NCBI RefSeq assembly: GCF_037975245.1
Contig: NC_092565.1
Location: forward strand, 23,393,499-23,457,498
DNA: 64,000 nucleotides
Origin: Apostichopus japonicus
Lineage: Eukaryota > Echinodermata > Holothuroidea > Aspidochirotida > Stichopodidae
Direction: 5' to 3'
Positions within the stretch are counted from its first letter, which is position 1, and each line of letters starts with the position of its first letter. A program made the position numbers and the translations under genes. Positions 1 to 64,000 of the stretch are shown here, one piece after another. Under the pieces are notes generated by a model. It saw nothing but the letters and a program-made list of their open reading frames with translations, was not told where the DNA came from and made no database searches.

Positions 1-2141
1 GTGGTCTGTAAGAGACTACAATGCATCACTAATTGATAATGGTACCTACTGACTTATGCTCAGTATAATGTTCTTCTTGATAAATCCTTGAAACTGAGTA
101 AATTTGGGATGTTTGCTCAGCTGTCAATGTTTTTTGTATTTAAGAAATTCATCAAAATGCATCTTTTTGTAGAAATATTCTTTTCCTGTAAGGATAAATT
201 TATTGTCATATTATTAAGAAATACAAAGTCATTTTCAGCTGAAGTGCCGTGATGGCATCAGTCATTCCGCTATGGCCAGATGCATTAAGCAAATATCACC
301 AAATTTGTAAACAATTCAGATCTTCTTGATTCAAACTGCTATTAGGATGAGGTTTTTTGTCGTAAGGTGCCAACATTTTCAACAATCATGCTAACCGATC
401 AACTTCAGCCACCAGAAATTCTTTTTAATTATTAGTTTGTTAGAAAATAATATACATTACATATGGATTTAATAATATACATTACATATGGATTTTAAAT
501 CTGGTGTTAAATTGTGAAACAGATAGCAATCTGAAGATAAGTTAAATGAATAAACTAAAATTGACTTGTGTTTGGAACAGTCATGTTTCCCTGCCATGTT
601 TTTTGATTTGTGAATTGATTAAAGACATGATTTAAGCCAGAAAGTTAGTTTTGGTGTGTCACTGTCTAGCTAAGACACAAATTATGTTAGAAGGTTATGT
701 TCTGAAGTTTTCTGCACCATACTCGGGAGTGAATGTACTGGTCTCATCATTTCTGTCTCTGTGTGTGAACAGAGAGCTGTCAGTGTCTAAATTGCAGCTC
801 CCTGGTATAAATAAGTCTTAAAGTCAATTTATTGTTCATCTATTGGCTTTGGTGCTATATCATACACTGATGGTTGTTGTCTTCATTAATCCCGTAAGGC
901 AACAGTCCACAGACTACTTTCAGTAGGTCACGAGACTTTTCAAGAATGTCAGGAATTCATCTAGTTTTCAGAACTTATAGATTAGGTTACTTGAGTTAAC
1001 ATCCAGTCCACAATCTAAGCTAGATCACTTCTCAGACTTTTGGCTAAGATTATGTGTAATATCTGTTCCCTTTCAAGGGGAATGGTGATGCACACCCGAC
1101 GATGATCACACACTCACAGTCCCGATGCAAGGGGACTGGGGTTGAGAGCGGATCAGTCGTTTGCTAGTTTGATTTTTCGTGCCCTTGGGGTCTTTCCTGG
1201 GTGACTATTCTTAAAAAGTATCTAAGCTAGTTTTCCTGCATTCTGAGCATTCATTCTCAAAGTGTTGGGTCGTGGCTCGTTCCAGACTCAGTATCCTGGG
1301 TCATGGGACTAAAAGTTTGCTGCCTGCTATTGTAAGGTATATGTATTAATTTGTGCTTTAATCCATTCTTTCATCTAACTTTTTTTGTAATTTGCCATAT
1401 TACTTTCAGTTGCAAAAAAGTTAACACAAAGTGGAATGTGAAAAGGTTGATTTATTTATTTATTGTAATGAGGGCACAATGACTGTACAGACTTGATTAC
1501 TTTGTAGATTGGTATTATAAGTAGCATATTTTGTTGAGGGGGTTGTGACAGGAGAGCGGTAACAAAGGGCGAAGGGTAAGGGGGGGGGGCATCAATATGG
1601 TTTGATCGCTGAAAAAGGTGCAATGTACATTGATTAATATTCTAAGAAATTAAAGGGCAGTGTAATTTTAAAAAAAAATCATGTATTGTTTAGCTGAATC
1701 AGATTATTGATGTTAATATGCTGTTAAAGCAGTAAATCAGTTTTTGATCAGTAGATTTTATTACTTTCTTGCCAATTATTAAGGTCTTCATGTAACTTGG
1801 TTTGTTTTAGGAAGTTGCTTATAAAGACAGGGTCTTGCTCGTCCTGGAATAGTCACCGGAATGCATGTACCCTCCCAGGACTGTCCTGGAACTTGTCAAA
1901 ACATAATGAATAATTTATATTTTACCTTCGAATAATTTCAATTATATTTAAACTATTATTTGGAAAGATCACTTGATGGTAATCAGTTATTATTTACTAC
2001 TACAATGTTCATAAGTTCATCCACACTTGCAGATAACAGAATAAAGATCTTTGTATAACTTCACTGTGTAATTCACATTTTAATCATCTTTGTGAATTGG
2101 CTGAAGTTTCCCCAGTTAAAACGTAGTGTGTTCATTTGCAG
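1..2141 (+). other. Non-coding stretch, probably intron of the gene ending at 2339
   Basis: I see no convincing exon in this stretch. It is AT-rich with stops in all frames. It ends in a good acceptor (pyrimidine-rich run, then TTTGCAG at 2135-2141), so it is most simply the last intron of an unidentified + strand gene entering from the left. It contains the SINE at 1024-1219 and a G-run near 1580. Upstream exons of that gene could be too small to recognise by eye. Confidence 0.4.
1024..1219 (+). mobile_element. SINE with U2-snRNA-like head, 11-bp target duplication
   Basis: The first ~46 bases follow the 5' end of spliceosomal U2 snRNA from its first nucleotide (ATCxCTTCTC, then TTTTGGCTAAGAT, GTGTAxTATCTGTTC) with a few changes. 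About 150 bases unlike U2 follow, ending in a short A-rich tail (TTCTTAAAAAGT). The element is flanked by a perfect direct repeat ATCTAAGCTAG at 1013-1023 and 1220-1230, as expected for target-primed retroposition. The Sm site and the 3' stem-loops of U2 are absent, so this is not a functional U2 gene. Related copies at 52115-52430 share both head and body, which makes it a family rather than a one-off pseudogene. Basis: direct reading, with U2 recalled from general knowledge. Confidence 0.7.
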
Positions 2142-2339
2142 GGAAATGTCAAAATGATCAATGGATTTATGGAATCCATTACTGCCACCACCAATGCAGT
2201 TATATTATCCAAAATCCTAAATAAATTGGACAGTTGGAATTTCCAGAAAAGTACATTTGAAAAGCTTTCAGATTTACTTATTATTATGGTAAAATTTAGT
2301 GCCAATAGTGAAGACTTTGTCAAAATCCTGCTCATTTAA
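2142..2339 (+). CDS. Terminal coding exon of an unidentified gene
   Basis: A strong acceptor at 2135-2141 opens a phase-0 frame of 65 codons that begins GNVKMINGF and ends VKILLI, then TAA at 2337-2339. The peptide is rich in Leu, Ile, Lys and Ser, with alternating hydrophobic residues that suggest alpha-helices such as a HEAT/ARM-type tail. I do not recognise the family. No signal or catalytic motif is visible. The gene would run from left of the window and end tail-to-tail with SLBP. The good acceptor and uninterrupted frame make a real exon more likely than chance, but this is unproven without RNA or homology. Confidence 0.4.
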   Translation, partial: GNVKMINGFMESITATTNAVILSKILNKLDSWNFQKSTFEKLSDLLIIMVKFSANSEDFVKILLI

Positions 2340-5300
2340 TATAAAAGTCCATGTGCAATGTGAATGGTAATGTACTGTCTAGAAGCACTATACAGTTCTC
2401 ACTAAAATGAAATTTGATTTCTTTATGGAAGGTAACCCACAAAGTACAAAACAACAACTGACCAGAGGATTTTCACGTTTTTCTTTTCAAATTGTAAATT
2501 CCAACAGCACAAGCTCTTGATTTGGTGCGTAGCATTAATTGTAAACAATGTAGAGAGGAACATACTCCTGTATATTTCTTTAGGATTTTGACTTGTACAA
2601 GAGATCAAGATTATTGCCATTAATACTGTGGTGTCACAATAAGGAATGGACCAGGGGGGGGGGGGGAGGGAGCGGAGGAGGGTATTCTTGTACTCATGTA
2701 TAATGGTGTTTCAAATCATGTGCTTGATTTTCTTTTGTATGCTATCCGGAATCAGCTGTATAATTTGTTTGCATAACCTTTTATGCTCAAATGACAAAAT
2801 ACTTTGTATAATTTGTATTTGTATTAAATCTGTATAATTGAGTACAAGGAAAAATCTTGTTTTTATTTCCCCGTGTCTGAAAAACTACTGCCATTCCAGT
2901 TTTTTGCAGCTTAATGTTTAAACAGAAATACGAAGTAACTGACATTTAAACCCATTTGTATTCATTGTTCATTATTTAAATTGGTATGTTATATGAAGGT
3001 TTGGTATTTACTCCCCTGCTGAAATCCCTGTTTCTCCTTGTGTTAAAAAAAAGTCTGAGATAGCCACTTGACATAAGTACAGTTCTCACTAATCCTGACA
3101 GCAAAGTCAGCAAGAAAGCAAAATGTCTGTATCATTAATGATTACAAAACAGTCAATTAAGGACAGACGATGAGAATCATATGTTACAAACATTTATTCT
3201 ATCAAGTTTGAATTTCTGAAAGTGAAAAATATTACAAAGGGAAAGGTTTGCAAAATATAATTAAAAGACTGTACATTTTCATTGACAAAAATGGGTAAAT
3301 TACAGAATAGAAAAGGTAGTGAGAAATACTGTTTCATCAAATTATCTATTAGTAACATGAGTTATGGGTGACAAAGGCCTAATTAGAGAGGGAGGGGCTT
3401 TCAGCCCCTGGGCCTAATGTCAATCTGGTGAAATATGGGGAAAATAAAAGAATGTATGTATTTCTCATTTTCAAGATAATGATGAATACAGGAACTACAT
3501 GAGAAAAAGAAATTAATTTCTCACAGCTTCAAACCAGTATTGACAATTTGACGATACAACGTAATGGCATTTATACTGTGCCTCCAGTCACCACTGTGGC
3601 GCCCAAATATTCAAGAAAAGTCAAAATTAGTGATAAGTATTCAAACTTTAAAGAAGCATTTTACGGCCACCCTCCAATGCATTTTAGGTGCTTTCCTCCT
3701 ACTAATTTAAGTTTACTTTGATGGTTTAGGAATAACTTAGCAGATTTAATACAATTGCTCTTCTTGCCAAAATTTGGTGGAAAGGGTAATAGTTCTGTGG
3801 ATGCTCTTTATGCATAAATCCTCAAGGAAAAGCATTACTTTTGTTAAATCACCAAGACACTAAATGTATCACTGAATATTAAATATATCTTGATATTTAA
3901 TCAGATAAATCATAACCGGCTATTCTGCACACCTATCAAAAACATGCAAGATATGCGTATTCAAATTTGATTGTAAATATGCATATTTGTTCCCATTTTA
4001 AAAGCAGCCATTGTAATAATCAGTTACACAAACCTATTATAAATAGAAGTTCTCAAACAGCTGATACACAAACAACACAAGCCCACTGCTTCAAGGTACT
4101 TATATTAAGACGAGTCTTTCTATTCTTTTAAATAAATGAATGAATTTTTTCTGAGTTCGCATATGTAAATTAATTAACTCATGTTAAAGAACAGAAAAAA
4201 AAAAAAAATAACTGGAGACAGTCATTATGAGAGTACTTCAAAAGAGGTATTTTGTAAATTAGAAAGAATTCCATTACGGGATAGTGATATACTGTACATT
4301 CTGATTCAAACTAAGGAAGATAATGTGATCCTTGTAACTACCTAGCCGAACGAGAACCTCAAATTTGTGGGAGGAATTTCGGGAAGTTTATTAGTCTGCG
4401 TGGATAAGTTTGTCTGTGTAAAAAAGGGTATTTTCTGATGAACCAGAGCTTACTTGCAAATTTACTTAAACATCGATGTACAAAAAAACACTCTTATTAT
4501 ACAAAACAAAACAAGCTTGAAAGTAAATTAACTATGCTTTGGTAACAAGTAATGGTCTACTGTATGAAAGATAATGTTATTTGAATATTTACATGAATGT
4601 AGTGAATAGTATTTGAAGTAACTTCAACGGGTAGTCCCACATCTCTCACAAAATGTCTAACATTCTTCTCCAGTTTTAAAAGGGCCATAGAGAAACATTT
4701 GTTGGTGCTAATTGCAAGACAGATTAAAAAATCAGCAAACCTAGATTGACAAATTTACATGCTAGGCCAATAGGGCGACTCAACCCCCAGATCTTGCAGG
4801 CCTGCACAATGGATTTTTTTCCGCAGGATTGTGGGTCATTTTCCCCCTCCATTTTGGAGGGTGGGGAGGCAGGCAGGCCAAGATTAAAAACTCACAGATT
4901 TGGGCCGTGATGTGCATTGAATACAAATCAAGTTGAGGAGAACTGCACATTTGTGGGAGAGAGTTAATAGTTTAGCACTTTGATTTGCTTTATTTAAAAG
5001 ACTACTGCTACATAAATACAAAACAATGTAAAAGTCTAATCTGTCACAAACTGTCGCAGCTTTGAGCAGAATATAAAGATACCCGATTTAATCAAGACAA
5101 CCGCCATCTTGCAACCCCCTCCCTAGTTCCCTATCAATTTCAATCTCCAATTGCAATTGATTGCTATCAAACATTTTAAGTTTAAAGATCTAGTTGTAGA
5201 AGACCAAGGTGATTAAATATACATTTTAATGAATTATTCACTGAATTCTATTACCAACATTTTTCTTTTCTACTTTGCTAATTTCTTTATTTAATCGATT

Positions 5301-6762
5301 ATTAAAAGGAATCATTTTAGAATTTCAGACAGAAAATGTTCAAAACTTGAGGAATGGTATACTGACAATTAACAAGTCAAGTGGGCATTGTTAGTTTTAC
5401 ATAAATATCATTAACTAAAGAATGTAGCTATGATTATGAGAGAGAAGAGCTGCATTATTTTCATTACCCATACAGAAATTGGAACAGCCTGATGGAATTC
5501 AAATGTAACTTTTTTGGGTCTCCTTAATGTTAATGATTTTATGCTTCATAAGTGAATAACCAGATCTAAGTTGAAAATTTAGTAGTAATTCTTAATTTTT
5601 TATGATATCCACCCACATCTTAATTGCTAGGAATTACAAGATGACCATGACAGCTTATGCTAAAGAAGGCAGCCTTTCACTGTGTTAGTAGAACCAATTG
5701 ATGCTTCTGCATGTTCAATGTTTGAAGTTCAGTTTAAGCTTTTAATATAAAATACTACCTTGTTGAGGTAATCACATTCCAAATTTGAGTCTGTTAAATA
5801 ACGAAGCTTTTTTGTGTTGCGTTTGCCAACATTCTGGTTGTCAGACACATTAACCTTTAAAGGACATATCAAAGTACAGAACATTATAAGACTATTAATT
5901 ATGTTACTTTGGTCAACCAAACTTGCACCAAGAGTGACAAAATTAGCCTGCACTCCAATTAACATCCCTTAACATCCAACACCCCTTGAACGTTCTGAAC
6001 TGTTTCATACTTTTGCTTTTTAATAAAAAAGTGTCCAATATTTTCTGCATCAATTTGTCAAAACAACATCCTCATAGCATTTTGTATGACAAAGATGTGA
6101 ATTTTTCAAATTTGGTAATATTTTGTGAAATGAATCTGGCAACAGCAGAGTGAGTGATGTCATCCAGCACTTCAGTTGTAAATGTATTTGTTCATCTTTA
6201 TAATAATTTAACTCATTCACAGAGGAATATCATATATAACATTTCTACAAAAAAGTTTGATGAAATTATCAATAAAGAGGAAAATTGAAAGAGAAGATTA
6301 CAGAAGCGTAAGTAAAATTTTGAAGAGCATTTGTGATCCATTCCCTGAAAAGGATCAAGCCATTCAATCAACCATAGGTTGAGTTGACACAAGATATTGA
6401 GATATCTCAACTAGCAGTGAGGAATATTTTTTTCCTTTTCCATGAAAGTGTCACAATATCTGCCACTGGAATATCTGTTGCCACAAAACGTGGCAGTCCC
6501 TGCCACAAAATTTTGCAGTCAAATGGTTAACCACATAGACCTGCTAAGTAGTTTAATTAGGTCCGCCCAAACACAAAATACAGCTTTGTTTAACTTGACT
6601 TCCTGAAAGCATTGGAAACTAGGTCACTCCCTCTCAATTTCTTGTGCTATGGTACTTACATGACGCTCGCTTTGCTGTTTTAATATATATATAAATTCAT
6701 ATAAAAGTCAACAAAGCTGTAATATTTACATCGTCACTGATGCTGATAAGGTTTTAACCTTT
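2340..6762. other. Non-coding stretch between converging genes (3' UTRs and spacer)
   Basis: I see no coding exon here. The stretch lies between the stop of the unknown + strand gene and the SLBP stop, so it must hold both 3' UTRs. Minus-strand AATAAA signals (TTTATT on this strand) that could end SLBP occur at 3193, 4989 and 5286. Small structures include a GGGGC/GCCCC hairpin near 3396-3410, a C-rich/G-rich hairpin near 4842-4866, and a G-run at 2650-2662. No stem-loop of the histone type was noticed. Confidence 0.5.
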
Positions 6763-9700
6763 CTAATTCCAGCATTCCTCTAAATCTTTCATATCTTCGT
6801 CCTTGCTCACGTTGACGTTGCTTGTTACATCCGAGGACGACATCTCGGAAAATTTATTAACCAGGCTTTTCCTGTTGTTCTTTGCTTTATTGTTCAATTC
6901 AGAAGTGGAAATCCCTACTCTTTGAAGGGCTTCTAATAATTCTGTCGGGTTGAATGGGGGAGGGGACATTTGTGGGTCCAGGGTAACTTCATCCTCGGCA
7001 GGGGTACCGGTGGGGGTCTTTGGATTATTCAGAGGTATGCGTACGGCGAGAGAAGACTTTCCCGGAGTGAACTTAGCTGCAATGCTGGCGTACGATGGAG
7101 GGGCATTGTTATTAAGCGGTTGGATTGCACAGGGTACCTTGCTGTTGTCCTCTTGTCCAACTGTGAGCGGTGAAGCAGATCTACTGCCCTCGTGACTGGC
7201 AGTCAAACCGGAACTGACCGATGAGGTTACTGAGGTGTCCAGAGAGGACACCTCCTGGTCCATTGGGTGGTCATTCTCAGAGGAGATATCAGACCCGGTA
7301 TCACTACTCAGCAGTCTAGGAAAAAGAACAAAGACATTCTCTTACTAATAATTCCATAATAATCATAACAATAATTAATAATGGTGATTTATAACATGTG
7401 CATATCCACCCTGTAAGGTGCTCAAGGGGCGAGAGAGAAAGAAAGGAAAGAAAGCAACTGAACAATTGTATAAAACATGTTCAAGATTCTTTTCACTACT
7501 CTCTCAGTAAGTTTCTCTACAAAGCATCAAAGCAAAGTCCAACAGCTGTGGTTAGGATAACTAGTTTGTGTCAAAAAACTACCAGCCTAACAACAGCTGT
7601 GGTTAGGAAAACAAGTTTGTGTCATAAAACTACCAGCCTAACAACCACTGAATTTGAAAAGGATACTTATGCAGAACATCGAGAAGGGGAAGGAAAATGA
7701 AGATCCTGACAAATACTGGTAAAAAAAAACGATCGCCAATGATAACGTAGATGCAAACATGGGAAGAAACATGCGTAGATTAAAACACTCCTTTGAATGG
7801 TAGATTCAGAAGAAAGTGAGGGCGCAGTGCTAAACATTCCAATCATGTTTGTTTAGGTAGATAGAAAATTACACTAGTTGATTGGAAGACAGTTAAGAGA
7901 GGAGCTAGGTAAATTATATGTTATTTCCTACATTGGTGGTACGTACACAGGTCTAGCACACATACCAATTATATGTTATTTCCTACCGTGGTGGAGCACA
8001 CATACCAATTATATGTTATTTCCTACCATGGAGGTACGTACAAAGGTGGAACATACATACCTTTTTGTTTGTCCTTTACCGTTGGGATCCCACTGGTGTA
8101 GATTTCTCCTCCAGATTCGGACTTGACTGTCCCACGACCTACGACTGCAGACCTGGAATTTGTTTGGTGACGATGGATGCTGCCCTCGCTTTCTCATTTT
8201 CCTGAAAACATGAATGCGAGTAATCCCATGATAAGAAAGCATTTCATTTCATAGAATTCTTTAAATGGCCATTTTATTCATATGAGATGACTAAAACATC
8301 TTGTCCAACCATCAAACTACCCTTTAGGGGTTGCACTACTACAGATAACCAGCTCTTAGGTTTCTGTAAAAATGCAACTCGATTTGACAATTGTTTACTT
8401 GAGACTGGAAAGAATATTATAAAAGGAACATTTTATCAATTGAATTAGGCAAAAAGTAATAGCTGTTTTAAACATGGCAAATTGGTTACACTCTGCGAAG
8501 CAAAGAGAGGGATACAATCATTAATGAAAAACATTAATGGCTTGATATTAATTAATCTAATCATTCTAATGAAAGATATGAATTTTGAAGGTTGTCTGGT
8601 GGTACAAGAAGGAAACAAATTCATGTCATTAGTTTATAGTAAGTTGTTAGACAACCAAATTTTGGTATTTAGACAACCTTTAAAGGAAATTCCAGGTTGT
8701 CTGCAAGACAACAGACCAAAGACAATGAAGCATGTGGTCTTCCTCTTTGAAGCATTAAGATACTTTACCTAACATTAAGTACATGATGAATCATGAACCC
8801 ATGTCTTATCATTTAATCAGATCAACAGTACTATACCAACGTCACAAATTAAAGTGTTTCTTATGATAAAAGCTTTGTAGAATTAGAACTTCAAGGTATA
8901 CTTGAAACATCCAGTATCCAACTGAACAAATCAACAAACATGGATTAATGACCAATAACAAGTCATAAGAATTATTGACCGAAATATTTCTCCTGTGTCT
9001 TACTTTGGGACAGCTTCACGGTACTTTTCATAGCATTGAGTGTTCTTCCCGTATTCGATCTGCTTCTGTCTTCTAACTAAGACAACTTCATCTGTTTCTG
9101 TTTGAAGTCTGAAAAATATGAAGGGAGGAGAAAAACTTAAATTCCAAGTTAAGATACTCTCAACAGTCTGTTAGTCATATTGGGTTTCTTGCTTGTTGAC
9201 TCGTAAGTTAAAATTATTGATATTTGAATACCAATTTCGGTAGAAAGTTTGCAAGAACACAAAAATAGTTTCACTGGCAAATTTTGGAAGAGATATTTCA
9301 TTTTATATAAGTGATTGGATCATGCAAACTTAATGGTGGCATGAATTTGTAGAGAAAAATCTGGAATGATATTTATCTCACCACTGGCTTTAAGTAACCC
9401 CCACCCTCCTTCTTCAACCTCACTCATTTCTCTTTAATGCAATATAAAGTGTAATCTCTTCAACTTTCACCAAAGTATTGTTAACATTACTTAATTGTCT
9501 GTCAAACAGACTGATTCAAGCATAAATGCAGTTAATGGTCACTCACAGACGATCATCTTTAGAGATCCCTGACTTGGCATATCTTGCTAACTTTTCTTTA
9601 TGTCTTTGCATGTCCTCCTTGATAATAGTCAGTCTTCGATCATCTTCATCCATCAGAGTACACCAGTCTATACTCTCACCAGAAGATGAAACACTGGATA

Positions 9701-10419
9701 GTTGTCTCCTTGGTGAACTTGTCAAGTTTGGCCTAATACTGTAGGAGGTTAAATTTGGATAGATTTAGAGTAGCAAGTTCCCTAGAGCACATTTAGGTTA
9801 ACTGCATCATATGACAATCATATCTTACATAGGCCTAGGCCTTGAAGATATTTGGATTGGAATGCCGAGTTGTTAACAGTGTAAATGTAATTGAAGAATA
9901 GCTTGTTGTGGAAACTAAATGGCTTTTTGTAAAAAATTTGACTCATTTTAGATTATACCACACTAATTAAAATACAAATATAAAATAGATGAACAGGATC
10001 ATAATTCGCAAAACGGGAAGCACTTAGGCATAATTGTTGTACTGTACTAAGTCAGTAATGGCAAAAATCAGGTGCTAGGCTATGCTTATTTCTAGAACTT
10101 AGAAGGTACCAACACAGTATTACTCTATTACTTAGGGAGTTAGGATTCCTACCAAGTACCAATTCGATTAAGGAAGGGGGGGGGGGGGTTGGAAAGAATT
10201 AAATCAAGCATGCAGTCGCATCGATTAAAGTAAATGATCAAGGCCTTACCTTTCAATTTCCATTTCTATTAGCTTCTCTTTGGTGGCATGGGACTTAACG
10301 TTAGGCGAGCTGTGTAGGTCAGTGCATACCATAGTGCTCTTTCCGCCTTTCTTGAGCATTTCAGTCGACACGGTCTTCGGGACGGAATCATTCAAGTTAT
10401 TTGCGTGAATTCCAATCAT
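6763..10419 (-). CDS. SLBP: Histone RNA hairpin-binding protein (SLBP), five coding exons
   Basis: SLBP binds the 3' stem-loop of replication-dependent histone mRNAs and directs their processing and translation. Minus-strand coding exons: 10419-10250, 9738-9547, 9108-9004, 8201-8061, 7315-6763. All joins are GT-AG with phase 2, giving 386 aa. The RNA-binding domain spans roughly residues 123-192: [13 protein letters not shown], then [22 protein letters not shown] and LHQWDP, matching the family order. The usual phospho-Thr of the TPNK motif is Ser167. The Ser-rich N-terminus and the long ~185-residue C-terminal tail, rich in Ser, Pro and Asn, are less conserved. The first ATG in frame is 10419, and an acceptor about 35 bp upstream (CTGCCTCAG) implies a spliced 5' UTR, with candidate donors at 11.65-11.9 kb. 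Identification is firm; the exact 5' end is inferred. Confidence 0.92.
7541..7641. repeat. Two-copy 51-bp tandem duplication in SLBP intron 4
   Basis: The word AACAGCTGTGGTTAGGA starts at 7541 and again at 7592. Each copy continues through a stretch ending in ACTACCAGCCTAAC with a few differences. It lies inside SLBP intron 4, with no coding role visible. Confidence 0.75.
7912..8060. repeat. Three-copy short repeat abutting the SLBP exon 4 donor
   Basis: AATTATATGTTATTTCCTAC recurs at about 7912, 7967 and 8007, separated by related GGTACGTACA and CACACATACC words. The last copy runs to the splice donor of SLBP exon 4 (minus strand GTATGT at 8060-8055), so repeat drift could affect the donor context. 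Confidence 0.65.
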
Positions 10420-12779
10420 GTTGACTCTCAATGGATTAATAGTAGTAAAGACTGCTGAGGCAGGTTTGGATTGTTCCTATTTTCTATAGAAATCTTCAAG
10501 CGAGAAATGATTATTTCTTCAGATTATTTTCGCTATGTTGTCTCCTCTTGTCAGGTAGAACTATATTACTTGCTTCGCCTGGTTATAGTGGCTCGGGGTA
10601 CGTCGGATTGATTGTCCGTGCGATCTGTAGGTCTATTTGCCTACACTATAATGTACGGTCTTCTGTGTTTCTTCTTCGCAGTCGTATTTCGCGGGAAATG
10701 TACAGCTGATGCATTATGCAACCGACAGGTATTAAATATTCATATAAAATCAAAGCTGCAATAGTTGGGCCGTTTTTTAAAGTATTCAGTATTAAAAGTA
10801 AAATAATTAAATTTCAAACAAGTTAATATTGAGTAAAAGCAGTCTTCTAAATGTAAATAGTTGCTTACAATGATTTTTTTCTTATATGTATATTCATATG
10901 ACCTTAAGAAGGCGGGATTTGTAAATTGACCTTTCGTGTTATCTTTCAAACGACCGGCGGCAAAACAAAGCGTCGCTGTCCATTTGTTTCTGTTGATATA
11001 CACTAGGACAAAGTGCATTACTACCAGCTGATCCTAACACGTTCTACATGCACATGGTAGAGTACGTGCTATAAGTATTACAAATGTCACTTTGATGTAC
11101 GTTAATTAAAGTCGAATAAGGCAAGTTAGTGATCCTGCCTTTCAAACCAGATAAAGTAACACCGGAATTCATGGAACTGCGTGATTTCTACATCTGAGTG
11201 ATCGCTGGATTTCACCGATGATCGGAATATTGATGTGTTAGCAAGCTTTGTTCAATAAATAAGCTAACTGTCGATCATAACTCAAGATGATGTCGTCATA
11301 ACTTCGTAAGGCCTAACTAAGCCTAACTAGCCTATAGGCCTAAGCCATGTAGTCCTAATACTAGTAATAGTGATAGTTGATACTTTACGTAAGCTAGACC
11401 TAGGCTCAGCTCGCACTAACGTTAGGCATTATGGCATAAGTATTAATAATACTTAATAGTGTTAGCTTGAGACTTTACTAGATTATAAATTGCTCATTTG
11501 AGACTCACTACATGTGCTCATCATGAATGAACACTGGTTTATTATACCAAGCCCGGCTCTTCTCAATTCTAGTGTTTATAAACAAAGCCATTAGCTCATT
11601 ATTTACCAAAACTAAGTAAAAGGCTGATTCCTAAGGAGAAGAAGTAGGCTTACCTCATCGTAGTGTTAACGTTACGATGGAAGGGAACCTATCAAAACTG
11701 AAAATAATGACAAAGACCTAGGCCAGCATGATACTACTAGGCATTGGTTGTGCATCTTTAGAATTAGCATGGACTGCATTGATAAAGCTTTTTAAAGTTT
11801 AATGCCAACCCCTAGGCATAAGTTTACCTGATGAAGTTTGACTGTCTGATCATTTTTTGAACTAACTTTAGAATCCGTACCATATGAATGGGAAAGCTTA
11901 CTTTGAATCGGCAGCTAACAACTGTATAATCCGGCTGAACGTGTGTGCTCACATCGGCTTGGTTTCTGTCTCCCAAATCAATAGGATAACAGTCAGTGAA
12001 TAGGTACGTCGCGTGAATGATTCGCTGTAATGAATTAAAGGGGTAGGGTGGGGGGGGCCTGTCGGGTAGTTGAATGGTACGGATTCTAAATTAGTACCCA
12101 TTTTTTTCTATTACTATTTACTGCGAAATGGACAGTTTCCAATAGTTGATTTCATGTTTGATTTATCCCACAACAAAGCAGATTAATACAGCCAGTTCAT
12201 GTAGGCCTCAAGCAAATGCTGTGAAAAGTGCACTTTCTTATCTGTTTATCATTTGCATAACCAACCCGTTGAATGCAACAGTTGATTATTATTTTTCTGT
12301 GTATGAAGGGGGGGGGGTGTGGGAGGGGCCTCACTGAATATTTCAGCAGTGTCTGTGCAACTGGTAGTCATAATCGATGGTGTGGGCACACATATCCTTA
12401 TGTCATCTGTAGTCCTGTGTATTTTCTTAATCAACAGGCAGTCCTTAGTCTTTTGTAAATTCTAAAAGTGCCCATGCAAATCACAAAGCCTATTATAAAC
12501 TTAAGCTGAACATATCAATACAGATACCAACATTAGCTTCAACCCCATGCATTGAAGTAGGAATTGAGACACTCAACAATGGCTTCATTATTGAGATAAT
12601 CTTATTTGGTGTTAATCATTTTCTTTCAGGCATCATTGCCCCTAGTGAGACCCTAATGCTGTACAGGTTTTAAGCTGAAATTACCAAGAAGCTAATGTCA
12701 ATTTTGTCAGTGTAGCTAGATAAACACCGTGGGAAGGGAGAAATCTGGTTTGGCCCAGAGGTCTGAAGGAGGAACAAGA
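10420..12779. promoter_or_regulatory. Divergent SLBP / CDC25 5' region with putative shared promoter
   Basis: SLBP starts leftward at 10419 and CDC25 rightward at 12780. Both first coding exons appear to be internal exons: an SLBP acceptor near 10456 (minus) and a CDC25 acceptor CTTTCAG ending at 12629. The transcription starts should therefore lie between. Minus-strand donor candidates for SLBP leader exons occur near 11655 (GAG|GTAAGC), 11826 (CAG|GTAAAC) and 11900 (AAA|GTAAGC). A perfect 17-bp inverted repeat (11867-11883 and 12074-12090) brackets about 190 bp that is less AT-rich and contains CpGs. I could not identify TATA, CCAAT or E2F sites with confidence. The promoter location is inferred. 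Confidence 0.45.
11867..12090. repeat. 17-bp perfect inverted repeat bracketing the putative promoter core
   Basis: TTTAGAATCCGTACCAT at 11867-11883 is the exact reverse complement of 12074-12090. CTAA/TTAG extends the arms outward with a one-base gap. It could be the termini of a ~235-bp MITE, but I see no convincing flanking target duplication, so a promoter-associated palindrome remains possible. Confidence 0.6.
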
Positions 12780-15700
12780 ATGGCAGGAAGGAGAAAGTTA
12801 GCCCTTAGACTGGAGTCTTGTGACAGTCCTTACTCACCACAAGTAACCGGACATGGGACATCACCAATGACAGCCTTGTCTAACATCATGGGCGGACTAT
12901 CATGGTAAGAGTCTCAATTGTCATGGATACTGAGCTACTCCGTAGTAGAGTTACCTTTCATGTGGATTTCCCAGACACTTCACCCTTGTTTTTTCTATCT
13001 TACATTTCAGAGCAACCCTGGTGGATTACAAGCGTTATTTAAAATAAATTCTGGTGTGTTTAGGTGCTTCCAGCTAAGTTGCACAGTGACTTGGCCATCT
13101 ATTCTAGTTACTCCAATTTGAGCACAGCAAGGCAATTGCTTGATATATATAATTAACAGTCCCTGAACTATTCTGATCTAACAGCTTTTTAACTTCAAAT
13201 CCTGTAGCACTTTCCGTACGTAGGCATCCTTCAAATCCTTTATCTTTTTCGACACAGAAGAGATGGAACCCCTCTGTTAAGACCTCCCCCCCCCCCTTCC
13301 CAAGAAAGAAAGAAATCACACGGCACTGACAGCAGTGACATTCAACCCCATGTTTGGAATCAATGCTCATTACTTTTTTAGCATTTAAGTTTTCACCTAC
13401 TCAATTCACATGAAGCATTACCATAAGTCCTTGGCATTTATCTTGTCATGCCTACCATACCTGCTACTATTTCTGTCGACAGTGTTGGCTCCACACCACG
13501 GAGAAAGCTATCGCTTTCAGAAGTAGGGGACACACCAACAGATCCCTTGTCTAGAAATTCATCTCAAAGTTCTGGCATTAGTGTGTCCTCTCCAAACCCT
13601 GAAGATAGTCGAGGGGGTGACTTCTTTCCAGCAAGGTAAGTATCAGCTAGAAACATGTTTTAAAGTACTACAGACACCTAGCCATTTTTGCCCCATATTT
13701 AGTACATGTGTTGTGTGTGATAATCTCATTCAAAGTCTGTCGAATATATGTAAATTGCCTTCGGCCACAAACCTGTGTTCAGTGTCCATGAAACAAAGGT
13801 TGTGAAAACAAAGGCATAACATAACAGACAATTAGGCATTCACTCCCTGTACATCACCAATGGGCATAATTAGCTAATGTTTATTCATCAATAAAACTAG
13901 AATTGCAAAAAGACTTGTAAAATGGTCGATCTCTGATGGATTTTGATGGAAGTTACAGCTTTTTTCATGATTTCTTATGCCTATTAGAGTGTGATTACCA
14001 CCTTGTTGTTCGTAAATGTCCGTAGACTTTAATATATTAAGTAAACAGTTGTTTGATGGATTTCTTACTTTGTCAGCTTGGTACTTAATATAGACACTTG
14101 TTGAAAATCTGGTCAAATGGTTCTAGCTCAAGCTTCTGGCAGATACTTCCATGTCTAAACTGGTCTGTATTGTCATGGTTTTATAACAGTTTGAGTTTGT
14201 TAAGAGTATTCTACTAATAATCTACTGTCTAACTGGTTATTGTTGTGCTTGTGTAATAGTTAGAGAACCTGACATTTTAATCACACCGGGATCTTATTAA
14301 TCAAAGGCAAATTGTTATATTTTAATGTTGTTGTTGTTTTTTTTTCGATTATGGAAAAGCTTGACAAAGCGTTTTACATGTGTTTTTATGCATGGATTAC
14401 AGTATGAAGATACCAGTCATGATTTTATAAATTGAAGATTTATGATCAGTATTAATCGCCATGTAAAACAGTCAATCAATAAAGAAAATATTCTATATTC
14501 CAATGATAGATAATTTCCAAGAAACATGAAACTAAAGTGAGTCCTGAGGTTATATTAAAGGCTTATTTAAGAAAAGATAGATGAATCAAATAAGGCTTAA
14601 ATTTTGATTTGAATTAGGCACTAAACAATATAAAAATGTTGTACTAATTCTAGCTTGTTTCCTGTCTATAGCTACAAAAAAAAAGAAGTTTTCTGGCAAA
14701 AATAGACAATTGTGACACAGCATTAAAAACACTGATTTTGTGATGAAATGTGAAGTCTTAAAAAAATAAAATTGGTTTTTGTCAATAAACATTTGTAAAG
14801 AAACCCTGAATCATGAGCAACTTTGTGAGACTTTTTTTTTAATGTGAAGCTGGAAAATTGTCACTAATTATTGTGTTTCTTTCTTCTTTTGTTTTATGCA
14901 GGTTGAGTAATTCAGAAGCAGAAAATGTTAGAAGGTATGTATACAGATATTAATACTGTTTTTTAGTGTTTACACGGGTCCAAAAATCGGGAACCGGGTA
15001 CCCGAGAGCCGTTACCCGTCGGGTATCCGGGTACCCAGAAAAAATTGTTTACACTCGTGTATCACGATTTTCAAGAAATTACATATTGGATGCTATAATA
15101 AATGAATTATATATTCTACTGACAATGTTTTCATGTTCAAATACGTACGTGTAAGATAAGGTATAAAACCTTCCTCAATAATTCTATTTGCTTTGTTTCT
15201 TTCATTAAGTTGTTAATAACTTCATATAATTAACATCACTACTAACATCGCACTGCCGCCGCTGCTAATGCTTGCTCTCCACCTTTATCAGACCACACAA
15301 ATATCCAATTTAGCTCTTAAACAGTTGTTACTACTACTATCTATTATGCAGGCCCAGGGTTCGCATTAGCCGCGATTCGCGCAATTTGATCGCATTTGGA
15401 ATAAACGATTAGTAAAAAGCCACTTGCGATGATTATTTTTTAGTTAATCCGTCTATAATCCATAAACATCTCGTAAATTCCTTGTCAGCCTTATCTTTTA
15501 TGAAATAAACGAACGAATATATAATTATTTCTTCCACATGGTAGCCTAACACCACACAAAGTCAATGAGAAATATAGCTAGGCCTAACCATGTGTTTATT
15601 CGCTGAAATTGTGACGCAGTTATAAGATATCCATGGAATACCTTTCGTTATTGCTGTTATCTTCGACCACATGGTAGCCTAACAACACACTAAGTCAATG

Positions 15701-18700
15701 GGAAATCTGCCTAAACGTCGGTTTGCAAAAAAGAACAAAAAAAAAAAAACACTTTGCGTAGGATTCGGGTAATAAATTAGGAACCGGGTAGTATCGCGTC
15801 GGGTTGGTACCCGGTACCCGGATAACCTGTGCAAACACTACTGCTTTTGTTGTTGTTATTTTCCACAAGAAATTGTTATCCATTATTGATTACAAACCAA
15901 CAAACTCTCAAGCCCTGTAAAATATATTTCTAGACTCTTGCTGTCAACTGTCATGGTGTGGATTGATGATGGTAAACCTCTACTATGAACCCTCCTAAAG
16001 TCATGGTGTCAATAATGGTTCTAATTCCCTGAGGGTGCCTAGCTGTGCTCCCCGCTTTACTGTTTTTTGTTTCTTTTTCCTGCTTGTTGTTTTGCTTGTT
16101 GTCTGAGGTAGAAACCTTATCTTGATTATCATCAATACGATATGTGGAATATCCATCAAACTATTATACAAATTTAATTCATTTTCTTTTAAAATCACCA
16201 TGGCAACAGACATTTTCTAATCTTTGATATTTTTCCTTTGACAGAAATAAGCAAGCACTCAGACGATTAAACTCCACCCCATCTAGTTTTGACTCACCAT
16301 TATTCTCACAATCACCGAAGTCGACCAAAACGGTTACATCTCCATGGAAACCAAAGAAGCTCCTCCCCCTAGAGAGTCCGTGCGAAGAGGAGGAGTTGGT
16401 CTTTTTTGATTTAAAAGCTAACTCAGAAAATGAAAGCAATCACTCTGAGGTGAGAAGCAACATCTTTCAGTCTGCTACAGTGGCCATTACTTTTTTGGGG
16501 GGGGGGAGGGGGTGGGTGGGTGAGGGAATGGAAATAAACACAACATTTGGGAACTGTTAATAATAATATGTCTCATATTAACAGCATAGGAAGATACAGT
16601 CATTTCTACTTTTGTAGATTAGACTCTCCAAATGTTTAACTTACTTTACCAAATTTCTCTCAGTTAGAAATTCACCTCAGATCTTAATCGCTGTTCTGCT
16701 CAATGAGGGAAGGCCTTTAAGCCATAGTGTAATCATTTTTTGTTTATTCACAACCATAACTTCTAGTATAATTTCATCTATTTGGATAACCAACTTTGTC
16801 ATGAAGACAACCCAGAAAACATGTCCAAGTTGTTCGAGGGAGTAGCAACAGCAAACTAAAACATCAACCCTTCCTTACCACTGCTTGAAATATGCTCACC
16901 TGTCTAGACAATAGTTCAAGTTAATGTTTGAAATTTTTGCTGAAAATATTTGCTAATTTGATTAAGGTGTTCTTAAATCAGCAATTCCAAACTGATGTCA
17001 TTATTAGTATGAAGTGAAAGAAAACAAAATTAATTGACAAATTTGTTATCATTTATAAACGTAGTAAGAATATTTTTAACTGGAGAAGATGGGTTGTCTC
17101 TGTAGTAGGTACACAAACACCATTCTTGTCCTTGGAAAGGGGGGCTAAGATAGATATCTTCCAGAGAAGGGGTCTACCTCCCCTTTTAAAATTTTGGTAA
17201 ATTGGGGGGTGGGGATGCTTAGATGCAAAAGTATGCAGTAATGTATAAATTATTTGAACAATTACTAAACTTGTCAGCTACTAATGTTTACTCTCTGAGA
17301 AACTTGTGCCTGTTCTCTGTCGTCTGGGTGATTAAAGATTATTTTGGCTTCTTTACCTTACAGGTTCCTCAGGAGGAGAGCAATGGTCCTTCTACTTCAT
17401 TTACTACAATCAAACCTTTACCTCAAGATGACTTTAGAATACCAAGACCTATCTCAGCTCCTGCCAATCTGGTAAAGTTGTTCTGCAGTTTTCAAAAAAT
17501 TTGGAACTTTTATTGACTTAAAATGGATCACAGATGGGCAAAGAGGACCCCTCTGACCACATGTAGACTGCAAGCTAATTTTCTGTATCCCATAATATCT
17601 TCTGAAATCTCATAATAATGTGGCTTGGGGAATCTTAAATGAACTTGTCTAACCATAATGAGGATACTCAACATGAGAGTTGGACAATCCACTTCTAGAA
17701 CAGTTTTTTCCCCCCAAATATAACAGAATATTTCCACTTTAGTTAAATTGATTAAAATCATCCTCTGTAGATGAGGAGAGCTACAGGTTGGGTGCAGAAT
17801 TTTTCTGTGGCCTGCAAGAATTATATCAGGACCACCTACAGAAAACGAAACAAAACTTGTGTTCATTGGAGTAACTGAATTGGAAATGAAAATTTAAAAA
17901 TAGGACCTTATCAGAGATGCCAACCAGTACGATTTTATCGTATTTAGTACGATAAAAAAAGTGAAATACGATAATACGATTCGCCTCTTGAAAATACGAC
18001 TTTTCATCTTTCAAAAAAAAAAAAAAAAAAAAATCCGTTTTAAAAAAAAAAAAATTTTTTTTTTAATAGTTGATCAATAATCTTGCTACATGCTGCAATT
18101 CATATTTGATTATTTGAAATATCTGACGTTTTTTTCTTTTAATTGGTTTATAATGTCAGTTAACAGGAATGTGGCTCATATTTCCATGAGTAAAATGCAA
18201 GTCTATACAGTAATTTTTTTCTCACTTCTACTTCTGGCTTGAACCAAATTCTCTTTGGCCCAAAATATGCAAGCAATTAAGCTGTATCATTATTCTCATT
18301 TTGCATTTAAACACCCTTTTTGCATCATAAGAATTATTACAGATGCTTTACAATTTTCTCATTAGATGTTATTGAAAAAGTAAACATTTTACTTGCCCAT
18401 TCTTACCAGTAAAACATTTTTTCTGACATTTTACTGGCCCGAGGCCAACGGGCCAGTGGTAGTGTTGAGTTTTGTGAAAATCTGATTTTTCTCTCAAAAA
18501 TCTGATTTTTTAGGATATTCAGTCTGTTTTTTTGTGTCAAGAGGTTGGCATCTCTGCCTTATCAGTGATCATTCTGACAAGTTTAATTGAACAATATTAA
18601 GAAATAGAAATGAGTAATTTAGTGTTTATGAAAAATTGATAGTAGGGAAGCTATAAAATATGCTTGGATGAACTCTTATCCCATTCATGTTCAATCAGTT

Positions 18701-21700
18701 GTCACTGCATGTTCTGTTTATACAGTTCTTCAAGATCGCCCTAGTGCTATGAACGTGCCTCTGTTTGCATCGACAATCAAGTTCAGTAATCACATGATCT
18801 TTGAGGCAGGACTGTCTGTAATCTATTGGTATCTGTTCAATCTCATCAAACATTGAACATTTGTGAGGGATATGAATTGTCCATTAATCCTTTCTCGCTC
18901 GAAATATTTGTGCTCAATTTTGTGCATACATCTGTAGGAATTAGACATATTGTGAGGCAAGACTTATCGATAATCTGCAATCTTGTCTGTTGTTCGTCAA
19001 CCAGTCAGTCTTATCAAACATCGAACATTTGTGAGGAATATGAAATTTCCTGTAATATATTCCTTGCGTGTAATATTTGTGTGCAATACTTTTGTATCAG
19101 ACGTCAAGTGGGATCAGGGATTGTACATTCTTCACAGTAAGAATAGCCTGACAATATTATTTTAACCCAGAATGGTGGTTCTTTCTTTGACAGTTAAACC
19201 AGGGTAAAGCTGCCAGCATGACTGCTGAAGAAGACGACTCTGTCCAATTACAACACAGTCGTCTGACCAGCAGTAATGATGATGAAGATGACAATGATGA
19301 TGGGTTCTTTGATATATTCAATTCCGATTCTCAGGGAGTGAGTACTCTATTCTCTATAAAACAAAGTATCCGTTAAAACAGCTTCCTGTGCATCGGTCAG
19401 CTTGCGGCTTTGGTAAGCCAATGATGGCTTCTTCGCGAGTTCCTGCTTGCAGGAGGATCTAAAATACATGCATACATACATAGTATCTGTTAAAACAGCT
19501 TCCTGTGCCTCCTCAGGGAGTGAGTACTCTACTCTCCTAGAATAATAGAATAGCTTACAACAGCTTCCATTACAACAGCTTCTTGTGCATTCCATTTTGA
19601 TGAGATTTTGCTATTGCTAACATTCTATGATATTCAGTTCACTAGCCAGACTTGTACTCATATTTGTGTACTTTTGTTTGAAACAAAGCTCCATGGATTC
19701 GTACTCACATTGTACCCGCTGCATCGATTTGTACTCACACTCGTACTACTCTTGGATATTTGGAATTCTTGTATTTGTGGAAGACTAAGTACTTGCAGTC
19801 ATGTTTTAGTCTTTTAACTTTTACTAATACCAAGGGCAATTCCACCAGTATTCATATTTAGTAGGGGTAACTAAGAAGTCAGTCAATAGCTTGAGTAATC
19901 AAATTTCACACTTGAAATAATGACACACAGTAAGACATGCATGTAATTGATATTAATGTGTCAAAATCTGTACAGAATGCCTTTTTGGGACTGTCTATTT
20001 TTGTTTGAAACAAAACACTATAAAGGAAAACGAAAGTAAAAGGATGACCTTTGCATATATCATAATTATATATATCATATATTTCATGTATCATATTTCA
20101 TGTATCAAATTTTCATGCAAATACCTATCTTTTCCCATTGGTTTTTACATCATAGAAATCTCCTGAGAAACCACAGGGCTTCAATGGGTTACTAAACAAC
20201 CCTATAATTGTTGGCGGTCAACAACACTCGCCACCACAAATAGACAATGTACTGACCAGCCCACCCGCCATGCCACTCCAGAACGTAGACTGTAACTCCA
20301 TGGACATAACACCCGAACCGAAATGTAGAAGAGGTATCTTCAAGATCCCCAGCCAACCAGTTCTGAAAAGGGCAAGCTCATTTTTGAAGAGGCCAGAAAG
20401 ACCCAAAGATTCCCCCAGCCCCATTATGAAGAAGAAGGCCAGGAGTATATCTGTGGCGAGTCCCAATCCTCAGGCAGATGTGAGACGCATTGCCAAGGTA
20501 AGAACATTCAAGAGTCATCTAATGGTTTCGAAATATTTCTATATTGTCGAAAATATTGAAACAGTAGAAACATGCTGGCTGGCATGGAGGCTTATAGAAT
20601 GTCTGTACTCTTCTGTTGCGTTTGAAGCTCCTTGTCATGTTTGTAACTTCCCCCACACCATTACCTTCCTCCCCTCCTGTCATACCCTTCCCCTCACTCC
20701 CTCTCACCACTCCTTAAGCAGTACTACTTATATTGGTGAGAAATAACTGCACCAGGGATGTATAAAAACCTTAGAAATAAAAACAGACACCAAAGCTGCT
20801 TCATGCCACTCATGCACTCTTACTATTGTACTGTTGTGTGGAATGTAATGCAAAGACTTTGAAGCCTGCTTGATGCTTACTGTTAGAGAAACTCCATGGT
20901 GTCAGTTAAATAGCTTTTGTATTGAAATTTCCAACTTTGTTTATGATATTGATGGATTTAGTTTACCACAACTTGCATATTTTGTGTTCCAATCCTATTT
21001 GCTTTGTAATGCCACTTGTATGTTGTTGTTTTTTGTCAATGTTTTAAACAGGTTTAACTACAGCTTCTTTTTGTTCTTTTTAAAAAAAATCAACATTTGG
21101 AGAAAAGTTGGTCATCTTTTGGTGTAAAACCACTTTTCTATCCTTTTCTGAAAATTGCTGCACTATCATACTTCTGAAGGATTGCTAAGTTTCCTCATCC
21201 GTTCCTCTTTCAACCAGCTTCAACAGAAGAAGTGTTTGGTGAGATCATTCTCTACAGCTGATGCAGACCAATGCAAGATGCGAATCGAGCATAAGCTTTC
21301 ACGAGATGCTGAGGGTCTAAATTTAACTGGCGATGGAGTTCAGGTATAAAAGAAAATGTTTAATGATACTTTCTCCAGAAGGGTAAAAATATAATATCTT
21401 TTTGTAGGTTAATACCCTCTAAATTATTCTAAGAAATTTAGCTGAATAATGTCTCAGGTACATAAAATTATTGGATGGTGTTTGTAAATTCTTCTTGAGC
21501 TTGGGTGACCTTTATTTGAATTTTTAGCATATTTGGTGAATGGGGAGGAGGAGGGGCAGAGACCTTGGGACGGTCACAGTTTTGTCAAGTTTAGTGCACT
21601 GTTGGAATACTGAACAATTTTAGACAGACAAAATAAGAATATGGAACATATCTGTGAAGCAGATTGAATTTGAGAAAACCAAATTGTATTCTCTGAGCGG

Positions 21701-24700
21701 GCACAAAATGAGAAAGATAGATTTTAGAAAGGTAAGTTGGATTTGAAAATGGTGAAACTTGTGTTTTGTCCTTGAGAAGAGTCTGAATGTGATATGAAAG
21801 AATCCCAGTGAATAATTTACAGGCTGTCCAGCCCATCCTACTTGCCTACCCTTTTTTGGTCTCAATCCTATTTTGCCTACTTTTTCATTCCAATATTTTT
21901 TTCTACTTTGACATAAAAATACCGAGCATCCAGAATTTAGCATTTGTTTTTTGTTTTTGTGTAACAGTGTTGTAGTTATATAAAGTTCCTTTCTCAGAGT
22001 ATACTGAAAAGACCTGCTGTGTGTCTTTACAGTTTGTATAGCAATTACCCATAATGCATAGCTTGTTTTTTTTTTTTTCATTTTCGTCATACCTGATAAA
22101 TTCATGACTGATTCCACCTGACAATGGTCATTGTCTTTTTTTCTTGTAGTCCCACTTGTTACCTCTAATTAATGGCTGCCACAAAGAGTTGAAGACGATT
22201 ACCCCTGAGACGTTGGCCAGGGTGATCGGCAAGGAGTATTCCGACGATGTGGAAGAGTTTTTCATCGTTGATGCTAGATATCCCTATGAGTACATTGGAG
22301 GACATATTAAGGTAAGAAAACTACAATTGCTATATGAAAAGAAGAAAAATCATTTTTATCCGTGGCATGCCCTTTTCAAGTTTTATTTTAAAGCCCTGCG
22401 GTGGAATATTTCCAAAAATTTCTAATAACGCTCTTTCTTCTTTCATGGTCAAAATCTTCAACCGTTTGTTCGATGTCCCTTGTTTTGTACCTGTAGAAAA
22501 AAAGATCTAAATGGAACCGAGAGGTTTTGAAAGTTTTTTCTTCAATCCATTATTGCTACTTTCTTGGTTTTATCGAAAGATATTTGGGGTGTGATCCTCA
22601 CCTGATTACAGGGTTTACATTGCTATCAGTCCAGGTTTTGCTATGATAGAATTTTTATAAAGGACCGCTTAAGCATGTGAGGCACAACGATTAAAGTGGC
22701 CGGACAGTCGGACACACAGATACAGTAGTTAGATCAGTTGCAGAGATATAAAACTTAATAATAAAAAATAAAAACAGACTTATCAAGATGAATATTCTGC
22801 TTAAATTAATCTGTTAAGAGCAATACCTGATTGCATTTACTGAAATTTCTGCAAACTTTGGATCAAGTGCAGAACATCGCTTCATAAACCCACCCACCCA
22901 CCCAACTGTCATCCACATTTGATTGTTATGTTTCTCCTTCTTCCACAGGGTGCAATAAATTTGTACACTAAAGATGCTATCAACAAATTCTTTCTGAATC
23001 ATCCTATGCAAAAATTGGACAAGCGGCGACTGGTCATCTTCCACTGTGAGTTCTCCTCACAGAGGGCGCCCTCACTTCTCAAACATTTACGAGAGAATGA
23101 TCGCAACGCAAACCTGGAGAATTATCCAGCCTTGTTCTACCCAGAATTATATCTTCTCCACGGAGGCTACAAAAACTTTTTCGAAAGCTGCAAGGTTAGT
23201 ATTTTTTTTTTTTCTATTTTCAGTAGTTTTATGTTTTTTTTAGGGAAAAATTCTGGTTTTCATGTTGCTTCTGGTGTCATACTATTAAGAAACTATAGGA
23301 TAGACAATGTCACCACAAAAAGAATAATATCTGCAACTTCAATACCTTAGAGGTTTGGACAGAGATCAGATTGTAAATAAATTTAGGTTTATTTAGGGTT
23401 TATGGTATTGCCCACTGTAAGGACATCAGGATTGGCCCCAAAAGTTAGTAAGATAAACTTGCTTATGAATGTTAGATTGCCAAAGAATAAAACAAAAATG
23501 ATCAAATCTCTTGGATGGATTATGTTTTAAATGTTTTCATCACAAGTTTTCTAATTGAAAGCAATCACCAGAAATGTGACCACACTTTTAATTATAAAAC
23601 AACTTTTTTGAAAAGAAGATATATATAATATATGACAGGACAGAATTCAAATCAGTGACCTCAGTAATACAACTTCTGTACTCTTTACCAGCTGGGAGTA
23701 CCAATCAAAAGCCACAGAACTTTGTATACAGTATTAAGAACCAAAGCATGTTTTACTATCTTTCAATCCAACCCAGAGAAAGCAATAGGGAATGGATTTA
23801 AAGAGTATTTCTTGAAATCCCTTAAAGCAGGATTTCCCTAACTTTATCCCCACACGAACTCCCTGTGGATATCAGAGTTGTCCACGAACCCCAAACTATT
23901 CGAGACACGATCTGAGTCATTATTATACTATAATAGGCATAACAACCTGTGTCTGTTTCATAATTCAGTTATTGATCACATGCACGGTACGGCACTACTA
24001 TGGCGACATATGCGTATGGTACGCGAAAAGAGTTTGTCGATAGGTATATTTTTTTGTACATTACAAAATTATATGATATATCAGATTTTCGTTCAACAAA
24101 AAGCACTCTAGTTTTGACTTTCAGAAACGTATCACGAACCCCCTGGGATGGACTCACGCACACCTGGGGGGGGGCTCATGCACCCCAGCTAGGGGAACCC
24201 CTGCCTTAAAGTTACTGATTCGGAATTTAAAGAAAGATTTGAAAGAAACGATTGACCAATCCTGGACTTAAACCATTGATCTAAAAAATCCAAGTTGTGG
24301 TCCAACTCTTTCCTTTTTTTTTCTTGCGAGGGGGGGGGGAAAGGGGTGGGAATATGATGAGAAGAAACCCCATGGATGTTTCTTTCACAAAACTTTACCA
24401 AGTGCTGTTGTCTTAGAGGAAGTGAAACATGTGCATCCCTCCCTCTGATATTAGATATTGAATCAAATATCTGCTTCGGTCAAATTCTTACCTCTCAAAC
24501 CCAATCTTCCTCGTCCTGCATTTCTCCTTTTTAGCCTTAGCCAAGTTTACTTCTCAGCTAACTTAACTAAGCCAACCTCAGCCATGAGTCTGAACTGTTG
24601 TACGATTTTCATAATAAACAGGTTGTCACGTGATGTAGGTTTAAAAATGAGGTCAAAGTGTGGCCATGACTTTGGATATAAAATATTTATTTTGTACAAA

Positions 24701-25092
24701 AATATTCTCTTCTTACGTTTGAGATGATGTAAACCTTTTGTATCACAGGATAAAATCATAATGCCCAGGTTGTAACCCTCTCTATATCCTTTCATTTAAC
24801 AGAAACTTCTAGCCATTTGAAAACCAGTGCTCTTGCTTAAATGTAGGAATATTTGCTTCCTTAAAGCAGCAAAGATCTGAGATACTGAGATTTGGGTAAA
24901 TTTTTTAATGTTTTATGCTCAGAAATTCTACGATTTACTTTGCAGGTATTATGTCAACCTCAGAGCTACAAGCCGATGCTTCATGAGGATCACAGTTCGG
25001 ATTTAAAACACTTTAAAGCGAAATCGAAATCGTGGAGTGGTAGGGGCAGCAGACTAAAATTCAAAGATCGTTGTGCTGTGAGTAATCGGTAG
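12780..25092 (+). CDS. CDC25: CDC25 dual-specificity phosphatase, eleven coding exons
   Basis: CDC25 removes inhibitory phosphates from CDKs to trigger S and M phase. Exons: 12780-12904, 13483-13635, 14902-14934 (33-bp microexon), 16245-16449, 17364-17471, 19194-19337, 20156-20497, 21218-21343, 22150-22311, 22949-23194, 24946-25092. Joins are GT-AG and phase-consistent, giving 596 aa. The N-terminal ~400 residues are a Ser/Pro-rich regulatory region (STPRRKLSLSE, acidic DDEDDNDDG, basic KKKAR, RSFS). The rhodanese-like catalytic domain starts near residue 415 and contains FFIVDARYPYEYIGGHIK. The active loop HCEFSSQR has the nucleophile at Cys499 and Arg505. Next come LHGGYKNFFE and a CQPQSYKPM/KSKSWSG tail. 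The residue before the catalytic Arg is Gln504, where the usual motif has Glu. The ATG at 12780 opens a short exon resembling CDC25 N-termini (SPMTALSNIMGGLS). A poly(A) signal candidate lies at 25679. Confidence 0.93.
14964..15840. mobile_element. Non-autonomous hAT-type element in CDC25 intron 3
   Basis: The ends are inverted: TAGTGTTTACACGGGT at the left and the complement of TAGTGTTTGCACAGGT at the right. Subterminal GGGTACCC/CCGGGTACC words follow. It is flanked by an 8-bp duplication with one mismatch (CTGTTTTT 14956-14963, CTGCTTTT 15841-15848), which fits the hAT superfamily. There is no transposase frame. An inverted, truncated relative lies at 43098-44628, sharing for example GCGATTCGCGCAATTTGATC (15371-15390), which is absent from the intron sequence around both copies. 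Confidence 0.7.
17912..18556. mobile_element. MITE with CAGAGATGCCAACC termini in CDC25 intron 5
   Basis: The left end CAGAGATGCCAACC and right end GGTTGGCATCTCTG are perfect inverted complements over 14 bp. CCTTAT flanks both sides (17906-17911 and 18557-18562). The interior is AT-rich, including A- and T-runs at 18018-18066, with no transposase. The termini look hAT-like, but only a 6-bp duplication is clear. Confidence 0.7.
18800..19110. repeat. Diverged ~169-bp tandem duplication in CDC25 intron 5
   Basis: A word of the form TCAAACATxGAACATTTGTG follows 18845 and again follows 19014. Neighbouring segments (ATATTTGTG, CTGTCTGT) also repeat at about 169-bp spacing. Divergence is substantial, so it is an old duplication with no coding role visible. 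Confidence 0.55.
19331..19530 (+). repeat. Duplicated exon 6 end and splice donor inside CDC25 intron 6
   Basis: The real CDC25 exon 6 ends at 19337 within TCAGGGAGTGAGTACTCT (19331-19348). The same 18 bases recur at 19513-19530, so a decoy GTGAGT donor sits 182 bp into the intron. A second shared word, AAAACAGCTTCCTGTGC, occurs on both sides (about 19374 and 19492), indicating local rearranged duplication. Confidence 0.6.
23828..24203. mobile_element. hAT MITE with perfect 8-bp target duplication in CDC25 intron 10
   Basis: The termini are CAGGATTTCCCTAA and the complement of CAGGGGTTCCCCTA. The flanks are perfect 8-bp repeats CCTTAAAG at 23820-23827 and 24204-24211. Length is 376 bp with no transposase frame. 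The CAGGGGTTCCC-type ends plus the 8-bp duplication are typical of non-autonomous hAT elements. Confidence 0.8.
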
Positions 25093-27810
25093 ATTTTGAC
25101 GTTTTGTTCAGTTTTCCTTTGGAATCAACATTCAGAGTAGTTTTTAATATTCTTTTCTTCTTGTTTCGTCAGCAGTTGCATATATTTTTGTAACTTTTCT
25201 GGATTTTTAAAAAGAAAATATTATGGTAATGGATACATTTGTAGTGTGAGCTAATGCCTTGTGCGATTTTTTGAGGTATTTTTTAATTATGTTATTCGGA
25301 CTACTAACTGGAGGCAGCAATAGCCTCTAGCCTTGTCTGAAGAGTTAAAAATGGTTACTACATGGTCGGTAAGGTTCTCAAGGTGTTCATTTAACAGGAA
25401 GTGAAAGACATGTTTAATATATTGGAGTCATAGGTTAGTTGATATATACTTTTAGTTGGACATGTAATGTAAATATGTAACAGTGGTTTCCCTGCTTGAT
25501 TTGATTGTGAATTTGATGTTGAAAGCATGGATAATTTGCCTGAATTAATTGCAATGATAACAATTTTAATTTGAAATATTAATTATGTTTCTGCCATATG
25601 TGTTTTGTTTTGTGATTATTAAAGATTGGTGCTGGTATGAATCGGAAACTTGCAAGAGAAATGAGTAATCAATTAATTAATAAATTCTGTATTTTTGGAA
25701 GACAAAAAAACAAAAATTAATCAATATATCTCTGTTTTGACAGTAGAGTATGATACAAATAAGATGCTGTCAAATTCAGCAATCAAAGATTTAAATCTTC
25801 TAGATTAGTAAATGATTGTTTTGGAAGTTTTGGTAAATCTAGTATAAAACTACACCTTTTTGAGCTTTCTGGTAAATTATTGTGAGTAATAAACACCATC
25901 AAACCATAGATGGAGAACAGCTGTTTATGGACATTGAAGTATCCAAGTCTATTCTGAGTATTATACCATCTCTGTGCTATAAATTATCACTCCCTCTGTA
26001 TGGATAAGGCAAATTTGCCTCTAGGTAGGGAATTTGAAAACTCTTGACACTGGAAACTTTAATATTTTCCTAATCAAATTTTGGACTTACCGGTGTATAT
26101 CAATTCAGATCTTACGGTCTGTGTCAATCACATCAGGTTTCTGTAGAGTCAGGTTTTTGACTTTTTGACGTTACGTTTTTTTTGTTTTCGTATTCCTTGA
26201 AAATTAATTTGGGATCTCATTGAATTAATTCATGTATTCGTTCACGTCGATCCTCGGAGGGTATCTTCGTAAATCAAGTCGATAAATTAATGAATGGATG
26301 AAAATGCAAGATAATTTCCTCACTGTTATAATGGTAATTGCTGTTCCAAGAACACTGTAAGTAGTAGAGGGTGGAATGTTTCTTTACGACCATGGTCATG
26401 GAATATCTAATTATTTCAGTGACATCTTCTCTCAACAACATTGGATAACTGAGTAATGCGTTTAGTGCATCGACTGCCGGTATCTGATTCTGATTTCATG
26501 CTTGAAAATTTCCGTTTGTTAGCTTGGTTATTTTTGTCTTGAGGGAGGGGAAGAGAGGGGCCAGGGGGATGTTGCTTCTTTTGTCGTATACATACGTTTG
26601 TTATTATTTATGTGTAAATTATGTTAATATTAAGTTTTCCATGACTGAATTATGTCGAACTATTGTAACACATTTAAGGTTTTATCTGAAATTGTAAAAA
26701 TATTAATTTTTGGAGAGGTTTTTGTCTAACAGGCACCACCACCATCTGGTAACTGTAGATTTGCGATGAACCAGCCAATTGGCGGAATCTGTAAAAAAGA
26801 TTAATTTTTGTGTTGTTCAATCAGGTTAGTTTGCATTTAGAATATTTGACTTATCAGCTGCCTCCTCTCAGAAAATCTTTCGCTCTCAAAGAAAACAAAA
26901 TTATAAATATATATATGGAAACAAAATTTATGATAAAGGTGCCCTTTCCTTTACACAATTATTGTTCAATTTCAAAAAGTGTTTGGTTTATATAAAACAA
27001 AGCCTGGGCATTCATCGTACTTGTGTTTTGTTTTTAAATTTGTTAATTGGATGTATATGAGTAACCCTGGATGGCATCGGTTTCATTTTCAAAAATATGC
27101 TGCGATGAATAAGAATAAACAATTAAAATATTTGATTGATGCTTAAAGAAGGCTTTTTGAAGTGACTTGGTCAATTTTCCGTAAATATTTGATGCTAAGT
27201 ATCCCGTAATGATGTAGCTCATTAACTTGATTTCAAATAGCGAAAAAAAAAAAGTTGGAAAAGTTTGAACTTGTACAAAGTACATTTTACGCACGATTAA
27301 AATCAGTATTAAACAAAATTGTCTGGTTGACAAAATGGTGAGAATTGAATGGAATTACCTGCTCATTACCCTTTTTCTCTGGTGAAAATATCTAGGAGTG
27401 TCTAAACATTTGATCACCTGCTGCCGGTAGGTTTGGTAAAGTTTGTTGACCAATCTCAAAAAGCTAATTCAAAGAAAAGATTTTCCCCAAACATTGCATA
27501 TTGACAGGGATATTTAAGGATCAGTTTAGGCAAATATTTTTTGTCTTGACTTGTTACAGTCTTAGCAAAAATGAATAATTGGAGTGCTAGCATTGTTTCT
27601 ATAGCCATTTCAGTTTTCAAGATCATCAGTTTTTAGAATATGTAAAGTCTCTGGAATACTCCTTTAAGGCTAAATTGATGATGAGTATGATGATGTCATC
27701 TACTTTGTGAAGGTCTTAATGTTAATCCACTGTTCTTACTAATTCTAATTACTCAACCAAAACCATGTCCTTCATAAACATCATATAAACAACAGATTCC
27801 AATTTGATGA
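25093..27810 (+). other. CDC25 3' UTR and AT-rich spacer
   Basis: I see no coding exon here. The stop of CDC25 is at 25090-25092, and AATAAA at 25679-25684 is the best poly(A) signal candidate, with another near 25888. The remainder is AT-rich and unremarkable up to the satellite array. Confidence 0.45.
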
Positions 27811-28880
27811 CAATCCATACTGTTTGTCAGTTGCCAAACTGTAATGCATAGTAAATATGTTATTTGAGGCCATGAAATATTCCTATCAATCAATACTGTT
27901 TGTCAGTTGCCAAACTGTAATGCATAGTAAATATGTTATTTGAGGCCATGTAATATTCCTATCGATCAATACTGTTTGTCAGTTGCCTAACTGTAATGCA
28001 TAGTAAATATGTTATTTCAGGCCATGTAATATTCCTATCGATCAATACTGTTTGTCAGTTGCCTAACTGTAATGCATAGTAAATATGTTATTTCAGGCCA
28101 TGAAATATTCCTATCGATCAATACTGTTTGTCAGTTGCCAAACTGTAATGCATAGTAAATATGTTATTTCAGGCCATGAAATATTCCTATCAATCAATAC
28201 TGTTTGTCAGTTGCCATACTGTAATGCATAGTAAATATGTTATTTGAGGCCATGAAATATTCCTATCGATCAATACTGTTTGTCAGTTGCCAAACTGTAA
28301 TGCATAGTAAATATGTTATTTGAGGCCATGAAATATTCCTATCGATCAATACTGTTTGTCAGTTGCCATACTGTAATGCATAGTAAATATGTTATTTGAG
28401 GCCATGAAATATTCCTATCAATCAATACTGTTTGTCAGTTGCCAAACTGTAATGCATAGTAAATATGTTATTTGAGGCCATGAAATATTCCTATCAATCA
28501 ATACTGTTTGTCAGTTGCCATACTGTAATGCATAGTAAATATGTTATTTGCGGCCATGTAATATTCCTATCAATCAATACTGTTTGTCGGTTGCCAAACT
28601 GTAATGCATAGTAAATATGTTATTTGAGGCCATGAAATATTCCTATCAATCAATACTGTTTGTCAGTTGCCATACTGTTATGCATAGTAAATATGTTATT
28701 TGCGGCCATGTAATATTCCTATCAATCAATACTGTTTGTCGGTTGCCAAACTGTAATGCATAGTAAATATGTTATTTGAGGCCATGAAATATTCCTATCA
28801 ATCAATACTGTTTGTCAGTTGCCATACTGTTATGCATAGTAAATACGTTATTTGCGGCCATGAAATATTCCGGTCGAGTT
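27811..28880. repeat. 76-bp satellite array, about 14 units, with a dimeric sub-pattern
   Basis: The word ATACTGTTTGTC recurs at an exact 76-bp spacing (for example 27893, 27969, and so on to 28805). Each unit continues through CTGTAATGCATAGTAAATA and a GGCCATG(A/T)AATATTCCTAT block. The units carry diagnostic variants: CCAAACTG or CCATACTG, TTGAGG or TTGCGG, GTCAG or GTCGG, and CGATCA or CAATCA. From about 28350 the variants alternate unit by unit, giving a 152-bp higher-order repeat. The array ends in a degraded unit after 28870. There are no unique spacers and no ORF. Confidence 0.92.
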
Positions 28881-30525
28881 CTATTTGTCATCTGAAGGAC
28901 TGACCTAATGGTCTGCGTGGTAGACTAAGTAATTCAGCCATTTTAATTGATGAGTCTCAGGTGTTTACAAATGCACACACAGACATACACGTACAAACAC
29001 ATGACTGAGTTTTATGTTAGCAATGTTCATAAAACACAACCACATTAAAATGCTCAACATTAACCTGCTATTGATAGTTTATTATTTGTATTACCGCTAG
29101 GTTTATTAGACAAAAGCTAACGCCACAACGGTGAACAAGCTTGATATTCATTGATGCTGAAAAACTAGCAGGTAGGTTAAAAGTTGTTAGGAATGACCCA
29201 AAATTGTAGCATGCTTAGATTGCAAAATTGTTTCAGAAGTGAATTAAAAAAAAAATCATAAAGAATGTTTTATCTTAATTATATGTTTCACATAGGAATA
29301 AATAGATAGACTGTATTAAAAATGGCTGTACAGTTTCCACTGTTGTGGATCCCTGCTTGTATGGGTACAACTTTCCTGACCTTTATATTTCAGTGGTGCT
29401 ACTATTATTAAACAAAGAGTACCACAAACTTTAATTTGTTTCAAAATGTTTAAAAAAGACAAAGTATGTTGTATATTAGCAACAATTTTTTTTTGGAATT
29501 GTCCAAAAATAGAGGAAATTCAAACACATAAATTTGGTATTGCAACAAAACAGTATTTATATCACATTATATTCAGTGTTACATTTGTGCAGATTGCTTC
29601 AGTAGTTTACATGTAGCAAGGAATATATATCATGTTAGAATCGAGGGGTTTCTCTGGTAACTTTCTTAGATGGGCAGACCAAGAGAAACATTGATTAGGG
29701 CAGACAGAAATGAAAATATAACTTTACCTACTTTGAGCTATGAGCAGGGTAGATAGGTACAGCTTCAAGCCTAAGGCCTCATATCTCGATTAGTGTAAGA
29801 TTGTTGGTGGAATTTTGTTTTCTTTTTGGGCCCGGGCCTTCTATTGCAAGACTACGCCGGTGAGAGATACCTCAGGTGACCCATTTCTCATCAAATTGAA
29901 TGCATTCTTGCTTTAGAGTGTTATTATAATATTGGATTAACTTTTAACCTTTTGTTTCATTTCTTTATGTGTGTATGATATTCATAATAAATATATAGTC
30001 TCTTCTTAATATGTTGTGGTCTCTGTTCTTTCTGGACATTTTTCCTTTTGAGTTCTATAGTTTGCATCTACTCCAGTATACATAGTGAGTGTTGTTCCAA
30101 ATAAGACTTGGATATGCACTATAATAGATTTGTGTGTGTATGTGTGTGTGTTCACTTGGTATGTATTCTGACCCAGGACTTGAACACAGGAATTCCAAGT
30201 CCTCAGATGTCATTTGAAAAGAATAACCACGTTCCCCAAAGAATTCTATTGTTAACGGGAATTGCTAGGGTACCTGGATATGAACAATGGAAAAAACAAT
30301 GGGATCCTCCATCTTTATATCTCTTACGATGAAGGCAGACTCTAATCGAATTTTGTTGTTGTAATATCTGTCGTATAGTGAGGGTGAGCCCCTTCTCCCT
30401 CCGGAGGTGTAAGTGTGGTTTGCGCCCATGCTGTATGTCCTATAAAACTAGATATCTACTTCACCATCTCGGTGAAAACAAGCGTTTGCTAATCTAATTC
30501 TCCTCACCAACTAGGCAGCTTAAGT
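28881..30525. other. Non-coding spacer
   Basis: I see no supportable gene in this stretch. It contains short GT-rich runs near 30128-30150 and an AATAAA at about 29988. It is AT-rich throughout. Confidence 0.4.
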
Positions 30526-31008
30526 TTACAATGGTAGCAGGCTGGTTTTATGGATGCACCTTATATTAGTCATCAGGATGTAGTCGGTGTTGATACATCT
30601 CATGATTTTAGAAGAGCTTTGTAATTTTCTGCACAGACAGTCTGAATTTTCTGCAGGTTTGGCATTTCTTTCCTCCCAAGGTGGAACAAATGAAGAACTT
30701 TTAAATGCCCTGTTGTAGGACTTCATCACCCTACCGGCCTCCATTCCGCCTGTGGAACCCTTCCATGTTTTCAATATTTCTTCATCGCCGTTCCAAGAAA
30801 GATACTTAACATCGAAGGGTTTACCCATGGCCTTAAAGAGCTTCGGTAGTACTTTATCAGGATGACGGCAAAAATCCCCGCTGTCGATGATGACCGGATT
30901 CGGTCAAATTTTGCTAGGACGTATTTCCAAAGGAAGTACTGTAGCAATGTTCGCGTTGGAAATATCCTTGACTGGACAAAGGAGTGTCTCGAAATCGACG
31001 GGCTCCAT
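30526..31008 (-). pseudogene. Broken sulfotransferase-like (P-loop) C-terminal fragment
   Basis: Read leftward from an ATG at 31008, the frame is interrupted by TGA at 30906-30904. It then continues with VIIDSGDFCRHPDKVL, MGKPFDVKYLSWNGDEE and YNRAFKSSSF. These resemble the 3' part of a family of eukaryotic/bacterial sulfotransferase-like proteins, in which an Asp-rich strand, an HPEKVL helix and an LSWxxG motif occur in this order. Near 30664 the frame shifts: the natural C-terminal helix (QTVCAENYKALLKS) reads in another frame. The N-terminal P-loop part was not found nearby. One nonsense codon plus one frameshift point to a pseudogene. The family call is from motif memory only. Confidence 0.45.
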
Positions 31009-31580
31009 CCCGAAATATTTACAAATATTTTCTCTACTGACCTTTATCGATTTAAATGATCCGAAGCGGCTGTCTTATCAAAATGATGTGCTGTGTAGGT
31101 ACCCAAAGAATGCCTCAAAATTAGAGCAGTTGAACGCTTGTGTTTACATCCAACGTGACATACGTTGCAACAGCAAAGAAATTTATGGTCCGCGACTCAC
31201 TGGTGTCACTGACAGGGCCGTCACTTAGGTCAGATGGACAGGGTATGCGAGTATGGTTAAAATGTTCACGCGACAAGTCTATAATTGTCCAGACAGAACA
31301 CGAATCCCCGAGAATTGGTAGAATTTTCCCCGACAAATCGCAAGACTTTACCGACAGACCGCATCGCATTTCATTCCTTATATTTTCAACAAACAGTACC
31401 AGGTAGGTATAGCCAGATTAAAGCGCTTAATACATCAGCTGCTAATCACTCTTGTTGTGTCTTAGGTCATGTCCTCATTCATGTAGCTCCCGCTTACACA
31501 CGGCTGTTATTTACTCTTATTGCGTCCGTCAGTGTACGGTCGCATTTCAAAAGGAAACCATACATACATCCACAGTAAAC

Positions 31581-31582
<2 letters not shown>

Positions 31583-31619
<37 letters not shown>
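31583..31619. repeat. (AT)n microsatellite
   Basis: About 18 uninterrupted AT dinucleotides, with no associated gene. Confidence 0.95.
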
Positions 31620-31620
<1 letters not shown>

Positions 31621-33594
31621 CGGTTACAATATGGCTGAATCATTCAACTTTATTATTAATGATAAGATCATTAACTTACGTTCCTCAATAGGGCAAAGAA
31701 CTTATTAATCATTTAAAGAACGAAGGTCAAATCAAATTACGGTAGCCTCGATTTGTTTGACGACAATCGTATACAATTGCACGCATTGTGACGTTTGTAT
31801 GTTTTCCCGTGTGTGTGAGGGGTCACTGTAAGTGCAACTTAATTGAATCTAACATAACTTGTAATGCGCATGCCCATACTGAAGATTAGCCTATTGTTTT
31901 GGCGGAGCTGTGATAGATCATTTGAAGATGACCGCAGAGGTCAAAATGTGAAGGAAAAAAATGTAAACGCCAGTAATTTAAAGAAACAAAATTGAATCGA
32001 TACGGTTCTTAGAGAATCATGCCATATGCTGAGTACTGAACACCCGTTCTCATTTTGTTTGGAGGTCAAAGGTCGTTCGATAGGGCGTTCTCGTGTGTGC
32101 TTTCTCTGTGTTGAATCTTGTAGGTAGGCCTTGCTTGGATATAATTGTTTTCAAATTTATTCAAATATACCTATACTGACATCTTATAAACACGTGACGT
32201 CAGATGGATTATACCACTTGGCACATTTCGCGAACACGGCCACAACTTTTAAACGTTCAACCAGAATAGGAAAGCATTTATATAATTACGAGCAAACATA
32301 ATTATTTCCATTGTAAAGTTCAAATTATCGAAACCTCAATCCATTGACGTTCTAGTTCTTCTTACGACTCTCTCGACCATTTCATGTTATTCCGTTGCAG
32401 AATTTTTTTAAGGCGCGTCATTTGCAATAAGCTAGAAAACTGTTTTAGTAGTATATAGTTGAGTCGACTTCTGCATCCGCTATGTTTCGTCACTGCAGGA
32501 CAATGGTTTCTCCAAAGCTAAAATAGAATTCGTTTTCCGTTCCGGTAATTCTTTAATAACAACTGAAGTGTTTTTGCAAAGCTATGACAACTAAATATGA
32601 GTGAACTACCGAATTTATGATTAGCCTATGTGACTTTTGCATTTATTCACATCTGTAGTTTACTTCCTCTTATAATACAATTCATTACGACTGAGTATTT
32701 CATATAGACCGTTTAATGATGACGTAATACAAACTGGCATAACTGCAAGGTTCTTCAGTGGTCTCCTGCACGGAAAGATTTCGTTCCACTCGAAGAAAAC
32801 ATTACGTTTTTACGTTTTAACACAGAAATGAATTATTTTTGTAACCCATGGCAATAGGATGAGACCATCTATCCGGCTATACGTGCTTCCCAGCATCTCT
32901 CAACTCCCTCTCCCCCACCCTCTCAACCCACCCGCTCACCTAATATAAACCCCTTTGCAACGGTAAAGCCTCGGAAAGATGGGAATGTGTCAAATAAACC
33001 AAAATAACAAATGCACTTTTTGGGGGAAATTAACTTTTTAATCCCTAAGCCTTTCATTTTTCCTTATTTAAACGGTGTGTTAATCCGCTTGTCATGAAGG
33101 TGTACATCGTTCCCCTCTTGAAAGAAACCCACTTACAACAAACTTCTCATTGTAGCAAAGAAATGAAAAGTTCTGGCTCTAAAATGATATGTTTATGGAA
33201 CGCCGACAGGGACATTAATTTGGCAACAGGTCATTACATGGCATGGACTGATTTAGCCACGTAATACGTAATGAATCATTAATAGCAAACAAGTAATCAT
33301 TTTAGATATTATGTCAAGCCACACAAAATTGAAATATGTCGTTATGCGGTACACTGGCTTTGCCCTGTTTGGGACAACGACAAAAGTTCTTATTCGGAAC
33401 CCTCTCATTGCTGTCAAATTAAGACATAATTTTTGCACAGCTTCTCCTTGTTAAGAAACGACTTACCCTCTACGACTCATTACTCAGTATTTGAGAATGT
33501 CATACAGTACCATCACAAAAATGTTTTTGTAAACTATATTATTGTAGACATCAAAATTTGAAATTAATTATTATTATAGACAAGAAAATTAGCT
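31620..33594. other. Non-coding spacer 3' of the MsrA gene
   Basis: I see no gene here. The right part should contain the MsrA 3' UTR on the minus strand. A pyrimidine-rich block occurs near 32900-32940. Confidence 0.4.
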
Positions 33595-36500
33595 TCAAGG
33601 TGCGCATCCTTCGTATATTTTAGATTTCATTTGTTCTCTGACGTAATCTGCTTGATCATCCGTTAATCCCAGACTTGAAGCCTCTTTATTAAAATCTTCA
33701 ACCTCTCCCGGTCCAGCTAAATAACACAGAAGCCGAGACGTCCTGGAAGAATCCATCATGTCCGTGTCTGAAAGTAAGAGCTCTGAAACTAACTTCTTAT
33801 GCTGGCGTAGAAAGTACTTTTGATGATAACTGCGGAAGAAGCAAAGCAAATTTGAGAGCCATTAAAATAAAATATATTCAAACGACATATCTATTTAACT
33901 TTTCACGAAAATAGGAAAACATTTAAAAGGTGGAGGGGGTGTGGGGGAAACGCCCAAGCAGTTGCTTCCATAAAGGTTTTCGATGTTGAAGGGCAGAGGA
34001 GTGGAAAGGTGAGTAACCGTTATCTTTGCCTACATCATTGCTTCTTAATGCCCAACCTACACCCCATCCCCACCGGACCCCTTAAATGGTATAGTAGACT
34101 GTGTTTGCTTCAAATATAAACATCAATATATCTATAATTTCATTGTAGATTGTTCGGTGACAGGGAATGGGGGAGGGAGTGTTAGTTGTGTGCTCCCAAG
34201 TCACGTGTTTTTGTCATGCTCATTAACGTTGTAAATACACACGAGTTCGTTACACCATTCCCTCGTAGAAATGTTGTCTCTTATGTCGCTTCTAAAGCCA
34301 TTAAAATCACCGCACTTTCAATACAACGATGGCAGATCCAACAGGTTATGGGCCCAGGCGTGATCCAGGAAGTCGATGGCAGAGACTTTGCTTCAACGGG
34401 GACGAAAATGAATACGAATTGTGGGAAACGAAATTTCTCGGACATCTACGTATGATGAAACTGAAAGATACCATACTAGGTCTAAACGTACCGCCCGAAG
34501 GTGAGGCTGGCAGTGGACAGCCTAACGTTAATGATGTCGTAGGTAAGAACGAAGAATGCTATGCTGAACTGATACAGTTTTTAGATGATAAAAGCCTGTC
34601 GTTGGTAATGAGAGATGCTGCCGATGATGGAAGGAAAGCCCTAAAGATACTGAGAGAACATTACTCGAACCAGGGAAAGCCCCGTATCATTACGCTGTAC
34701 ACTGAGCTAACCTCTCTCAAGAAAGGACCAAACGAGAGCATTACTGATTACATAATTAGGGCAGAAAAAGCCATTACAGCCCTACGTAATGCAAAAGAGA
34801 CCCTAAGTGATGGGTTATTGATAGCAATGATTTTAAAAGGATTGCCAGACTCTTTCAAACCCTTTGCTATTCACATCACACAGAGCAATGATGAGATTAC
34901 TTTTACCAAATTCAAAAGCAAATTGAGAAGTTTTGAGGAGACTGAGAAATTCCGAGTCGAGTCGCATGACAAATCTGACAACGTCATGAAGGCAGGAAGT
35001 ACAGGTACAGTACCCACTGGAAGTAGAAAAATTAAAGGGAGACTTACATGTTATCAGTGTGGAAATGAGGGACATATTGCTAGATTGTGCCCGTATAAGC
35101 TTCAAACAAGTAACAAGTCTCAAACCAAATTGCCAAGATGGTGTAATTACCATAACAGTTCCACACACAGTGATGAAACTTGCAGAAGACATAATCGCAA
35201 GGACAAGGCAAAGCAAACAGCGGAACAGACCGAAACTAGAGAAGAAGATCACACATTCTCATTCAAGGCTGGCAACAATACAAGCAACATACGTCAAAGA
35301 GGAGGGCCAGGAACCTTAATGGTAGACTGTGGAGCTACATCACATATAATCACAGATCTATCAAAATTTGTTTCTTTTGACAATACATTCCATCCAGAAA
35401 ACCACTACATGGAGCTAGCTGATGGGACAAGAGAAAATAATGTAGCGCTAAAACGTGGAAACGCCCAAGTTACCTTGCTAAGTACAGAAGGCAAGAATGT
35501 AGAATCTATGCTGGAAGCGGCACTGTATATCCCTTCCTACCCACAGGACATGTTTTCTGTTAAAGCTGCCACCAACAATGGAGCCACAGTGACCTTCAAG
35601 CGAGGATGCAACATACTTACCCACAAAGATGGTACTACGTTCAACATTAGAGAACAAGGAAGATTGTACTACCTGAACGTTGTGGACGAAGAAATAGTAG
35701 GTGACAGAGTTAACGCTGTATATGATGTTCATACATGGCATGAAATTTTAGGACACTGTAATTTTGAAGATATTCTTAAATTACAAGATGTAGTCAAAGG
35801 TATGAAAATTAAAGGTGAAGTTGATAAGTCAACATTTGATTGTGACACATGCACTCAAGGAAAATTTGTAAACAGTAGGAGTAGAAAACTAGATGCTAAG
35901 GCCACCACACCCCTAGAGTTGGTTCACACAGACCTAGCAGGACCTATTAACCCTGTAGCTAAGGATGGGTTCAAATATGCAGCAACATTCACCGATGATT
36001 ATTCAGGAGCCATATTTGTTTATTTCATTAGAAACAAGGGTGACACTGCATTAGTATTGGAAAAGTTTTTGGCAGATTGTGCACCTTATGGCAAAGTAAA
36101 GTGTATCAGGTCTGACAATGGTTCAGAATTCACAGGGAATGCTTTTGAGTCAGTACTAAGGAAAATGGGCATAAGACATGAAACCTCTTCACCGTACTCT
36201 CCCCACCAAAATGGTACCGCTGAAAGGCAGTGGAGAACTCTTTTTGAAATGGGGAGGTGTCTATTGATAGACAAGGGTTTGCCCAAGTTCTTGTGGACAT
36301 ACGCAGTCCAAACAGCTGCCCATATTAGAAACAGATGTTTCAACAACCGCATTAAGCAAACCCCTCATCACATGTTAACAGGGAACCAACCTGATCTATC
36401 CAAAATGGGGATATTTGGATCAGAGTGTTATGCGTATAAGCACGACCCAAAGAAACTAGATTCTAGGTGTGAGAAAGGAATTTTTGTTGGGTATGACAAG

Positions 36501-39500
36501 AACAGTCCTGCATACCTAGTGTATCATGCAAACAGTGGAAAGGTGTCTAAAAACAGGCTGGTCAAGTTCTGTAAGAAAAGAGGTATTGAGAAACAAACCC
36601 AAACTGATGTATTGGATGATGAAGTTGAGTTGTTTCCTCAACAATACACATGTGGGGAGTCTAGTGGTGATGCTCATGTTCCTGAAAACAATAATGGAAG
36701 TAAGACAAATGTGTCTCAAAGAGAAATAACAAGAGAAAGTTTAAAGGAAAGTGGTTCAGAGGAAAACCACAGTGAAAGAAGTAAGGGTGATGTAAGTCAA
36801 GGACGTTACTACCCCAAGAGGGAGAGAAAATCTCCCAAATACTTAGATGAGTATGTATCACATGTTGAAGATGGAGATTCTATTATGACTGGTATTGATT
36901 ACTGTTATAAAGTATGTGGAATTCCCCAAACGTACAAGGAAGCGGTAAATTCACCTTATATATCAACATGGAAAAATGCCATGGAAGAAGAGCTAAATTC
37001 ATTAAGGGAGAATGATACATTTGAGATAACAACTTTACCTGAAGGTAAACATCCAGTAGGGGGAAAATGGGTGTATGCAATTAAAGAGGATTTTGAAGGT
37101 ACAAGAAGATTTAAGGCAAGATATGTCGCCAAGGGTTACAATCAAGTGAAGGGGATAGATTACAAAGAAACATTTGCCCCGACAGCTAATATCACATCAA
37201 TTAGGATTTTAATGCAACTGGTGGTGCAAAATGATCTGATTGTTCATCAGATGGATGTCAAAACTGCTTACCTGCATGCTCCTATTGCTGAAGAAATCTA
37301 TTTAGAGCAACCAGAAGGCTTTGAAGTTTTATCAGACACAGGAGAAAAGTTGGTTTATAAGTTAAAGAAATCACTGTATGGGTTGAAACAGTCAGGTAGA
37401 AATTGGAATAAAGTATTACATGAGTACCTTGTTGAAAATGATTTTGTTCAAAATTCATCAGATCATTGTGTCTACAAGAAGCAGATTAAAAATGACATGA
37501 TCATAGTCATTATTTGGGTTGATGATCTGATTATGGCAGCTAGTGACACACACTTGCTAAATCAGTTCAAGGAAGTTATGCAGAAGAAATTTAGAATGAA
37601 AGATTTGGGTAAGATATCATATTTTCTTGGAATCCATTTTGAGCAAAAAGAGGGAGAAATCAAGATGAGCCAGGACAAATATATCAGCAAAATGCTAGAA
37701 AGATTTGGAATGGTAAACTGTAAGCCCAGATCCACTCCATGTGAACAGAAATTGGAATATAACAGTAGTGAAGCTGTTGATCCAAAGAATTACCGTGAAA
37801 TAGTTGGTAGTTTGATTTATGCCATGACATGCACTAGACCAGACCTAAGTTGGGTGGTAAGTAGATTGTCACAGCATTTGTCAGAACCTAAAGCAGAGAA
37901 CATGAATACTGCCAAACATGTTCTTAGGTATCTAAAAGGTACAATTGATCACAAATTATGCTTCAAGAAATCAAGTCAACCCTTAAGGTTACTTGCTTAC
38001 AGTGATTCAGATTGGGCATCTTCAGTGGAGGACAGAAGAAGTACAACTGGTTATTGTTTTAGTTTGACTGGGGATGGTCCACTCGTTTCATGGAAATCTA
38101 AGAAGCAACCCACAGTTGCATTATCCACTTGTGAGGCTGAATACATGGCATTGGCAGCTACAACACAAGAAAGTTTGTACTTAACTCAGTTGTTGAATGG
38201 TATGGACAAGAAAATATATCACTGTACTAATATTCTTGAAGATAACCAGGGTGCTATTTCATTAAGTAAAGATCCTGTTCACCGACAAAGATCAAAACAC
38301 ATTGATGTCAAGTACCATTTTATTCGTACAATGGTCAATGAGGGTAAGGTTAACATTACATATTGCCCAACAGAGGATATGGTTGCAGATAATTTTACAA
38401 AACCAGCAACAAAATCAAAGATCAACAAGTTCAAGCGATTCCTGTTTGGTAACTGATGTATTTAACATTTGAACACAAGAAGTTACAATATGCATATTGC
38501 TTTAAAGTAATTTTCATACAAGATGTTTATTATTATGGGAGCAAGTGGGGGTGTTAGTTGTGTGCTCCCAAGTCACGTGTTTTTGTCATGCTCATTAACG
38601 TTGTAAATACACACGAGTTCGTTACACCATTCCCTCGTAGAAATGTTGTCTCTTATGTCGCTTCTAAAGCCATTAAAATCACCGCACTTTCAATACAACG
38701 ATGGCAGATCCAACAGGGAGCCTGCTTATATTTGCCTTAGGCCATTGTTTCTCAACCCACACGAACAGTTGGCTTAGACCAGAAAGAGCAGAACAAGTAT
38801 TTGCCGGTTCGAACCCCTATGGGTCCTACGGGGTAAGACCATGCTCGTGGTACCCTTATTAGTTCTCCCTTATTGTTTCATATTCATAGTCCTTTCTTGG
38901 GGTTGTGGGGGGGGGGGGAATGAGGGGGTGACAGAACGTAATGTAAAAGCAATAAATCAAAACTCACTCTTCCGCTTTATAGAATATTTTTGCCGGTAAT
39001 ATTTTGGTTTCTACTTTCTCTCCGTTTTCTTCTCTTTCTTTCTTTCCTTTCTCTGCCAAGTCTTTCTGTTCGTCGTCATGGTAGAAGATGGCGGACATAT
39101 ATTGTGTTTTATATGCAGCTGTGTAGTCGTGATATTTCCAAAAGACTTCCAAAAGACTTGAAAATTTAGTTTTATACGGATCGTATTCAACTTCGACCGT
39201 CTCGGTGTGATCACCTCTGAAGAAACAATCAAAGAATGACAAAACAGTCATACATAGGCTGCAGAAATTCAAATGCATACTAAGCATATGTTAATATTAC
39301 CCAATGTCCAGTTGACGTCACAGATACCGACACATGGGTGTGACGTCGTATCTAACGTAGACGGTATACATTTATCAGGTGGAAGATCACGTGACATATA
39401 TTTCCAATGCAATCCTCTGACATACATTTCTTGTCAGGTGGCGGATCCAGGGAAAGGGCTTGACTGTTTTGGGGCACATAAAATTATCTGCAGACATCAG

Positions 39501-42500
39501 TTTTCTCAAAACAGGCATAGTAATATGCGGCAGAGTGTGCAGGTTCCCCCCCCCCCCACACACACACTTGGAAAAGTGTGTGGGGGGGATACGTTGTACA
39601 CTTCACTTCTTTCTACCTGGCATGGAGCCCACGCGGTCATGATCTATTTTGCGGTTGGATCCTTTGTATTAACAAAAGGAGTGTCAGCCAATCAAATGTT
39701 GCGTTTCATATACCTCATAATAAGTCTAATTTTCGCTTCTGTTTTTCGAAACCGGGATAAGAAATTGAAAAGCAAAAAAATTGGATGAAACACTGATAGT
39801 CATATAATTTAGAAAACGTAGACATTTAAAGATAAAATAGTCAAATTTTCTGTGCCACTTATATGTCCACCATAGCAACTACAAAACTCAAACTTCTTTC
39901 TGGGCAAACTCCAGACCCGCCGGTTTTCTGCTTCCTCACGTTTTCTTAACTTTCTACGACACAGAAAAGGCTGGAATTGTGTACTTTTAACTGATGTTTT
40001 CTTATGCACCACTATTTCGGTATCTATTCCGATACGTCGGAGGAGGTGAGAGGAGGGGGGAGGGGAAGAGAAGGGGGGAGGAGTAGGAGAGGAGAGAGGG
40101 AGGGAGAGAGATATAAATTTGATTTGAAGTATCCTATTGCATGTATACCATCGACCTTCAACCAGTGGCGTCACCAGACTTTTCAGTCTGGGGGGGCACA
40201 GGGGGGGCACCAGCATTTGATGGGGGGCACTTAGGTGGATACGGATCAATGTCCTAGGGGGGGTCTAAGGGGAGGGGGTGCCCCTCCAGGCGCGGCGGAA
40301 CGGGAAAATTATTGGGGGGGTGCTAATGTGTAGAGACTATCTAAGCGGAGCGCCACCATCGGTTGGCGCGGAGCGTACAAGAAAATTTTGAGTTTTTCAA
40401 ACCCCCAGATGGCCGGAAACGGCACTTCCCGAGTGTTTTATGCTGCGAATACCTAGCCCTAAAATATGGGTCTCAAACCTGCAATTTCTCAGATTGCACG
40501 TAAAAGTCTGTAAAAACATTGTAATTTGTATATTTGATGGTGTTTTAAGAGAGTAGCTATTACTCGTAGTGTACTCTCAAAGACGTTTTTGAGTGTAGTA
40601 AGGGGCCCCCCGGTTCCGCCGCTACTGCTACCCCCCCCCCCTCCCCTTCGGAAAATTTTCGCATACGGAGGATGGGCTAGATGCAAAATGCTGCCACATT
40701 TGATGCTAAATTCGATCTAAAGATATCTCCAGAAATTGCTATTTTTGAGGTAATGATTTTAACAAGGCGCAGAATTTTGCAGAGGATATGAACCACATGC
40801 TGTCGATATTATGCCTAACCCTATCAATAGAACCTGCATTTGTTGAATTAATGTGTGCATGACCCCGACTCCTTTCTTGTCCTTCTCGTTTTCGCCCATT
40901 ATCTATTAAGAAGTAACAGGTTCCAGCATCGTTATTGGCTCCTATCAGGGATCTCACCATGCAATCCAAAGTTTGATTACACATAGAGTATGGCTCAGTA
41001 TGCAGGTGTGAACATTCGCCATTTGTTCCTACAAGCATCTGACCTCAAATGACCTCTGCACCCCCTACACAACAGGGTTAATATATGGGTCCACAAATAT
41101 AGGCAAGTATGGTGCCTGCGGACCCTCACATTCTCACATTTCGTCAGCTCCTAACCTGTCAACCTCAGACCAAGGCAACATATTGCAGTATCCTCCCTTC
41201 TCACAGTCATGTAGCTCGCGAAGCGGACTTGTATATCCGCTGGTTTGGCGTGAGCATTGACACATTCAATGTAAATATCGACACCTGTTGTGATGGCGCG
41301 GGTTACGACTTCGATACCCGACGTTCAAGGATTAACTTGTTCATTTTTTCGCAGCTCATTTGAAGAAAATACGAATTACTGTGCTTCTTTGTCCTTATGA
41401 AAAACCAACTCAGATGATGGGAGTTGAATATAAAAAAATATATATATATTTTTTTACCAACCCAAATCTCAGATGGGGGGGGGGGCACTCGGGGGGCACT
41501 AGGTTTTCCAGGGGGGCACGTGCCCCCCTGGCCCCCCCCCCTTGGCGACGCCACTGCCTTCAACTTGTATACTAGCGATATTTATTCTACATCACTGGAT
41601 AATGTTGTACTGGTTAAACTTACTTTGCATACATTACACGGGCAATAAGAATACCTGGTCCCCACTATAGAATAACTGCTTGACAAGCATTGTTTCTTTT
41701 GATTATTACCACTTTTATCATTAAAGGGAACACAAACCTAACCATCATCTTTAGCTGAACTGAGAGAGTCCTTTGTGAAGAACAACTGTTTCTCTGAATC
41801 TCGTGCTCCGTTTGGGAGATATCGTGGTTTAATAGTCGTGTCTGACAGTTGTTATTTTGTAAATATGTGATATGATATTGTCACTAGCATCTCAAACCAT
41901 TTAATTTCTCTTTGCTTTCATTTACATAATTTCAAGGTAAAGTATTAACAGTGTTGATGGTGAAACCAATGACATCAATAGGTCATGTTAACAACTTCAG
42001 TATTTAAGATTAAGAATTTTCAAAACTCAACTCCATTACAGAAAATAAACAAGAACACGATAAAAAGGAAGCAGTGTGGCTCGATGATGTCATATTTATA
42101 CTTGATCAAGTCTTCAACCCTGTGAGTCAAGAAATATAAAATCTGTGGTATATGTCCCACATGGAATATATTTTTCTGAGGCACTTGTTCATGACAGTAA
42201 TCTCTATCTCTCAGATCAATTATGCCATGGTTGGGTGTGTGTCTCCCTTAGCGATTTTGACAACTTTGTGGAGGAGGTGATGAGATGGGGATAGGATGGG
42301 TGCAGAGCAGGGTCTTAGCTAGCAATGCGTCTCGCCGTCTTTGAGACGGCTAGATCGAAATGAAAGACGGCCGAATTTGAGTGGGACGGCTTTTGAGACG
42401 CCATTAAATGGCTCTGTAACTATTAGATATTTGTATGTACTGCTCAGTCAACGGGCGCCGCACGTTTAAAACGATGACACAACACTGTGAAATAATCACT

Positions 42501-45500
42501 GAAAAAAACCTGACAGTCGATCCTTTCGTTAACACAGCTTGGGAATACAGTCCAGTCAACAACACAATATGAAAACCTACACTCAATAGCCAACCACCTA
42601 GCTAGCTAAAAAAAATCGTTTCGTCGCGTGATCATTTTCGCACACCCGTGTATTTGTATTTATTCTTTCCAAGCTAGGTGTTGTTTATCACGGTACTGTG
42701 GAAAGAGTGAGCTAATATTGACAGCTCCTGCGATGTTTTCCTTATATACCTGAAAAGGCAGGAGGGAAAAGTTTTGCGTCGTACTAACGACCATGCAGTC
42801 TGTCTAGTTTCAAAATGCCGCGAAATTTCCGATTAATTTATATTAATGTGATATTGCGCGGGTTCGAAAAATCATTTGTCAAGGCAATACAATAGGTTGT
42901 ATGCAACACAAGCCATCTTGCTTCGCAGTTGGTATGAATATCAACCCCTTTTTTCATTACGGTCGCATTGGCGATGACCATTCTCGGCTGGGGATGATAA
43001 TTTCTGGAAAAATTAACGATAGTCGCCAGACCTATAATACTGTGGCGATCGGTTTTGCAACTGAAAATTTCACCAATACTTTACAAAAATAATGAAGGTA
43101 CCCGCCCGACGCGTTACTACCCAGTTCCTAATTTATTACCCGAATCCTACGCAGAGTGTGATTTTTTTTTGCAAACCGATGGTTAGGCAGATTTCCCATT
43201 GACCAAGTTAGTGTGGTCGAAGATAACAGCAATAACGAAAGTATTCCATTGATATCTTATAACTGCGTCACAATTTCAGCTAATCAACAGACGGCTAGGC
43301 TAGATTACCCCCATTGACTTAGTGTGATGTTAGGCAACCATGTGGTCGAAGTTGTCGAACGTAACAGCAATAATGAAAGTATTCCATGGATATCTTATAA
43401 CTGCGTCACAAATTCAGCGAAGAAACAGATGGTTAGGCTTAGCTAGATTTCCATTGACTTAGTGTGGTGTTAGGCTACCATGTGGAAGAAATGATTGATT
43501 CAATCGTTTATTTCATAGAAGGAGAGGTTGACAAGGAATTTTACGAGATGTTTATGGGTTATAGACGGGATAACAAAACAATAATCAGCGCCAGGCGCGG
43601 CGGAACGGGAAAATTATTGGGGGGGCTAATGTGTGGAGACTATCAGAGCCTCTGTTTATAAGGCTCTGGAGACTATCTAAGCGGAGCGCCACCATCGGTT
43701 GGCGCGGAGCGTACAAGAAAATTTTGGGTTTTTCAAACGTCCAGATGGCCGGAAACGGCACTTCCCGAGTGTTTTATGCTGCGAATACCTAGCCCTAAAA
43801 TATGGGTCTCAAGCCTGCAATTTTTTTCAGATTGCACGTAAAAATCTGTAAAAACATTGTAATTTGTATATTCGATGGTGTTTTAAGAGGGTGGCTATTA
43901 CTCGTAGTGTACTCGCAAAGACGTTTTTGAGTGTAGTATAAATTACTACTTGCAATTAAATGCAATAATTAAATAAATGTCTTAAGAAATAACAGAAAGC
44001 ATTTCTTAATGTCAACAAATGGGGTAATTCCAAAACCATGTGCAGTTGCCAACAAATTTCTATGAACCAAGCACTGTGACGAATGCATGTACCCCCAGCA
44101 TTTACTAAAATTATTACACCTATATAGTATACGTGTGCATCGGACAGATCAACAAGTATGCATTGAAAAATGAGCAGATGCACGTTTCGGAGCCTTGGTA
44201 AATATTGGGGGGGCTTATCATGCATTTGCCCCCTCAACTTTTTCATTGGGGGGGGGGGCTGAGCCCCCCCAAGCCCCCCCGGTTCCGCCGCCACTGATCA
44301 GCGCAAGTGGCTTTTTTCTAATCGTTTATTCCAAATGCGATCAAATTGCGCGAATCGCGCAATCTAGTGGCTAATGCGAACCCTGGGCCTGCATATAAGA
44401 TAGTAGTACTAGTAGTAACTGTTTAAGAGCTAAATTGGATATTTATAGGTCTGATCCAATAGACGTGGAGAGCAAGCATAATCAGCGGCGGCAGTGTGGG
44501 CTAGTAGTAATGTTAATTATATGAAGTACAGTACTAACAAGTTATTGAAAGAAACAAAAGCAAATAGAAATTATTGAGGAAGGTTTTACCTTATCTTACA
44601 CCTACGTATTTGAACATGAAAACATAAAGTAGGCTAAGATATTTTTCACCGTACCCATTTTGTTAGAAAATGATAAAAATTAGCCTATTATTTTAAAATC
44701 AAAATGTACTACGAGCCACTGACATCAGTACTAGCTACTAGCTTCAAAGTTCAACGTTAGTAGCCAGTACCGTGACAGTAGTGCTACTCGATGTTGAGCC
44801 TATAGGCCTTTTTTTTTGTACTAATATTTAGCATATCGAAGTGGCAATCACATTTTCATTCTGGGCCACCAGAATTTGGAAAAAAATATAGATATAGTCG
44901 CCACAGAATTTCCTCCTGGTGACCGCATTCAATGGGGAATGAAAAAGGGTTGAGTATGATTTTTACCATGGTAATATATGAAGACATGAGCTTTTTTCGT
45001 GGATTTCCTTGATTTCTTTTCTACCTCCGAAATTTACATCTCTCAATTTCCGTTAATTTCTAACAACAGCGTTACTGTATCATTTGATCCGTCATTCGCA
45101 TGTTTTTCATTACCGAATCGATGCATATCCAACCTGCAGGGGCAAAAACTATTATCCTAACACACTGTAGCATACGCAAACTGGAGCTCATAACGTTTCC
45201 AACATTATTGCAACGATATTTTCATAAATTTCCCATGATTTTCAAAATTTTTAGTATCATTAGAGAAGTGACAATTGAGGAGAAGTGTAGTGCTGTAGCT
45301 GCTGAATATTATTCCAGATTAAAACAGACCATTGTGTACATTTTATGAACAGTAACATTTTAAGTATGGGTCGCCATGATTGAAAGAATCAAGTAGGGTG
45401 AAAACGACAGGCTAGGCATGTGGCTTCAGTGTGCATATTTTGGCGTGAAACTTTGCTTTTGAGTGTTTTAATCAATTTAAAAATCTTTATAAAATAGGCA

Positions 45501-47485
45501 CCAAAATGTTGTCTTTAAACCTCGAATTTCTCAGAGCTTCTGGGGGCTTGGACCCCTGTACCCCAACCTGGGCGTTGCCCATGGACCATACCACAGGCCC
45601 TAAGGCATGCCCATGGACCCCACCTATAACTGTGTCGCGCTGCAAGCTGACTGACGCCAACGGCGTTAGTATAGTATCACCTACAAAGTTCAGTGATTTT
45701 TTTTTACCCCAGGCTCATCCCTGTATGGATGACATGAACAGAATAAAGGCATATACTTATTAGATACACAGTAGGCTATATATAATTGTAATATATCAAT
45801 TACTATAAGCTGTTTTCATGGTGCACTTTTGCACCTATAGTGTTTTATAGCACTTTTTATGTTTGAATTCCCCCCAAAAATCATGATGGCTTAGGTGTTT
45901 TCACAGCTTTCTAAGCATACTTTTAACCCCAATTGTGTCAAATAAACCATTGATAGGGGCTGGGCTTCCAGGGGCCCTAAGGCGGGCCCCTGGACCCCAC
46001 CCGTTATAGGCTTCGCGCTTCGCGCTCGCGCAGGCGCCTTCGGCGCCAGATGGATAGTCTCCTGAGTCCTGAGCACTCAGTAACAGATGAGACACCCTAT
46101 TTGAAATTTCTGGCTAAGACCCTGGTGCAGAGTGCTAAATGCAACCATTCTCATGTATGTTAACATTGAATTGTCATGGCTTGGATATTTTCAACTATAG
46201 ATACATCAGATCCAATATCGCCTCGTCGGTTCTTAACTGAGATATATGAAATTGTTTTACTTATTCAATTGAAAACTTGAACTTACAAATCTTTATATGT
46301 AGGTCCTTCTTTTTCACCGCCCATGTAGCCCGCCCTCACTCTCACGACACCAGGCTGACAACCAAACGTTGCCTCTACACCCCAGAAGCAAGCCATCGCG
46401 AAATGAGCTTTCACGGTGACACCCAAATGCTCTCTATAGCCTACAGATTGTCCCTGAAAACAGAGATGAGAAAACAAGAATGAAGAAGAGAGAAATACTC
46501 GTAAATACAATACCAAGCATACCAGTGATTTGGGGGCTATTGAAATCACAGACCAATACTACTAGCTCCATGTGAATGTTCCATAACAACTCCCTGGTCT
46601 TACAATAAAGGTTATTAGTATTGCCTCCAAAAAAACGGCAAAAAGGTCAGATGATGTTCCTTCATCTTCAAACTTCAGCAAACATGCTATTGCCAGCAGC
46701 AAGTGGTTTAGGGCCTCACTCATGTAAACACCTATCAATATTTCTTAATAAAATTACGGGAGCCTGGAGTCAGAGGTTCAGAACAATAATATTTCAGAAC
46801 ACTTGGTTATATGTTGTGATCAGGAATGCAGCTCCGTGTATAGGGCGCTCGATAAGTCACTGCGGTATCACTTGGGATGGAAGCATAAAACCATGGGAGC
46901 TCAAACTGATAGACCCAGGTCTTCCGGCCCTTGAAAGTTTACCTAAGTTGGGACCAGTATAAAACGTCCGAGTTCGATACAAGCTAAACAGCCTGCATGC
47001 ATGGTTGCAGTTTTCGGTACTATAGGTACGCATATAGCTTTAAACATCAACTTGCCCGGGGTGTATACTAACCTGAGAACGAACTGAAACTAAACGAAGA
47101 AGTTGTTTGAAACTAGGAGCTGTCAATCGGTAACAGCTGACTACTTGACGTAACTTCCGAGATCACGTTGGATTTCCTAGGTTAATGAAGTTAAGGTTAC
47201 TAAAGAGATGTATAGTGTATGCCCGTTGCCTTTGATTAATTTTCAAAAGGTTTCTGTGAGCACGTAGGCATATTGCGTCTTTTTCAGGCTACAACCACAT
47301 GTTCTACCATATTATCTGCATTGTCTAACATTAGAAATGAACATACTCACCGCCGAGCTATCGGTTTCAACGGTCTCGCACCCAGGCTCGTCTTTGGTGC
47401 ACACCCCATCTTCAGCTACGTCTCCTCCTAAGACCACTATTGCAGCTATAAGAAATAAAAAGGCCACCACAAGACGGACCGCCAT
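33595..47485 (-). CDS. MSRA: Peptide methionine sulfoxide reductase A with signal peptide, four exons
   Basis: MsrA reduces methionine-S-sulfoxide in proteins. Minus-strand exons: 47485-47351 (start plus signal peptide), 46453-46287, 39216-38968, 33829-33595. Joins are GT-AG and phase-compatible, giving 261 aa. Residues 1-21 (MAVRLVVAFLFLIAAIVVLGG) form a hydrophobic leader, so the enzyme is probably secreted or in the ER lumen, unlike cytosolic/mitochondrial MsrA. The active site is in FAMACFWGVEATFG (Cys67; the common form is GCFWG). Next come GDHTETVEVEYDP, FWKYHDYT, QYMSAIFYHDDEQ, then AEDYHQKYF across the last splice. A C-terminal extension ends EGCAP, whose Cys259 could act as resolving cysteine. 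The gene spans ~14 kb because intron 3 holds a copia element and intron 2 holds nested hAT elements. It is divergent from the CatSper gene. Confidence 0.88.
34180..34343 (+). repeat. 5' LTR of the copia element
   Basis: Starts TGTTAG and ends CAACA. It includes a CACGTG palindrome near 34203 and an ATTAAA near 34303. It also contains the gag ATG (34329), so the first five codons of the polyprotein lie inside the LTR. At 164 bp it is short for an LTR. Confidence 0.93.
34329..38456 (+). CDS. Copia Gag-Pol polyprotein, intact 1375 aa
   Basis: Single frame from the ATG inside the 5' LTR to TGA at 38456. Domains in order: Gag (UBN2-like, about residues 20-200); CCHC zinc knuckle (CYQCGNEGHIARLC, about 240-253); aspartic protease with DCGATSHI (about 332; the usual motif is D-S/T-G-A); a pre-integrase HHCC zinc region (WHEILGH to CDTCTQGK, about 468-520); an integrase core with Asp in VHTDLAGP (about 533), RSDNGSEF (about 594) and Glu in NGTAERQW (about 629), a DD35E spacing; reverse transcriptase with IIWVDDLI (about 1063, Trp in place of the usual Tyr before VDD); and RNase H with YSDSDW, CEAEY and EDNQGA. 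No stop or frameshift. It produces and integrates element DNA. Confidence 0.95.
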   Translation: MADPTGYGPRRDPGSRWQRLCFNGDENEYELWETKFLGHLRMMKLKDTILGLNVPPEGEAGSGQPNVNDVVGKNEECYAELIQFLDDKSLSLVMRDAADDGRKALKILREHYSNQGKPRIITLYTELTSLKKGPNESITDYIIRAEKAITALRNAKETLSDGLLIAMILKGLPDSFKPFAIHITQSNDEITFTKFKSKLRSFEETEKFRVESHDKSDNVMKAGSTGTVPTGSRKIKGRLTCYQCGNEGHIARLCPYKLQTSNKSQTKLPRWCNYHNSSTHSDETCRRHNRKDKAKQTAEQTETREEDHTFSFKAGNNTSNIRQRGGPGTLMVDCGATSHIITDLSKFVSFDNTFHPENHYMELADGTRENNVALKRGNAQVTLLSTEGKNVESMLEAALYIPSYPQDMFSVKAATNNGATVTFKRGCNILTHKDGTTFNIREQGRLYYLNVVDEEIVGDRVNAVYDVHTWHEILGHCNFEDILKLQDVVKGMKIKGEVDKSTFDCDTCTQGKFVNSRSRKLDAKATTPLELVHTDLAGPINPVAKDGFKYAATFTDDYSGAIFVYFIRNKGDTALVLEKFLADCAPYGKVKCIRSDNGSEFTGNAFESVLRKMGIRHETSSPYSPHQNGTAERQWRTLFEMGRCLLIDKGLPKFLWTYAVQTAAHIRNRCFNNRIKQTPHHMLTGNQPDLSKMGIFGSECYAYKHDPKKLDSRCEKGIFVGYDKNSPAYLVYHANSGKVSKNRLVKFCKKRGIEKQTQTDVLDDEVELFPQQYTCGESSGDAHVPENNNGSKTNVSQREITRESLKESGSEENHSERSKGDVSQGRYYPKRERKSPKYLDEYVSHVEDGDSIMTGIDYCYKVCGIPQTYKEAVNSPYISTWKNAMEEELNSLRENDTFEITTLPEGKHPVGGKWVYAIKEDFEGTRRFKARYVAKGYNQVKGIDYKETFAPTANITSIRILMQLVVQNDLIVHQMDVKTAYLHAPIAEEIYLEQPEGFEVLSDTGEKLVYKLKKSLYGLKQSGRNWNKVLHEYLVENDFVQNSSDHCVYKKQIKNDMIIVIIWVDDLIMAASDTHLLNQFKEVMQKKFRMKDLGKISYFLGIHFEQKEGEIKMSQDKYISKMLERFGMVNCKPRSTPCEQKLEYNSSEAVDPKNYREIVGSLIYAMTCTRPDLSWVVSRLSQHLSEPKAENMNTAKHVLRYLKGTIDHKLCFKKSSQPLRLLAYSDSDWASSVEDRRSTTGYCFSLTGDGPLVSWKSKKQPTVALSTCEAEYMALAATTQESLYLTQLLNGMDKKIYHCTNILEDNQGAISLSKDPVHRQRSKHIDVKYHFIRTMVNEGKVNITYCPTEDMVADNFTKPATKSKINKFKRFLFGN
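34344..34357 (+). promoter_or_regulatory. Primer-binding site matching the tRNA-iMet anticodon arm
   Basis: GGTTATGGGCCCAG directly follows the 5' LTR. It is complementary to the anticodon stem-loop of initiator tRNA-Met (CUGGGCCCAUAACC), not to a tRNA 3' end. Drosophila copia uses an internal tRNA-iMet fragment in the same way. The site overlaps gag codons 6-9. Complementarity was checked against tRNA-iMet from memory. Confidence 0.8.
38537..38551 (+). promoter_or_regulatory. Polypurine-type tract before the 3' LTR
   Basis: GGGAGCAAGTGGGGG is purine-rich apart from one C and one T, and abuts the 3' LTR. This is the expected position for plus-strand DNA priming. Confidence 0.6.
38552..38715 (+). 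repeat. 3' LTR of the copia element
   Basis: Same 164 bp as the 5' LTR; I found no difference on reading. It ends CAACA and is followed by the target duplication GGGAG. Like the 5' copy it carries the gag start, which here runs into flanking DNA. Confidence 0.93.
38767..38850 (+). repeat. tRNA-like A/B-box sequence, possible SINE fragment
   Basis: TTGGCTTAGACCAG resembles a pol III A box, and GGTTCGAACCCC about 38 bp downstream is a perfect B box, giving roughly tRNA spacing. The segment does not fold as an obvious complete tRNA. It sits ~50 bp beyond the copia 3' flank in MsrA intron 3. It could be a tRNA-derived SINE head or a tRNA pseudogene. No flanking duplication was found. Confidence 0.4.
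40163..41556. mobile_element. hAT-type element, 1.4 kb, with 8-bp duplication CCTTCAAC
   Basis: The termini CAGTGGCGTC and GACGCCACTG are perfect 10-bp inverted complements, followed by G-rich (left) and C-rich (right) GGGGGGGCAC-type subterminal blocks. The perfect 8-bp direct repeat CCTTCAAC flanks it at 40155-40162 and 41557-41564. No transposase frame. It contains a copy of another MITE at 40287-40627. It lies in MsrA intron 2. Confidence 0.8.
40287..40627. mobile_element. Short copy of the CAGGCGCGGCGGAAC MITE family, nested
   Basis: It starts CAGGCGCGGCGGAACGGG and ends GGTTCCGCCGCTACTG, the same termini as the element at 43592-44296. Both share a nearly identical body, for example TAAGCGGAGCGCCACCATCG (40343-40362). 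It lacks ~360 bp of the longer copy. I could not see a clean 8-bp duplication here, so the boundaries are less sure. Confidence 0.6.
43098..44628. mobile_element. Truncated inverted relative of the 14964-15840 hAT element (middle level)
   Basis: The left part (43098-43583) matches the reverse complement of about 15490-15815, including TCCTAATTTATTACCCGAAT and ACTGCGTCACAATTTCAGC. The right part (44305-44628) matches the reverse complement of about 15130-15420. Both terminal inverted repeats are missing, and the two halves are split by the MITE at 43592-44296. The boundaries are where similarity stops by eye. Confidence 0.7.
43592..44296. mobile_element. Inner hAT MITE with perfect duplication ATCAGCGC
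   Basis: It starts CAGGCGCGGCGGAACGGG and ends CCGGTTCCGCCGCCACTG (15 of 18 terminal positions complementary). A perfect 8-bp direct repeat ATCAGCGC lies at 43584-43591 and 44297-44304. The duplication exactly restores the interrupted middle element (AATCAGCGCAAGTGG), which proves insertion order. 705 bp, no ORF of note. Confidence 0.85.
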
Positions 47486-50213
47486 TTTTGCAGGCTTCTA
47501 TACCTTCGTACAACTCGACGTGGACAAACTTGCATATGTTCACAGTACAGACGGTCGTAGCACGGTATCATATACGCTACCACCACGCACGCATGTACAG
47601 TGTTATTAGTACTGTATAGTTTGCTTGCAGTCAGCTGTTAAACTTCCATACTCGGTTTATGTCAATAAAATCGTGATAACATCTCTGTTGTGAACTTATC
47701 AAGTAATAAGTTTACACAAACCAATATAACCAGCTAAACTACAGGTATAATCAGTTTATATTGATCACACGCGTTGGAAGTATTTTCATGTACCGCATAT
47801 ATTATATAACTGAGGGTTTACTATAGCATAGGCTACCGCATCGCTCACAGTTTCTTTCAACTATACCTCACACAATGTTCAATCTTACGTGTATGTAACT
47901 TCCGCGCTTCGATACGTACAGGAATGTATCATACTGCATGGGTGACCTTGTTTATCCAACCATGAAACAAAGTACACTGATTCAATTCCCTAACATATTC
48001 GTGAACCTATGACACTTAAAGTTTGATAATCCTGCTGGTATTTCCGTGGCAAAAACATACTACAGCTACGAGCTGTTTAAAGGGAGATCTGTGCTACGTA
48101 TCATTTAGCACAATAAGGAACAATTTAAGCACAAATAGGCGGAAATGATAAAAGCCTACATGTGAAGATGAAAGAGCTAACACTTTTAAAATTGCAGACG
48201 GTCTTTAAGACAGTTCGTCATCCAATTACGTCATTAGTGATACAACAACTACAATAATCTTACCAGTGATCGATCTTGACCGCATTTTTTTCTCTCTCCA
48301 CCTCTCTCTCTCTCTCTGTATACGGCTCTGTGTGTTTTGGTTTAATAGCGCCCCCAGTTGTGAAAGTTTTCTGAATGATCTATTTATGGTTAGGGTCCAC
48401 GGAAATTTAGTTCTGTGTTCGGGCAACGGAAGTGATTTTGCCACAGTGTGCTCGCGATGCAGACGAACCATGATTTCAGGGTCGTCATGGGGCTATTACG
48501 GAATATGGGTTTGCAAACACGAAGAAAATATTCGTAAGTTAAGAAAGGAAAAAAACCTTGTTGTATGCTAGATAGGGCGATTTATAAGTCGTTGGTATTC
48601 TAGAGGGAAACAAATATGGAACAATCTGTGTTATTGAGGCCATACTGTATCTGCATATTTTTCTTTTACTTCCTTTCTCAGCATACTTCTTTACCACAGG
48701 CGTCGGTATAAAAGGCACGTGCCCTCATCCAGTTTTGGTGAACCGAGAAAAAAATCAGTTGTTGCCGATTCAAAAGAACCGTTTTTGTTCAAAAGTCTCA
48801 TTTTGTTGAAAAGTTGTTGTTGCTGTTAAGTTGTTGCTGTTATTAAAAAGGGAGGGTTTTTTGTTATTAAATACTAAAAAAACATTCAGATATTAGAATT
48901 CGTGGTACGGAATGCACAGATGATCCAATGCTTCGGAAATTTTAAGGTACAAAACGGAAGATACGTATTCAATTTTCACCACGAGTTGCGGCCGTGGTTT
49001 TGATGACTATTCGACTATTTTCTGTATTGCAGAAATTACTTGACGAGAAATGGAGTCCTACGATCGTTTTCGTTAAGCTGAATATTGATATTCATGCAAT
49101 GTTAATGTGTGCCTGTTCCTCAGAATTAGGATGATACTTATGGTAAAATATGTTTATGTTACATTTGTACCACATTATAGAAGTTTCAAACGTTAAATTT
49201 CCTATTTTTAAGAAGTCGATAGGTTATTTTTATAAGAATGTCCTTCTCTTGTACGTTGATATCCATCATCAGAAATAGCGCTTTGTACACAATGGAAGGT
49301 TAACCTTGATTAACTGCAATCCATGCATGTACACCAAAGCTGAATCTTTATTATTTGGTTGGCGCATTGAAATACTATACCACGCGTTGGGAAGTCAACT
49401 CCGAGTCCGATCCGGTATATGCGCACTACATACAACATTCACTGATACAATATTCGTTCGCAAGGTCATGTATTGAACAGAACAATTGCAAATTTCATGA
49501 ACTCGGGCCACAATCTAAACTGAAGTGTTTCGCCGTTCTACAGAAAAGTCTGAACTTTTCAATACTCCATTCAAGAAGTAAGATCAAAACTATGTTATTT
49601 TCAGACAGTGTCCACATCATATTCCAAGCTAGTAGGCCTAACTTACGACTATGTTTATACTGCAGCAATATCGTGTTAACAGCCTAACCATTAGGCTGCG
49701 TAGTAACATAGTACTTAAGTAGCCTAGCAAGTAGCATCTAGGCTACAGTACATCTATGTGACCGGAATTATTAAGCATCGCGAAAACAAAATCACACGAC
49801 TCCGTTATATTTGGACATAGCAAGGTAAGGCCTTGCCAATTTTTGTGGTTTGTTTAATAAATGGTACATAACGTAACTTAGGTCTAACTTCAGGCTATTT
49901 TCTTACTTCAATCACGAATTATTTTTATCTTGGCCTAACTTAGCAACCTTGCTACTTAGGCCTAGGGCTAACTGGTAGTAAGGGTTAGCCCTACCCAACA
50001 TTAGATAGGTTCCTCCCCAGGAAAGGGGGAAAACCCCATGATGTGACCATTTAACATTACCAGTATCAATTTTACTCTTGAGAAAACTTGAGAATGCATA
50101 AAGCCAAATACCTGCATTTTTTTTTAAACATCTTGCAGGATTTATGTTTTTATATTTCCTCAGCTTTCTTACCATTTTAACTCTTGACTATGTTATTCAT
50201 TTCTTCTGCAGCA
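47486..50213. promoter_or_regulatory. Divergent 5' region between MsrA and the CatSper gene
   Basis: MsrA starts leftward at 47485 and the CatSper-like gene rightward at 50214. The region must contain both promoters and a CatSper leader intron, because an acceptor TTCTGCAG ends at 50211, two bases before the ATG. I see no certain exon. A frame at about 48386-48570 has no recognisable features. No TATA box could be assigned with confidence. Confidence 0.4.
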
Positions 50214-53200
50214 ATGAAGCAACATAGGCCCCACCTTTCACTTGTCATGCTTTCATCATTGGCATTTTTCCTACTAATTATTTTCCCTGACGTCAGCAAC
50301 ACTTCATCATGCTCTTGGGAGGGACAAGTCTCATCAGATTCATCCCTGTTCTCCAATTCACTCTCTCTAAGTAATACCGATGCTGTTGTGCATATTAATA
50401 ATGCAGTGAAAAGACTTCAAGTCCATAACTTGATGCCAACAAATACAGTAAGTAATTTTCTAAAAATGATTTGCCCTATTTGATTTTCCCGTTCCATTTA
50501 TTACAATCATGTTGTCATAACATTACAGTCACTGAGAAGTAACAGAAACAAGACTTTATCAAATTATACACCACAAAGTAATCCAGTACATACAGAGAAA
50601 GCTGTGTTTGAATCTTGTTCCTGTATAGCCTTTTGAAGAATCTGAATGTTACCCTAAAAATATTACAAAGTAGTATGGTACCTATGTCAAATACTGCTAT
50701 ACATGTTTGCACTTGCAGAGGGCCATTTTCTCATTCTGCATAGCATTTTGCGATTCGATAATTATTCCCTGTTCACTATAACTATCTATATGCAGTACGT
50801 CAAGTAATTTATTTTAGTATGTTTTACTTCGATTCTGCTTGTTATATCCTATCTTTGCTTCTTTATAATTTTAGCAAAACATATCTGCATATAGATACTT
50901 CATTGTTGCCCACGTAAGATGTGTTGATGATAGAAGTGATGTTGGGAGGGTGTTATTCTCCAGAGGAGGGGGAGCAGTCATCACGATCATTGTCCCCTCT
51001 GAAACTGTGACAGGTGAGCACATCACCCAGAAAGTGCTTTCCCTAGAGGGAGCTCCAGTAGAGATGGACCAGTCATGCTCTTCGGCTATTTGTGATCCAG
51101 GATGGGTGGCACCTCTTCCTACCAGCCAAGACCACCACTTGATAAAGGTCCAGATATCAACGAGAGGGGGCTATCATGGTATCCAATCTTCTCAGTGAGT
51201 ACTCTTACACTTTGAATTAAAAATTGCCTGCATCATTAACTAAACAGACTCCAGTTTGCACTGGTAGTGTAATGCTATATGTGTAGATAAAAATTATTGG
51301 AGGATAACATTTAAAAAAACAGACAATTTTTTATTCCTGTGTGGTTTGGTGGAGGAAGTATTGTTTATTGATGAAGTAATTTGAATGTTTTTGTCTTTTC
51401 AAAGGACAAAGAAATTATTGGGAATAATGGCAATTGAATAGGTTTACCTTTGGAATGTAAGCCCTGTATCTGACCGACTGAGCCATGACGATAGGAAAAG
51501 GGTTCTCATGAGGTAGCCTACAATGCCAAACTTACTAACTGGCTGCATTGTTTTCTTGTTTTCGGATTTTTGTTATTTTAATTTTTGTTTGTAGGTTTAT
51601 CATTCATGTGGATGGATATTGGAGAGAGTTTGAATCAGGTGATTCTCCTCTCACTACTATAAGTGAATCGATGAACAGCAGACACATCCAGGACCACCTC
51701 AGATCGTTAAAACCAACTATTGTTTACTACCTGTCACCCTTGACCTCACCAATGTTCCTTCTCAGTGATGAGAGGGGTCTTATATTTTCCAGCAATGATT
51801 TTAAAGATAACATCTTCTTGCAGGTAGGAAAACATTCCTACTTTTGTAAAAACTATCACCATACCAGTAAAAAACATTTTGCTATGTGTGATGTGGACTT
51901 CCATGTCCCATTGGTTCAAAAAGTTAGTATTTGTCTCCTTAGAACAGACATATTGAAGGCAGATTGAAAATACATTATAGATTTAATGTAAAATCATTAC
52001 TGACAGCTCTCCTTTTTCAAATTATTTCAAATGTGTAGTTATTTCAGTTGATATGATCTGTGAGACTGAATTGTTGTGAGACTGCATCCCTGTGAGACTG
52101 AATCAGTGAATCTGATCGCGTCTTGGCCATTTGATCATGAGTAGTTTCTATTCCGTTTCTAAGCTACTTGTGATCCACACTTGTAGTAATATGGTCATGA
52201 TCACCCAATTACAGTCTTGATTCAAGGGAACTGGAGGTTGAGAGTGGATCCTCTATATTTTGGGTCACTGTTCTTAACAAAGATCATGTGTAGGATCTAT
52301 TCCCTTTCCCTGTGGGACTTGAGATACACATTTGATATATAGCATTGTCATAATACAAGGTAACAGTCTTGATTCATGGGAACTAGGGTTGAGAGTTCCG
52401 TTGTTTTGAGTGACTTTTCTTTAAAAAGAAATCTGTTGATTGAATTTATTATTTATGCATGATTTATTGTTGGATTATGTCTCCTTAATTAGGTCACCTG
52501 TATCACAACTTAAACTAAGCACGCAAAAAATTACCAAAATTTGAGAACTGTTTGAACCAAGCTTGGACCAAGTTGGACTAAACCATTTATAATTAGGATA
52601 CTGGTCTCTTAATTAGACCGAGCCATACCTCATAATGCATGAATAATACTACATAATTTGGTCTGAAAATCAACCCACTGCAAAATGCAGTTTTAAGTAT
52701 GGGTAAACAATTAGAAGCATCAAACCTTTTTGTTTCTGTAGGTAACAGCAACCACAGTCACGAGAGTTTGCGAGGAGGACGCTAGATTTGTTGTGTCGCT
52801 GCCCGACCGCATCTTGTATGGTGATTCATACGCTGCCTTTGAGATCTTTGGAAACTTTGCCGTTGTCAGCCAACAAAGTATGGATTTTATACCGATCAAT
52901 GAGGTATCTTGTATAAAGGCAATTATCATCCCACCTCATTCTTACCTGGTGGAGTGGTTTATCTATCTGATTGGAAGTGATGGATTGGCTACCGATAAAA
53001 TATACCAAGCTATCATTCACACCGGTGAGGATAAAAAACAACAGCATTTTATCTGTGTATCATGAGAGTGTTGTAGGTCTAGTAGCTTATGTACCACATG
53101 ACTAGCAGTGTCATGGTGTAGGGCATTAGCAAAATCATGTGGTAGGTATATGGGTACAGCTCCAAATTGTCTAGATGGACAAAGTATGACTGCATTACTA

Positions 53201-56200
53201 CACTAACACAGTGACAATCCTTCAGTCAAGTTTGTGATCAGCTCTGCAATGTCAGCATTCATGTAAATTGGTCACTGCAAGATTCTTAAGGACATTAACC
53301 TTGTGTGATTCATATTTAGACCTAGCTCTAGTTGCTGTACAGCTGTGTTTCATATAAATAGTTGGCTCATGGGCCAAATCCGACCTGCGAAAACTTTCAA
53401 TCCCACTCGCAAAAATAAAAGAAGAAAAAAAGTCGATCCACAATTTGCACTTGAGCATCTTACTAGCCTACTCAGCAGAATATTCAGTCTAGGAATAGTG
53501 AAATTCTGATTCTGTCTGGTTCAGGCTTTGCTCCAATCAATGTTTTTATGTAACCCTTATAGAAATTTACTTTAGAACCCGGCTTCTACAGGGCTCCATG
53601 GTTCATATAACATTTACTGCGGTAGCTACTGTAAAAAGTCATGATCATGTTGCTCTCATAGAAGACCCATCGCTCAAGCAAGGATTTAAATTTTATTTCT
53701 TGACTTGGAATTATGTAATGATACCCAGGTTTTTGATAGTAACAAATTAAGGTACTCATTGCTTAGTGTAACTTTAATTTAGAAAAGATCATTTCATTAG
53801 ACTGTCTCTAAAATCTTCTGTTTCTCTTCACAGATGAACCACTGGAGTTCTTAGCTGTTACTGATGGAGCTGATTCTGGTGCTTGTGAATTCATTAAAGG
53901 TGCAAACACAGGTGTGTGGCAAACCAAATGTCTTGTGTCTTTCAGGTTTCTTATTTCCATGGAACATTTACTTTTAACAACAAATTCAATGTGAGAATTT
54001 TGTATTCTGGAACCAAAAGGACATTTTTTCCACTGTCTCTGTTGAATATGCTATTGGATTAGGTCCTGATTGATTGGTAATGGATCAGCTTTTGAATTAC
54101 CAATCTTAATTACAGGAAGATCAAATTGAAATTTTTGTTGTTGAATTAGCCAGCAGAGTTAGGCTGTTAACGTTTGACTGGCCACATCAGACATTTGTGT
54201 AACTTACTTTGACTTTTAAAATGACTGTCACAGACCTGATGAAATGTTCATCATACACCATCTATCAAAGCCACTTTTTACATATTTTATCTCTGAAAGA
54301 TGTGAGCTGCTCTGTGATTGGTGGAGCAGTCAGTGCGACCACACCAAACGAAGCTTTCTTCCTGATGGAGATGGGTGCCGCAGAATGTAACATTGACTCT
54401 GGTGGTTGTTACTTTATTCTACAATTGAAAGGCACGTCAGACATTGTCCCATGGAAATTAAAGGAAAAAGGAATTGGTGGGGGGGGGGGTGGGGGGTTGG
54501 GGGGAGGGGAGAGAGAGAATGAGAAAAAAAGTTAGTGGGATTCATAATGCAAACCTTGAAATTGACTGTTGAAATCATTTCCACAATCTGTGACTTTGAG
54601 AAGAATTTTCTTAAAACACAAATAGTATGTAAATCATACTAAATTAAGATGAGCTTGTTCACTAGACTGTAAAGGTTAATTACAATCAGACATCCTGGGT
54701 TGTTCTCTCTCATTACAATAGAGTGTTTCAGTGAGTCGTAACTTCATTTTCTTTCCCTCACTACACCGGACACTGAAACTGTATCAAAGCAGGCCAGATA
54801 AACAATGGAGGATCCCTTTTCCATCAATGGGATTTTAAGCTTGAATTAGTTATTGAGGTTAAGCTGGTCGTCCAACTTTGTTATATTCTGAATCTGCAGA
54901 CAATGTTTTGTTTGGAAGGTATTAAATGGAATAGAATAGCCAATGGAATCCTTCACCAGTTTTGTTTTAAAATGTCACTATTTATCTATCATTCCTTTTT
55001 GTGTTGTCTTTTGTGATTCATTTCTATGAAAGGCTGTAGCATTCAGACAAATTTAACTATTTCGTGCAATATGAATTCATTGCTGGCTGCTCGCTTACTT
55101 CAAACCTTTTTCTTTGTAGGTTCCTTCATGAGCCATACTTGGAGATTGGTGACAAATTTTCCTTGGGGTAACTGTACCCTTATGAGTGAGTAACCAGTGG
55201 GGTCAACTGGCAGGCTCATTTTCTCATTTGTAATGTGCAGTTGAAGTCGGAAAAGATTGGTGGGGGGGGGGGGAGGAGTTGGTATAAAGGTATTACTAAA
55301 TCTTGAGTTATTTCAGCAATGCAAGACCTCTTCTACTTTAAGTAGCCGTGGCAGATATTGAAGCAATTCACTACCAACTTTAAAAACTGCAGTATCTATC
55401 TATGAAATTTGTTCTAAAATGTTAAGATTCTGAAAGGGATTCAACAGATTACATGATTGAAACCTCAATCCAACTTAGCTAGCAATCTGGACATATTTTG
55501 TAATATTGTCACTTTCAGTTGTCATTTTAGTTGGAGTCACAAAATGTCTTTCAGCAACGGTCTAGTTTGGACAATATTTCTAATGCTAATACCACTCTAT
55601 ACTGTCCTCCAAATCATGCTTTAAAGCACTTGTACTGACAGTATGAACAGTTCCAAACCTTTATCTAAACAGGACAGAAAGAGGATATTTATTCAGCTGT
55701 TGCTTTCCATTCAAGTACTTTAAAGTGTTTCGTGAAAGAATCTGTAAATAAAATATTGGCAGAAAGTCCATAAGCTACACATAAACTGGTTGTCTGTTCC
55801 TACAACCTCATTGTATAATTTCAGTTGTAGCAGAGTTTTAGATTTCTTGATTGCTCAGAGTACTACTATGTATTTTTAATTGTACTTTTTTTTGTTTTTT
55901 GATATGTATCAAATGACTTCTCTACTTCAACACAAATTATTTATGATAAATCCTAAGGTTCTTTCTTGATCGTAACACCCACTTTTTCTAGATTCAGACC
56001 TGTGTGGAATAGAAATGCCATTAAATTTGACCGGGGTTACCACAACTGCCAGACCTTCTAAACACATTTTCCTCTGGGGGAGCACTCTTATACATAGGTA
56101 GGTTTTCATTCTTTTTTCCCGCTCATATCTGTCTTGAAAGTTTCTTTGATAATATGCTTCAAGAAACATATTTCAGCTGTCTTTTCAAGTTGTATTTATT

Positions 56201-59200
56201 TAGTTCCTTCAAACTTCATAAATGAAGAATTCTCAGTTTTCACAGAGAGAAATACAAGAATATTTATATATTGTGCATGTTTATTGTTGTTTTGTTTTTA
56301 CAACGATATCTTCTGACTGCCATTATGTTTGATTTTTGCATTTGTTACAACACCCCTCTCCCATTCCTCTGGAGGACAGAAGAATGTTATTTGTCATGTT
56401 TATGTAATTGTATACTAATGTTATTTTATTGTACTCTGCATCAATTGCAGCCCAGATGAAGGAGTTACCTGGCATCAAGTCACTGATTATAATTCTGCTG
56501 AGATCATTCTCTTAACAACAAGTGCTGATGGTCAGATGGTGATACTGAATAAGAACCAAGAGGTATGTTTAACTCCAAGACAAAATCCATGAACATCTTC
56601 AAGCTTCAAGAGTTATTGGCCATAGGTTATATCCCCCTCACCCCCCCTTTTCTCCTATCTGTGGGCATGCTCCTCTTGACTTTGCTAAACATGAGTACTT
56701 AACCAGGTATTGAATAGAAAAAAAAGTTGTTTAAAGAAGTAATTTTAAATACCTTGGGAAAATTTGCCCTATGACTACAAAACTTGCACAGCAGACCTAA
56801 ACCAACCAGTCTTAGAATGGAAGATGGTACAATATTTTCTTCAACTGGTACAAAGGATAATTAAAACTTGATTAGTAGTTTTTTAGGAGAAAATAAATAA
56901 TTTCTAGCTTTCGTAGCCGATAGGAATCCACTTGACTGAGTGAATCTAATGGAATACAATTGTGCAATGTTTAGTATGATTCTTTTCTGAAAACAAATTG
57001 ATATCATAATTTTTGATACAAATATACCCATACTATATTTCTGACAGATTTTGTACGGTTCCTATGGGTCATCTATCTCTCTGACGAAACTACGACCATC
57101 ATCTGGGTGGCAGCTCAATGAAGTCCTCACTATGTCATCAGAAGTCAACCAAATGGTCAAAACTATTTCAGTTTATTTTGATAGTTACTTTGCTTTACGA
57201 GAGGTATGGATGGTTCCTTTTTGCTTTCTAATAGCAGTTTTGTAATGTGTTGGGTGATCATTTTAGCGTTGAGATTCGTGTTTGCATATAAGAAAGATGT
57301 TTGGAATACATTACCTTTGTAAAGAAACAAAGAAGGTGTTTGGAATACCTTTCCTTTCTAAAGAATAAAAAAGGTGTTTGGAATAACTTTCCTTTGTAAA
57401 GAAATTTATAAAGGTGTTTGGCATAACTTTCCTTTGTAAAGAAACAAAGAAGGTGCTTGGATTAACGTTCCTTTGTAAATAAGGGAAAAAAAGGTGTGTA
57501 GAAAACCTCTCCTTTGTAAACATTTAAAGAATGGTGTTTGGAATTCCTTTCTTTTGTAAACTTTAGAAACAAAGAAAGGTGTTTGGAATTCCTTTCCTTT
57601 GTCAAGAATCAAGAACATTAGTTTTCATCTTCAATCCAGGTTATTGTCAGTGAGGACGAATCAAACGGTCAGCTATCCCTCTCATCCCGAATCATACCAG
57701 CTGTTAGGATTACACAGTTAGAGAAAGAATCTGCTCCTCTGAGAGCAGGAACTATGACAACAGACAAGGAAGAGCCTCCATCTTGTCCATTCAGTAGGCT
57801 CTTGGTCTCCACCGAACTCAGCTCAGTTGAGAGGCAGGAGCACTACAAACTCCGTCCTCCCAGTCTGACGAGGAGCAAACTCCACGATGAGAATTCACTG
57901 CTCATCTATCAAGGACTTCTCCATCTGATCCTGGACTTGAGGCAGAAAGACAGGAGGATGGTAAGTCTTGAAATAAATCAATGATTAAAAGGTTGTCAAC
58001 ATTACCTCAACATTTTCATGAATGCTGAAACATTGCTAAGAGTGTGCAAGACACCATTCCTATGACCTTTGACATGATAAATAATGTTATGTGAAATTAG
58101 ACAATTTCTTTTTAAATGGCCATAAGAGGATGTGACTCTTTTGACAATTCACAACTATTTGACTGTCTACCATAATGGGAAGGAGAGATGCCTGGTGGAG
58201 GGGGTGGGGCGGGAGAGCTCAATACTGATTACCTTTAAGCAATAGTTTGGGTTTCTTGTTTAGAAAATTATTAATATTATATATGCAAAACAATTTAAAA
58301 CATATATACTTATTATTTAAAATGATGTTACAATATTTCCTACAGAATTCCATACCTACCTGATGCAATGTTGAATGCTAACACTAAGATAAAATTTTCT
58401 TCTCACTCAGAGGCGGGGGGGATGCAAATAGGCGAAAATTGAGCCACCACATTTATTACAAGTTTTGTCCGAGTTCTTATAATTCAGCTATTTTCTAGGC
58501 ATATAGGTACATCTGCTGTTAAAATAGACTATATTAAGGGTATGGCAAATAATGGATTTATCAAAGCTCCTTAAATCCCACATTTCAAACGAGGCAAGTC
58601 AAATAGTAAACCTTTAGAAAAACTTTTATAAAAATGTATTCCAGATTGAAAAATGGTGTCCTCTCGTTACAAACAGCTGAATGTAATTTTTGTATTGGTG
58701 GTATAGAGGTACCTAGAGTCATCCAATTGAATGTATGTACCCTTTGCTTTGTCACATGCACCAGTGCCTTTGGTACACACAATTTGTTAACATTTATCTG
58801 TAAATTTCATATGTTATTTGCTAATTTTCTTTTTCTTCTTTGGCAGGCCTATGCTGGTGACCTACATAACCCTTTGGAACAATTCTTGAATCTAAGAAAG
58901 CCTCTGGAGGCCTACCATGACTACATGTATAGAAACCGTCTGTTACCAATTGGTATTCATATTACCTTACAGCCATTTAGAAATGGTGGAATACAGGTAA
59001 TTGTCTTGCATAGAAACCGTCTGTTACCAATTGGTATTCATATTACCTTACACCCATTGAGATATGGTGGAATACAGGTAATTGCCTTGCACAGAAACCG
59101 TCTGAAACCACACAGTATTCATAATACCTTACAGCCATATAGAAATTGTGGAATACAGGTAATTGTCTTGTTTAGAAACCGTCTGTTACCAATTGGTATT

Positions 59201-62200
59201 CATATTACCTTACACCCATTGAGATATGGTGGAATACAGGTAATTGTCTTGCACAGAAACCGTCTGAAACCACACAGTATTCATATTACCTTACAGCCAT
59301 TTAGAACTGGTGGAATACAGGTAATTGTCTTGTTTAAAAACCGTCTGCTACCACACGGTATTCATATTACCTTACAGCCATATAGAAATGGTGGAATACA
59401 GGTAATTGTCCTGCATAGAAACCATCTGTTACCAATTGGTATTCATGTTACCTTAAAGCCATTTAGAAATGGTGGAATACAGGTAATTGTCTTGCATAGA
59501 AACCGTCTGTTACCACATGGTATTCATAATACCTTACAGCCATTAAGAAATGGTGGAATACAGGTAATTGCAAGACAATCAAATACATTTCTGAAATCGG
59601 TGTTTAATGAATTGTTACCAATTTTATTTTAGCTAATGGGACACACCTTTGCAACATACACTAAATTTATTTGACCATTGGGGAGGGGGGGGGTGGTGGG
59701 TAGTGTTCTTTATCTTTGACGTGTTTAAAGGATTCAATTCGTTTCTGATAAAGATCCTGCTAGGATGAAAACCGTGAGGCCATGGAACTCTTTTTAACCT
59801 ACCTAAAGATATGTTTTATTTCCAGAAGAAAAGAAGTTTGATAACTGTTTGTTTCTCGCTCTGAAATCTTTGCAGGTGAGGGAAGGCAGAGTATTTTCAC
59901 TTCCTGCTGAAGTGTTCTTGGATAAAGGGGACTCTTACCAGTTCAAGATAGAGCTGAGAGGTTGGTCACATGAAGAGCGAGAGGCCGGTAAGTGAAGGAC
60001 GCAATGACATGTCCATCGTTGTTGTAGTGTCCACTTGTCGAACAACACTTTGGATTTTTTGAATTTGTTAATATTCTTGTCTTTATCTTGTTAGTTGTGC
60101 CATGATTTAATAAATCTTCAGTTTTTGAGGATTATTAGAAAACTGAGAAAAGAGAAAAAATCCTTCATCAATTATTGATTATTAGGTAGTCAAGTATACC
60201 TCTATCATATACAGTAACGATTGTAGTAAAACAAGGCATTGCGGCCGGGGATTTGATTCTGGTAAATTTTGGATACCGTTCTATAATTTACAATTTTCAT
60301 CCTCAGGTTTATACCATCACCAGAATCTGGATCTCATCCAAATGATGGTCGAAGTATCAGATTTGAACTTGCTACAAGTCAATTTATTTCGTCGAGTAGA
60401 TTATCTTAGAGACACAGTTGAATACACTGTAAGTATGCTTCCATACGTAGTATTTAAGCCATTTGTTATATCGTATGTTAGTGTTCTTGCGTTAATTACC
60501 ACACTTAAAGTCTCCTAACATGGTACCACACTCAAGAGCGAGAAATATAAACTTCCATAAATAATTTAAAACTCAAAATAAGAGCATTTAACCTCCTAAG
60601 ATGATCATTTTTGGTCTACTGTTAGGTATTATGTCACATTGGCTCTCTATATGTTTTGTTTGGTGATTTCTACCAGAGATGGTGTATTCTTTCATTCTTA
60701 AAGGGGATGGCTACCCTGGGAGTATGTCATGCAGTAATATATGTGTTAAGTAATAATTTAAGTAGTGCTTGCCCTCTCATAATTTACAGAATTTAACCTT
60801 TCATCTCAAAATAGGTTACTTTGGAGGACTTAGCTAGCATTGGTCATAAAGCACCTCCAGGGATGCTGCTACAGGTGTCATCTTTTACACTTGAAGCCTG
60901 GAATTCTGCCCTCAGTTGTTTTGAAGAAACTAATGACAAGACAGAGACTAAGGTAACCAAAAAGAAGGTGGTGTTCAGGGGGGGCGGGTGGAACCTGGGG
61001 ACACAGATTGCTGAACCCTGCAATTTCATGTCGGGCATAGGACCATCTGTGTGTGCCTGAAGTTACTATTAGGTGCAAAAAATAATATGAAGTGTAGTAC
61101 ATATTTTTGAGAGCTGTGCTTCAGAAACATAAATTTGATACTTGTAAATTCAGGGAAAACTCTAGTTTTTTGTTTTAAAAAAAGTTTACTGTCCCCTATC
61201 ATGAGTAACTGCTTTTTAGTTTCAATGGCACATGACTTAAATGTTTATTATCTTGTGCACAGATTCTGGCAATTTTGTGGAATTTCTGTCACAAGTACGC
61301 TCTAATTCTTTTCCCCCTCATTCCACCAGGGTCTCTTAGGCATGACTGTACTCCACGGCTGTCCCCCTGGTATGGTTCTACAGTATGACATTAATGCCAC
61401 TATACTCTACAATGGTATCAGCAGTGTATATGAATGTCCTCAGGTGGATCCAAATCTCCCCTGTGTGTATTTCAAACATGGTAAGGATTGTCTTTGTTAC
61501 TTCATTAATACCAGGCTATTCATTGGTTCTGTTTGCAGCTAGCCATTGTCTTACTGCTTCAGTGCGATCCATACCTCGGTATTAAGCTTCCTTTTTGTGT
61601 TTTATTGAGAGGGTCTTTGGGACTCCACGGTGATTTAATTAAATTTTTTAACGTCAATAAAGACGGAGAAGTATAAACTCTAAACTCTAAATCCTAAATT
61701 TTTGTTTTTTCCATAAGACGATCAGTATGCATGAAAGCAAACAGTTTTCAGCAACTCTTGAGAAATTTTGTATCCCCCACCTCCACCTCCCCCACCCCTG
61801 ACAAAAGAAAACAAACCAATCATATTATGAAGTTGTAGCTGTACAATCTAAAGTATTAAAGTTGGCATATATAGACATTAGTTATCAGTTTCCTATGGTC
61901 TTCTGGTTTGCTCAATGATTCTTAAGTCTTCCATCTACATCGCTAAATTTTAATTTAAGTGTTCCATTTACCTACGACAGCAGATCAATCACTCCTTAAA
62001 GGATGAGCGGGGGTAGGGAAAGGGAAGTGAGTTTGTTGTTGTTGTTTTCAAACATGTTCTTGTTTTTCTCCAGAATTTCGCCCCCTCTTTAAAGTACTCG
62101 ACGTGACCACTAGGAAGTCAAAGCCATTTACAGGACGGTATACCTTAAAAGTCATCGGTGGCCAAGGGACCCAGGAAGATGAGATGAGTTACTTCACTCA

Positions 62201-63676
62201 AGAAGAGATATCCAAGTATAACTGGCTGGATAGGTAAATAAGTAAATAATTTTCGATAATATTAAATATTTTCAACAAAATTTGGTCACAATTAGGATTA
62301 AGTACAGCTTGTGGGTTTGACACCTTAAAGTTGACAGAAATTGTCACAGAAAGACATCTGTGGTCTTTAGAGCTACTCTAGCACAGTTATGAAGAATGGC
62401 CATTTCATATAGCAGCCTTAACTCCCCACTTAATGTACAGCATTTTACTTATTAGCTTCCTATCAATTTTAAGTACCTATCCATGAGGTGATTACACATG
62501 AAGATCAGTTTTCATAGAGCAGGCTCATCTCATAATTCAGACAGACATGTTCACAATTGTCCCCTTTCCTGATCATTGGAAACAACTAATTAATATACCC
62601 CCAAATGTACAAGAGTGAACCCACCCACCCCACCATCTTTTTTCAAATACTGAGGTTAATCTTCTGATTTTCTATATATACTACAGATAAAAAACATGCA
62701 TAGGTCAAATTTATTACGTAATGATTATTAAAGTCAGGGAAAGCATTTGGACTACTTTTTGACTGCAGATATTTTACCTTTTGGATATTTAATCATTCAC
62801 CCCTACGAAAATAAGCTGACTGTAGATTAAAAAGTTGGCACAGTCTGCACATTGCAGCAGTTCCCTGAAATGCTTTTATGTCTGATCGTATCTCTATATA
62901 GGCAGTGAACTGCTACAGATGACGTTTTCAAAGTTAGTAAATGGAAGTCTTACAGATGTTACTATAAATGATTACAAATTGAGGATATTTATTGTTTTAT
63001 AATTCCAGCAATACTCTCGTTTGGGTGCCTCTCACAGCATCCAAAGAGGCCACAGCTCACGTCTTCAACAGGAAGAATAATGGACTTGTCTGGAGATGCA
63101 AACAGTTTTCTCCCTGTTCTGATCAGCCGTTAAATTTTCCGTGGATGCCTGAATATACATTCCTTGTTGAAGTATCGAACAAGTAATTATTTCGTTTTTC
63201 TTGCTGTTGTAATTAACACAATAGCAGCCATGAAGTTTGAGAATGGCTGTAGGCAAAACATACCTATTGGGGATATCGATATGTGGAAGTTTAAAAAAAA
63301 ATTGTAAATTTGAGCAATTTATTTCTGTATTGTTTACATTCTAACAATACAAAATATTTTCTATGGATTAATTTTTTTCTGTTTTTTTTTTCATTTTAGA
63401 GATGTTGCAAGTTCTTCCTCGTATTGCGAGTACACAGTGCAGTTTATGGTGAAAGTTCACGGTTTACCAATTAGCTCTCAGAGATCAGTGAGAATTGTTG
63501 CTGTAAGTGTGACATAAAGATTTATCTGAGTTCATAAGCATCAAAATCATATTTTGCCATATGTCTAACTTATCGATATGATATTATTGAGTTTTCGTCA
63601 TTTATGAAGCATTCATCCTTTTTGTTTTCAGTGTGTCGTTTTGATGGCCATGTGGCAAACGAATAGAGCGGTTTAA
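50214..63676 (+). CDS. CatSper channel auxiliary subunit, gamma-like, 20 coding exons
   Basis: Likely a single-pass auxiliary subunit of the sperm flagellar calcium channel. Exons: 50214-50447, 50875-51194, 51595-51823, 52742-53024, 53834-53911, 54234-54386 (less certain), 55120-55185, 55992-56097, 56451-56562, 57048-57203, 57640-57960, 58847-58996 (or up to 59563), 59876-59987, 60307-60428, 60815-60952, 61330-61480, 62074-62233, 63009-63182, 63400-63502, 63632-63676. All joins are GT-AG and phase-compatible: 1070 aa, or 1259 with all repeats. It has a signal peptide (residues ~8-26), then CSWEGQ, propeller-like segments (FLLSDERGLIF, VTWHQVTDY), and a C-terminal part with GCPPGMVLQYDI, FTGRYTLKVIGG and WMPEYTFLVEVSN, as in CatSper beta/gamma/delta/epsilon ectodomains. 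Gamma is favoured from the N-terminus. The last exon adds only 14 residues and gives no full transmembrane helix. Confidence 0.72.
52115..52430 (+). mobile_element. Two tandem copies of the U2-headed SINE in a CatSper intron
   Basis: Copy one (52115-52277) starts ATCGCGTCTTGGCC then GATCATGAGTAG, a diverged U2 5' end. Copy two (about 52278-52430) is 5'-truncated, starting AAGATCATGTGTAGGATC. Both carry the body of the 1024-1219 element (ACAGTCTTGATTCA, GGTTGAGAG) and the tail word TTCTTAA or TTCTTTAAAAAG. They lie in the intron between 51823 and 52742. Confidence 0.6.
57270..57615. repeat. ~40-bp minisatellite, about 8 diverged units, CatSper intron
   Basis: GGTGTTTGGAATxxCTTTCCTTTGTAAAGAA-like units repeat about eight times between exons 57048-57203 and 57640-57960. 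Length and sequence vary (38-46 bp). Units end in AAAG/AAAAG. No coding role. Confidence 0.8.
58931..59578 (+). repeat. 8 x 81-bp in-frame repeat duplicating an exon 3' end and its splice donor
   Basis: Units of exactly 81 bp (27 codons) start at 58931, inside the CatSper exon beginning at 58847. Each encodes a variant of RNRLLPIGIHITLQPFRN followed by GGIQ, then the donor sequence CAG|GTAATT at 58996, 59077, 59158 and so on to 59563. All eight stay open in one frame, despite amino acid changes such as LLPIG versus LKPHS. Units 2 and 4, and 3 and 5, are closest pairs, implying duplication of a two-unit block. The acceptor at 59876 is phase 0, so splicing from any unit keeps the frame. Confidence 0.88.
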
Positions 63677-64000
63677 AGTGTACACTGAATTATTCAGGTG
63701 TAAAACCTATTTTTCATGTTGCTATGTTTTGACAGAAATCATTTATGGTAGGTAGAGTGAGGAATCTGGGTTTTTTTAGGCTAAGGCCACAGACAACTCC
63801 TCATGAATATTCATTGAAAACCATGAAGATATTAGTGAATTACTGAAAACATTTCATTCCATTTTAGCAAATGTGAAAAAGAAAATTGTCTGATGTTAAT
63901 GCTGCAATCCAGACAGTGCGAAGAGAATAAGCCAACGTGTGATCAGAAATATGAATGAACTAAGAAGACGATTGAAAAAGTATTAGCAACACGCAACTAT
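63677..64000 (+). other. 3' flank of the CatSper gene
   Basis: No coding exon and no AATAAA signal are seen before the window ends. Two acceptor-like sites (about 63780 and 63868) would run into early stops, so they do not offer a transmembrane exon. Confidence 0.4.

Follow-up and report, generated by a model that had tools for sequence, protein, structure and literature searches.

What does a gene make of eight identical splice donors set in a row at the end of one exon? The window analysed here—the whole 64,000-nt stretch C5:23393499-23457498 of the Apostichopus japonicus assembly—holds such an exon in a sperm channel gene, and the first-pass annotation had read it as an in-frame ladder of coding modules, a selectable number of which would be added to the protein. 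The reading that we favour, with a probability of roughly 0.7, is that of an exon-end minisatellite that is mostly intronic, with donor 1 dominant and minor in-frame isoforms possible.

Judged from profile PF22846 and from homology to mouse CatSper gamma 2, the gene is CATSPERG, for the gamma subunit (CatSper gamma); its first assignment to a CatSper subunit was right. The following parts of the gene bear on the array:

57640..57960, + strand, predicted upstream CATSPERG exon, 321 nt, with donor ATG/GTAAGT (the slash marks the exon-intron boundary); acceptor and donor could be read, and homology appears once it is joined to the next exons
58847..58996, + strand, predicted 150-nt CATSPERG exon in phase 0, whose 3' end is unit 1 of the array; can be aligned with mouse CatSper gamma 2
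59876..59987, + strand, predicted next CATSPERG exon, start of an Ig-like domain; acceptor tttgcag/GTGAGG and donor could be read, with a weak PF22851 match and homology
62052..62225, + strand, CATSPERG_C exon match, PF22846 over cut-off
63332..63517, + strand, CATSPERG_C exon match, PF22846 over cut-off, with one TAA inside, probably from read-through intron

Joining the upstream exon and the array exon (cut at donor 1) to the exon that follows gives a product that matches mouse CatSper gamma 2 (9ubw_F, E 1.2e-9; 7eeb_F, E 1.3e-9), and the donor-1 junction, with zero extra units, aligns to the mouse chain, the window protein being 3 residues longer. A weak match to the Ig-like profile PF22851 (19.1 against a cut-off of 27 bits) starts at the ninth residue past the junction; a site for the array just before a predicted Ig-like domain, in a sperm channel gene, is supported. 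Across the genome, the only two reported PF22846 matches are both in the window, from 3 candidates scored, a search in which a missing match is no proof of absence.

The array itself is laid out as follows:

58916..58996, + strand, unit 1, the exonic copy, whose first 13-15 bases are exon sequence absent from the other units
58997..59563, + strand, units 2-8, seven copies of 81 bp that each form an open module of 27 codons closed by a donor
58994..59002, + strand, donor 1, CAG/GTAATT, the predicted main donor under the position rule of PMC6783452
59561..59569, + strand, donor 8, the last identical donor

All eight 81-bp units (58916-59563) are closed by CAG/GTAATT. The donors lie at 58997, 59078, 59159, 59240, 59321, 59402, 59483 and 59564, exactly 81 bp apart, and are identical over positions -6 to +7; donor 1 agrees at eight of nine positions with CAGGTAAGT, which we take to be the consensus. 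The exon's frame is open from 58847 across the array to a first stop at 59630-59632, and stops are present in the remaining five frames over 58847-59566. The annotated succession of eight donors in one phase, free of stops, is confirmed by these positions, the spacing and the open frame. TRF gave a period of 81, 7.9 copies, 86% matches, 0% indels and a score of 983, from which we conclude that the array is not a product of chance. The description of the unit as exact held for its length, which is equal throughout and free of indels, but not for its sequence: 22 of the 81 columns vary among units 2-8, which differ pairwise by 2-16 bases, and pairwise differences reach 20 when unit 1's own upstream exon bases are included. 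Unit 2 is separated from unit 4 by 2 bases and unit 3 from unit 5 by 5, so that one pair of units was probably duplicated to give units 2-3 and 4-5. Depending on the donor, the exon would measure 150, 231 and so on up to 717 nt; the intron, whose acceptor ends at 59875, would measure 879 nt with donor 1 and 312 nt with donor 8. As in a donor-spanning VNTR, the array takes in the exon's own donor and carries it in all eight units; it is an in-frame form of a known phenomenon, the minisatellite spanning a splice donor. We rejected mini-introns within units, running 57 nt from a donor to the next unit's TTACCTTACAG: the motif is also exonic in unit 1, and two units have CAC, without AG.

Past donor 8, the intron matches the unit directly over 7 bases, and over 14 if one segment is read in inverted orientation:

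59567..59579, + strand, putative 13-nt inverted segment following donor 8; reading it as inverted extends the match to the unit

With shuffled flanks, 3 of 2000 trials equalled the 14-base match under any allowed inversion. Because the match reaches 14 bases in this way, we put the amplified intron at about 14 bp; the first-pass annotation, which had the exon end, its donor and 15 bp of intron amplified together, was correct as to the duplicated exon end and the repeated donors and slightly off in this last part. A 13-nt microinversion within a short ATTG...CAAT stem would explain the post-donor-8 sequence, having hit either the terminal copy or else the unit prior to amplification. We propose that a tandem duplication took the last 66-67 nt of the CATSPERG exon, the donor and about 14 nt of intron, that chance would suffice for such an 81-bp unit to be open and divisible by three, and that its later expansion to eight copies was that of an ordinary minisatellite.

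The flipped sequence also raises the question of whether the RNA structure of the array directs donor choice, either through an 11-nt element (59569-59579) that serves as a docking site for donors 1-7 or through hairpins that each hide their own donor. The element is the complement of the upstream donors' intron side—perfect over 11 nt at donors 1, 4 and 7, over 9 nt at donors 3 and 5, and with one mismatch at donors 2 and 6—and with all seven donors taken singly it yields duplex energies of -10.5 to -15.7 kcal/mol, whereas 20-mers taken from the array average -4.7. In each unit, moreover, the donor can be enclosed in a hairpin with an energy of -9.3 to -11.0 kcal/mol. However, the single microinversion would account for the complement by itself. 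In the predicted whole fold, the element pairs with the intron side of donor 7, its nearest partner (mean probability 0.88), looping out unit 8, and with donors 1-6 at a probability of 0.0; as the pairing falls on donor 7 alone, it would offer no choice among the seven. The hairpins, being alike in all units, likewise give no basis for choice, and the fold of the whole array is no more stable than those of shuffled sequences (z -0.86; 20 shuffles, 3 of them at least as stable). Steering of the donors by RNA structure is, on this balance, extremely improbable.

A repeat array at a donor is less singular when set against the rest of the genome. Sampling four contigs at set positions (20 pieces of 10 kb), we found 19 arrays with a period of at least 20 and at least 3 copies, covering 24,313 of 200,000 bases, or 14,313 leaving out one all-satellite piece, such that tandem repeats make up 7-12% of the sampled genome; with arrays this common, one landing on a donor is to be expected. 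Of the 12 sampled arrays of at least 300 bp, one is open in any frame. Arrays of similar divergence in the sample mostly carry 1-9% indels, with one row at 0, and the CATSPERG array has none. That this array or its copy number might be an assembly artefact, or private to one individual, is suggested by its being drawn from a single assembly, in which its sequence has one match (671.6 Mb, 35 contigs). Against this, the units differ from one another in a way unlike simple stutter, and arrays of the kind are common in the assembly; we give an artefact or private variant an exceedingly slim chance.

No related array was recovered elsewhere among the protein matches on contig C8 (best E 2.5e-4), which turned out to be a 57-bp minisatellite of different sequence, open on both strands, and were rejected. 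Contig C21 holds a match at E 5.7e-4 with 8 stops inside, and further matches are weaker. As a separate observation on the assembly, contig C35 begins with COX1, whose reading frame under NCBI table 9 runs for 466 residues with no stop. Asparagines that we take to be conserved in COX1, for example in NHKDIG, are encoded there by AAA, which fits the echinoderm and flatworm code, although the NHKDIG motif served as a filter in this check, which therefore does not test other codes independently. COX1 is followed by what read as ND4L and the beginning of COX2, and the order COX1-ND4L-COX2 is an echinoderm trait. On these grounds we regard the genome as echinoderm-like.

Which of the eight donors, then, is likely to be used? 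In a study of a designed human library (PMC6783452), the first of two 5' sites is predominantly used where both are consensus and is favoured where they are equal in strength; exceptions are ascribed there to sequence distant from the sites, and earlier conflicting evidence on site position is mentioned. Those reporters share with the array equal donors competing on one exon, but they offer two sites in designed human constructs with a variable region of 147-162 nt, whereas the array offers eight natural ones over 567 nt. By analogy with these human data, we infer that donor 1 dominates.

A natural counterpart, and the nearest case found, is the VNTR in intron 18 of human ABCA7, with a 25-bp unit whose first two bases are the GT of the exon-18 donor (PMC5954066), which, like the CATSPERG array, is a tandem array beginning at an exon's donor. 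Besides canonical splicing, 2 +/- 1% of ABCA7 transcripts (on our reading of the paper's "respectively") are spliced from the donor of the following unit, and the resulting transcript, which keeps one unit, is out of frame and rises substantially when translation is blocked; the 2% understates later-donor use, since the out-of-frame transcript is lost to decay. A longer ABCA7 VNTR is described there as leading to more exon 19 skipping rather than to unit retention (PMC5954066). The ABCA7 unit is, furthermore, frame-shifting and intronic, with a copy number that varies and is linked to disease (PMC5954066), whereas the CATSPERG unit is 81 bp long, in frame and exonic over about 66 nt, and its in-frame product would not be subject to decay loss of the ABCA7 type.

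Tandem duplicated exons of the Dscam type resemble the array in having repeated coding modules picked by splicing, but there whole exons are repeated and are mutually exclusive; because the CATSPERG array repeats the exon end and donor alone, its donor use would be cumulative, not exclusive. By its title, Zhuo et al. 2007 deals with tandem arrays that give rise to alternatively spliced introns. Titles and abstract starts of the CatSper literature among the matches listed mention no such array, which is weak evidence of its absence from print.

In our preferred reading of the array as a mostly intronic minisatellite, the spliceosome would mostly pick the first, exon-defining donor at 58997, and, with donor 1 mainly used, copies 2-8 would normally be spliced out as the first part of the 879-nt intron. 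Now and then a later donor may be used, which would add n x 27 residues in frame to the protein of a minor isoform; such isoforms would escape frame-shift decay, and the exon that follows might also be skipped. If the last donor were instead constitutive, the seven extra units would form a fixed protein insertion of 189 residues, as the open frame across the array allows, and that donor is nearest the acceptor, proximity to which reportedly matters. Yet such an insertion needs a 717-nt exon, has no counterpart at the corresponding site in mouse CatSper gamma, consists of units without purifying selection, and runs against the first-donor preference (PMC6783452); we consider it very unlikely.

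Whether the units are maintained as coding sequence was judged from the differences among them. Retention of eight open units had been thought surprising if they are not coding, an expectation that was not borne out: between units 2-8 the minimum number of substitutions is 28, and the probability of no stop arising under neutrality is 0.25-0.35 by formula (28-33 events) and 0.25 by simulation, meaning that 25-35% of neutral histories of about 28-34 substitutions stay without a stop. The open frame is unsurprising because the unit started with about 66 coding bases. The 6000 neutral simulations used a single approximate tree, set by hand and rooted on unit 8, with 34 events; about 1,474 of the runs were stop-free, and their pN/pS had a 95% range of 0.41-1.79. 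Pooling all 28 pairs of units, with unit 1 taken from base 16, gives a pN/pS of 1.60, and units 2-8 give 1.51; the observed value was equalled or exceeded in 6.1% of stop-free simulations. By codon position, the variable columns of units 2-8 divide 9:9:4, and the scarcity of third positions among them (4 of 22, simulation P 0.007) would fit positive selection. Because some neighbouring changes fall together, however, we counted at the codon level, where 5 silent and 16 replacement changes (binomial P 0.45-0.59 against neutrality) make the excess of replacement changes vanish and leave no robust sign of positive selection among units. An excess of silent changes, the mark of purifying selection sought by pN/pS and by codon counts, is absent; the dN/dS-type comparison that had been suggested as a check is one that neutrality fits (pN/pS 1.5-1.6; 5:16 by codon). 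We infer that units 2-8 are neutral.

Several features nevertheless speak for a functional ladder, in which each of donors 1-8 has real use and CatSper gamma gains 0-7 extra 27-residue modules beside its Ig-like domain, perhaps under diversifying selection. The unit is open and a multiple of three in length, the differences among units are replacement-rich, the weak Ig-like match begins close behind the junction, and the array is without indels. None of the eight units departs from the 9-nt donor sequence (P 0.048 by column shuffling, 0.022 by simulation), which lies within an invariant stretch of 18 nt (P 0.006 for a region picked post hoc; P 0.040 for any run of such length). The invariant donor, the absence of indels and the few third-position changes are weak signals against neutrality, partly post hoc, and it is the invariant donor, the lack of indels and the rarity of open arrays that keep us from dismissing the ladder.

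A single-sequence AlphaFold2 model of the exon and array also predicts two strands per unit (mean pLDDT 66, pTM 0.66), a further point for the ladder. Single-sequence models of repeats are unreliable, and a PDB structure search with the array model returned 89 matches at E <= 10 and none at E <= 0.001; at that pLDDT and with no significant PDB match, we give the model little weight as a real fold. A Pfam match of the array to zf-UBP_var (E 1.2e-5, over the cut-off) was likewise set aside as a repeat-summing artefact, no single stretch passing.

Against the ladder stand the codon-level changes, which fit neutrality, the exons of 231-717 nt that later donors would produce, and the advantage of the first among equal donors (PMC6783452). 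With changes among the units that fit neutrality, and with both the human reporters and ABCA7 favouring the first donor, use of the ladder as coding sequence is not supported, and we judge it unlikely. A bolder version, in which array length, perhaps together with RNA pairing, sets the number of 27-residue beta-hairpin-like modules in the CatSper gamma ectodomain, and males differ in channel ectodomain length, seems to us highly doubtful.

Even if the later donors of this minisatellite go unused, the locus lines up eight natural donors, nearly identical and at known distances, which makes it a clean natural test of 5' site choice for which ABCA7 provides a human parallel. If they are used, changes in minisatellite copy number would become in-frame changes in the length of a sperm channel protein.

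Tandem arrays with long open frames were also found elsewhere in the genome. The 57-bp x 38 minisatellite on contig C8 (L003:220-2343, positions within a stretch of that contig), the source of protein matches to the main 81-bp array but different from it in sequence, carries open reading frames of more than 700 codons on both strands, and a 45-bp x 56 array on contig C5, in the stretch from 21000001 (L010:2-2518), has one frame open end to end and is not known to code for protein. Within the window, a 76-bp x 14 array (27811-28871, 96% matches) showed no open frame spanning its whole length.

Among other repetitive or unusual sequence, a 22-bp satellite fills an entire 10-kb piece of contig C11 (9000001-9010000). 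On C29 (14745-31219), a contig other than C35, the one beginning with COX1, COX1 is split into four consecutive pieces, and another COX1, a partial one, lies some 16 kb from these; C29 may be a mitochondrial contig that is concatenated or noisy, or the sequence may be a copy in the nuclear genome.

In CATSPERG, the gene with the main array, the preceding intron holds a degenerate 39-bp x 8 array (57294-57612; 75% matches, 7% indels) that stops 27 bases short of exon 57640-57960. At the end of the main array lies a 13-nt microinversion scar (59567-59579), which creates an 11-nt element complementary to the intronic flank of the donors upstream of it; this element is predicted to pair with donor 7, the seventh of the eight.
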